Position numbers and translations under genes: made by a program. From Flavobacteriia bacterium (GTDB lineage Bacteria > Bacteroidota > Bacteroidia > Flavobacteriales_D > Crocinitomicaceae): a stretch of 45,434 nt of DNA. The stretch is taken from positions 1 to 45,434 of the forward strand of contig CANHRS010000014.1 in the NCBI GenBank assembly GCA_947463445.1. Reading direction: 5' to 3'. The notes beneath the pieces were generated by a model. The model had not been told where the DNA came from, did not search any database, and saw nothing but the letters and a program-made list of their open reading frames with translations. Positions 1 to 45,434 of this stretch are shown here, in pieces (the stretch's first letter is position 1; each line of letters begins with the position of its first letter).

Positions 1-876
1 TAATCTTTTAGACGTAAAATCTAAGAGAGATTGTTTTGCGGAAAAAACATAAGAACCTAAAGCAGCTCCATCTTCTTTTAATTTCCCCAAAGGACCTTCC
101 AGTACTAATTTCCCCATGAATGGACTTACAGATACTTTTCCTCCAAAGGATTTACGGTTACCATCACGATAGGTTATATCCATAATGGATGAAATTCTAC
201 CACCGTATCGTGCATCAAAACCACCAGTATACACATCCACATTTTTTACAAGTTCTGTTTCAAAAATAGAAAAGAAACCGATAGAGTGAAATGGATTATA
301 AATGGTAACACCGTCTAATAAAACTTTGTTTTGAATAGGAGTACCTCCTCGCACATAGATTTGTCCACCTTGATCGCCTGTAGTAACTACACCAGGTGTT
401 ACACTAAATGCACCAACTATGTCATTTTCACCACCAATACTTGGAATACGTTCTAAGCTTTTTTTGTCTAATTTAATGTGCGACATATTTACCTCAGTAG
501 TTTTCTTCTTAGCTTCTACATTAACACGTGCTACACTTAATTCTTTAGTAATAATTTCTTTGATTAATTCATATTTCTTCTGTAAAATTTGTGTGGATGC
601 TTCAAGAAAGATTGTATCTTTTATTGTTTCGTAAATGGTACTTTCAATACTTACATAATACGTTCCTATTTTTAGTTTAGGTATTGAGAAAAATCCATTT
701 ACATCGGTAACTGCCCCTGAAAATTCGTTGCTAGTTGAATAAATTTTAATTTTTTGAAAAGGGATAACTTCGCCAGATGCTTTTTCATAGATGAACCCTC
801 TAAAAATTGATTCCTGACTATTTACATTCAATGAAAAAATTAAAAACAAAAGGAGTAATCTATGAATTTTATGCAT
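1..876 (-). CDS. TonB-dependent receptor, N-terminal part (runs off window)
   Basis: An open minus-strand frame starts at ATG 876-874 and continues past base 1, so only the first 292 residues are visible. It begins with a signal peptide (MHKIHRLLLLFLIFS, likely cleaved near NSQ). A carboxypeptidase-regulatory-like beta-sandwich follows (about residues 25-105), then a TonB plug with the characteristic stretches GVVTTGDQGGQIYVRGG and VLLDGVTIYNPFHSIGFFSIF and the GGFDARYGGRISS segment. The family consists of outer-membrane beta barrels importing siderophores, glycans or peptides; this plug type is common in Bacteroidota and the substrate cannot be read. The start overlaps the mazG stop by 8 bases, so the two may be translationally coupled. 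Confidence 0.9.
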   Translation of the reverse strand, partial: MHKIHRLLLLFLIFSLNVNSQESIFRGFIYEKASGEVIPFQKIKIYSTSNEFSGAVTDVNGFFSIPKLKIGTYYVSIESTIYETIKDTIFLEASTQILQKKYELIKEIITKELSVARVNVEAKKKTTEVNMSHIKLDKKSLERIPSIGGENDIVGAFSVTPGVVTTGDQGGQIYVRGGTPIQNKVLLDGVTIYNPFHSIGFFSIFETELVKNVDVYTGGFDARYGGRISSIMDITYRDGNRKSFGGKVSVSPFMGKLVLEGPLGKLKEDGAALGSYVFSAKQSLLDFTSKRL

Positions 877-1654
877 TTTTATTATTTTTTTCAAGTTCTT
901 TTGCTTTCTCCCAGTAAATATCCATTTCACTTAAATCCATTTCACTGATATTTTTATTGTCTTCCAACATCAATGATTCCATTGTTTGAAAACGTCCTTT
1001 GAATTTTAAGTTGGTTTTGTCTAATGCGTTTTCCGGATTTACTCCAATAAATCGGGCATAGTTAATTAGAGAAAATAAAACATCGCCGAATTCACTTTCT
1101 ATTTCGGCTGCATCCTTTGACGCTTCTGCTTCTTGTAATTCACCAAGTTCCTCCTGTACTTTGTCCCAAACTTGGGATTTTGTATCCCAGTCAAATCCAA
1201 TACCTTTTACTTTTTCTTGTATGCGCATGGCTTTTACTAAAGCGGGGAGGGAAGAAGGCACACCTTCTAACACTGATTTTTTACCTTCTTTAAGTTTTAA
1301 TTTCTCCCAATTTGCTTTAACTTCTTCTTCGGTATTTGCTTCGGTATCACCATAAATATGGGGATGTCTAAAAATGAGTTTTTCACAAATGGCATTTAAA
1401 ACACTTTCCACATCAAATGCTCCTTGTTCGCTACCAAGTTTACAATAAAAAACTAGGTGTAAAAATAAATCACCTAATTCCCCTTTTAAAGCTTGTAAAT
1501 CATTTGTTGTTATTGCATCCGCAAGTTCGTATGTTTCTTCTATCGTTAACGTGCGCAGTGTGTCGAAAGTTTGTTTTTTATCCCATGGACACTTATCCCG
1601 AAGGTCATCCATGATATTTAATAATCGGTCAAATGCGCGTAGACGAGGATCCAT
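869..1654 (-). CDS. mazG: Nucleoside triphosphate pyrophosphohydrolase MazG
   Basis: A 261-residue protein matching the usual length of two-domain MazG (all-alpha NTP-PPase). It hydrolyses (d)NTPs to NMP and pyrophosphate and cleans aberrant nucleotides from the cytoplasmic pool. The first domain carries the metal-binding helices: EETYE near residues 39-43 and ELGDLFLHLVF near 59-69. A second copy of the acidic pattern (EELGELQEA, then EFGDVLFSLINYARF) occupies the C-terminal half. The N-terminal CPWDKKQT (22-29) is a MazG signature. The start ATG at 1654 follows a 146-bp gap in which no clear promoter box is visible. The gene is followed, with overlap, by a TonB-dependent receptor. Confidence 0.93.
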   Translation of the reverse strand: MDPRLRAFDRLLNIMDDLRDKCPWDKKQTFDTLRTLTIEETYELADAITTNDLQALKGELGDLFLHLVFYCKLGSEQGAFDVESVLNAICEKLIFRHPHIYGDTEANTEEEVKANWEKLKLKEGKKSVLEGVPSSLPALVKAMRIQEKVKGIGFDWDTKSQVWDKVQEELGELQEAEASKDAAEIESEFGDVLFSLINYARFIGVNPENALDKTNLKFKGRFQTMESLMLEDNKNISEMDLSEMDIYWEKAKELEKNNKNA

Positions 1655-1800
1655 AGTTTAAAATAAAAAACGAATATAATTAGAAATTTGTAGAATTATT
1701 CTAATTTCTATAAATCGTTTCTAATAAGTTGTGCATCTAAAAGAATAAAGACAAATTTCTTTTTTTTGTTGAAAATGCTACTTCTTCACTGATGGATTAT

Positions 1801-3510
1801 TTATTTAACACCTCTATATTTTTGAAGAGCAGTATTCGATTCCGATAACGTCGTAAATGAACCTAAGCTTACTTGGTAAGAACCATTTAATTCTTTAGAA
1901 AAGGCAGTGTTGAAACCGTCTGTTTTTAAGTTGGATAATAGCTGATCTGCTGAAGCTTTATCTTTAAATGTGCCAACAATAACTTGTATGTTTTTATTTG
2001 GTGAAGTATAGGCAGGATTAGGATTAGGCGTAATAATTTTTTTTGGAGCAGGAACAGGTGCAATAATTGGTGTAGATGAGATGATAACAGAATTAATCTT
2101 TGCAGGTGGTGTAGTTGTTGTATTTTTAGTATTTAGTGCTGAAGTGTTTTCTGTTTTAACAGTTGGAGTAACATTTAACTTTGTATTAGATTTCGGAGCA
2201 GAAACTGACTTAGCATCCGAAGCTACATTAGTGTTTTGGTTTTCAATTTTAGGAGTGGTAACAAATGTGTTTTTGGAAGTAGTTTCATTTGATATGTCCT
2301 TCGTACTATGAGGTGAACTTTCTTTTTCTTCTACTTTCTTTGTAGTATGTTTCGATAATTCTTTATGTAATTCTTTTTTTTCGATAACCTTATTTGTTAT
2401 GATTTTGGATTCTTTTTTGTCTATCACTGTCAAGTGAACCTTATTATCTCTTTGTTTTTTAATAAACCACATTGTTCCTACAGTTAGTAAGATAGCTGAA
2501 AACAGCCAAAAAATCATTGAACGTGACTTTTTCTTTTCTTTTGGTGCTTGATTTTCTAAATTATCATTATCTAAAGTAATAGATTTTTTTAGACGTCTTT
2601 GTGTAGCTTTAGCAATTGCTTTTTCGTTTTTTCGTTTTTTACGTAATGCTTTTTTATCCTCTTTCGTTTCGATAATTGTTTCCATTGTATTTTCAACTAT
2701 TGGTTCACTGTGTGATACAATGTCTTTTTCTACATCTCTTTCGTCGGAGGTATGTATGTCATGTAAATTACTTGAAAAAGTAGTGCTTTCTTCATTTTCT
2801 TCTTCGATGAAAGTTACAAATTCATTATGTATTATTTCATTCTCATTATTTTGAGTAGATTCTAGTGATAGATCTTGATTTTCAGTTTGATATACTAGTA
2901 CATCAATAGATTTTTGTTCCGTAATTGTCGCGTCGCTATTAGTTTCCTCAATAGGATGAATATCTGTTTCTTCCAGGGATAAATGAAATGGATTTGTTGA
3001 AATTGGTAGTTCTTCCTCGATTTGTTGGTGTATTTCTTTATCTGTTTTGACAGGTTCTTCTAGTGTATTAAATACTTCATTTTGATAAGGTTGATTAAGT
3101 GATTCGTTTTCGGAAACAGTTGTTTTCATTTTTTCTTTGGAATTTTTTCTTTCCTTTACTTTTTTAGAAAGTATCGTATTGTCTTTAATTTGATATTCTT
3201 CCCAACGTTGAAATTCAATTTCTCCTTCTGAATTTATTTTAAATCTGCCAAATTCTGTCATTTCAAAATTTTCTCCATTGTCTAAAGAAGAATTAACGGT
3301 ATTAACAAAATTAGTGATAGTATTTTTAGCGTCATCCAATTCAATAGTCTCTACGTTTGCAATATGTTTTGCTAAAAGTCCATCATCGTGTTTCAAAAAC
3401 GGCATAAAATAAATATCTCCAGTTTTTGTACTAGTAATGGTTAAAGCACCAAATCCTGGAATTATAATCGTATTTGATTCATTTAGAATTTGTTGTAAAT
3501 AGTTTTGCAT
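1801..3510 (-). CDS. HU-like domain / SPOR domain membrane protein
   Basis: The protein has 569 residues from ATG 3510; an extension to 3528 would need a TTG start that lies within a TACATTTG promoter-like box. Residues 1-100 resemble the HU-CCDC81 type domains of Bacteroidota (YLQQILNESNTIIIPGFGALTI, then EFGRFKINSEGEI). A long acidic Glu/Ser/Thr-rich linker follows, then a Lys/Arg-rich segment and one transmembrane helix (about 330-350, FWLFSAILLTVGTMWFI). A second Thr/Lys/Asn/Pro-rich linker leads to a C-terminal SPOR domain (about 497-569, VIVGTFKDKASADQLLSNLK). SPOR domains bind denuded septal peptidoglycan. The topology implies a cytoplasmic HU-like head and a periplasmic SPOR domain, possibly linking nucleoid and division septum; that role is inferred. 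Confidence 0.85.
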   Translation of the reverse strand: MQNYLQQILNESNTIIIPGFGALTITSTKTGDIYFMPFLKHDDGLLAKHIANVETIELDDAKNTITNFVNTVNSSLDNGENFEMTEFGRFKINSEGEIEFQRWEEYQIKDNTILSKKVKERKNSKEKMKTTVSENESLNQPYQNEVFNTLEEPVKTDKEIHQQIEEELPISTNPFHLSLEETDIHPIEETNSDATITEQKSIDVLVYQTENQDLSLESTQNNENEIIHNEFVTFIEEENEESTTFSSNLHDIHTSDERDVEKDIVSHSEPIVENTMETIIETKEDKKALRKKRKNEKAIAKATQRRLKKSITLDNDNLENQAPKEKKKSRSMIFWLFSAILLTVGTMWFIKKQRDNKVHLTVIDKKESKIITNKVIEKKELHKELSKHTTKKVEEKESSPHSTKDISNETTSKNTFVTTPKIENQNTNVASDAKSVSAPKSNTKLNVTPTVKTENTSALNTKNTTTTPPAKINSVIISSTPIIAPVPAPKKIITPNPNPAYTSPNKNIQVIVGTFKDKASADQLLSNLKTDGFNTAFSKELNGSYQVSLGSFTTLSESNTALQKYRGVK

Positions 3511-3549
3511 AATAGACAATTTGAACAAATGTAAAGTTACAATTTTGTA

Positions 3550-4407
3550 TTAATTAAAAAAATCTTCAAATAGGAATGTTTCATCTAGACGAACCCCTTT
3601 GTCTGTATATTTTACTGTACAGCATTCATTTACATTGTCATGTTCGAAGAATAAAATGTACTTATTATTTACTGCAACCTCTAAAAATTTTTCCTTTTCC
3701 GTCATGGTAACCAAAGGTCTTGTATCATATCCCATGATATATGGAAGTGGTAAATGACCAACGCTTGGTAATAAGTCTGCCATAAACACTACTGTTTTTC
3801 CTTTATAATTAATTTTAGGTAGCATCATTGATTCCGTGTGACCATCCACAAATATTGCGTCTATGTTGTTGAATATTTGGGAAGAAAGTTCGCCTGTACG
3901 TTCAATAAATTTTAATTGACCGCTTTCTTGAATGGGAAGAATATTTTCAGTTAAAAAAGAAGCTTTCTCGCGCGGGTTTGGTTTGGTTGCCCAGTCCCAA
4001 TGTTTTTCATTTGACCAATAAATAGCATTTTTAAACGCTGGTTCAAATCCAGTTCTATTTTTATTCCATTGAATCGCTCCACCACAATGATCAAAATGTA
4101 GGTGGGTTAAAAATACATCCGTAATATCCGATTTACTATATCCTAGTTTATTTAGTTTTTGTTCAAATAAATCCGTTTCAGACAAGTGAAAGTGCGAAAA
4201 GAATTTATCATCTTGTTTATCACCGATACCTGTATCAATTAAAATTAATCTATTGTCTTGTTCAATAATTAAGCTACGCATAGCCCAGTCACATAAGTTG
4301 TTTTGATCTGCAGGGTTAGTTCTATTCCAAATGGATTTAGGAACTACTCCAAACATAGCGCCTCCATCTAATTTAAAGTTACCAGTATTTATGGAATGTA
4401 TTTTCAT
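3550..4407 (-). CDS. Metallo-beta-lactamase-fold hydrolase
   Basis: A 285-residue cytoplasmic protein with no signal peptide. It shows the full set of di-zinc ligands of the metallo-beta-lactamase superfamily: HLHFDH (H102, H104, D106, H107), DGHTES (H190), MADLLP (D211) and EHD (H256). The layout and the Asp-rich loop resemble the group containing AHL-lactonase-like enzymes, but the substrate cannot be inferred from sequence. It lies 31 bp downstream of the TrmH-type methyltransferase on the same strand and is likely co-transcribed with it. Confidence 0.85.
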   Translation of the reverse strand: MKIHSINTGNFKLDGGAMFGVVPKSIWNRTNPADQNNLCDWAMRSLIIEQDNRLILIDTGIGDKQDDKFFSHFHLSETDLFEQKLNKLGYSKSDITDVFLTHLHFDHCGGAIQWNKNRTGFEPAFKNAIYWSNEKHWDWATKPNPREKASFLTENILPIQESGQLKFIERTGELSSQIFNNIDAIFVDGHTESMMLPKINYKGKTVVFMADLLPSVGHLPLPYIMGYDTRPLVTMTEKEKFLEVAVNNKYILFFEHDNVNECCTVKYTDKGVRLDETFLFEDFFN

Positions 4408-4440
4408 AGTTAATTATTAATCAAGGATTCAAAGACAAAT

Positions 4441-5109
4441 TTAAACGGAATGTTTCTCTCTAAAATGTTTTTCTAATTTATCTCCACTATTTAGAATCTT
4501 TCTACACCATTTTATTTTTAATGCAGTTTGTTCTTCTGAAGTGAGTTTCCAGTTATATGAACTTTGCTCCAAGCGTTGACGTAAGGTATTTAATATTATC
4601 GCTACAGATACAGAAATATTAAAACTTTCTGTGAAACCATACATGGGAATTTTCACAAAGGTATCTGCCATTTTTTCCACTTCTTCACTTATTCCTCTGC
4701 GTTCCGTCCCAAAAACCAAAGCAATCGGTTTACTTAAATCTAAGTCATATATTGTGTTTTCTGTGTGAGGAGTTGTTGCAACTATTGTATAACCTTTTGA
4801 CTTTAATTTATCGATACAGTCTTTGGTAACTTGCGTTCCTTGATTATAGTTAAACATATCCACCCAACGGCCTGCACCTAGTGCGATATCGCGTTGTACT
4901 TTATATTGGTTGTCTTTCTCAATTACATGCATTTCTTGTAATCCAAAACAATCACAAGAACGTAATACTGCACTCGCGTTATGTTCTTGATAAACATTTT
5001 CTATTGCTACTGTGATATGTTTTGTCCGTTCGGAAGCGATGCGGTCAAACATTTCTTTTTTATTGTCGCTGATTATAGAATAGAATTCAGCTAGTATTTT
5101 ATCTTCCAT
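4441..5109 (-). CDS. trmH: TrmH/SpoU-family tRNA/rRNA 2'-O-methyltransferase
   Basis: A 222-residue SPOUT-class methyltransferase. All three SpoU motifs are present: motif 1 ENVYQEHNASAVLRSCD (37-53) with N44 and R50, motif 2 LVFGTERRGIS (131-141), and motif 3 IPMYGFTESFNISVSVA (154-170), which form the trefoil-knot SAM site. The length and C-terminal tail fit TrmH, which methylates G18 of tRNA, but a TrmH paralogue acting on another RNA is possible. It starts just after the HU terminator, so it must have its own promoter or receive read-through. Confidence 0.85.
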   Translation of the reverse strand: MEDKILAEFYSIISDNKKEMFDRIASERTKHITVAIENVYQEHNASAVLRSCDCFGLQEMHVIEKDNQYKVQRDIALGAGRWVDMFNYNQGTQVTKDCIDKLKSKGYTIVATTPHTENTIYDLDLSKPIALVFGTERRGISEEVEKMADTFVKIPMYGFTESFNISVSVAIILNTLRQRLEQSSYNWKLTSEEQTALKIKWCRKILNSGDKLEKHFREKHSV

Positions 5110-5116
5110 TATTTTG

Positions 5117-5147
5117 AAAAAAAAAGGGCAGCCTAGGCTACCCTTTA
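5117..5147 (-). terminator. Rho-independent terminator of the HU gene
   Basis: Read on the minus strand, AAAGGG and AGCC arms pair with GGCT and CCCTTT around a TA centre with one mismatch, followed by a run of nine T. It lies about 20 bp past the HU stop codon and just upstream of the methyltransferase start. Confidence 0.8.
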
Positions 5148-5165
5148 AAATTTTGAAACTAATTC

Positions 5166-5438
5166 TTAGTTAACATTTCCTGTTAAATCAGCACCAGCTT
5201 TAAATTTAACTACATTTTTTGCAGCAATATTGATTTCTTTACCAGTTTGTGGGTTACGACCAGTTCTTGCTTCTCTTTTAGAAACGGAGAAAGATCCAAA
5301 TCCTACTAATGATAATTTATCACCAGCTTTTAACGCTGTAGATGTAGCGCTTACAAATCCGTCTAATGCTTTTTTTGCATCTGCTTTAGATAATCCAGAC
5401 TCAGCTGCGATTGCATCGATTAATTCTGCTTTGTTCAT
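5166..5438 (-). CDS. hup: DNA-binding protein HU
   Basis: A 90-residue protein from ATG 5438 (MNKAELIDAIAAESGLSKADA), exactly the canonical HU length; a seven-residue extension to 5459 would need TTG. The nucleoid-packing dimer fold is seen from the N-terminal helices, GFGSFSVSKREARTGRNPQTG (about 46-66, leading into the DNA-intercalating arm with the conserved RNPQTG), and the basic end VVKFKAGADL. It is monocistronic: a TAACTTTG box lies 34 bp upstream and a strong terminator follows. Confidence 0.96.
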   Translation of the reverse strand: MNKAELIDAIAAESGLSKADAKKALDGFVSATSTALKAGDKLSLVGFGSFSVSKREARTGRNPQTGKEINIAAKNVVKFKAGADLTGNVN

Positions 5439-5471
5439 GTTAAATAGTTTTTTATTCAATTAATACTGCAA

Positions 5472-5479
5472 CAAAGTTA
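5472..5479 (-). promoter_or_regulatory. Promoter -7 box of HU
   Basis: Minus-strand TAACTTTG fits the Bacteroidota -7 consensus TAnnTTTG, 34 bp before the HU ATG. No clear -33 TTG at the expected distance was found. Confidence 0.6.
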
Positions 5480-5635
5480 TAAGATTATGCAGTATTTACT
5501 AGTGTTTTAGCAATAATTGTTAATAAAAATCACGAAAAATAACTTGTATAAAACTAATAATGAACATATTAAATATATTTACATATATTTAACGCATTGT
5601 TAATCAGTATCTTATTTTGTTTTAACTGTAATCTT

Positions 5636-6601
5636 TTATTTTTCAATACGCAGTGTTAAATTATTGTATCCTGCATGAAATTCACTGTGCGACATTCGTT
5701 TTTTCCCTTCCGGTTGTAGTTCAGTTACACATAAATAATAGTCATTACACGGAAATAAGATACCTTCTTTTGTGAAAACAATATCGTTTTTATGATCAGA
5801 AGGTATATTTGTTTTTGTTGCTTTGAAAAGTTTAAAAGTTTTAGATTCTCCTTTTTCAGTAAAAAGAACGTTTGTCCATGCAGTAGGGTAAGGGGAAAGT
5901 CCGCGACTAAAATTGTGTATGTGAGCACATGTTTCCTTCCAATTAATTTGGCAATCGGGTTTAAAAATTTTTGGCGCAGATTTTAACATTTGCGTTTCTA
6001 TAAGGGCTGTTTGAGGTGTTCTTTTAACTGTCCCATCGATAATTTGTTGTACCGATTTTTGTACTAAGGTTTTACCTAAATACATTAATCGATCATGAAG
6101 TTCTCCAGCGGTTTCGTTTTCCGTTATTGGTAATGATTCACGTTCGATTACCATACCTGTATCTATTTCTTGTTCGATAAAAAATGTAGTTACACCTGTT
6201 ACAGTTTCTCCTTGCATAATTGCCCAATTTATTGGAGCCGCTCCACGGTATTCAGGTAGTAAGGATGCATGTAAATTAATTGTTCCTTTTGGAGGCATAT
6301 TCCATACCATTTCAGGTAACATGCGAAAGGCAACAACAACAAACAAATCTGCATTTAAATTTGCTAGATCTTTAATAAATTCTGCGTCTTTTAAGTTAAC
6401 AGGTTGTAGGATATTCAAGGCATGCTTTACTGCTGTTGTTTTTACACTACTTTCTTGTAGTTTTTGTCCTCTACCTGCCGGTTTATCGGGTGCTGTTATA
6501 ACACCAACGATAGAATAATTGTGTTCTAATAACCCTTCTAATATGGTACTAGCAAATTCTGGTGTTCCCATAAATACAATACGAAAATCTTGCTTTGTCA
6601 T
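5636..6601 (-). CDS. fmt: Methionyl-tRNA formyltransferase
   Basis: The protein has 321 residues from ATG 6601; the longer frame to 6619 would use TTG inside the upstream gene. It transfers formyl from 10-formyl-THF to Met-tRNAfMet for translation initiation. The N-terminal Rossmann domain begins RIVFMGTPEFA. The catalytic triad is visible as N109 and H111 in INLHASLLPEYRGAAP and D147 in EIDTG; the C-terminal OB-like domain follows. The start overlaps the stop of the MATE gene as ATGA (6598-6601), which suggests translational coupling. Confidence 0.95.
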   Translation of the reverse strand: MTKQDFRIVFMGTPEFASTILEGLLEHNYSIVGVITAPDKPAGRGQKLQESSVKTTAVKHALNILQPVNLKDAEFIKDLANLNADLFVVVAFRMLPEMVWNMPPKGTINLHASLLPEYRGAAPINWAIMQGETVTGVTTFFIEQEIDTGMVIERESLPITENETAGELHDRLMYLGKTLVQKSVQQIIDGTVKRTPQTALIETQMLKSAPKIFKPDCQINWKETCAHIHNFSRGLSPYPTAWTNVLFTEKGESKTFKLFKATKTNIPSDHKNDIVFTKEGILFPCNDYYLCVTELQPEGKKRMSHSEFHAGYNNLTLRIEK

Positions 6602-7929
6602 ATTTTTTTTGTTTTCCAATTAAAAAAATGGAGATATCCAATGGATAAAATCCCCAAAGATCCGAAGTAAACATATTCTACGGACCAAACCCAAAAGATG
6701 TCAGCTTCCCATACTTTAATTAATAAATAGGAAGAAAAAAGATATATGGTAATGCTGAAAAATTCGATTAAGAAACTTGCAATTGTATTTCCGGATCCAT
6801 TCACAGTTTGAAATTTCACCGAAATTAAACCGAAAATCAAAAATGAGCCTGCAATGAACCGAAGTATATCTGCACTTTTCTCAATATAGGCACTTGCTGG
6901 ATTTATCCAAGCAATCATTGTTTTTGGGTAAAATAAAGCACCATGAAAAAACAGAAATAAAAATAATACAGTCAGTAATTGAATTCTGCGTTGAATAATT
7001 TTTATTGCATCAAAATCTACTTTACCAACATATTGTGAGATATATGTTTTTGTTGTCGCAGCAAACCCTAAAATGGGTACAAAAGCCAGGAAATAAAAGG
7101 ATCGAATATTTTGAGAAACGGTTAATTCAAATTTACCCATTTGTTCTATCCAGGTAAAAAATATTGTCCAAGATGCCAATGCAACAAACCCTTGAAAAAA
7201 TAAGGGGGTACCAATTTTTAGTAATTCAATAAAGGATTTCCATTGAAATGCAAAATGTTCAAACATCTGATATAGTTTGCGTTCTTTTGAAAAAATAATG
7301 AATAACGCAAGAAAAAGCATTCCTAAAAACTCAGCAATGGTAGATGCAATAGCAGCACCTTTACTTCCTAAGGGTAGGATTGTGTTACCGATTCCAAATA
7401 TAAAAAGATACCCTAATACAATATTAGAAACAGCAATGATTAGTGCACCCACTAGTACGACCCATGTTTTTCCAATAGCTAAAAAAAATGCTTGAATTGG
7501 TAAACTTAGCATGCAAAATAGTAATGCATAACTACGAACGGATAGAAATTCAATTTGTGCGTTTGCTAAATCGATATGTTTAGTATATAGAGGAAGTAAT
7601 ACAGGAACAATAAAGTATAAAAACAAAAAAAGTAGGAGGGATACCAGCCCGATTGTAAAAACGGATGTTCCAAAAATTCTTCCGATGGCATGCTGTTTAT
7701 CTTGACCAATTCTTCGTGCAATTAGAATTTGCACACCATCACTTAAACCATTTAAAGCCATAAAAAGGGTGACGTAAATCAAACTAGCGTTACCACATGC
7801 GTCGAAAGCGAGTGTGTCGTAACGGCTTAAAAATGCGCTATCGCTTATTAATACAATGGATTGAATAAAGGAGGATACCATTAAAGGTAATGCAACCCCT
7901 AAAATATTTTTGTATTTATATTCGAGCAT
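6598..7929 (-). CDS. MATE-family efflux transporter
   Basis: A 443-residue polytopic inner-membrane protein with about twelve hydrophobic segments. The first helix segment reads LGVALPLMVSSFIQSIVLISDSAFL and the second half repeats the topology (about 230-440), as in MATE (NorM/DinF-like) cation antiporters that export drugs or metabolites. The substrate is unknown. The start codon shares one base with the stop of the upstream methyltransferase (TAATG at 7927-7931), and the stop overlaps fmt, so these genes form one tight operon. Confidence 0.88.
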   Translation of the reverse strand: MLEYKYKNILGVALPLMVSSFIQSIVLISDSAFLSRYDTLAFDACGNASLIYVTLFMALNGLSDGVQILIARRIGQDKQHAIGRIFGTSVFTIGLVSLLLFLFLYFIVPVLLPLYTKHIDLANAQIEFLSVRSYALLFCMLSLPIQAFFLAIGKTWVVLVGALIIAVSNIVLGYLFIFGIGNTILPLGSKGAAIASTIAEFLGMLFLALFIIFSKERKLYQMFEHFAFQWKSFIELLKIGTPLFFQGFVALASWTIFFTWIEQMGKFELTVSQNIRSFYFLAFVPILGFAATTKTYISQYVGKVDFDAIKIIQRRIQLLTVLFLFLFFHGALFYPKTMIAWINPASAYIEKSADILRFIAGSFLIFGLISVKFQTVNGSGNTIASFLIEFFSITIYLFSSYLLIKVWEADIFWVWSVEYVYFGSLGILSIGYLHFFNWKTKKI

Positions 7930-9104
7930 TATTCAACTTGAATAACTAATCCCTTTAAATATTCACCTTCTGGATGAAAGGCGTTTATTGGATGATCTGC
8001 AGGTTGATGCAATTGTTCCAGAATACGTACTTTTCTTCCACTTTCGATTGCTGCCGCAATAACGGTATTGGTAAAAAGGTATTTATCGACCACTTGCGAA
8101 CAAGAATAGGTAAATATCAACCCACCTGGTTTAATTTGTCTAATAGCATGTGCGTTTAAGCGTTTATACCCTTGGATAGCTTTGTGTCGCTTGTCTTTGT
8201 GTTTTGCAAATGCGGGTGGATCTAATATGATAATGTCGTAAGCTTCTGGTAATTCTTTGATGTATTCCATCGTATCTGCTACAATAGACATATGGTTTTT
8301 ACCCATATCATTCAATAAAACATTTGCCTCTGTAAGCTCAATTGCTTTTTTAGAACTATCTAAAGAATGTGCTAGTGTTGCTTCACCTGCAATAGCAGCT
8401 AAACTAAATCCACCAGAATAACAAAAGGTATTTAATACTTTTTTATCTTTTGCATACTTTCTTACTAAACTTCTATTCTCACGTTGATCAATGAAAAAAC
8501 CAGTTTTTTGACCATTAATCCAATCAATTTGGTATTTTATTCCATTTTCTAGTGCTATATGAGGTGTTTCAGCTCCTCCAAATAGATACTTATTTTCTAC
8601 TTCTAGTCGAGCTGGAAGCGTATCGCTTGATTTAGAATATACTGCAATTAATTCTTTGCCGAGTACGTGTTGCAATGCTTCTGATATGTATCCAACATTT
8701 TGATACATTCCAATACTGTGACATTGTATTACAGCTACACCTGCGTAAAAATCAATAATAAGTCCAGGTAATGAATCACCTTCACCGTGAACCAATCTAA
8801 GAATTGAGTTTTGCGGATTAAATAAATTTAAACTTCTTCGTAGTGCAACTGCAGCTTCCAATTTTTCATTAAAAAAATCTTGGTTTATTGGACGTTCTGT
8901 GAAACTCAATACACGAAAAGCGATTGTGCTAGGTTGAAAATGACCACGTGCAATAAAGTTATTGCGATGATCACAAATATCCACAATTTCTCCTTCGACT
9001 AAATCTGATGTATCTGTGTGTATAGCCCCAGAAAAAACCCAAGGATGAAAACGTTGAATAGAACCTTGTTTTGCTTTGTGTAATTGTAGTTTTTTTATGG
9101 ACAT
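7929..9104 (-). CDS. RlmI-like class I SAM-dependent rRNA methyltransferase
   Basis: A 391-residue protein. The N-terminal PUA-like RNA-binding domain (about 1-75: LHKAKQGSIQRFHPWVFSGA) and a central EEHEE-type region precede a Rossmann methyltransferase domain with GFFIDQRENR, VLNTFCYSGGFSLAA (SAM motif I) and the catalytic LDPPAFAK (motif IV). The family includes RlmI, which makes 23S rRNA m5C1962; the catalytic Cys region (TYSCSQ) is present, so the same activity is likely. It lies 3 bp after the TPR protein gene and overlaps the MATE gene start by one base. Confidence 0.88.
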   Translation of the reverse strand: MSIKKLQLHKAKQGSIQRFHPWVFSGAIHTDTSDLVEGEIVDICDHRNNFIARGHFQPSTIAFRVLSFTERPINQDFFNEKLEAAVALRRSLNLFNPQNSILRLVHGEGDSLPGLIIDFYAGVAVIQCHSIGMYQNVGYISEALQHVLGKELIAVYSKSSDTLPARLEVENKYLFGGAETPHIALENGIKYQIDWINGQKTGFFIDQRENRSLVRKYAKDKKVLNTFCYSGGFSLAAIAGEATLAHSLDSSKKAIELTEANVLLNDMGKNHMSIVADTMEYIKELPEAYDIIILDPPAFAKHKDKRHKAIQGYKRLNAHAIRQIKPGGLIFTYSCSQVVDKYLFTNTVIAAAIESGRKVRILEQLHQPADHPINAFHPEGEYLKGLVIQVE

Positions 9105-9107
9105 ACC

Positions 9108-10238
9108 TTATTTAATTGCGTCTGCTTTTGCTTTAATTTCTGCTGCTTTTTCTTCGTTACCAACTCTTCCATAAGCACGTGATAAAGTTATCAAAGCATC
9201 TTTATCTGTTGGAGAAACAGCTGTATATTTTTCTAACGCTGAAATTCCACGTAATAATGTTCTATTAGCTTGATCATCCAAAGTTTTTACTTTAGGGTCT
9301 TTTGTAGGTAATAAAGAAGCTTCTTTACTAATGGATTTTGCCCATGAAATATAGGTGCTTGCTAACTGATAAATAGCATCTACATACATACCATCCAAGG
9401 ATAATGCTTTTTTGAAACCTTGTTCCGCTTTAGCGAATTCATTATTGTTTAATAATACAGTTGCTACATTGTAATGTAAACGTTTATTTAAGGTGTCATT
9501 TGGATTTAACTGTACAAATTCGTCGGTTAATTTTTCCATTTCAGCAATATTTGATTTCTTTAGTTGAATATCAATAAGTGCTAGCATCGCACGTCGATTG
9601 TTTGGATAGTACTGTTTAAATGTGGAAGCTAAATTTACAGCCTCATCAAATTTATTGTCTGTTATATAGCTATTCATACCATTTAAAAAAGAAACCTCTG
9701 CGTTTGCATCTGCATTTTCCATTTTAGCACCTAGTGTGTTTTTAATTTTATTTGCTTCTATAAAAGCTAACATCGCACCTTCGAAATTTTTGGAAGTAAA
9801 CAAAGCTTGTCCTTGCTGAAATACAGCATAGGCTTTTTGATTTACGTATCCCTCTACTTTCTCTTTGTATTTTGTATTTGGGTTATTAAATGTAGCAAGC
9901 ATGTTAGCATCTGCAACTTCTTGATATTCTTTAATTTTATTCATATCGTTTGTTGAGGCCTTTGTAATATCCACTAAACCTAAATAAATCTGCGCTTTAT
10001 AATATTGCGTTTTTGGATTGTTTTTAGTTTCTTCGTTCGTACTCGCTTGATCTATAAATTCTTTCGCTTTAAATATAGCTTCACTCGCACCAGTTAAATC
10101 ACGTTTTCCATATGCTTTCACATATTTATTTTCGTATTCACTTGCTGCAGAAGTTTCCATCATTTTTTGACCAAAACTACTACTAGAGATTGCTAAACCT
10201 AACGATAATAAAAGGGTGTTTTTTCCTAATGTTTTCAT
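9108..10238 (-). CDS. Exported TPR-repeat protein
   Basis: A 376-residue protein with a signal peptide (LLLSLGLAISSSSFGQK, cleavage near FGQ). Helical tetratricopeptide-like repeats are visible throughout, for example AKAEQGFKKALSLDGMYVDAIYQLAS and the preceding NPNDTLNKRLHYNVATVLL. TPR arrays are protein-interaction scaffolds, and periplasmic ones are common in Bacteroidota. No catalytic motif is seen and the partner is unknown. It heads the operon with the RlmI-like methyltransferase, MATE and fmt, and is separated from gyrA by a terminator. Confidence 0.75.
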   Translation of the reverse strand: MKTLGKNTLLLSLGLAISSSSFGQKMMETSAASEYENKYVKAYGKRDLTGASEAIFKAKEFIDQASTNEETKNNPKTQYYKAQIYLGLVDITKASTNDMNKIKEYQEVADANMLATFNNPNTKYKEKVEGYVNQKAYAVFQQGQALFTSKNFEGAMLAFIEANKIKNTLGAKMENADANAEVSFLNGMNSYITDNKFDEAVNLASTFKQYYPNNRRAMLALIDIQLKKSNIAEMEKLTDEFVQLNPNDTLNKRLHYNVATVLLNNNEFAKAEQGFKKALSLDGMYVDAIYQLASTYISWAKSISKEASLLPTKDPKVKTLDDQANRTLLRGISALEKYTAVSPTDKDALITLSRAYGRVGNEEKAAEIKAKADAIK

Positions 10239-10257
10239 ATTTATGTTTTTAAAAATA

Positions 10258-10311
10258 AAAAACCTTCCATCTGAAAAACTGAAATTAAATTCGAGTTTAC
10301 AAATGGAAGGT
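10258..10311 (-). terminator. Rho-independent terminator of gyrA
   Basis: On the minus strand ACCTTCCAT pairs perfectly with ATGGAAGGT across a 32-base loop, followed by T-rich sequence (GGTTTTTTATTTTT). It lies between the gyrA stop and the TPR gene start. Confidence 0.7.
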
Positions 10312-10333
10312 GTTAAAATTAATAGTTATTTAA

Positions 10334-12928
10334 TTATTCTTCTTCAGTAGAATCGTCCTCCAATTCCTCATCACTTGAGGTATCTTCTGTCATGTCGTCA
10401 TTTAAAACTTCTACAGGAGCATTTGGATCGATTTCTGCTAAAGCTTCTTCGTCTAATTCTTCTTCATCTTCACTTCGAGGTGCACGAGCAACAGCAGCAA
10501 TAGATGCTGTACCTTTTAAATTAATTAAGCGAACACCTTGTGCAGCTCTTCCCATTACACGAAGCGTATCAACGTGCATACGGATTGTTACACCAGCTTT
10601 GGTAATGATCATTAAATCATCTTCATCCGAAACATTTTTAATCGCTAATAAAGGACCTGTTTTATCGGTAACATTGATTGTTTTCACCCCTTTTCCACCT
10701 CTATTTGTAATACGGTAAATCGGTTCACCATCTTCAGGGTCATTTAAGAATGAACGTTTTCCATAACCTTTTTCAGAAACAACTAGTACTGTAGAAGTAT
10801 TGTCTTTTACGCAAACCATACCTACAACTTCATCAGTTTCTCCAAGCAATGTTACCCCACGAACACCAGAAGCATTTCTTCCCATTGGACGTACTTTTTC
10901 TTCGTTAAAACGAATTGCACGACCAGATTTCGTTGCTAAAACAATTTCATTTGTACCATCCGTTAACTTAGCTTCTAGTAACTCGTCATTTTCACGAATA
11001 GTTATTGCGTTAATTCCATTTGTTCTTGGACGAGAATATGCTTCTAAAGATGTTTTCTTGATAACACCATCTTTGGTACACATGATAATAAAGTTGTTTT
11101 GAGCGTATTCTTTATCCGTCAAATCTTGCACTTTAACGTATGCCTTTACTTTATCATCTTGTGCAATATTCAATAAGTTCTGAATTGCTCTTCCTTTTGC
11201 TAATTTATTTCCCTCAGGAACTTCGTATACACGCATCCAAAAACATCTTCCTTTTTCTGTGAAGATTAATAAATAGTTGTGGTTCGTTGCTACGAATAAA
11301 TGTTCCAAGAAGTCTTTATCTCTTGTAGTAGAACCTTTCGATCCCATTCCACCTCTATTTTGTACTTTATATTCAGATAAACTTGTTCGTTTAATATATC
11401 CTGCATGTGAAATGGTGATAATTACTTCTTCATCTGGAATTAAATCTTCCATACGCATTTCGGATGCTGCATATTCGATTCTAGATTGTCTAACATCCCC
11501 ATATTTATCTTTCACGTAGTTCAATTCATCTTTGATGATTTGCATTCTACGATCTTCATTTGCTAATATATCTTTTAAATCTGTGATTAGAGCCATCAAA
11601 TCCGTATATTCTGCACGTAATTTGTCCTGCTCTAGACCTGTCAATTGTCGTAGACGCATTTCAACAATTGCACGAGATTGTAAGTCACTCAAGTTAAAGC
11701 GCGCAATTAAATTGTCTCTTGCTTCCTCAGGACTTTTAGAAGCTCTAATAATTTTAATTACTTCATCGATATTATCACTAGCGATGATTAGACCTTCTAA
11801 AATATGTGCTCTTTCTTCTGCTTTACGTAAATCAAATTTTGTTCTACGGATTACAACTTCATGGCGGAAATCAATAAAGTGTCTGATTAGGTCTTTTAAG
11901 TTTACCATTTCTGGTCGACCATTCACTAAACAAATATTATTAACAGAGAAGGATGTTTGTAGGGCAGTAAATTTGTATAATTTATTTAAAACGACATTTG
12001 AAATAGCTTCTCGTTTTAATTCAAAAACAATACGCATACCATTTCTATCCGATTCGTCTCTAATGTCAGAAATACCTTCTAGTTTTTTATCATTAACAAG
12101 TTCCGCAGCTTTTTTAATTAGTTCAGACTTATTAACTTGGTATGGTATTTCTGTAATGATGATTTGTTCTCTACCGTTATTTTCTTCGATTTCCGCTTTT
12201 GCACGTATTACAATTCTACCTCTACCAGTAGTTAATGCTTCACGTACACCTTCATAGCCATAAATGATACCACCAGTCGGGAAGTCGGGTGCTTTAACAT
12301 GATTTAGTAGCTCCTCAACTTCAATATCTTTGTTATCAACATAAGCAATACAACCATCTACAACTTCACTTAAGTTATGAGGAGCCATATTCGTTGCCAT
12401 ACCCACAGCAATTCCTGAAGCACCATTTACTAAAAGGTTAGGTATTTTAGTTGGTAAAACTGTTGGCTCTTGTAAACTATCGTCAAAGTTAGGTGCAAAG
12501 TCGATAGTTTCTTTTTCCAAATCTTCCAACATGTCCTCTGCGATTTTACGAAGTCTAGCCTCTGTATAACGCATAGCTGCAGGACTATCACCATCCACAG
12601 AACCAAAGTTACCTTGTCCATCCACTAAAGGATAACGTAAAGACCATGGTTGGGCCATACGTACCATAGTATCATACACAGAGCTATCTCCATGTGGGTG
12701 ATACTTCCCTAGTACCTCACCAACAATTCTTGCTGATTTTTTGTGAGGACGATTTGAATAAACTCCTAAATCTTGCATACCATACAATACACGACGATGC
12801 ACAGGTTTGAACCCGTCTCGTATGTCTGGTAAAGCACGAGAAACGATTACAGACATCGAATAATCGATGTACGCTGCTTTCATTTCATCTTCGATATTAA
12901 TTTGGATAATTTTTTCCCCGTCTGCCAT
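10334..12928 (-). CDS. gyrA: DNA gyrase subunit A
   Basis: An 864-residue type II topoisomerase A subunit, normal for Bacteroidota. The winged-helix and tower domains include the quinolone-determining region [19 protein letters not shown], with Ser82 and Asp86 at the positions where resistance changes occur, so wild type. The catalytic tyrosine is Tyr121 in [10 protein letters not shown]. The C-terminal beta-pinwheel has a GyrA-box-like NRGGKG plus NRGGMG, supporting negative supercoiling rather than a pure decatenase (ParC). The tail is strongly acidic (Glu/Asp/Thr). The start ATG at 12928 lies 46 bp downstream of a TATGTTTG box. Confidence 0.97.
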
Positions 12929-12974
12929 AGCGTTTTAATCTAGTTTTTAGTGGTTTATGCTTTTGATGTGTATT

Positions 12975-12982
12975 CAAACATA
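12975..12982 (-). promoter_or_regulatory. Promoter -7 box of gyrA
   Basis: Minus-strand TATGTTTG matches TAnnTTTG, 46 bp before the gyrA start, in the divergent gyrA-clpC gap. Confidence 0.55.
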
Positions 12983-13096
12983 AAAGACGAATTTATGTAT
13001 AATTAAAATAAAGAAAACAAGTCATTTGACTATTTTACTAACAAAAACCTGTGGAAAATTGCGCTTTTTTATTGAGTTATCAACAATTAATAGTCC

Positions 13097-13104
13097 TACA
13101 TTTG
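13097..13104 (+). promoter_or_regulatory. Promoter -7 box of clpC
   Basis: TACATTTG fits the -7 consensus, with a TTG about 22 bp upstream as candidate -33, placed 47 bp before the clpC start. No CtsR or CIRCE operator was recognised. Confidence 0.6.
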
Positions 13105-13151
13105 TTATATTGTATAAAAACTGTATTAATTTTACTTAAAAATCAATAGTG

Positions 13152-15677
13152 ATGGAAGCGAAGTTTTCACCTAGAGTAAAGGATGTAATTAGTTATAGTC
13201 GTGAAGAAGCTTTACGTCTTGGTAATGATTTTATAAGCGTTGAGCATATTTTGTTGGGTATCATTCGTGAGGGGGAAGGTTCTGCTATACGACTATTGTC
13301 TTCATTTAACTTGGATTTAAAAAGTATTAAGGCTGAGGTTGAATTGGGTTTGAAAAAAAATGCACCGATAAGTATTGATTCAGCTATAAATATTCCCCTT
13401 GTTAAGCAGGCTGAGAAAGTTTTGAAAAAATCTTTTTTAGAAGCAAAGTTGTATAAAAGTGCAGATATAGGTACACAACATTTACTTCTTTCTATTCTTA
13501 AAGAGGAGGATTGTGTTGCAACTACGATTTTAAATAAATACGGTGTTATTTACGATATTATAAAAGATGAAATAGAACTTATGATGAAAGACGAAAAATT
13601 ACCTAGAGCTGAGTTTCCTGGTTCTTCGGATGAAGAATCTGATAACTTTGGTGCTGCGCAGCGTAAGACTGCGGATCCTAAATCTAAAACTCCTGTGTTG
13701 GATAATTTCGGGAGAGATTTAACCAAAATGGCTGAAACCGGTCGTTTGGATCCAATTGTAGGTCGTGAAAAAGAAATTGAGCGAGTTTCTCAAATACTTT
13801 CCAGAAGAAAGAAAAATAATCCCATTCTAATTGGTGAACCTGGTGTTGGTAAAAGTGCTATTGCTGAAGGATTAGCCTTAAGAATAGTACAACGTAAGGT
13901 ATCTAGAATTCTATTCAATAAACGTATTATCTCTTTAGATTTAGCTTCTTTAGTTGCCGGTACAAAATACCGTGGACAATTTGAAGAGCGTATGAAGGCG
14001 GTAATGGCTGAGATTGAAAAAAATCCAGATATTATTCTTTTTATCGATGAAATTCACACGATTATTGGAGCGGGAGGAGCTAGTGGTTCTTTAGATGCTT
14101 CTAATATGTTTAAGCCTGCTTTAGCGAGAGGTGAAATGCAAGTGATTGGTGCAACTACCTTGGACGAGTATAGACAATATATTGAAAAAGATGGAGCTTT
14201 AGAGCGTCGTTTTCAAAAAGTATTGATCGAACCAACTACTGTTGAAGAAACGATTCAGATATTAAATAATATCAAAGAAAAATACGAAGATCACCATATG
14301 GTTAACTACACACCAGAAGCAATTGCTGCTTGTGTAAAGTTGACAGATAGATACATAAGTGATCGTCATTTGCCAGATAAAGCGATTGATGCACTCGATG
14401 AGGTTGGATCCCGTGTTCACATTACGAATATCAATGTACCAAAAGAAATTATTGATATTGAAGCACAAATTGAAGCCTTAAAAGAAAAGAAAAATGAGGT
14501 TATCAAATCACAACAATACGAAGAGGCAGCTAAATTACGTGATGATGAACGTAAATTGCAAGATCAATTAGAGTCGGAAAAACGTAAATGGGAAGAAGAA
14601 AGTAAAATTCACCGCGTTGCCGTTACAGAAGAAGATGTAGCAGAAGTTGTTTCTATGATGTGTGGTATTCCTGTAACGCGTGTTGCTCAAAAAGAGAGTG
14701 GACGTTTGGTACACATGGCGGAAGAATTACGTGGTAAAGTTATTGGACAAGACGAAGCTGTTGAAAAAGTAGTAAAAGCGATTCAACGTAATAGAGCTGG
14801 ATTAAAAGATCCAAACAAACCAATTGGTTCTTTCTTTTTCTTAGGCCCTACAGGTGTTGGTAAAACACAGTTGGCGAAAGTATTAGCGAAATATTTATTC
14901 GATTCAGAAGATTCGTTGATTCGTATCGATATGTCTGAATATATGGAGAAATTCTCTATTTCTCGTTTGGTTGGAGCACCTCCGGGATATGTTGGATATG
15001 AAGAAGGTGGACAATTAACAGAAAAAGTGCGAAGAAAGCCTTATTCTATTATCTTATTAGATGAGATTGAAAAGGCGCATCCGGATGTATTTAATTTGTT
15101 GTTACAAGTTTTAGATGATGGACATATGACTGACGGTTTGGGTCGTAAGATAGATTTTAAAAATACCATCTTAATTATGACTTCGAACATTGGTGCTCGT
15201 CAATTGGCTGATTTCGGAACTGGTGTTGGTTTTGGTACCGCTGCACAATCTGCTCAAAAGGAAGATAATAGTAAGGCTGTTATTCAAAATGCATTACGTA
15301 AAGCATTTTCACCAGAATTCTTAAATCGTATTGATGACATGATTATGTTCAAGTCATTATCGCGTGAAGGCATTCATTCTATCATTGACTTAGAGTTGGC
15401 TAAATTGTATGGTCGTATCAATAATCTAGGTTACCAAATTGAATTGACTGAAAAAGCGAAAGATTTTATTTGTGATAAGGGATACGATGAAAAATATGGT
15501 GCACGTCCATTGAAGCGCGCAATTCAAAAATACATTGAAGATCCACTCGCGGAAGAAATCGTAAAATCTACGATGAAAGAAGGCGATAAAATTGCATTAG
15601 ATTTAGAAGAAGGCAAAGAAGTTTTAACGGTTGTTATTACTGGTGCTACTAAAACTAAAACTAAAACGAAAGAATAA
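13152..15677 (+). CDS. clpC: ATP-dependent Clp protease ATPase subunit ClpC
   Basis: An 841-residue class I Clp/HSP100 hexameric unfoldase that feeds substrates to ClpP. The double-Clp N domain (about 1-145: [20 protein letters not shown]) is followed by AAA1 with Walker [10 protein letters not shown] and Walker [11 protein letters not shown] middle region with a UVR-like motif ([16 protein letters not shown]) identifies ClpC rather than ClpA or ClpB. AAA2 has Walker [10 protein letters not shown] and the arginine-finger region. The ATG at 13152 is chosen over a GTG one codon earlier. It is monocistronic, ending at a strong terminator. Confidence 0.95.
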
Positions 15678-15708
15678 TTATTTTATTTTTTTTTAGAATA
15701 TTTTTGAA

Positions 15709-15739
15709 TAACCGTGAGAGATTTCTCACGGTTTTTTTT
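15709..15739 (+). terminator. Rho-independent terminator of clpC
   Basis: AACCGTGAGA and TCTCACGGTT form a perfect 10-bp stem with a GATT loop followed by T8, about 32 bp past the clpC stop. Confidence 0.9.
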
Positions 15740-15788
15740 ATTGTATCGCACATGGTAAATGAGATTAACTAGCCATGTAGCTACATCT

Positions 15789-16370
15789 TTATTTTTGGAA
15801 TTGTCTAAATGTTAAGTTAATACGGGCTTCCTTTATTTTTGTTTCTTTTTTAAGCTGATGTACCCAGTTTTGTTGAGACTCCATATTCATAATCAATAAG
15901 GAGCCGTTTTCAAGTGCAACCTCTATTTTCTCTTGCGTATGTTTATGTTTTAATTGAAAAGAACGCGTTGCTCCAAAACTCAAAGAGGCTATTATCCCTA
16001 ACTTTTCTAATTCAGGTTCATTATCACTATGCCAAGCCATTCCGATTTCACCGGTTGCATAAAGATTTAATAGACACCCATTGAATTGGGTGTTTAGTTC
16101 CTTTTCTAATTTCTGTTTGAGTTCCAATACCACGTGCGACCAAGGATTTGCTAATTTCTTTTGTTTGGAATAGGTATAAGCAACAGCGATGTCTCCTTCA
16201 AAAGCTACTTGACGTTTGGTAATTATTTTTTTCCCGTATAAAGTAATTTCATCGTGTTTCCAATTTACTTCTTTTAAGAGTTTTTCGAAAAATGTATTGT
16301 TTGATTCGTATATAAAATTTGGGATGTAATTTGCGTATCCATCGTAGGGAAGTAAATTTGGTGTTTTCAT
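15789..16370 (-). CDS. AlkB-like 2-oxoglutarate/Fe(II) dioxygenase
   Basis: The protein has 193 residues from ATG 16370; the nine-residue extension would need TTG inside the promoter box. It is a DNA/RNA dealkylation-type jelly-roll dioxygenase: iron ligands H114 and D116 in MAWHSDNE, H171 in WVHQL, and 2-oxoglutarate/active-site arginines R183 and R189 in RINLTFR. The NLYATGEIGMAWHSD segment is typical of the AlkB group. Oxidative removal of methyl lesions from 1-methyladenine or 3-methylcytosine is the likely role. No Ada box was found. Confidence 0.88.
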   Translation of the reverse strand: MKTPNLLPYDGYANYIPNFIYESNNTFFEKLLKEVNWKHDEITLYGKKIITKRQVAFEGDIAVAYTYSKQKKLANPWSHVVLELKQKLEKELNTQFNGCLLNLYATGEIGMAWHSDNEPELEKLGIIASLSFGATRSFQLKHKHTQEKIEVALENGSLLIMNMESQQNWVHQLKKETKIKEARINLTFRQFQK

Positions 16371-16394
16371 GCTTTTATAAACTCTTTTTGTATT

Positions 16395-16402
16395 CAAATG
16401 TA
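16395..16402 (-). promoter_or_regulatory. Promoter -7 box of the AlkB-like gene
   Basis: Minus-strand TACATTTG sits 24 bp before ATG 16370; this placement argues against the longer TTG-start frame. Confidence 0.55.
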
Positions 16403-16447
16403 CTTAAATAAGGTGGTTAGCGTTTGGTTTGCTAGGTAAGATAATTG

Positions 16448-16455
16448 TATTTTTG
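16448..16455 (+). promoter_or_regulatory. Promoter -7 box of the tandem exported-protein genes
   Basis: TATTTTTG with a TTG about 21 bp upstream, 113 bp before the first exported paralogue. It implies a roughly 105-base leader in which no structure was recognised. Confidence 0.5.
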
Positions 16456-16568
16456 CATTTAAAAAATAAAATTAAATAAGCAATAACAGATTTAAGACAT
16501 TTTTGTATGCTTTCACATAGTAGGTATTTCAAAATATACACGTTTTAATTCATTAAAAATCATTAAAT

Positions 16569-17498
16569 ATGAAGAAATTTTTTGTAGCAGTATCTGCTAT
16601 TTTACTTTCGGTAAATCTTTGGGCGCAAGCTCCACAAAGTTTTAGTTATCAAGCAGTAGTTCGCGGAGCTAAAAATGAATTGGTGGCCAACAAACCAGTT
16701 GGAATGAAAATCAGTTTGTTGCATGGTTCAGAAAAAGGAAAAGCTGTTTATGTAGAGACCCATAAACCCACTTCGAATGACAATGGATTGGTGAGCATCG
16801 CTATTGGTGGCGGAACAAAAGATGCTTCTTCCAACGCTTTTGCAAGTATTGACTGGTCAAAAGGACCTTATTTTGTACAAACAGAAACGGATGTTAGTGG
16901 CGGAACAAATTATTCATTGACTAGTGTGAGTCAGTTGTTGAGTGTGCCGTATGCTATGTATGCAAAAACAGCTGAAAGTATAGTAGGTGGTAATTCAGGT
17001 TCTTTTGGGCATTATATTGGAGAGCAGTATGGCGGAGGGGTGGTTTTCCATGTTTGGAAAGACGCTCAAGGAGTTGAGCATGGGTTGGTAGTGGCAACGA
17101 CTGATCAAGGTTCAGCACAGGTTTGGAGTAATGTTGCGGATGTTGAAATTGGTGCGAAAGGAAGAAGTAGTTTAGATGGTTTAAGTAATAGTCTTGCTAT
17201 TGTTAATCAACCTGGACATACAACGAGTGCTGCAAAAGTCTGTCTTGATTTGGTAAGTGGTGGATTTGAAGACTGGTATTTGCCAGCAAAAAATGAATTA
17301 ATGATTCTTTATAACAACTATTACACAGTTTCTAGGTCATTATTACAAATTACTAACTTTTCCCCTTTGAGTGAATATGGATATACTAGTAGTACAGAGT
17401 CCAATAATATGTTTTGGTATTTGAAGTTCGACTACGGCGAATATGCGACATATACAAAATCTAATAAAGTACTTATACGTGCCGTTCGAGCATTTTGA
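16569..17498 (+). CDS. Exported protein with DUF1566/Lcl-type C-terminal domain
   Basis: A 309-residue secreted protein. A signal peptide (FFVAVSAILLSVNLWAQ) is followed by a conserved Bacteroidota N-terminal module (about 21-130: PQSFSYQAVVRGAKNEL ... YFVQTETDVSGG) of unknown function, then a C-terminal domain with GGGVVFHVWKD, GGFEDWYLPAKNELMILYN and YTSSTESNNMFWYLKF. That layout is typical of DUF1566/Lcl-like C-type-lectin-like folds found on cell surfaces. No type IX sorting tail is obvious. It stands 23 bp upstream of a paralogue with a nearly identical N-terminal module but a different C-terminal domain. Confidence 0.8.
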   Translation: MKKFFVAVSAILLSVNLWAQAPQSFSYQAVVRGAKNELVANKPVGMKISLLHGSEKGKAVYVETHKPTSNDNGLVSIAIGGGTKDASSNAFASIDWSKGPYFVQTETDVSGGTNYSLTSVSQLLSVPYAMYAKTAESIVGGNSGSFGHYIGEQYGGGVVFHVWKDAQGVEHGLVVATTDQGSAQVWSNVADVEIGAKGRSSLDGLSNSLAIVNQPGHTTSAAKVCLDLVSGGFEDWYLPAKNELMILYNNYYTVSRSLLQITNFSPLSEYGYTSSTESNNMFWYLKFDYGEYATYTKSNKVLIRAVRAF

Positions 17499-17521
17499 TT
17501 TTAAATAAACAATTTTAAGTT

Positions 17522-18646
17522 ATGAAAAGAATTTTTACAATTTTCGCAACGATAGTACTATCTGCTCATTTGATTGCGCAAGTTCCACAAAGTTTTAGTT
17601 ACCAATCTGTAGTACGAGGTGCTAAAAATGAATTGTTAGTGAATAAACCAGTAGGAATGAGGCTTAGTTTGTTGCAAGGTTCAGAAAAAGGAAAGGCTGT
17701 TTATGTAGAGACTCATAAACCCACTTCGAATGACAATTGATTGGTGAGCATCGCTATTGGTGGCGGAACAAAAGATGCTTCTTCGACCGCTTTTGCAAGT
17801 ATTGATTGGTCAAAAGGTCCTTATTTTGTACAAACAGAAACGGATGTTAGTGGCGGAACAAATTATTCATTGAGTAGTGTGAGTCAGTTGTTGAGTGTGC
17901 CGTATGCTTTAACTTCAAACAATGGGATTTCTAGAGTTTCGGTTACTGGCGATTCTTTGGTATTAACTAATGGTAAAACAATTATAATTCCAGGCATAAG
18001 TGCTGCAAATCCAAAATCAAATCCTACAAGTGGTTATGGACCTAATATTTCGGATGTAGATGGTAACTCCTATAAAACGGTTTATATCGGTACGCAACAT
18101 TGGATGGCTGAGAATTTAAAGGTATATAGGTATAATGATCAAACGGATTTAAAATTTATTATGGATAATGCAGAATGGGAAAATAATAATTTAGGAGCCT
18201 ATTGTTTCTATAATAATGATGATGAATTTATTTCTAAATATGGACTTTTATACAATTGGTATGCTATAAGTCCATCTTCAAATGGAAACAAAAATGTATG
18301 CCCAACAGGTTGGCACGTTCCAACAGATGCTGAATGGACGGTTCTAACGGACTATTTAGGAGGTGCAAGTGTTGCAGGTAGTAAAATGAAAGAAGTAAGC
18401 ATAACAAGCTGGTCTACCGATAATACCGACGCTACGAATACATCGTTATTTACTGGCCTACCGGGCGGTTACCGTTATGAAAATGGGAGTTACGACTGGG
18501 TTGGTACTTACGGTAGTTGGTGGAGTTCTACGGTGTACAAGGTAGACAGTGCTTGGGCTCACAGCCTGAGAAGATTCAATGGTATTGTAAATAGATACTA
18601 CCCTATTAAGTCGAATGGCTTGTCTATTAGGTGTCTAAAAGACTAA
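17522..18646 (+). pseudogene. FISUMP-domain exported protein interrupted by an in-frame TGA
   Basis: One 374-codon frame is broken at codon 73 by TGA (17738-17740), where the tandem paralogue has GGA at the same codon, so a single G-to-T change explains the break. Upstream is a signal peptide (IFATIVLSAHLIAQV) and the start of the shared N-terminal module; downstream the module resumes in frame and leads to a Fibrobacter succinogenes major paralogous (FISUMP) domain: YKTVYIGTQHWMAENLKV, YGLLYNWYAI, CPTGWHVPTDAEWTVL, WWSSTVY. The downstream frame is intact to the stop, suggesting recent inactivation or a sequencing error. A separate protein from TTG 17741 would lack a signal peptide. Confidence 0.8.
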
Positions 18647-18704
18647 CATTCCTATCAATTCTTCAGGGTAAACTTCGCTCAGACTGACAAGAAAATTATA
18701 CATT

Positions 18705-18735
18705 ATGGGTTATGAATTTTCGTAACCCATTTTTA
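18705..18735 (+). terminator. Terminator after the FISUMP gene
   Basis: ATGGGTTA pairs with TAACCCAT across a 10-base loop, followed by TTTTATTT. It lies in the convergent gap before the DUF4143 ATPase gene. Confidence 0.7.
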
Positions 18736-20046
18736 TTTCAGTAAATTCCAAACCCCATAGAGCGGGTATATATCTATCTTTTCCATTTCACCAAAGTTTT
18801 CAAGTGAAATTCGAATTCCTTTTTCTTTGTTTTTTTCTTGTAAGAATAGAAACATACTTTGCATTGCACCTTTTGTTCCTCCTTTTACTTCTAAAGGAAG
18901 TATTTCCTCTTTTTGTTGAATGACATAATCAATTTCCGCTTGGCTATTTTTAGATTCTCGTTGCCAATAATAGAGGTTTGTTTTTTCGTAAGGCGATTTA
19001 TTTTTAATTAATTCCAACCCAACAGAAAGTTCTGCAATGTTCCCTTTGTTAATGACAGTAAGATTTTCAAGTGTTAAAAGTTGGCTTATGTCTAATTTTA
19101 AGATACGTTGATAAATTCCTGTATCGAATAAGATGATTTTTCTCTTTTTAGGATTTATTTCTGCTCCCAAGGGGATTCCGTTTGCTGCGGTATGTGTTAC
19201 GAAGTGAACTAATCCTGCCATTTCTAAGAGTTGCAAGATTTCTTTGATTTGCTGATTGTTCAACGTTGCATTTGGATAGGTATAGGTGAATTTTTCTCCT
19301 TGTTGTAGCACTACATTAGAGAATACTTCTGCGATTTTAATAGGTTCAATTCTTTTTTTGTATTTCGTAAAATCCGCTTGTATGGAAATGATTAAATCGT
19401 CTAAAATGCGTTGTACTTCAAGTAAATCTTTAGAAATCACATACGATTTTACCGCTTCAGGCATTCCGCCAATAATTAAAAACTTTTTGTAGTATGCAAT
19501 TAATTTTTGATGTAATAATTCAGGAAGGGGCAAAATAGGACTAGCTTCTTTCGTTTTTTCAAGTAAACGTTCTTCGTTGTGCGCTAAAAGAAATTCATGG
19601 AATGAAATGGGGTACATAAACAAGGAACGAATGCGTCCTACGCCAAAAGAGGGTAGGTCTTTGAGAGCAAATTCTAATAAAGAACCGGCTGCTATTACGT
19701 GTAGGTTAGGTTTTCGTTCGTAGAAATAACGTAACAAATGGATAGCAGGGAGCGATGTTTGTATCTCGTCCAAAAATAGAAGCGTTTCATTTTCAATGAT
19801 TGGAGTATTTTCTATAATGGATATTTGTTCTAAAAGTGCATCCAAATTTTGTGTTGATTCAAATAGCGTGGTCCATTCTTTCTTTTCATCAAAATTAATT
19901 TCAATAAAATGCGTGAATGATTTCCCTAAGTTTCGGATAGCAGAAGATTTCCCTACTTGTCTTGCTCCTCGCAATAATAAAGGTTTCCGTGTAACTGAAT
20001 TTTTCCAGTTGATTAACTCCATATCTATCGCACGACGAATATACAT
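18733..20046 (-). CDS. AAA_14 / DUF4143 ATPase
   Basis: A 437-residue protein of the widespread archaeal/bacterial ATPase group with an AAA_14 domain at the N terminus and DUF4143 at the C terminus. Walker A is LRGARQVGKSS (25-35), Walker B LLFLDEIQ (89-96), with the sensor-like HVIAAGSLLEFAL. The C-terminal half has a PD-(D/E)xK-like segment: NSQAEIDYVIQQKEEILPLEVKGG. The cellular role of this family is not established. These genes occur as stand-alone accessory genes; here the upstream side carries four regularly spaced repeats. Confidence 0.88.
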   Translation of the reverse strand: MYIRRAIDMELINWKNSVTRKPLLLRGARQVGKSSAIRNLGKSFTHFIEINFDEKKEWTTLFESTQNLDALLEQISIIENTPIIENETLLFLDEIQTSLPAIHLLRYFYERKPNLHVIAAGSLLEFALKDLPSFGVGRIRSLFMYPISFHEFLLAHNEERLLEKTKEASPILPLPELLHQKLIAYYKKFLIIGGMPEAVKSYVISKDLLEVQRILDDLIISIQADFTKYKKRIEPIKIAEVFSNVVLQQGEKFTYTYPNATLNNQQIKEILQLLEMAGLVHFVTHTAANGIPLGAEINPKKRKIILFDTGIYQRILKLDISQLLTLENLTVINKGNIAELSVGLELIKNKSPYEKTNLYYWQRESKNSQAEIDYVIQQKEEILPLEVKGGTKGAMQSMFLFLQEKNKEKGIRISLENFGEMEKIDIYPLYGVWNLLK

Positions 20047-20070
20047 TTACTTGTTTTTTTATAAAAATGA

Positions 20071-20185
20071 AAAAATCCAAACCAATAATTGATGTAAATG
20101 TACAAAAATCCAAACCAATATTCTATCAAAAAATGAAAAAATCCAAACCAATAATTGGGTGTTTTTCTCAAAAATCCAAACCAAT
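20071..20185. repeat. Four 16-bp direct repeats at exact 33-bp period
   Basis: AAAAATCCAAACCAAT occurs identically at 20071-20086, 20104-20119, 20137-20152 and 20170-20185. Each start is 33 bp after the last, and the 17-bp intervals differ in sequence except that intervals 1 and 3 both begin AATTG. The array begins 25 bp upstream of the DUF4143 ATPase ATG, on the promoter side. Regular spacing near three helical turns fits an operator array or iterons for a DNA-binding protein. Confidence 0.9.
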
Positions 20186-20204
20186 GGGGAGGGGTGAAAG
20201 CTTA

Positions 20205-20732
20205 CTATTGTTGTTTTGAAGCTATTAGTTTACAAAATTTATCGTAACGTTTGATGATACCAGTATCTATATTTTCGATGTCGAACGCATGGGTGGTATA
20301 CGTGATTTCTATGTCTGTCATGCCGTCTTTTAGTAAACCGATCACTTCGCAGTTTTCAGGAACGAGCATGGATGAAATGGGATTACCTGTTCTGCCTTTA
20401 ACCACTAATTTCCGTGTGGATTGTGTATAGACAAGGTAGTAGTCGAACCATTCGCCAACGATTTCGATGTCATCAGATATTGGTTCGAGCAAAAGGATTT
20501 TACCATCACCTAAAATTGCGGTATGATTTTGGTCGTATTGTTCGTAAGATAAATCCCCTTTAAAACTAGTTGGGTTGGGATGTTTTGTCCAAACTTTTTG
20601 GTGACCCCGTTCCTTTTCGATTTCATCGTAGGAACGTTCGGTGTATTCATCTTCTGTATCTTCTGTATCCACTTGGGTGAAATAGCAGGAGAAGATGCAG
20701 CAGCAAAGTGCTGTAAAAAGTATTTTTTCCAT
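20205..20732 (-). CDS. Small putative lipoprotein, function unknown
   Basis: The protein has 175 residues from ATG 20732; the longer GTG-start frame adds a hydrophilic stretch before the signal peptide. The N terminus MEKILFTALCCCIFSCYF has a lipobox-like IFSC, followed by an acidic linker (TEDTEDEYTE) of the sort that follows Bacteroidota lipoprotein cysteines. The remainder looks like a small beta-rich domain (ILLLEPISDDIEIVGEWFDYYLV). I do not recognise the family. It is separated from the DUF4143 ATPase by the repeat array. Confidence 0.65.
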   Translation of the reverse strand: MEKILFTALCCCIFSCYFTQVDTEDTEDEYTERSYDEIEKERGHQKVWTKHPNPTSFKGDLSYEQYDQNHTAILGDGKILLLEPISDDIEIVGEWFDYYLVYTQSTRKLVVKGRTGNPISSMLVPENCEVIGLLKDGMTDIEITYTTHAFDIENIDTGIIKRYDKFCKLIASKQQ

Positions 20733-20975
20733 GGTGATTTTTGGCTGTGAATTATTTAGTTCCACTAATGTAAATATTCCTATTGTTTTTTAATAGAAAA
20801 ATCGTTCCAAACACTAAAGTTGGTGAATAGTGGAGTTTAATTTAAATTATATACTACCAAATAAGTATTTAATGCGGTACTATTTTTGGTTTTTGGTTTA
20901 TTTTATTATTTTTTTTAACTATTAAAATATTGATTTTAAAGTTTTTAAAAAATAATTAAAAAAATATTTTATATC

Positions 20976-20997
20976 ATACTAATTTAGTATATATTTG
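20976..20997 (+). promoter_or_regulatory. Rrf2 promoter with palindromic operator
   Basis: A perfect palindrome ATACTAA-T-TTAGTAT (20976-20990) runs directly into the -7 box TATATTTG (20990-20997). The position, overlapping the RNA-polymerase site, suits autorepression by the Rrf2 protein. ATACTAA or TTAGTAT half-sites recur at the encapsulin, metY and dehydrogenase-like promoters. Confidence 0.65.
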
Positions 20998-21012
20998 CAG
21001 TAGGGTTTATTT

Positions 21013-21096
21013 AGAGAGGGCCTCGCCGAGATTGAGTAGGATTTCCTAACAGTTAAAGCGGGGCACTCTTTTTTAAGAACGGTTACTCTAGTAAAC
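21013..21096 (+). promoter_or_regulatory. GC-rich structured leader with terminator-like hairpin
   Basis: In the 5' leader of the Rrf2 gene GCCTCGC (21020-21026) pairs with GCGGGGC (21058-21064, one G-T pair), and AGAG (21013-21016) with CTCT (21066-21069). An inner hairpin TAGG-ATTT-CCTA (21037-21048) sits in the loop. Six T follow at 21069-21074, as in an intrinsic terminator placed ahead of the gene, i.e. an attenuator. A second imperfect inverted repeat GTTACT/AGTAAAC follows. It does not match any riboswitch class I know. Confidence 0.55.
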
Positions 21097-21122
21097 AAAT
21101 TGAATGATATAGAACACCAAAC

Positions 21123-21569
21123 ATGCTATCAAAAAAGTCAAAGTACGCAATCAAGGCCTTGGTAGGTTTAGCCAAGAATCATGGTAATGAAGTTCCGTTA
21201 CGTATAGCGCAGATTGCGGAGCGGGAACATATACCAAAAAAGTTTTTAGAATCTATTTTAGTGGAATTACGAAACAATGGTTTGGTGCATAGCAAAATGG
21301 GGGCTGCTGGTGGTTACTATTTAGCAAAAGAACCATCGGATATTTTTTTGAGTCAAATTATTCGTTTGTCGGGTGGTCCAATTGCATTGTTACCTTGTGT
21401 TAGTCTCAATTTTTATGAATCTTGTGAAGAGTGTATTGGAGGAGAGGAACAATGTGCTTTACATGTTGTCATGTTGGAAGTACGTGAAGCAACGGTCGAA
21501 ATATTAGCAAAAACCAGTCTTTCAGATTTGGTAGAACGAGAAGATCGTTTAGCAAAACTTTTAAAATAA
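21123..21569 (+). CDS. Rrf2-family transcriptional regulator with four cysteines
   Basis: A 148-residue winged-helix Rrf2 protein. The DNA-binding part is residues 1-65 (SKYAIKALVGLAKNH, IAEREHIPKKFLESILVELR, SKMGAAGGYYLA). The C-terminal sensor region holds C92, C101, C104 and C111, comparable to Fe-S ligand clusters of IscR, NsrR and RirA though spaced differently. Relatives sense Fe-S status, NO or cysteine supply (IscR, CymR). It lies 130 bp upstream of the encapsulin shell gene in the same direction and is the best candidate to control the encapsulin and nearby sulfur genes. Confidence 0.88.
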   Translation: MLSKKSKYAIKALVGLAKNHGNEVPLRIAQIAEREHIPKKFLESILVELRNNGLVHSKMGAAGGYYLAKEPSDIFLSQIIRLSGGPIALLPCVSLNFYESCEECIGGEEQCALHVVMLEVREATVEILAKTSLSDLVEREDRLAKLLK

Positions 21570-21664
21570 ATTTTTTCTATCTCTCTGATATGTTGTTTAG
21601 TACATTTTATCAGTAGGAGATAAATAGATTAAATTTCTCATTTTGAGGGAGTTTTAATCAAATT

Positions 21665-21680
21665 TTAGTATATATATTTG
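21665..21680 (+). promoter_or_regulatory. Encapsulin promoter with TTAGTAT half-site
   Basis: The -7 box TATATTTG (21673-21680) is preceded by TTAGTAT (21665-21671), one half of the Rrf2 palindrome. The start codon lies 19 bp downstream of the box, giving a very short leader. Confidence 0.55.
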
Positions 21681-21699
21681 TTTAATAAAATTAAAAATT

Positions 21700-22620
21700 A
21701 TGGCAGATTTAAAGAATCAAACAGCGTTAGGTGACGTAGCTGCAAGGCAGTTAGCGATTGCTACGAGAACGGTTCCTCAAATGGCAAGCATCACTCCAAG
21801 ATGGTTGACGCATTTAATGAACTGGATCCCTGTTGAATCAGGTGTTTACCGTTTAAACAAGGTAAAAGAAGGGTCAACTGCTCAAGTAGATTGTTCTTCT
21901 AGAGACGAAAAAGTATTACCACATACCTTCGTTGATTACATTGAAAATCCACGTGAGTATAACTTAAGTGCTGTAAACACGTTGGTAGATGTGCACACAC
22001 GTGTATCTGATTTGTATAGTAAACCATATAACCAAATCAGCGAGCAATTACGTTTAGCGATTGAAACAATCAAAGAACGTCAAGAAAGTGAATTGATCAA
22101 CAACAAAGAGTACGGTTTATTAAACAGTGTTTCTCCATCCCAAGTGATTAAAACTAGAACAGGTGCTCCAACACCAGATGATTTAGATGAGTTATTGACG
22201 AAAGTGTGGAAAGAACCAGGATTTTTCTTGTTACACCCATTAGCATTAGCTGCATTTGGAAGAGAGTGTACTAGAAGAGGTGTTCCACCACCGACAGTAT
22301 CTTTATTTGGATCTCAATTTATTACTTGGAGAGGTATTCCATTAATTCCATGTGATAAATTACCTATTGAAAACGGAAAATCAAAAATCATTTTGATGCG
22401 TACAGGAGAAAGCAGACAAGGGGTTGTAGGTTTATACCAACCAAACTTGCCAGGTGAACAAACTCCAGGTTTATCTGTACGTTTCATGGGGATTAACGAT
22501 AAAGCAATTGCGTCTTACTTAGTTTCCTTGTATTGTTCTGTTGCTGTATTAGTAGATGATGCTATCGCAGTATTAGAGGATGTGGATATTACAAACTACC
22601 ACGAGTATAATTACAAATAG
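21700..22620 (+). CDS. Family 2A (SrpI-type) encapsulin shell protein
   Basis: A 306-residue HK97-fold shell protein of family 2 encapsulins. Recognisable features are the extended N-arm (ALGDVAARQLAIATRTVPQM), the WIPVESGVYRLN and HTFVDYIENPREY segments, the long spine helix (QISEQLRLAIETIKERQESEL), and the C-terminal A-domain part GLYQPNLPGEQTPGLSVRFMG. There is no cyclic-nucleotide-binding insertion, which places it in family 2A rather than 2B. These self-assemble into icosahedral cages around cysteine desulfurase, and published work on related systems shows elemental sulfur storage. The next gene is a cysteine desulfurase with the expected cargo extension. Confidence 0.92.
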   Translation: MADLKNQTALGDVAARQLAIATRTVPQMASITPRWLTHLMNWIPVESGVYRLNKVKEGSTAQVDCSSRDEKVLPHTFVDYIENPREYNLSAVNTLVDVHTRVSDLYSKPYNQISEQLRLAIETIKERQESELINNKEYGLLNSVSPSQVIKTRTGAPTPDDLDELLTKVWKEPGFFLLHPLALAAFGRECTRRGVPPPTVSLFGSQFITWRGIPLIPCDKLPIENGKSKIILMRTGESRQGVVGLYQPNLPGEQTPGLSVRFMGINDKAIASYLVSLYCSVAVLVDDAIAVLEDVDITNYHEYNYK

Positions 22621-22689
22621 ACTTCTTTCTCATTAGGGAATTTTTAAAAAATGCTTTTTCTTCGTTCAACTTCAAAATTAAACTCCTCA

Positions 22690-22703
22690 TTTACTCGAGT
22701 AAA
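22690..22703. repeat. Perfect 14-bp palindrome between shell and cargo genes
   Basis: TTTACTCGAGTAAA in the 151-bp gap between the encapsulin stop and the cargo start. As RNA it forms only a short hairpin; it could be an operator or a processing site. No terminator or TAnnTTTG box was found in the gap. Confidence 0.5.
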
Positions 22704-22771
22704 CTGCGGATTTAATTTTTTGTTTGCCTCAAAAAATCTATTTTTTAGAACTCCCCATAAATTTAAAATGT

Positions 22772-24772
22772 ATGGAATTAGATAATTTACAAGCAAATCA
22801 GTTTCCGAGTGAAATGGACATTCAAGCATTGGCAAATCAATTGTTCAAAGCTGCTCCAAATCAATCGGTAAACACACAGTCATTTGCCAATGATCGTGAT
22901 TACCATGCTAATGTAGATAAAGTGAAAACGAACCTTACGGACGATAATCTATTATCTTCTTCAGTTGCTCCGGCATCTGTAGCGGGAAGTGGTAATTCTC
23001 CATCGTTGACAGACCATCAAAATGATTTTTCGATAGATGATCCGCAAACGAGTTTACCAGATCCTCATTTTTACAATGGGCAGATTCCAGAATCTGTTGC
23101 AGGTAGTGGGAAACAACCAACGATCAATGAATCAAATTCAAATTTCTCGTTAGATAACCCACAAACAAGTTTGCCTGACGCTAATTTCTATAATGGACAA
23201 ATTCCTGTATCTGCTGCAGGAAGTGGTAAGCAAGGTAGCTATGATCCACAAAATCCATTTGGAAATACATCTGCTATTCAACCGTTAAACTCTTTTGGGG
23301 TTCCTTCGCACGATGGGATTGGTATTGACCGTACGTATGAAAGTGAACTTTCTGCCGTATTGAATGCACTTCCAACTTCGGTTCCCTCTAGTCAGTTTAG
23401 TTCGATTGGTGGTGCTAACAGTTCTTCCCCGTTGTATTATTTCTTATCGGAAGTAGCAAACAATGCTGGGATATTCGGTAATCCATCTTTGGATCAAGGA
23501 ACTAAAAATACACATGGTTTATCCAGTATTTTTAAACCGCCGTTTGATTTGAATGTGGTGCGTGCTGATTTTCCGATTTTGAAAGAACAGGTGAATGGAA
23601 AACAGTTAATCTGGTTAGATAATGCTGCGACAACCCAAAAGCCTAATCAAGTGATAGATCGTATTAGCTACTTCTATCACCATGAGAATTCTAACATTCA
23701 TAGAGCTGCACACGAATTAGCTGCGCGTTCTACAGATGCATATGAAGGTGCAAGGGTGAAAGTACAACACTTTTTAAATGCAAAATCGGTAAACGAAATT
23801 GTATTTGTGCGTGGTACTACGGAAGCTATCAATTTGGTAGCACAAAGTTGGGGAGAGCAACATTTGCAAGCGGGAGATGAGATCGTTATTTCTCATTTAG
23901 AACACCATGCAAACATTGTTCCTTGGCAACATTTGGCGCAGAAAAAAGGATTAGTTATTCGTGTGATTCCAGTGGATGAAGATGGACAATTAATTATCGA
24001 AGAGTATACGAAGTTGTTGGGTCCAAAAACGAAATTAGTATCCTTTACACAAGTTTCGAATGCTTTGGGTACGGTGACTCTAGCCAAACAAATCATTGAA
24101 CTTGCACATGCTGCAGGAGCGAAGGTATTGTTAGATGGTGCACAGTCTGTATCCCATATTCGTGCGGATGTTCAGGATTTGAATGCCGATTGGTTCGTGT
24201 TTTCAGGACACAAAATATTTGCACCAACAGGAATCGGTGTGTTATATGGGAAAGAAGATTTATTAAATGCCACACAACCTTGGCAGGGTGGAGGAAATAT
24301 GATTAACGATGTGACTTTTGAGAAAACAACGTATCATCCAGCACCAACAAAATTTGAAGCAGGTACCGGAAATATTGCGGACGCAGTAGGACTAGGTGCA
24401 GCGTTGGATTATGTGTCGAAGTTAGGTATTCATAATATTTACCAGTACGAACACGCCTTGTTGAGTTATGCTACTTCTTTGTTGAAAGATGTTCCAGGTT
24501 TACGATTAATTGGTACAGCAGCTAACAAAACAAGTGTTATGTCATTTGTGTTAGATGGGTATACGAATGATGAGGTAGGTCAGGCCTTAAACAAACAAGG
24601 AATCGCAGTACGAACAGGTCACCACTGTGCACAACCAATCTTACGTAGGTTTGGGTTGGAAAGTACAGTTCGACCATCGTTGGCTTTTTACAATACCTGT
24701 GGCGAAATCGATACATTAGTATCTACATTGCATGATTTGAAAAAAGGAAAAAATTATTACTTTCAGTATTAA
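22772..24772 (+). CDS. Encapsulated SufS-type cysteine desulfurase (cargo)
   Basis: A 666-residue protein from ATG 22772; a longer frame from TTG 22724 is less likely. Residues 1-255 form a Gly/Ser/Pro/Asn/Gln-rich, probably disordered cargo-loading region; AGSG recurs at 71, 110 and 149 and PQTSLPD at 91 and 130, i.e. a 39-residue repeat. Residues 260-666 are a group II PLP cysteine desulfurase: WLDNAATTQKP, the HLEHHANIVPWQ stretch, PLP lysine in FSGHKIFAPTGIGVLYG, and catalytic Cys in VRTGHHCAQP. The enzyme removes sulfur from cysteine as persulfide with release of alanine. The gene follows the shell gene directly. Confidence 0.93.
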   Translation: MELDNLQANQFPSEMDIQALANQLFKAAPNQSVNTQSFANDRDYHANVDKVKTNLTDDNLLSSSVAPASVAGSGNSPSLTDHQNDFSIDDPQTSLPDPHFYNGQIPESVAGSGKQPTINESNSNFSLDNPQTSLPDANFYNGQIPVSAAGSGKQGSYDPQNPFGNTSAIQPLNSFGVPSHDGIGIDRTYESELSAVLNALPTSVPSSQFSSIGGANSSSPLYYFLSEVANNAGIFGNPSLDQGTKNTHGLSSIFKPPFDLNVVRADFPILKEQVNGKQLIWLDNAATTQKPNQVIDRISYFYHHENSNIHRAAHELAARSTDAYEGARVKVQHFLNAKSVNEIVFVRGTTEAINLVAQSWGEQHLQAGDEIVISHLEHHANIVPWQHLAQKKGLVIRVIPVDEDGQLIIEEYTKLLGPKTKLVSFTQVSNALGTVTLAKQIIELAHAAGAKVLLDGAQSVSHIRADVQDLNADWFVFSGHKIFAPTGIGVLYGKEDLLNATQPWQGGGNMINDVTFEKTTYHPAPTKFEAGTGNIADAVGLGAALDYVSKLGIHNIYQYEHALLSYATSLLKDVPGLRLIGTAANKTSVMSFVLDGYTNDEVGQALNKQGIAVRTGHHCAQPILRRFGLESTVRPSLAFYNTCGEIDTLVSTLHDLKKGKNYYFQY

Positions 24773-24792
24773 TCCTTTTAAAAATAAGATTG

Positions 24793-24824
24793 AAAGGGGT
24801 GTCCATTTGGATGCCCCTTTTTTT
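24793..24824 (+). terminator. Terminator of the encapsulin operon
   Basis: AAAGGGG pairs with CCCCTTT, with TCC/GGA inside and an ATTT loop, followed by a T run, 20 bp past the cargo stop codon. Confidence 0.85.
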
Positions 24825-24828
24825 GTTT

Positions 24829-24853
24829 GCTGCCTTCGAGAGCCTCAGGCAGC
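24829..24853. repeat. GC-rich inverted repeat after the encapsulin operon
   Basis: GCTGCCT and AGGCAGC flank an 11-base loop; the adjoining ACGCGCGCCCTAGG is unusually GC-rich for the locus. It may be a copy of a dispersed intergenic element. Confidence 0.4.
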
Positions 24854-24925
24854 ACGCGCGCCCTAGGAAATAGCTTTTATTATTCCATTCTAAAATTGTT
24901 AAAATATGTTAAAATTATTTATATC

Positions 24926-24957
24926 ATACTAAAACTATAGAATATGTATTATATTTG
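24926..24957 (+). promoter_or_regulatory. metY promoter with shared sulfur-locus motif
   Basis: ATACTAAAACTATAGAATAT (24926-24945) lies four bases upstream of the -7 box TATATTTG (24950-24957), in the place of a missing -33 TTG. The same 20-bp pattern occurs at 30411-30430 (minus strand) and near 30727-30747. Confidence 0.6.
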
Positions 24958-24969
24958 TCCTGTGAATGA

Positions 24970-26403
<1,434 letters not shown>

Positions 26404-26426
26404 CGATTATGGTATGTTGTATGTAG

Positions 26427-26456
26427 CCCCCTGTGTTGTAAGACGCAGGGGGTTTT
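26427..26456 (+). terminator. Terminator of metY
   Basis: CCCCCTGTG pairs with CGCAGGGGG (one G-T pair) across an 8-base loop, followed by TTTT, 23 bp past the metY stop. Confidence 0.85.
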
Positions 26457-26461
26457 ACATG

Positions 26462-26737
26462 TTAAATCTCTTCGTCTTTCAAAATTGGAAAAACTTCCAT
26501 GGATTTTTTAAGTGGATACAATGGAAGAGATTCCATAAGTTCCATCACTCGTTCTAGTTCTAGATCGTTAAAAATTAAAACAGCACCATTTTTGGTTTGG
26601 CGTAAAAAAAGTTGGTCTAAATATCCTGCTTTTTTCCAAGCAGCAACCACTTCTCTTTCCTTTTGAATAATTTCTGGAAAATTTGAAGGTAAATTATCGA
26701 TGTCGATGGTTAAAATTACGAGTGTTCTTTTTTGCAT
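26462..26737 (-). CDS. Small YciI/muconolactone-isomerase-like protein
   Basis: A 91-residue protein with a ferredoxin-like alpha/beta pattern: VILTIDIDN, the helix PEIIQKEREVVAAWKKAGYL, LFLRQTKNGAVLIFN, and MELMESLPLYPLKKSMEVFPI. The last segment is characteristic of small dimeric proteins annotated as muconolactone isomerase-like or YciI-like; catalysis is unproven. It is divergent from the HxlR regulator, a common pairing of a regulator and its target. Confidence 0.65.
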   Translation of the reverse strand: MQKRTLVILTIDIDNLPSNFPEIIQKEREVVAAWKKAGYLDQLFLRQTKNGAVLIFNDLELERVMELMESLPLYPLKKSMEVFPILKDEEI

Positions 26738-26772
26738 AGTTTCAGAATTAAATCATTTTGTTTCAAAAATAT

Positions 26773-26780
26773 TAAATTTG
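26773..26780 (+). promoter_or_regulatory. Promoter -7 box of the HxlR gene
   Basis: TAAATTTG, 54 bp before the HxlR start in the divergent gap. The TAATCACATGTAACATTA sequence just downstream is an imperfect dyad that could be the HxlR operator. Confidence 0.45.
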
Positions 26781-26834
26781 TCTACTAATCACATGTAACA
26801 TTAAATTATGTGTGTAGGCTAAAATTTTAGACTA

Positions 26835-27206
26835 ATGGAAAATACAGGGGTTCGTAAGAATAAAAACTTCATACCAGGCAATTGTCCGGTTGGATATACG
26901 ATGAATATCATAGGAGGGAAGTGGAAACCGAGTATTATACATCGCATACGTACGGATCGTAATCGGTACAGTTTGTTATTGAAATCCATTCCAGAAATTA
27001 GTAAGCAAACTTTGACCAATCAGTTGCGTGAATTGGAGGCGGATGGGGTGATTAGTCGTATCATTTTTCCTGAAATACCGCCACGTGTAGAATATTCGAT
27101 TACGGAGTTCGGCGCTACTTTGTTGCCTATCATTGATAGCATGTATCAATGGGCGAAAGTGCATATGCCGAATTTGCCAGTGGAGGCCACTGAGGTTTGT
27201 GAATAA
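26835..27206 (+). CDS. HxlR-family winged-helix regulator
   Basis: A 123-residue protein with the HxlR hallmark near the N terminus: CPVGYTMNIIGGKWKPSIIHRI, followed by the recognition segment EISKQTLTNQLRELEADGVISR and the wing IPPRVEYSITEFG. The conserved Cys at the start of the domain is present, as in thiol- or aldehyde-sensing members. It is probably controlling the divergent small YciI-like gene; the effector is unknown. Confidence 0.88.
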   Translation: MENTGVRKNKNFIPGNCPVGYTMNIIGGKWKPSIIHRIRTDRNRYSLLLKSIPEISKQTLTNQLRELEADGVISRIIFPEIPPRVEYSITEFGATLLPIIDSMYQWAKVHMPNLPVEATEVCE

Positions 27207-27403
27207 AGTACTATTCCGTTTTTGAATAGGATAGTAATTCTACTCTTTTTTTAATCAAATTTTACTTTTTCAAACTAAAATCTATAGTTTTATTAGATAT
27301 TAAAACTTAAAATCATAAGAAAAATAAATTTCAATTCATCTATAAAAAAAAAGCATTGAATTGTAATAATACTTAATTATTGATTTTTATAATCTTAAAA
27401 CTA

Positions 27404-27645
27404 ATGGCAAATAAAATTACTATTGAGGGAACTGATATAACAATTTTAAATCATGAAAAAAACGATTTTATTTCCTTAACAGACATGGCTAAAAGCCAAC
27501 ATCAGTAGGTTGTAATTATTAAATGGCTAAGTTTAAAAAATACAATTGAATACCTTGGCGAGTGGGAAGCATTATATAACCCTAATTTTAATTATACCGA
27601 ATTCGGTATAATTAAAAATGAAGCGGGTAGTAACAATTTACACAA
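27404..27645 (+). pseudogene. KilA-N domain protein remnant
   Basis: ATG 27404 opens a frame (ITIEGTDITILNHEKN, DFISLTDMAK) that is cut by TAG at 27506-27508, then continues in the same frame with IKWLSLKNTIEYLGEWEALY and FGIIKNEAGSNN before a second stop near 27643. These are the successive segments of KilA-N DNA-binding domains (SLTDIAK, then NWLRNRSTIEFLGLWE, then FKNEAGTNSF). The Trp-containing linker is shortened and the C-terminal half is absent or frameshifted. KilA-N proteins come from phage and defence contexts; here the gene is dead beside a YhcG nuclease. Confidence 0.8.
27586..27617. repeat. Perfect 32-bp palindrome inside the KilA-N remnant
   Basis: Centred on GAATTC, each 16-base arm is fully complementary; the central core is TATACCGAATTCGGTATA. 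It overlaps codons for NYTEFGII of the remnant. Confidence 0.9.
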
Positions 27646-27868
27646 ATGAAATCACTAGTTAATAACCAACACCTTAAAAAACTTGGGAATTTAGTGTAAT
27701 TTGAAGCTTCTTTAGATTTCTATGAACCAATAAATATGCAATCTGGTCGTTCAATTTTTTCTTCAACGCTTCCTAATAAATATAGAATATAAGTCTGATA
27801 TTTTTTAATCAATCGGTATTTGATTGAATTTTAATCGTTAAATTAGATTAATAATTAATCAAAATAAA
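27646..27868. other. Non-coding remainder upstream of the YhcG nuclease
   Basis: No intact gene. A short decayed stretch in another frame reads FEASLDFYEPINMQSGRSIF and may be a leftover of a neighbouring accessory gene; I cannot assign it. The earlier part of the gap (27207-27403) shows nothing beyond AT-rich sequence. Confidence 0.5.
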
Positions 27869-28891
27869 ATGTCAGGATTAGAAAAAAACAAACTCAACAC
27901 CTCGAATCTCGTAATAGAACTTTCTTCCTTGATAGAAGAAAGCAAACAACAAGTTGCTAAAGTTGCAAATAGTACATTGACCTTACTTTTTTGGCATGTT
28001 GGAAAACGTATTCAAGAAGAAGTACTTAAAAATGAACGTGCTGAATATGGAAAGCAAATTGTTACTATTGTGTCAATACAATTAGCAGAAAAATATGGTA
28101 GAAATTTTGAAGAGAAAAATGTGCGTAGAATGATGCAATTTTCACATGAGTTTTCAGATTTTGAAATTGTCGTTCCACTGGCACGACAATTGAGTTGGTC
28201 TCATTTTTTAATATTAATTCCTTTAAAATCAAAGGAAGCAAAGTTATATTATGCGCAAAATTGCATGGATCAAAATTGGGGTAAACGAGAACTTCGCAAT
28301 CAAATTCAACGAAAAGCATTTGAGCGCACAGAATTAGCAAACATACAATTTTTAAATTCACAGCCTGACTTGATGAACACCTTTAAAGATCCTTATGTAT
28401 TGGATTTTTTGAATTTGAAAAACACCTATTTAGAAAATGATTTAGAAAAAACCATTTTACAAGAATTAGAAACCTTTGTTTTGGAATTAGGTAGAGGATT
28501 TGCTTTTATGGAACGTCAAAAACGAATGGTTATTGATGGGGATGATTTTTATTTGGATTTATTATTTTATAATCGAACATTAAAACGCTTGGTTGCCATT
28601 GAATTAAAGTTAGGGAAGTTTGAAGCATCTCATAAGGGGCAAATGGAATTGTATTTAAAATGGCTTAATAAATACGAAAAACAAGAAGGTGAAAACGAAC
28701 CTATCGGTTTGATTTTGTGTGCTGAAAGTAATAAAGAACAAGTGGAATTACTTGAAATGCACAAAGATGGAATAATGGTTGCAGAATATTTAACTGTAAT
28801 GCCTTCGAAAAAAGAACTAGAAACTAAATTACATCAGTTGTTGGTGGAAGCAAAGGAAAGAATTGAGCGAAATAGGTCTCCTATTTATTGA
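27869..28891 (+). CDS. YhcG/DUF1016-family PD-(D/E)xK nuclease
   Basis: A 340-residue protein. The N-terminal DUF1016 helical region (LLFWHVGKRIQEEVL, EEKNVRRMMQFSHEF, QLSWSHFLILI) is followed by a C-terminal nuclease core with D230 in FYLDLLFY and E245-x-K247 in LVAIELKLGKFEASHKGQM, so the catalytic triad is intact. The family is frequent in restriction and defence islands and was proposed to act on DNA junctions. It lies just downstream of a decayed KilA-N gene, consistent with a small accessory insertion in the sulfur locus. Confidence 0.88.
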   Translation: MSGLEKNKLNTSNLVIELSSLIEESKQQVAKVANSTLTLLFWHVGKRIQEEVLKNERAEYGKQIVTIVSIQLAEKYGRNFEEKNVRRMMQFSHEFSDFEIVVPLARQLSWSHFLILIPLKSKEAKLYYAQNCMDQNWGKRELRNQIQRKAFERTELANIQFLNSQPDLMNTFKDPYVLDFLNLKNTYLENDLEKTILQELETFVLELGRGFAFMERQKRMVIDGDDFYLDLLFYNRTLKRLVAIELKLGKFEASHKGQMELYLKWLNKYEKQEGENEPIGLILCAESNKEQVELLEMHKDGIMVAEYLTVMPSKKELETKLHQLLVEAKERIERNRSPIY

Positions 28892-28955
28892 GCCCTGTGG
28901 TTTCGTTTTGAGTACTATTCATTAAATAAAGTGACAATGAATAAGCTATAAATTT

Positions 28956-28983
28956 AAAAGGCCATCTTTGGAGACAGCCTTTT
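28956..28983. terminator. Bidirectional terminator between YhcG and dehydrogenase-like genes
   Basis: AAAAGGC pairs with GCCTTTT, with TCT/AGA inside around TTGG; the symmetrical A and T ends can serve both convergent genes. Confidence 0.65.
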
Positions 28984-29020
28984 GGTGTAATAAACCTATT
29001 AATTTATTCCGTACACTAAA

Positions 29021-30133
29021 TTAATTTTTCCGAATCTGTACTTGATTTAGGTAGGTTTTTACGAGTTTTTTTGCGGCTACAATTGGTGCAATATTATGTT
29101 GTTTTGCATAGAAGAAAGTTTCCAAAGTATTCATGTATATTTTCTCGATTTTTGCTTGTAGATGCTCTTTGTCCGCCTGTACGTATTCAAAATAATTGGT
29201 AATTAAACTCCCTGCATTTATTAAGAAGTCCGGTGTGAAAAGGATTCCATGTTCTTCCAATAATTTACCATCTTCTTCTTCGTTGTTTAATTGGTTTTCT
29301 GCTGGACCAGCGATTAGTTTGTAGCGTAATGAAGGAATGTTAAATTCGTTGATTACCCCACTGGTAGCAGCCGGAATAAGGATGTCTGCATCGAATGTAA
29401 TAACATCTTCTGGAGCAATAGCGTTTAATTGCGGAAAGCGAACTAATAAGGCATCCACTTTTTCTTGATCTTTATCTGCAATGAAAATTTCTGCACCGTC
29501 TTTGAGTAAGAATTCAATAATTTGTGTACCTACATTTCCAACTCCTTGAACGACGATTGAACGACGTTTTAATTCTTCTGTTCCCCAAAGGTAAAATGCA
29601 GATGCTTTTAATCCTTCTAAAACACCATACGCGGTAAAGGTAGCAAGGTTCAATGTTTTGCGTTGGAAACTAATCGTATGTGCTGTTGTTTCTTTGATGT
29701 AATTAAAATCAGTGGTAGTAATAGTAGCGCTTGGAGTAGCGATAAATTTTCCTTTTAATATGTTGATGTAAACTCCAAATTTACGTAATTGATCCGGTGT
29801 AACTATTTCGTTTTCATTTGCAAGTAAAATTGCATGAGCACCACCAATACTTAATCCAGCCATTGCAGCTTTATAGGTTGCAGTTCTGGAGTATTTAACG
29901 ACAGCTTCGAAGGCTTTGTTTATGTGATCGTATTTTTGGATATTGACAGTTCCAAAAGCTGCGCCTAAGGTAGTGTCGTGGATAGCAATTACTGCTCTCA
30001 AACCAGTTTGTTTGTCTTTGATGTATAAAATGTTTTCGTGTTCTAAGACATTTTGTTGTACATCTTCCGGTTTCGTAATCGTGTTTTTATATGCTTTTTC
30101 GATTAGGAAATCGATGTTTTTTAAAGTTCTCAT
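29021..30133 (-). CDS. Leu/Glu-dehydrogenase homologue lacking catalytic Lys and Asp
   Basis: A 370-residue protein of the Glu/Leu/Phe/Val dehydrogenase family. The fold is clear: TYKAAMAGLSIGG (86-98), NAD-binding VVQGVGNVG with GxGxxG, PAATSGVINEFNIPSL, and IAGPAENQL. Lys88 (substrate carboxylate contact) is kept, but the catalytic Lys of GGGK is His100 (GGAH), the catalytic Asp of TAEDVG is Ser135 (ATPSAT), and the substrate-loop GGxRM is FGTVN. It is therefore unlikely to be an ordinary oxidative deaminase; it may be a divergent dehydrogenase, a binding protein or a sensor. A SAM-I riboswitch in its leader ties it to methionine metabolism. Confidence 0.85.
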   Translation of the reverse strand: MRTLKNIDFLIEKAYKNTITKPEDVQQNVLEHENILYIKDKQTGLRAVIAIHDTTLGAAFGTVNIQKYDHINKAFEAVVKYSRTATYKAAMAGLSIGGAHAILLANENEIVTPDQLRKFGVYINILKGKFIATPSATITTTDFNYIKETTAHTISFQRKTLNLATFTAYGVLEGLKASAFYLWGTEELKRRSIVVQGVGNVGTQIIEFLLKDGAEIFIADKDQEKVDALLVRFPQLNAIAPEDVITFDADILIPAATSGVINEFNIPSLRYKLIAGPAENQLNNEEEDGKLLEEHGILFTPDFLINAGSLITNYFEYVQADKEHLQAKIEKIYMNTLETFFYAKQHNIAPIVAAKKLVKTYLNQVQIRKN

Positions 30134-30238
30134 TTTTTTGTTGTTATAAGTTATACGTTTCTTTTGTTTTCGCTAGGGCGATTTTTCATTTTTCGTAACA
30201 ACAACAGCACATTCGTTTTTTCATCTTTTTTCATTTTA

Positions 30239-30356
30239 ATTTATATTCCCACTATTGGGTTAGGATTTGGCACCGATTTTCCAATTTGTATAGTCAAACT
30301 TATAGTTGGTTGCCAGAGGATCGCAAAGCCTAATCTTTCCCCTCTTCTTTATAAAT
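30239..30356 (-). promoter_or_regulatory. SAM-I (S-box) riboswitch aptamer
   Basis: On the minus strand the complete four-helix aptamer can be drawn. P1 pairs AUUUAUA (30356-30350) with UAUAAAU (30245-30239). P2 has AGAG/CUCU, a k-turn-like GGGGAAAGA, and the AAAG/CUUU stem. P3 is GGCAACC with GGUGCC, and P4 is CCCA-AUAG-UGGG. The P2 loop UUAGG is complementary to CCUAA after P3, the SAM-I pseudoknot. Hallmark strings GGCAACC and GGUGCCAAAUCC are exact. The 105 bases to the start codon show no clear U-run terminator, so the expression platform is not obvious. Confidence 0.88.
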
Positions 30357-30387
30357 CAATCTAGTATTGCTAGAAGTAATTGTGATA

Positions 30388-30430
30388 CAAATATACTTAA
30401 AAAATATTTATATCCTATTGTTTTAGTATT
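30388..30430 (-). promoter_or_regulatory. Promoter of the riboswitch-controlled gene with shared motif
   Basis: Minus-strand -7 box TATATTTG (30388-30395); upstream is ATACTAAAACAATAGGATA (30411-30429), near-identical to the metY site. It precedes the SAM-I aptamer, so the gene appears to have two layers of sulfur control. Confidence 0.6.
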
Positions 30431-30720
30431 CTTTTTAGTGTTTAGTTTTTAGTGTGTTAGATGTGTGTTTTTGTTTTTTTTAATTTTAATAATGTAATTT
30501 TTGTATTTATTATTTTGTTTTTCAGTTATTTATAAATATTTTTTATTGGTAGGATATACTTTTTTTGGAATTTATTTTATACTATATATTCTATATTTTT
30601 TGTAGTTTTATTCTTTTATTATTTACATTAAAATGTTTTTATTTAACATTTTTTATATTTTATTTTTATTTTAATATCTTGAAAAATAATTATTTAAATC
30701 TAACTTTTAAATTTTCTCAC
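30431..30720. other. AT-rich divergent intergenic stretch
   Basis: About 290 bp of nearly pure A/T sequence separates the two divergent promoters. No gene, repeat or RNA was recognised; the short open frame in it is compositional. Confidence 0.6.
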
Positions 30721-30726
30721 TTAAAT

Positions 30727-30771
30727 ACTACTAAAATTATAGGATATGTATGATTTTATGTTTTATATTTG
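30727..30771 (+). promoter_or_regulatory. Promoter of the TonB-dependent receptor with shared motif
   Basis: ACTACTAAAATTATAGGATAT (30727-30747) matches the metY and dehydrogenase-like sites; the -7 box TATATTTG is at 30764-30771. A 130-base leader follows; it does not form an S-box. Confidence 0.6.
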
Positions 30772-30902
30772 TGCCGTGAAACTTTAAAATTGGTAGATGT
30801 ATGAGAAAGAATATGTAAAGGTTAGTTGAAAAGTGAAGGGTTGCTAATGCAAATCATTAGAATAGAAAATAAAAAGTAATAGAAAATATTGAATATAAAA
30901 AA

Positions 30903-33512
30903 ATGAAGAAAATTTATAAAATAATTATACCTGTTCTGTTTGTTGGGAACTTTGTTTTCTCGCAACAAGAAGTAAAAGGAAGTATTAAAGATGTGCGAGG
31001 TAGGGTAGTAACGGGAGCTAAAATTAATGTAAAAGGAACGGATGTTGTAGTTGTTACAGATTCTTTGGGCTACTTTACATTAAATACGAACGAACCATTG
31101 CCACTTTGGATTCAAGTGGAATCCAAAGGTTATTTCGCAGAACAAATTAAATTAAACCAAATTGCTGTAAATCCGATTAGTATTATTTTAAGTTCGGAAG
31201 TTGCTTTAGGGGAAGCGGTTGTTACCTCACGAAGAAGACAAGAAGTTGCGCAAGAAATTCCAATTCCAATTACAGTAATCGGTGGTCAAAGAGCAGAAGA
31301 TGCTGGTGCATTTAACGTAAATAGATTGAAAGAATTAGTGCCTTCTGTACAATTATATTCTTCCAATGCACGTAATACAACTTTGAATATTCGTGGTTTA
31401 GGTTCTACGTTTGGTTTAACGAATGATGGTATTGATCCTGGTGTTGGTTTCTATATTGATGGAGTGTATCATGCACGTCCAGCGGTAACAGCATTAGATT
31501 TTGTAGATGTGGATCAAATTGAAATTTTAAGAGGTCCACAAGGAACTTTATTTGGTAAAAACACAACAGCAGGTGCTTTTAATATTACAACTAAAAAACC
31601 AAGTGAAATACCAGGTGCAAAAGTGGAACTTTCCTATGGTAACTATAACTATTTACAAGCAAAAGCTTCTGTAACAGGTAAGGTAGCTAAAAACTTATCT
31701 ACGCGTATTTCTTTCAGTGGGACACAACGTTCTGGTACAATTTTCAACGTAAATGATCAACAACGCTACAATGGTTTAAATAATATTGGTGTTAAAGGTC
31801 AATTATATTGGACGCCAACCGAGAAATTATCTTTCCAATTAATCGGAGATTATAACAACCAACAACCAGATGGTTCTTCGTTAGTTGTTGCTGGTATTAC
31901 TAAAACAAAGAGAAGTGCTTTCCGTCAATACGATGCAATTATTAAAGATTTGGGGTATGAACTTCCTGTTGTAGATCAATTTGCACGTAAAATTTACACA
32001 AACACGCCATATCGTCATGATCAAGATTTAGGTGGTGTTTCTTTAAATGGTGAGTATAAAATTGGAAAAGGTACATTAACTTCAACTACTGCTTGGAGAT
32101 TTTGGAACTGGGATCCAGTAAACGACCGTGATTTTACGCAAGTTGCTGCTTTAACAAAATCGCAAGCACCATCGCATCATGAACAATTTTCTCAAGAATT
32201 AAGATATTCTGGAAATATTTTGGATAAATTATCTGGCGTAGTTGGTGTTTACTATTTAAATCAAAACTTAACAGCTTCACCGTATCATGAAGAAGAAGTT
32301 GGTCCAGACCAATGGAGATTCCAAGCTTCGGATAAAATCAAAGATTCTTTATTGCTTAAAATTGAAAATAGAGAGTTGTTAAATGGCTATGGTATCCGAA
32401 CATACTCAACATTGAAAACACAAAGTTCTGCTGCTTATGGTCAATTAGATTGGGATGTATTTAAAGGATTACACTTAATCGGAGGTCTTCGTTTCAATTA
32501 CGATAAAAAAGACTTAGATTATAGAAGAGAAACGTATGGTGGACTTCAAACTACGAATGCTAGTTTATTAGCAATAAAAAAAGCAGTGTATACCAATCAA
32601 GAATTTGATGCAAGTACGGAGAATACTAATTTATCTGGAAACTTAACATTAGCATATAAATTAAACGAAAAGTTTAATGCGTACGCAACATATTCTACTG
32701 CTTACAAACCAGTTGGTGTGAACTTAGGTGGTTTGCCTACGGTGAAAGATCCTGTTTCCGGAAAAGATGTTGCGGATTCATCTTTAGCAGTAATAAAGCC
32801 TGAATTTGTAGAGCATATTGAATTTGGTATTAAAACAAGGCCGTTGAATGGTTTAATATTAAATGTAAGTGCTTATAATACTGATATTAAAGATTACCAA
32901 ACAAATGTTCAATCTCCAGAATTAGGTGTGAATAGAGGGTACCTTGCAAATGCAGAGAAAGTAAATGTGAAAGGATTTGAAATTGATGCAAATTATAAAT
33001 TGAAAAAGTTTTTATCTCTTAATGCAAGTGTAGCATACATAGATGGTAAATACGTAAAATTCACAAATGCACCACTTCCATTGGAAGAAACAGGAGCAAC
33101 TACAATTGATCCAAAAACGAACAAACCTGTTCAACAAGCGTTTAAAGATATCTCTGGAAGTGAATTGCCAGGAATTTCTAAATGGAACCTAGCTTTAGGT
33201 GGTGAGTTATCAACTGCTGGTAAATTGTTTGAAAATGAAGGAAGATTCTTTATTGCAACAGATTTCTCTCACCGTTCAGCGTTTTCCTCAAATCCATCAC
33301 CATCAACTGTGTTAAGAATCAATGGATATTCTATCATCAATGCACGTTTAGGATTTAAATCAGGACAATACTCGGTATTTATCTGGTCTAGAAACTTAGC
33401 TAATACAAACTACTTCGAGCAATTACAAGCTGCTGCTGGTAACTCTGGATTGTATGCAGGTGTTTTAGGAGATCCAAGAACTTATGGTGCTACATTTAGA
33501 TTTAACTTCTAA
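30903..33512 (+). CDS. TonB-dependent receptor of the sulfur locus
   Basis: An 869-residue outer-membrane importer. Signal peptide (IIIPVLFVGNFVFSQQ), a carboxypeptidase-regulatory beta-sandwich (about 22-105), then a plug with VVTSRRRQEVAQEIPIPITVI, STFGLTNDGIDPGVGFYIDGV and the barrel-entry motif EILRGPQGTLFGKNTTAGAF. The barrel ends in aromatic FRFNF. The plug resembles iron-complex or small-molecule receptors rather than SusC glycan receptors. The shared operator motif and position between metY and sulfite reductase suggest uptake of an organosulfur or sulfur-linked compound; this is inference. Confidence 0.9.
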   Translation: MKKIYKIIIPVLFVGNFVFSQQEVKGSIKDVRGRVVTGAKINVKGTDVVVVTDSLGYFTLNTNEPLPLWIQVESKGYFAEQIKLNQIAVNPISIILSSEVALGEAVVTSRRRQEVAQEIPIPITVIGGQRAEDAGAFNVNRLKELVPSVQLYSSNARNTTLNIRGLGSTFGLTNDGIDPGVGFYIDGVYHARPAVTALDFVDVDQIEILRGPQGTLFGKNTTAGAFNITTKKPSEIPGAKVELSYGNYNYLQAKASVTGKVAKNLSTRISFSGTQRSGTIFNVNDQQRYNGLNNIGVKGQLYWTPTEKLSFQLIGDYNNQQPDGSSLVVAGITKTKRSAFRQYDAIIKDLGYELPVVDQFARKIYTNTPYRHDQDLGGVSLNGEYKIGKGTLTSTTAWRFWNWDPVNDRDFTQVAALTKSQAPSHHEQFSQELRYSGNILDKLSGVVGVYYLNQNLTASPYHEEEVGPDQWRFQASDKIKDSLLLKIENRELLNGYGIRTYSTLKTQSSAAYGQLDWDVFKGLHLIGGLRFNYDKKDLDYRRETYGGLQTTNASLLAIKKAVYTNQEFDASTENTNLSGNLTLAYKLNEKFNAYATYSTAYKPVGVNLGGLPTVKDPVSGKDVADSSLAVIKPEFVEHIEFGIKTRPLNGLILNVSAYNTDIKDYQTNVQSPELGVNRGYLANAEKVNVKGFEIDANYKLKKFLSLNASVAYIDGKYVKFTNAPLPLEETGATTIDPKTNKPVQQAFKDISGSELPGISKWNLALGGELSTAGKLFENEGRFFIATDFSHRSAFSSNPSPSTVLRINGYSIINARLGFKSGQYSVFIWSRNLANTNYFEQLQAAAGNSGLYAGVLGDPRTYGATFRFNF

Positions 33513-33554
33513 TACATGTAGAAATAACTTACAGGTATAAAGTAAGTTATATAT

Positions 33555-33596
33555 AAACAAAAACGCCACGCTAGAAATAGCGTGGCGTTTTTGTTT
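33555..33596. terminator. Strong bidirectional terminator
   Basis: CAAAAACGCCACGCTA and TAGCGTGGCGTTTTTG form a perfect 16-bp stem around a GAAA tetraloop, extended by further A/T pairs, between the convergent receptor and aspartokinase genes. Confidence 0.9.
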
Positions 33597-33618
33597 TATG
33601 CAATTGGTTTTGATTCAC

Positions 33619-34893
33619 TTACAATAAATCACGCATCAACATACGCGTTGTATGCTTTGTTTGTTGTGTTAGGATGATTTCTTTGTCTACTGTTACACGT
33701 TCAATTGTTTCTTGATCATAATGACGAATGGTCACTAATTCTAAATCTTCCTTGAAGGTAACCGTATATGCTTGCTCAAATTCTTTTGTAAGTATATCTA
33801 AGAGGCCTTTTTTATTATCAATCACAAAATCAAAACTAATCGCTGAATTTTGCATTAGATGAATGTGTGCATGCACTGAGGATATGGTGTTGAAGATTTG
33901 ACTTAATTTTTCTTCTGCAATAAACGAAAAATCCTTTGGTGTAATGCTAATCATTAATTGATTCATTTTAAAAATAAATGATGGAATTAATGTGTCGTCT
34001 TTTGGATCAGAATCAATAATCGTTCCTGGTAAATCAATATCGATAAACGATTTTACAAATAAAGGAATGTTTTTATTTTGAAGTGGTTTGATTGTTTTTG
34101 GGTGAATCACATTTGCACCATAATAGGCAAGTTCTATTGCTTCTTGGAAGGAAATATGTGGTAATTGAATGGTTTCATCAAACCATTTTGGATCTGCATT
34201 CAACATGCCTGGTACATCTTTCCAAATGGTTAAACTTTCAGCATTTAAACTATAAGCAAAAATTGCTGCTGTATAATCAGAACCTTCACGACCAAGAGTA
34301 GTTGTAAAACCCTCGCGGGTACTTCCGATAAATCCCTGTGTGATAAAAATGGAAGTGTTTTTTTCATTTTCAGCAAATTTTGTTTGAATAAGTTCGTTGG
34401 TTTTTTCCCAATCTACTTCCCCTTGCTTGTAGTTGGTATTTGTGCGAATAAGTTCTTTTGCATTTAACCAGGTTACATTACTCACGTTTTCTGCCAAATA
34501 TGCTTCTACAATTTTGGAACTAATCATTTCTCCAATGGATACAATTTGGTCATATTCATACTCCTCATTTTCTGAAAATGGTTTGTGTATTTTTTCATTT
34601 AGATAGACAAATTGCTGTTCTAAAAAATCTAGTGTTACATTTAAACGTACGGTTAATAATTCGGTAGCAATTTGGATGTGTTCGCGGTAGAGTAGGTCTA
34701 CTAAATAACGAAAAGATACCTGATTATTGGTTTTCAATGCATCTACTATTTCTTCAAGTTGATTGGTTGTTTTTCCAATTGCTGAAACTATAACACCTTT
34801 CTTCACGTGTTTGTCTGCTAAAATGATATTTACTACATTTTTTATTCCATGTGCATTTTTTAAAGAAGCACCACCAAATTTGTATATCCTCAT
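33619..34893 (-). CDS. lysC: Aspartate kinase (monofunctional)
   Basis: A 424-residue aspartokinase, the first step to homoserine, methionine, threonine and lysine. The kinase domain has KFGGASLKN at the N terminus, GREGSDYTAA, and the KDVPGMLNADPKWF loop; the C-terminal 130 residues are ACT-like regulatory sequence (FKMNQLMISITPKDFSF). No homoserine dehydrogenase is fused. It supplies precursor for O-acetylhomoserine used by MetY, fitting the locus. The upstream minus-strand sequence has TTAGAATAT and a TAATATTG box, a weak version of the sulfur motif. Confidence 0.92.
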   Translation of the reverse strand: MRIYKFGGASLKNAHGIKNVVNIILADKHVKKGVIVSAIGKTTNQLEEIVDALKTNNQVSFRYLVDLLYREHIQIATELLTVRLNVTLDFLEQQFVYLNEKIHKPFSENEEYEYDQIVSIGEMISSKIVEAYLAENVSNVTWLNAKELIRTNTNYKQGEVDWEKTNELIQTKFAENEKNTSIFITQGFIGSTREGFTTTLGREGSDYTAAIFAYSLNAESLTIWKDVPGMLNADPKWFDETIQLPHISFQEAIELAYYGANVIHPKTIKPLQNKNIPLFVKSFIDIDLPGTIIDSDPKDDTLIPSFIFKMNQLMISITPKDFSFIAEEKLSQIFNTISSVHAHIHLMQNSAISFDFVIDNKKGLLDILTKEFEQAYTVTFKEDLELVTIRHYDQETIERVTVDKEIILTQQTKHTTRMLMRDLL

Positions 34894-35181
34894 ATTTATA
34901 CTATTAATTCTACAATATTAGTAGATAATATTCTAATTTACACTAATATTTAACAAGTTTTTTTTACTTGATCAGCCAATTTTATTTATTATTTTACCTT
35001 GTTTTTTTATTATATTATTGTTAATTAAGCATTTGTGTTTTTATCTCCTATTAAATCCATGGATGTTTAGAAATTAATTTGTTTTTTTCTTGTGTAATTA
35101 AAATATCGGTTATATTTTTGTACTGTTGTTAGAAAAAAATGTTGATACAGTAAACATTCAAATAAACCCAAAATTTTAAAA
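34894..35181. other. Divergent gap between aspartokinase and sulfite reductase
   Basis: It contains the sulfite reductase promoter on the plus strand and a weak minus-strand promoter-like TAATATTG near 34914-34921. No gene or structured RNA was recognised. Confidence 0.5.
35090..35120 (+). promoter_or_regulatory. Promoter of the sulfate-assimilation cluster
   Basis: TTG (35090-35092), 20 bp, then TATTTTTG (35113-35120): a good Bacteroidota -33/-7 pair, 61 bp before the sulfite reductase start. The 20-bp sulfur motif seen at metY was not found here. Confidence 0.65.
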
Positions 35182-37290
35182 ATGGCAATATTTAGAGAAG
35201 GAATTCAAAATTTAAATTCAATTCATACTAAATCGATAGTAGAAAAAGATATCATCGAGCTTGGTAAAAAAATTGAATTGTTTAAAGATGGAAAGATTTC
35301 AGATGACAAGTTTAGAGCATTGCGTTTAGCACGTGGTGTATATGGACAACGCCAACAAGGCGTACAAATGATTCGTATCAAATTACCCTTTGGTAAAGTG
35401 ACTACGAAACAATTGCGTCGTATCTCGGATGTTTCAGATGAGTTTAGTACTGGGAAGTTGCATATCACTACCCGTCAAGATATACAAATACACTATGTAA
35501 GTTTGGATCGTACACCTGCCTTATGGGAAGAGTTGGAAAAAGACGACGTTACCCTTCGGGAAGCATGTGGTAACACCGTTCGTAATGTAACGGCTAGTTC
35601 CACGGCAGGTATTGATCCTTCAGAACCTTTTGATGTTTCACCGTATGCAGATTTAGTGTTTCGTTATTTCTTACGTAAACCGTTCGGTCAAGAATTAGGG
35701 CGTAAAATTAAAATTGCATTCAGTGGAAATGACTCCGATGATGCGTTTGCTTTTATCCATGATTTTGGATTTATTCCTAAAGTTGAAAATGGAGTAAAAG
35801 GATTTAAAGTACTTGTTGCTGGTGGTTTAGGTGCACAACCGCAATTAGCTAAAACAGCATACGAATTTTTACCAGCCGAAGAGATTATTCCCTTTATTGA
35901 AGCATCCATTCGTGTGTTTGATAGACATGGAGAACGCAATAGTAGAAATAAAGCGCGTTTAAAATATTTAATTGCAAAGGTTGGTTTTGAAGAATTTGTA
36001 CGATTAGTAGAGGTAGAACGTGCTGCTGTTCAGTATGATAATACAAACGATTTCCGTGTGTTTGATCAACAAGTGGAGTATCCAGTTCCTACAAATATTC
36101 TTTCTAAACAAGATGTGCTTACAGATTCTCAAAATCCAACATTTAATGAATGGGTTCGTACCAATGTTTTCGAACAAAAACAAGCTGGTTATGTTGGGGT
36201 GTATTTAAAGATTGCCTTAGGTAATTTTAATACGGATCAAGCACGTCAACTAGCGGATATCGTAGATAAATATGCTGGTTCAGACATTCGTTTTACGATT
36301 GACCAAAGTGTATTGTTAAAATATGTTCTTCCTGAAAACCTGTTGTTTTTGTATGAAGAATTAAAAGCGATTGGTCTTGCAGCCAGTGGATACAATGGAT
36401 TAGCAGATATTACTGCGTGCCCAGGGACAGATACATGTAACTTAGGAATCTCCAACAGTACGGATGTAGCGGTGATCATCGAAAATTTAATTCGTGAAGA
36501 ATACCCGGAATTGATTTACAACAACGAGATCAAAATCAAAATTAGTGGATGTATGAATTCGTGTGGTCAACATGGTTTGGCGCACATCGGTTTCCACGGA
36601 AGTTCGATGAAAGTAGAGAAAAACACTTTGCCAGCTTTGCAGTTGTTGTTGGGCGGTGGTCGACTAGGAAATGGAGAAGGGCGTATTGCGGATAAAGTAA
36701 TAAAATTACCTAGCAAACGTGTACTTGACATTATTCGTTATTTGTTGAATGACTACCAAGAAAACCAACACGATGATGAAGGGTTCAACGATTATTACGA
36801 CCGTCAAGGAAACAAATATTTTTATGATTTATTAAAGCCGTTGGCTGATTTATCGACCATTAAAGATGCAGATTTTATCGATTGGGGAAGTGAAGATAAA
36901 TTTAAGACAGAAATTGGTGTAGGTGAATGTGCCGGTGTAATGATCGATTTAGTTGCGACTCTGATATACGATGCAGAAGAGAAATTAGCAGACGCACAAC
37001 ACGCTGTAAATGAAAAAAGATGGGCAGACGCAGCGTACTTTACCTATTCTGCAGGAATCCATACCGCGAAGGCATTATTGTTAGAAAATAAAGTACATTG
37101 TAACACACATAGCGGCATCATTGCTGACTTTGATATTCATTTTGGAGATTTTTATGGTTTCAAAACGGCCATTAATTTCTCCGGATTTATAATGCGCATC
37201 AACAGTCAAAAAGCAGATGAAGCATTTGTGAACGAATACTTTCAAGAGGTACAAGGTTTCATCGCAAAAGCAAAAGAAATCAGAGCATAA
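35182..37290 (+). CDS. Siroheme sulfite (nitrite) reductase with C-terminal HEPN-like domain
   Basis: A 702-residue protein. Residues 1-555 are a duplicated ferredoxin-like/siroheme reductase: LPFGKVTTKQLRRISDV, FSTGKLHITTRQDIQIHYV, and [4Fe-4S]-siroheme cysteines C413 and C419 (ACPGTDTCNLG) and C457 and C461 (SGCMNSCGQ). It reduces sulfite to sulfide, taking electrons from ferredoxin or a similar donor. Residues about 590-702 (DAEEKLADAQHAVNEKRWAD, AAYFTYSAGIHTAKALLLE) look like a HEPN-type helical domain not found in E. coli CysI. Sulfite rather than nitrite is favoured because cysD, cysN, cysH and siroheme genes follow. Confidence 0.9.
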   Translation: MAIFREGIQNLNSIHTKSIVEKDIIELGKKIELFKDGKISDDKFRALRLARGVYGQRQQGVQMIRIKLPFGKVTTKQLRRISDVSDEFSTGKLHITTRQDIQIHYVSLDRTPALWEELEKDDVTLREACGNTVRNVTASSTAGIDPSEPFDVSPYADLVFRYFLRKPFGQELGRKIKIAFSGNDSDDAFAFIHDFGFIPKVENGVKGFKVLVAGGLGAQPQLAKTAYEFLPAEEIIPFIEASIRVFDRHGERNSRNKARLKYLIAKVGFEEFVRLVEVERAAVQYDNTNDFRVFDQQVEYPVPTNILSKQDVLTDSQNPTFNEWVRTNVFEQKQAGYVGVYLKIALGNFNTDQARQLADIVDKYAGSDIRFTIDQSVLLKYVLPENLLFLYEELKAIGLAASGYNGLADITACPGTDTCNLGISNSTDVAVIIENLIREEYPELIYNNEIKIKISGCMNSCGQHGLAHIGFHGSSMKVEKNTLPALQLLLGGGRLGNGEGRIADKVIKLPSKRVLDIIRYLLNDYQENQHDDEGFNDYYDRQGNKYFYDLLKPLADLSTIKDADFIDWGSEDKFKTEIGVGECAGVMIDLVATLIYDAEEKLADAQHAVNEKRWADAAYFTYSAGIHTAKALLLENKVHCNTHSGIIADFDIHFGDFYGFKTAINFSGFIMRINSQKADEAFVNEYFQEVQGFIAKAKEIRA

Positions 37291-37475
37291 TTCAACTAAT
37301 TAACCATTAAGAAATTTAGGACGGTATGGCGTGTGAAACGCAGAGTGAAATTAAGAGATATAGTAAGATAAAAAAAACAGTTCTAAATTCTCTCAATTAA
37401 AGAAAGTGTCTTCCTTTCACTCTCCACTTCTTAATTTCTCAATGGTAAAAAAATAAAATTTTAAAATTATTAAAA

Positions 37476-38246
37476 ATGAAAAACCTTAATACAACACCAA
37501 AAGTAACATTAGTAGGCGCAGGACCTGGAGATTTAGAATTAATCACCCTAAAAGGGTTGAACGCAATTAAACATGCAGAAGTCATTTTATATGATGCATT
37601 AGTAAATGAAGAATTGTTAGATTTCGCTCCAATTGCTACGAAGATTTTCGTTGGTAAACGCAAAGGCTTCAAAGCATATTCGCAAGATGAAATCAACTTG
37701 TTATTAGTAAAATACGCATTCTCTCATGGAAATGTAGTTCGCTTGAAAGGTGGGGATTCTTTCGTTTTTGGAAGAGGATACGAAGAACTTGAATTTGTAG
37801 AGAAATTTGGTATTGAGACCGTCGTAGTTCCAGGTATTTCAAGTTCCATTGCGGTTCCTGCATTAGCGGGAATCCCTGTTACACATCGTGGTACAAGTAC
37901 TAGTTTTACCGTGATTTCTGCAAGTTTATCCAACGGTGAGTTGAATCCAGATGTCAAATATGCTGCACAATCCAATGGAACAGCGGTTATATTAATGGGC
38001 TTAACCAAATTAGATGAAATCGTTTCGTTATACAAACGTGCTGGAAAATTCGAAACTGGAATCGCAATCATAAGTAATGGTTCGTTGCCAAATGAAGAAA
38101 TTATTCGTGGTACAATCTCAAACATTCAGTTCAAATTTGAGGAAAATCCAGTCCCTTCTCCAGCGATTATCGTGGTAGGAGAAGTAGTAAACTTACAACC
38201 AATCACGGAAAATGTAGTGGCTAATCACGAACTTTTATACGCATAA
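37476..38246 (+). CDS. cobA: Uroporphyrinogen-III C-methyltransferase
   Basis: A 256-residue SUMT that methylates uroporphyrinogen III to precorrin-2, first step to siroheme. Signatures: VTLVGAGPGDLELITLKGL, VVRLKGGDSFVFGRGYEE, PGISSSIAVPALAGIPVTHRG and the SAM-loop GTAVILMGL. It follows the sulfite reductase after a 185-bp gap with no recognised promoter, and it makes the cofactor of that enzyme together with the fused dehydrogenase at 39311. Confidence 0.95.
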   Translation: MKNLNTTPKVTLVGAGPGDLELITLKGLNAIKHAEVILYDALVNEELLDFAPIATKIFVGKRKGFKAYSQDEINLLLVKYAFSHGNVVRLKGGDSFVFGRGYEELEFVEKFGIETVVVPGISSSIAVPALAGIPVTHRGTSTSFTVISASLSNGELNPDVKYAAQSNGTAVILMGLTKLDEIVSLYKRAGKFETGIAIISNGSLPNEEIIRGTISNIQFKFEENPVPSPAIIVVGEVVNLQPITENVVANHELLYA

Positions 38247-38276
38247 AATAAATCATAAAACTTAAATTTTAAAACT

Positions 38277-38912
38277 ATGGCACTTAGATTAGGTGATATC
38301 GCACCAAATTTTACAGCACAAACTTCCACAGGAGAAGTTGATTTTCATGCTTGGTTAGGAGAAAGTTGGGGAGTATTATTTTCACATCCAGCAGATTTTA
38401 CACCAGTTTGTACAACTGAATTAGGAACTGTATCTAAATTACAAGATGCATTTGCAAAAAGAAATGTAAAAACAATTGCATTGAGTGTGGATTCTGTAGA
38501 ATCTCATGTAGAGTGGATCAAAGACATCAACGAAACGCAAAATACGGAAGTAACTTTCCCAATCATCGCGGATCCTAATTTCGAAGTATCGAAACTGTAC
38601 GACATGATTCATCCAAATGCTTCAGACAAGTTTACAGTTCGTTCCGTGTTTATTATTGGAAACGATAAAAAAATTAAATTGATTATCACCTATCCTGCAT
38701 CTACTGGAAGAAATTTTGATGAATTACTTCGCGTAATTGATTCGTTACAATTAACTGCAAATTATTCTGTTGCTACTCCTGCGAACTGGCGAACTGGCGA
38801 AGATGTAGTGATTGCACCTGTGATCAAAGACGATGAAATTGCTGCGAAATTTCCAAAAGGATACACGAAAATTAAATCGTACCTAAGAACAACACCTCAG
38901 CCAAATTTGTAA
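38277..38912 (+). CDS. 1-Cys peroxiredoxin (Prx6 type)
   Basis: A 211-residue thiol peroxidase. Peroxidatic C45 in HPADFTPVCTTELG; the C-terminal extension PANWRTGEDVVIAP and FPKGYTKIKSYLRTT is diagnostic of the Prx6/1-Cys subfamily. It reduces H2O2 or organic hydroperoxides. It lies within the sulfite reductase cluster, 30 bp after cobA, where it may protect siroheme and Fe-S enzymes. Its stop overlaps the next start (TAATG). Confidence 0.92.
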   Translation: MALRLGDIAPNFTAQTSTGEVDFHAWLGESWGVLFSHPADFTPVCTTELGTVSKLQDAFAKRNVKTIALSVDSVESHVEWIKDINETQNTEVTFPIIADPNFEVSKLYDMIHPNASDKFTVRSVFIIGNDKKIKLIITYPASTGRNFDELLRVIDSLQLTANYSVATPANWRTGEDVVIAPVIKDDEIAAKFPKGYTKIKSYLRTTPQPNL

Positions 38913-39292
38913 TGAAGTATTTATTAGTGTTTTGTTTAATGTTTACACTGATTTCTGCTTTCTCGCAAGAGGAGCAGAAATCTTCTTTAAACATGGAAGG
39001 ACAAATTGCTGCAAGTACTAACGGAAAAGACCTGTTTTTTAATCTTGGTGGACCAACTCTAAAATTTAATTATCCAAAATTCGCTTTTGCTTGGACTTTT
39101 ATGCCATCTCTTCGTTTGCATGATGTAAAAGGAAGTATACAAGTTGCTCCAATTCTAGGGGCTGGACTTCAGGTGTATAGCTTAAAGGATAAGCGATTTA
39201 TCGTTAGTTTACCTTTTTATTATTTAGCATCAAACAACATGTGGATCGGCACAATCGGTTTCGGTTATGTACTCTTAAAACCAAAAAAATAA
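38912..39292 (+). CDS. Small exported protein, function unknown
   Basis: A 126-residue protein with a signal peptide (YLLVFCLMFTLISAFSQ). The mature part has alternating hydrophobic beta-strand pattern (FNLGGPTLKFNYPKFAFAWTF; IVSLPFYYLASNNMWIGTIGF) like short outer-membrane or lipid-binding beta proteins. I do not recognise the family. Its ATG shares a base with the peroxiredoxin stop and it lies 18 bp before the siroheme/TSUP gene, so it is part of the operon. Confidence 0.65.
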   Translation: MKYLLVFCLMFTLISAFSQEEQKSSLNMEGQIAASTNGKDLFFNLGGPTLKFNYPKFAFAWTFMPSLRLHDVKGSIQVAPILGAGLQVYSLKDKRFIVSLPFYYLASNNMWIGTIGFGYVLLKPKK

Positions 39293-39310
39293 TTCAGTAT
39301 TTTAAATTCT

Positions 39311-40780
39311 ATGTCTAAAAATAATCTTTTTCCTGTCTTCTTGAAATTAGAACAATTACATGTCTTGGTTGTTGGTGGGGGAGTTGTAGCCTTAGAAAAG
39401 TTAACGGCACTCTGGAAAAGTAGTCCGAATACAAAAGTAACGCTAGTCGCTCCTTTAATCAATCCGGAAATTTTGGGCTTTCAAGAAACAAAAGAGTTAA
39501 CAATCCTAGAACGTACTTTTGAAGAAGAAGACTTAGTTGGAAAAGAGGTAGTCATTGTTGCGGTTGGAGATATTCCTACAAGTGAAGTAATTAGAACTGC
39601 TGCAAAAAAACAGAATTTATTGGTAAATGTTGCGGATAAACCAGATTTATGCGATTTTTACTTAGGTTCTATTGTAACGAAAGGAAGTCTTAAAATTGCA
39701 ATTTCTACAAATGGTAAATCCCCGACATTTGCAAAGCGTTTAAAGGAAGTGTTAAATGAAAATATTTCGGAGAATGTAGAGGAATCCTTGGATAATTTGC
39801 AAAAATTGAGAACCCATCTGAAAGGGGATTTTCAATACAAAGTCGATAAATTAAATGAAGTTACCGCTTCTTTAGTGCAAAACAAACAAAAGAAATGGTA
39901 TGATGTTGATTTACGTAAAATTGTACTTTATACATTAGGTGTATTGGGAATCTTAGTTTCGGGACATATTTTATTTACTTTATTACCACCTCAAACGATT
40001 TGGAATTCTACTTACACAGCAATAAATGAGTTAGATGTCGACTTTCTGTATTTCATGTTAGGAGGATTCATTGCGCAAATGATTGACGGAGCACTTGGGA
40101 TGGCATATGGAGTAAGTGCCACAACCTTTCTATTGTCTTTCGGCGTGAGTCCTGCAGTGGCAAGTATGAGTGTGCATGCATCTGAAATTTTTACAAGTGG
40201 AGTTTCAGGTTTGATGCATTTGAAATTTGGAAATGTAAATAGTAAATTGTTTAAAGTCATAGTTTTACCTGGAGTAATCGGCTCTATTTTAGGGGCATAT
40301 ATCTTGACTGAATTTGAAAGTTATAATGCGTATATCAAACCTTTTGTAGGTACGTATACACTTATTTTAGGGATAATTATCATTGTGAAAGTGGTTCGTA
40401 AACATCAAAAAAGAAAAAAAATAAAGCATGTAGGTTGGTTAGCAACGGCAGGTGGATTTTTAGATGCTATTGGTGGTGGTGGTTGGGGACCAGTAGTATC
40501 ATCAACTTTAATTGCGAGTGGAAAATCACCTAGATTAGTGATTGGTTCGGTCAATTTAGCAGAATTCTTTGTTTCCCTTGCAAGTTCATTTACATTTTTC
40601 ACACTTATCGGTGGTTCCGGCTGGCAAACTATTTTAGGTTTAATTTTAGGTGGCGTTTGTGCAGCTCCAATTGCAGCACATTTATCTAAAAAGTTGAACG
40701 TGAAAGCAATGATGATTTTTGTTGGAATTGTTGTTATTATAGTGAGTTTACGTATTATTTATATGTCTATCTTTAAATGA
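39311..40780 (+). CDS. Precorrin-2 dehydrogenase/ferrochelatase fused to TSUP sulfur transporter
   Basis: A 489-residue fusion. Residues 1-200 match the CysG N-terminal (Met8p-like) part: VLVVGGGVVALEKL (NAD site), VNVADKPDLCDFYLGSIV, LKIAISTNGKSPTFAKRLKE. It oxidises precorrin-2 and inserts iron to give siroheme. Residues about 207-489 form eight or nine membrane helices of the TauE/SafE (TSUP) family: MLGGFIAQMIDGALGMAYG, LDAIGGGGWGPVVSSTL. TSUP proteins move sulfite, sulfonates or sulfate. The fusion couples cofactor synthesis with sulfur-anion transport. Confidence 0.92.
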   Translation: MSKNNLFPVFLKLEQLHVLVVGGGVVALEKLTALWKSSPNTKVTLVAPLINPEILGFQETKELTILERTFEEEDLVGKEVVIVAVGDIPTSEVIRTAAKKQNLLVNVADKPDLCDFYLGSIVTKGSLKIAISTNGKSPTFAKRLKEVLNENISENVEESLDNLQKLRTHLKGDFQYKVDKLNEVTASLVQNKQKKWYDVDLRKIVLYTLGVLGILVSGHILFTLLPPQTIWNSTYTAINELDVDFLYFMLGGFIAQMIDGALGMAYGVSATTFLLSFGVSPAVASMSVHASEIFTSGVSGLMHLKFGNVNSKLFKVIVLPGVIGSILGAYILTEFESYNAYIKPFVGTYTLILGIIIIVKVVRKHQKRKKIKHVGWLATAGGFLDAIGGGGWGPVVSSTLIASGKSPRLVIGSVNLAEFFVSLASSFTFFTLIGGSGWQTILGLILGGVCAAPIAAHLSKKLNVKAMMIFVGIVVIIVSLRIIYMSIFK

Positions 40781-40847
40781 TGAAATTAAACGTAGAAAAC
40801 CAATTTCTACTATTTACTAATTACTATTTGCTAACTACTAACTAAAT

Positions 40848-41735
40848 ATGAAAAGAGTATTATTAAGTGATTCAGGACCAGAAACTTCCGACTCTATCTA
40901 CAGCTTTTGGAGATGGGAAAATGAAGTAGATTTGACAGTTGAACGCGTAAAAGAAATTACGGAATATCTTTTGAGTCTTGGTATTAATGCTTTTGACATT
41001 TCTCCTTTATATGGAAAAGGTAAATTGGAAGCATTGTTTGGTAAAGCATTACAAGAATTAGCAGTAAACCGCGAAGAGATTGTTTTGTTTACTAAAATCA
41101 CAAACAAACATGTGCAAGAAGATGGTTCGTTTATTTTTCAACCTTTAACAGAAAAAAGTATTCAACAACAAATCGATGCTTCACTTGTTCAGTTAAATAC
41201 GGAATACCTGGACGTTGTATTGATTGAAGGATTTGATCCATTAATGAAAGTAGATGCAGTTGCTTCTATTTTAACTACGCTTCAATTACGTGGAAAAGTG
41301 AAACATGTTGGGGTGTCTAATTTCAATGTCCAACAACATAAATTAATTGCTTCGCGTTTATCGCAAGAAGTGGTTACCAACCATTTTGAATTAAATTTAT
41401 TAAATACTACTGCGTTGGAGGATGGTCGTATCGACTTTATCAAAGAACAATACAGTAAACCAATGGCTTTTGCGCCGCTTGCAGATGGTAGAATTTTACA
41501 TGGGCATGATTATCAAGCAGAAACAATTCGAGGTGTTTTGAATGAATTAGCAGATAAATATAATTCCAACATCGAACAAATTGCGGTTGCTTGGATACAT
41601 AAATTAGGTGCACTTCCGATCATTGGAAGTTTATCGAAAGACCGTATTCGCAATGCTGCAACGGCAAGTGAAATTGCATTGACATATCAAGATTGGCATA
41701 CAATCTATGAAATTACTAAAACCTTAAAAGCGTAA
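40848..41735 (+). CDS. Aldo/keto reductase with Glu in place of the catalytic His
   Basis: A 295-residue TIM-barrel AKR of the YdhF-like group. The tetrad Asp and Tyr (AFDISPLYGKG) and Lys (LFTKI) are present, but the usual His of LLLHRPDP is Glu in DVVLIEGFDPLMK. NADPH-site sequences GVSNFNVQQ and IIGSLSKDRI are seen. The substrate is unknown; no role in sulfate reduction is established. Its stop is one base before cysH, so it is co-translated with the sulfur genes. Confidence 0.85.
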   Translation: MKRVLLSDSGPETSDSIYSFWRWENEVDLTVERVKEITEYLLSLGINAFDISPLYGKGKLEALFGKALQELAVNREEIVLFTKITNKHVQEDGSFIFQPLTEKSIQQQIDASLVQLNTEYLDVVLIEGFDPLMKVDAVASILTTLQLRGKVKHVGVSNFNVQQHKLIASRLSQEVVTNHFELNLLNTTALEDGRIDFIKEQYSKPMAFAPLADGRILHGHDYQAETIRGVLNELADKYNSNIEQIAVAWIHKLGALPIIGSLSKDRIRNAATASEIALTYQDWHTIYEITKTLKA

Positions 41736-41736
41736 A

Positions 41737-42414
41737 ATGGAGTTAAATTTTGAAGATTTACACGTAGCGGATATTTTACAACAAATTGCTGAAAAATACC
41801 CAACAAGTACTGCGTTCTCTACTAGTTTAAGTGAAGAAGATCAATTGATTACGCATTATATTTTTGCAAATAACCTACCGATTCGTGTTTTTACATTGGA
41901 TACAGGTCGCTTATTCCCAGAAACATATGCTGTTTTAGCGAGTACACTTGAACGTTATGGTAAAAAAATCGAAGTTTATTTTCCGAAACACGAGGGAGTT
42001 GAAAAATTAATAACTGAAAAAGGTCCGAGTAGTTTTTATTCTTCCTTGGAAGACCGAAAAGAATGCTGTTTTATTCGAAAAGTGGAACCGTTAAACCGCG
42101 CGTTAGCAGGTGTTGAATGTTGGATTACAGGATTGCGTGCAGAACATTCTGAAAATAGAAAAGCAATGCCGATGGTGGAAATGGATGAAGCAAGAAACAT
42201 ACTCAAAATACATCCATTAACAAAATGGACAACGGAAGAAGTAAAAGAAGAAATTAAAAAACACAACATTCCATACAATATTTTACACGATCGAGGATTT
42301 GTTAGTATTGGATGTCAGCCATGTACCCGAGCAATAAAAGCAGGTGACGATTTTCGTGCCGGTAGATGGTGGTGGGAAAACACAGACAAAAAAGAATGCG
42401 GTTTGCATACGTAG
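41737..42414 (+). CDS. cysH: Adenylyl-sulfate (APS) reductase, CysH family
   Basis: A 225-residue thioredoxin-dependent reductase that yields sulfite. PAPS/APS site: FTLDTGRLFPETY (52-64) and TGLRAEHSENR (131-141). C110-C111 and C193-x-x-C196 are the four ligands of the [4Fe-4S] cluster found in APS-type enzymes, and the catalytic cysteine is C221 in KKECGLH. No APS kinase (CysC) is in the window, which supports APS rather than PAPS as substrate. Its 3' end overlaps the first arm of a hairpin. Confidence 0.92.
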   Translation: MELNFEDLHVADILQQIAEKYPTSTAFSTSLSEEDQLITHYIFANNLPIRVFTLDTGRLFPETYAVLASTLERYGKKIEVYFPKHEGVEKLITEKGPSSFYSSLEDRKECCFIRKVEPLNRALAGVECWITGLRAEHSENRKAMPMVEMDEARNILKIHPLTKWTTEEVKEEIKKHNIPYNILHDRGFVSIGCQPCTRAIKAGDDFRAGRWWWENTDKKECGLHT

Positions 42415-42435
42415 AGCCACAACGCATTGTGGCTC
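42412..42435 (+). terminator. Hairpin at the cysH stop
   Basis: AGAGCCACAA and TTGTGGCTCT make a perfect 10-bp stem around CGCA, beginning within the cysH stop codon. No U run follows, so it may be an mRNA-stabilising or processing hairpin rather than a terminator. Confidence 0.6.
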
Positions 42436-42457
42436 TTCACATGCAAACACAACATAC

Positions 42458-42512
42458 GGATGTTGCAATGCAACATCCCCATAAAAAAAAAGGATGCTGC
42501 ATTGCAACATCC
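42458..42512 (+). repeat. Two tandem near-identical palindromes before cysD
   Basis: GGATGTTGCAATGCAACATC (42458-42477, then C) and GGATGCTGCATTGCAACATC (42492-42511, then C) differ at two of 21 bases, start 34 bp apart and are each self-complementary. They can form two hairpins in tandem, or pair with each other, just 29 bp ahead of the cysD start. Confidence 0.85.
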
Positions 42513-42540
42513 CATAATAAACCCAAAAACACAAAAAAAA

Positions 42541-43437
42541 GTGGATTACTTAGATCAATTAGAAGCAGAAGCAATTTACATCCTTCGCGAAGTAGCAGGT
42601 CAATTCGAACGACCTGCATTATTATTCAGTGGAGGAAAAGACAGTATTTGTTTGGTGCATTTAGCGCTAAAAGCATTTCGCCCAGGGAAATTTCCTTTCC
42701 CATTAGTGCATGTGGATACAGGACATAATTTTCCAGAAGCGATCGAATATCGTGATAATCTCGCGAGAGAATTAGAAGAAAAACTAATTGTTCGCTACGT
42801 TGCGGATACTATCAAAGAAAAGAATTTACAAGACGGTAAAGGCAAGTTTCCTAGTAGAAATGGATTACAAACCTACACCTTGCTAGATGTAATCAATGAA
42901 TTTGAATTTGATGCATGTATCGGTGGTGCTAGAAGGGATGAAGAAAAAGCAAGAGCAAAAGAACGTATTTTTTCAGTGCGTGATGAGTTCGGGCAATGGG
43001 ATCCTAAAAAACAACGTCCAGAATTGTGGAACATTTACAACGGAAAAATTGACCAAGGGGAGAATGTACGTGTCTTTCCAATTTCAAATTGGACTGAACT
43101 AGATGTTTGGAACTATATCAAACGAGAAAAAATACAATTACCTTCAATCTATTTTACACACGAACGGGAATGTATTAAAACAGAACACGGTCAGTGGATG
43201 AATTTCAATGAATTCGTGCAAGTAGAACCAACCGATAAAATTGAAAAAGTCAAAGTACGTTATCGTACAGTTGGAGATATGACATGTACCGCTGCTGTTG
43301 AAAGTGAAGCACACACCGTAGATGATATCATTGCTGAATTAAAAGACACGAAAATCTCAGAACGTGGAGCGACACGTATGGATGACCGTGTCAGCGAAGC
43401 TGCAATGGAAGATAGAAAAAAAGGAGGATATTTTTGA
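42541..43437 (+). CDS. cysD: Sulfate adenylyltransferase subunit 2
   Basis: A 298-residue protein from GTG 42541 (VDYLDQLEAEAIYILREVAGQ); this fits the family length near 300, and any earlier start would translate the repeat hairpins. PP-loop ATPase fold: LLFSGGKDSICLVHLALKAF, PFPLVHVDTGHNFPE, GGARRDEEKARAKERIFS, and the C-terminal RTVGDMTCTAAV. With CysN it makes APS from ATP and sulfate. The use of GTG and upstream hairpins may lower or regulate its translation. Confidence 0.95.
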   Translation: MDYLDQLEAEAIYILREVAGQFERPALLFSGGKDSICLVHLALKAFRPGKFPFPLVHVDTGHNFPEAIEYRDNLARELEEKLIVRYVADTIKEKNLQDGKGKFPSRNGLQTYTLLDVINEFEFDACIGGARRDEEKARAKERIFSVRDEFGQWDPKKQRPELWNIYNGKIDQGENVRVFPISNWTELDVWNYIKREKIQLPSIYFTHERECIKTEHGQWMNFNEFVQVEPTDKIEKVKVRYRTVGDMTCTAAVESEAHTVDDIIAELKDTKISERGATRMDDRVSEAAMEDRKKGGYF

Positions 43438-43438
43438 T

Positions 43439-43478
43439 TTTTTTGTAGGTATAGGGCATGCCCTATACCTACAAAAAA
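43439..43478. repeat. Perfect 40-bp palindrome between cysD and cysN
   Basis: Twenty-base arms centred on GCATGC, core GGTATAGGGCATGCCCTATA with flanking GTA/TAC and T6/A6. It is two bases past the cysD stop. It can act as a hairpin in RNA with A/T ends on both strands. A second 8-bp hairpin (GATGCTGT/ACAGCGTC, 43495-43513) follows before cysN. Confidence 0.9.
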
Positions 43479-43532
43479 TAAATATAATTGTACAGATGCT
43501 GTACCACAGCGTCTCCCATAAAATTACATAAA

Positions 43533-44777
43533 ATGGAATTATTAAGATTTTTTACCGCAGGAAACGTAGATGATGGAAAAAGTACATTAATCGGAAGATT
43601 ATTGTACGATAGCAAATCAATCTCGACTGATATACTAGAAACACTAACCAAACAAAGTAAATCGACTGGTGTTGATGCAGATATTGATTTGGCATTGTTG
43701 ACAGATGGATTACGTGCTGAACGTGAACAAGGTATCACAATTGATGTAGCGTATAAATATTTTACGACGGATAAACGTAAATTCATCATTGCGGATACAC
43801 CTGGACACGTACAATATACGCGTAACATGTTTACGGGAGCTTCTAATACCGATTTAGCGATCGTTTTAGTGGATGCACGACATGGTATTACCGAACAAAC
43901 ACGTCGACATAGTATTATTTCAAACATCGTTGGGATCCAACATGTATTGGTTTGTATCAATAAAATGGATTTGGTCAATTACGATGAAGAAGTTTATAAT
44001 AAAATAAAAGAAGATTACACACATTTCGCAGAATCGCTAAACTTGAAAAAAGTTTCGTTTATACCTACGAGTGCGTTGACAGGTGATAACGTTGTAAATC
44101 ATTCCGATAACTTAAAATGGTACCATGGTCCTTCCTTGTTTGAATTTTTAGAAACCGTTGAGATAGAACAAGATTTCAAAACGCAAGAAGCACGTTTTCA
44201 AGTACAATATGTCATTCGTCCACAAACGGAAGAATTACATGATTACCGTGGATATTCTGGAACTATTTTAAGCGGTTCTTTCAAAAAAGGAGATAAAATC
44301 GCGGTGCATCCGGTTGATTTAACAACGACCATCGAAAAAATTGAAAAATTTGGACAAGAAGTGGACGAAGCACATGCAGGGGAACCGGTAATTATTCATG
44401 TTTCAGACAATATTGACATTTCGCGCGGAACAACGTTCGTACCTGTGAATGATTCATTACAAACCGAAAAAACGTTCGAAGCAATCGTTTGTTGGATGGA
44501 TAACAAATCATTTCAGCCAGGACAAAAATTGTTGTTGCAACAAAACAGTTTCCGTTCGAAAGCAGTGATTAAAGAAATCGATAACAAAATCAATATTTAT
44601 AATTTCCGCAGTGAACCAAGTGATGGAACGTTACATCTAAACGATTTCTGCAAAGTAACCATCAAAACAGCTGAAACACTTAGTTTTGATGAGTATGCAA
44701 ATAACCGTAAAACAGGTTCATTTATTTTAATCAACGAAAACACGAATAATACAGTTGCCGCTGGAGTAATCGCATAA
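43533..44777 (+). CDS. cysN: Sulfate adenylyltransferase subunit 1 (GTPase)
   Basis: The protein has 414 residues from ATG 43533 (MELLRFFTAGNVDDGKSTL); the 15-residue TTG extension runs through the hairpin. It is an EF-Tu-like GTPase that drives sulfate activation: G1 GNVDDGKS, switch EREQGITIDVAYKYF, G3 DTPGHVQYTRNM, G4 NKMD, and two beta-barrel domains. It ends without a fused APS kinase, unlike NodQ/CysNC, consistent with direct APS reduction by CysH. Confidence 0.95.
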   Translation: MELLRFFTAGNVDDGKSTLIGRLLYDSKSISTDILETLTKQSKSTGVDADIDLALLTDGLRAEREQGITIDVAYKYFTTDKRKFIIADTPGHVQYTRNMFTGASNTDLAIVLVDARHGITEQTRRHSIISNIVGIQHVLVCINKMDLVNYDEEVYNKIKEDYTHFAESLNLKKVSFIPTSALTGDNVVNHSDNLKWYHGPSLFEFLETVEIEQDFKTQEARFQVQYVIRPQTEELHDYRGYSGTILSGSFKKGDKIAVHPVDLTTTIEKIEKFGQEVDEAHAGEPVIIHVSDNIDISRGTTFVPVNDSLQTEKTFEAIVCWMDNKSFQPGQKLLLQQNSFRSKAVIKEIDNKINIYNFRSEPSDGTLHLNDFCKVTIKTAETLSFDEYANNRKTGSFILINENTNNTVAAGVIA

Positions 44778-44811
44778 TATACATTTTAACGAATAGACGC
44801 CCTTTCGTACT

Positions 44812-44840
44812 TCCCCCTTTGAAGGGGGATCGAGGGGGAT
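44812..44840 (+). repeat. G/C-run element between cysN and cysE
   Basis: TCCCCCTT and AAGGGGGA form an 8-bp hairpin (44812-44829), followed by a partial copy GAGGGGGAT. Runs of this kind are common dispersed intergenic elements in Bacteroidota; it may also attenuate cysE. Confidence 0.5.
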
Positions 44841-44854
44841 GACACAAGCAAACC

Positions 44855-45434
44855 ATGCAAAACCTACTAACAACCCTCTACAAAAAGCACTCTGAGAAGA
44901 CTTCGCTACCTTCCCCTTTGTTGGTAGAAACCTTTATTGAGTCTTTATTGGCTTTACTTTTTCCAGCTTACAACAATAAAAAGATTGTTTCACAAGAACA
45001 ATTGGAAGAAGAATATACGAAAAACAAAAAATCCTTAGATGTATTGTTGTTACATGTGGAGAAAGAATTAAGTACATCAGTTTCAAATCAACTTGAACAA
45101 TTTTATAAAGAACTTCCTTCTATTTATACTGCTTTGTTAAAAGATGCGGAAGCGATTGAAAAAGGGGACCCTGCAGCAAGAGGAATAGAAGAAGTAATGC
45201 GTTCATATCCTGGGTTTTATGCGATATGTATTTTTAGAGTTGCGCACCAATTGTATGTTCAAAACATACCATATATTCCAAGAATATTAACTGAACTTGC
45301 GCATAGCAAAACTGGAATCGATATTCATCCTGGTGCAACCATTGGCGAATATTTCTTCATTGACCATGGTACTGGAATTGTGATAGGTGAAACAACATTG
45401 ATTGGAAACAATGTGAAAGTATACCAAGGGGTGA
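44855..45434 (+). CDS. cysE: Serine O-acetyltransferase, partial (runs off window)
   Basis: The first 193 residues are visible. The N-terminal helical region of EpsC-type enzymes (LEEEYTKNKKSLDVLLLHVE, AEAIEKGDPAARGIEEVM) leads to the left-handed beta-helix: ILTELAHSKTGIDIHPGATI, then the active-site DHGTGIVIGETTLIG with the catalytic His and Asp. It forms O-acetylserine for cysteine synthesis. The EpsC-like long N terminus resembles the serine acetyltransferases that accompany family 2A encapsulins elsewhere, though here it is 20 kb away. Confidence 0.92.
   Translation, partial: MQNLLTTLYKKHSEKTSLPSPLLVETFIESLLALLFPAYNNKKIVSQEQLEEEYTKNKKSLDVLLLHVEKELSTSVSNQLEQFYKELPSIYTALLKDAEAIEKGDPAARGIEEVMRSYPGFYAICIFRVAHQLYVQNIPYIPRILTELAHSKTGIDIHPGATIGEYFFIDHGTGIVIGETTLIGNNVKVYQGV

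What the first reader, a model, noticed from the sequence alone, without database searches (positions are those of the whole stretch)
29021..30133. Leu/Glu dehydrogenase fold with both catalytic residues replaced
The GGGK lysine is His100 and the catalytic aspartate position is Ser135, while Lys88, the NAD-binding GxGxxG and the C-terminal signature are kept. The substrate loop GGxRM is also changed to FGTVN. A maintained full-length gene with rewired active site suggests a new reaction or a sensing role, and the SAM riboswitch indicates a link to methionine.
Basis: partly seen in the sequence, partly recalled or inferred. Interest (0 to 1): 0.7.

Follow-up and report, generated by a model that had tools for sequence, protein, structure and literature searches.

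The report
Riboswitch-controlled leucine dehydrogenase with replaced catalysts
A small group of Bacteroidota carries a methionine-regulated relative of leucine dehydrogenase that keeps the fold and the sites for NAD and for the substrate's acid group, but has lost both residues that do the enzyme's chemistry; selection holds it that way, so it probably does a different job, not yet tested.

Summary
The gene at 29021-30133 (-) is a full-length LeuDH-fold protein (best model match Z 45.7, 2.1 A, to a solved LeuDH). Lys80 is His100, Asp115 is Ser135, and GGTRM reads GTVNI; Lys68, Asn262, GxGxxG and the NAD Asp are kept. A SAM (S-box) riboswitch precedes it. Five further genomes of the same genus carry the gene, all with the same His and Ser and a riboswitch. 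dN/dS is 0.05-0.16, and the His and Ser codons differ only synonymously at dS above 1.3, so this is neither error nor decay. Carriers have no ordinary LeuDH. One correction matters: a relative in another genus (46% identity, sister in the tree, 100/99) has standard residues and the same riboswitch. The methionine control therefore predates the rewiring and does not explain it. The host's S-box regulon includes metX and metH, and it has mtnA, mtnC and an mtnD candidate, so 2-oxo-4-methylthiobutyrate should be made. Best reading: an NAD enzyme that gave up ammonia chemistry, probably acting on a methionine-related 2-oxo or 2-hydroxy acid with His100 as acid/base. The rival is a catalytically dead sensor or partner protein. 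No assay exists, so the function is inferred.

The parts
29021..30133 (-). LeuDH-fold protein, 370 aa, stop codon included
   Evidence: AlphaFold2 model mean pLDDT 85.9; best PDB match 8gxd LeuDH Z 45.7, rmsd 2.1 A over 347 residues
29939..29956 (-). codons 60-65, FGTVNI in place of LGGTRM
29870..29872 (-). Lys88 codon, equals LeuDH Lys68 (carboxylate anchor), kept
   Evidence: role from PMC6033044
29834..29836 (-). His100 codon, replaces LeuDH Lys80 (general base)
   Evidence: CAT/CAC across relatives
29729..29731 (-). Ser135 codon, replaces LeuDH Asp115
   Evidence: AGC/AGT across relatives
29297..29299 (-). Glu279 codon, replaces LeuDH Asn261; Asp in G029 and G033
30238..30357 (-). SAM (S-box) riboswitch aptamer RF00162, 57.4 bits, ends 104 nt before the ATG
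30140..30206 (-). predicted hairpin UGUUGUU...AACAACA just before the ATG, candidate expression platform
   Evidence: z -2.3 in the window but +0.4, +0.5 and -0.7 in three relatives, so weak; arms conserved

Best explanation
Shown: a riboswitch-controlled paralogue of leucine dehydrogenase, descended from an enzyme with intact catalytic residues, whose ammonia-handling residues (Lys80, Asp115, and also Glu114) were replaced once and then kept replaced by selection, while the fold, the NAD dinucleotide site and two carboxylate contacts (Lys68, Asn262) stayed. Inferred: it no longer interconverts amino acids and 2-oxo acids. It most likely works as an NAD-dependent oxidoreductase on a methionine-related acid without ammonia, with Lys88 and Asn280 holding the carboxylate and His100, perhaps helped by Asp/Glu279, acting as acid/base for direct hydride transfer between a 2-oxo and a 2-hydroxy acid. 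A candidate pair is 2-oxo-4-methylthiobutyrate and 2-hydroxy-4-methylthiobutyrate. By the usual OFF logic of S-boxes it would be made when SAM is low, which fits recovery of methionine from the hydroxy acid.
For: Residue map. Roles of K68, K80, D115 in LeuDH and of N262 in PheDH from PMC6033044 and PMC8766677; K80-mutant LeuDH has about 1.5% activity (PMC12018205). Fold intact. Purifying selection dN/dS 0.045-0.16. His100 and Ser135 kept through synonymous codon change at dS above 1.3. Cleft not drifting: 34 of 42 cleft positions invariant in the variants against 207 of 294 elsewhere, not a significant difference. Methionine regulon: S-box on metH and metX. Salvage genes in the same genome: mtnA and mtnC above NCBIfam cut-off, plus a protein above the Pfam ARD cut-off next to them.
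Against: No substrate, product or binding data. The hydroxy-acid reaction rests on analogy with His-based hydroxy-acid dehydrogenases (my own knowledge), not on a match to one. LeuDH Asn261, which is involved in recognising NADH, is replaced, and Gly290 is Ser, so NAD binding in the catalytic pose is not assured. Distances between His100, Ser135 and Glu279 could not be measured. One clade of six genomes only.
Confidence: 0.38

Rival explanations
1. A catalytically dead pseudo-dehydrogenase. It binds NAD and/or a methionine-related acid and acts as a sensor, regulator or partner protein under methionine limitation.
For: Both catalytic residues gone, with GGTRM, Asn261 and Gly290 also changed; fold kept; N-terminal 45 residues almost invariant, 44 of 45 against 230 of 325 elsewhere, p 1.5e-5, and different from those of ordinary LeuDH, which would fit a binding surface. 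GDHs are known to moonlight by binding partners (RocG-GltC, own knowledge).
Against: The replaced residues are themselves held constant, including a catalytically capable His and an invariant Lys88. The N-terminal conservation is also present at synonymous sites (dS 0.35 against about 2), so it may reflect the mRNA or recombination. No partner gene travels with it: flanks differ between genomes.
Confidence: 0.32
2. Still an amino acid dehydrogenase, of low activity or with another residue supplying the base, for example a methionine dehydrogenase aminating 2-oxo-4-methylthiobutyrate.
For: Its S-box-controlled sister in G018 has all catalytic residues, so the ancestral role was probably aminating or deaminating an amino acid within the methionine regulon. 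A K80-mutant LeuDH keeps about 1.5% activity and ammonia rescues it to 20% (PMC12018205).
Against: Asp115 is listed as essential to the catalytic mechanism (PMC8766677) and Lys80 as essential to the mechanism (PMC6033044); both are absent, as is Glu114, which affects ammonia activation. The clearest new conserved acid in the cleft is at 279, at the NADH side.
Confidence: 0.12
3. A decaying gene or an assembly artefact.
For: MAG contigs; the gene evolves faster than its metabolic neighbours (81-84% identity to G029 and G033 against 95-97% for MetY and sulfite reductase with G033).
Against: Intact in five of six genomes (the sixth is cut by a contig end), dN/dS 0.05-0.16, same substitutions in every one, two of the same records held in GenBank as L035 and L036.
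Confidence: 0.04

Closest known systems
Leucine dehydrogenase (EC 1.4.1.9), e.g. 6acf, 1leh, 8gxd
   Same: Fold (Z 43-46), length, Lys68, Asn262, GxGxxG, NAD Asp203, Glu297
   Different: Lys80 -> His, Asp115 -> Ser, Glu114 -> Pro, Asn261 -> Glu/Asp, GGTRM -> GTVNI, Leu40 -> Phe, Gly290 -> Ser; S-box control
Tryptophan dehydrogenase ScyB (NCBIfam NF035922, 5b37)
   Same: Best family model by score, 265 bits over residues 30-364
   Different: Far below the curated cut-off of 600 bits; catalytic Lys and Asp of 5b37 not kept
S-box LeuDH of G018 (L118:969-2060 -), found here
   Same: 46% identity, sister in the tree (100/99), homologous S-box leader (83% to the window's, higher than to metX S-boxes)
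   Different: All catalytic residues standard; its genome also holds fragments of an ordinary LeuDH
Engineered amine dehydrogenases (K68S/N261L LeuDH)
   Same: Change at Asn261; amino acid activity lost or altered
   Different: They drop Lys68 and keep Lys80 and Asp115, the opposite of this protein (PMC6033044)

Membership tests
Leucine/phenylalanine/valine dehydrogenase (amino acid dehydrogenase) | ELFV two-domain fold | tested here: met
   Pfam above cut-off; PDB matches
Leucine/phenylalanine/valine dehydrogenase (amino acid dehydrogenase) | Catalytic Lys80 of GGGK | tested here: not met
   His100 in all six variants
Leucine/phenylalanine/valine dehydrogenase (amino acid dehydrogenase) | Catalytic Asp115 | tested here: not met
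   Ser135 in all six variants
Leucine/phenylalanine/valine dehydrogenase (amino acid dehydrogenase) | Carboxylate-binding Lys68 and Asn262 | tested here: met
   Lys88, Asn280
Leucine/phenylalanine/valine dehydrogenase (amino acid dehydrogenase) | NAD-linked oxidative deamination | not testable with these tools
   Needs purified protein
Tryptophan dehydrogenase ScyB | NCBIfam NF035922 curated cut-off of 600 bits | tested here: not met
   265.2 bits
SAM-I riboswitch (S-box) | RF00162 at or above gathering score | tested here: met
   57.4 against 44.4 bits; six of six variants and G018
SAM-I riboswitch (S-box) | SAM-dependent switching | not testable with these tools
   Needs in-line probing or a reporter

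The most novel reading that the evidence does not exclude
An amino acid dehydrogenase converted by nature into a 2-hydroxy-acid (2-hydroxy-4-methylthiobutyrate) dehydrogenase under SAM riboswitch control, using a His100-Asp/Glu279 pair in place of the Lys-Asp pair, so that cells short of SAM can recover methionine from its hydroxy analogue.
Probability: 0.12. Interest if true: 0.75.

Novelty: new variant of a known kind. Interest (0 to 1): 0.48.

Why it matters
It gives a natural experiment on enzyme repurposing. A riboswitch-controlled LeuDH with full catalytic machinery and its sister without it are both in hand, with the switch unchanged. Assaying the two side by side would show whether losing Lys80 and Asp115 made a new reaction or a sensor. 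LeuDH under a SAM riboswitch was not found in the papers searched either (0 papers of the held library have both terms), which points to an unrecognised step in methionine salvage or regulation in Bacteroidota.

Tried and rejected
Missing homoserine dehydrogenase replaced by this protein: rejected, since hom follows metX in G029. Wide family: the profile search found no further member among 399 order, 395 class and 395 phylum genomes sampled, and the genome-contig scan gave only two records already known and a distant partial hit. Ordinary LeuDHs under S-boxes: none of the 29 ordinary LeuDH loci scanned with Rfam had one within the fetched flanks. Viral contigs: no variant; 17 loci with canonical LeuDH homologues, some redundant, were found there and a set of them gave the structure alignment. 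Structure coordinates are not exposed, so active-site distances were not measured. G028:C109 carries the TonB receptor-AspK-SiR stretch at 94-98% identity but its contig ends just before this gene; perhaps a stray contig, not followed. Papers on pseudoenzyme GDHs and on D-to-S mutants gave nothing direct.

Full report
What is there. The ORF at 29021-30133 on the minus strand encodes 370 residues. It matches both ELFV dehydrogenase domains. Its nearest solved relatives are tryptophan and leucine dehydrogenases at about 31-35% identity. An AlphaFold2 model from 13 aligned sequences (mean pLDDT 85.9, pTM 0.85) superposes on LeuDH 8gxd with Z 45.7 and rmsd 2.1 A over 347 residues, so the fold is intact. 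The first 27 residues are low-confidence.

Active site. By alignment to LeuDH 6acf: Lys68 is Lys88 (kept), Lys80 is His100, Glu114 is Pro134, Asp115 is Ser135, Asn261 is Glu279 (Asp in G029 and G033), Asn262 is Asn280 (kept), Thr150 is Thr167 (kept), Gly290 is Ser309, Val294 is Asn313, Leu40 is Phe60, and GGTRM is GTVNI. The dinucleotide motif GVGNVG and Asp220 (LeuDH Asp203) are kept. In LeuDH, D115 holds the amino group, K68 and K80 the carboxylate, and K80 is the general base (PMC6033044); a Lys80 mutant keeps about 1.5% of activity (PMC12018205); N262 of PheDH contacts the carboxylate (PMC8766677 table). The parts lost are thus those that handle ammonia and the iminium, and the parts kept are carboxylate and NAD contacts. 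Among columns conserved in 51 ordinary LeuDHs, 25 of 39 cleft columns changed, 53 of 97 in the substrate domain and 17 of 55 in the NAD domain.

Relatives. The own genome (G000) has this gene and no ordinary LeuDH. Five other genomes of the genus carry it, at 81-96% identity, again without an ordinary LeuDH; other genus members have an ordinary LeuDH at 31-34% identity, and two have neither. All six copies have the same altered motifs and an S-box upstream. dN/dS between copies is 0.045-0.16. His100 is CAT in one branch and CAC in the other, Ser135 AGC and AGT, while whole-gene dS between branches is 1.4-1.8: the residues are held by selection.

The sister with standard residues. G018, in another genus of the family, has a copy at 46% identity with TYK, GGGK and SADV and an S-box of 61.9 bits. 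With the cleft columns removed from the alignment, G018 and the six variants form one clade at 100/99, and the variants alone 100/100, nested among LeuDHs with standard residues. The S-box leaders of the two are more alike (83%) than either is to the metX S-box of its own genome (79% and 80%). So an S-box LeuDH with intact catalysis most likely came first and the catalytic residues were replaced later, on a long branch. G018 also holds fragments of an ordinary LeuDH, so there the S-box gene is a paralogue. This is a single sequence from a 76% complete MAG, and rests on one contig of 5.7 kb.

Physiology. The other S-boxes of the genome precede metH and metX, with hom after metX in G029 and metY under an S-box in G028. 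The window holds metY, an aspartokinase and a sulfate assimilation cluster. The genome carries adjacent genes for mtnA and mtnC, both above NCBIfam cut-offs, and an ARD-family protein, the mtnD candidate, so 2-oxo-4-methylthiobutyrate is expected to be made. The gene stands alone: a divergent TonB receptor upstream, or an NhaC-like transporter upstream in G029 and G032, and no constant downstream partner.

Function. Losing both catalytic residues makes normal amino acid dehydrogenase activity unlikely. I favour, at 0.38, an NAD enzyme acting without ammonia on a methionine-related acid with His100 as acid/base, because the altered residues are themselves constrained and the carboxylate and NAD contacts stay. 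A sensor or partner protein is nearly as likely (0.32). Sequence alone cannot separate them; the assays are listed.

Limits. The clade is small (six genomes, about three lineages), most from MAGs. No coordinates were available, so the His100-Glu279 pairing is a guess from residue roles. Search samples were about 400 genomes per rank, so further members may exist.

Noticed in passing
29999-30133 (codons 1-45): The first 45 codons are conserved at synonymous sites too (dS 0.35 against about 2 further on; identical between G029 and G033), which suggests mRNA-level constraint tied to the leader, or a recombination tract.
   Followed up: partly
21700-24772: Family 2A encapsulin shell gene (NF041162, 533 bits against a cut-off of 380) followed by a cysteine desulfurase with a long repetitive N-terminal extension, as expected for encapsulin cargo.
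   Followed up: partly
L116:2366-3643 (-) and L117:4211-5524 (+): In two relatives the gene just upstream of the S-box, in the same direction, is an NhaC-like Na+/H+ antiporter family transporter in place of the window's TonB receptor.
   Followed up: no
39311-40780: Siroheme synthase N-terminal domains fused to a TauE/SafE sulfite exporter domain.
   Followed up: no
L111 (G028:C25): SAM riboswitch upstream of metY in a genus member; no S-box was found upstream of the window's own metY.
   Followed up: no
L036 (CALPMT020000033.1): Record titled Chitinophaga pinensis MAG carries the gene at 95% identity and matches G024 of this genus in contig length and position, so the title is probably wrong.
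   Followed up: no
L065 (G781): An ordinary LeuDH with GGAK in place of GGGK, otherwise standard.
   Followed up: no
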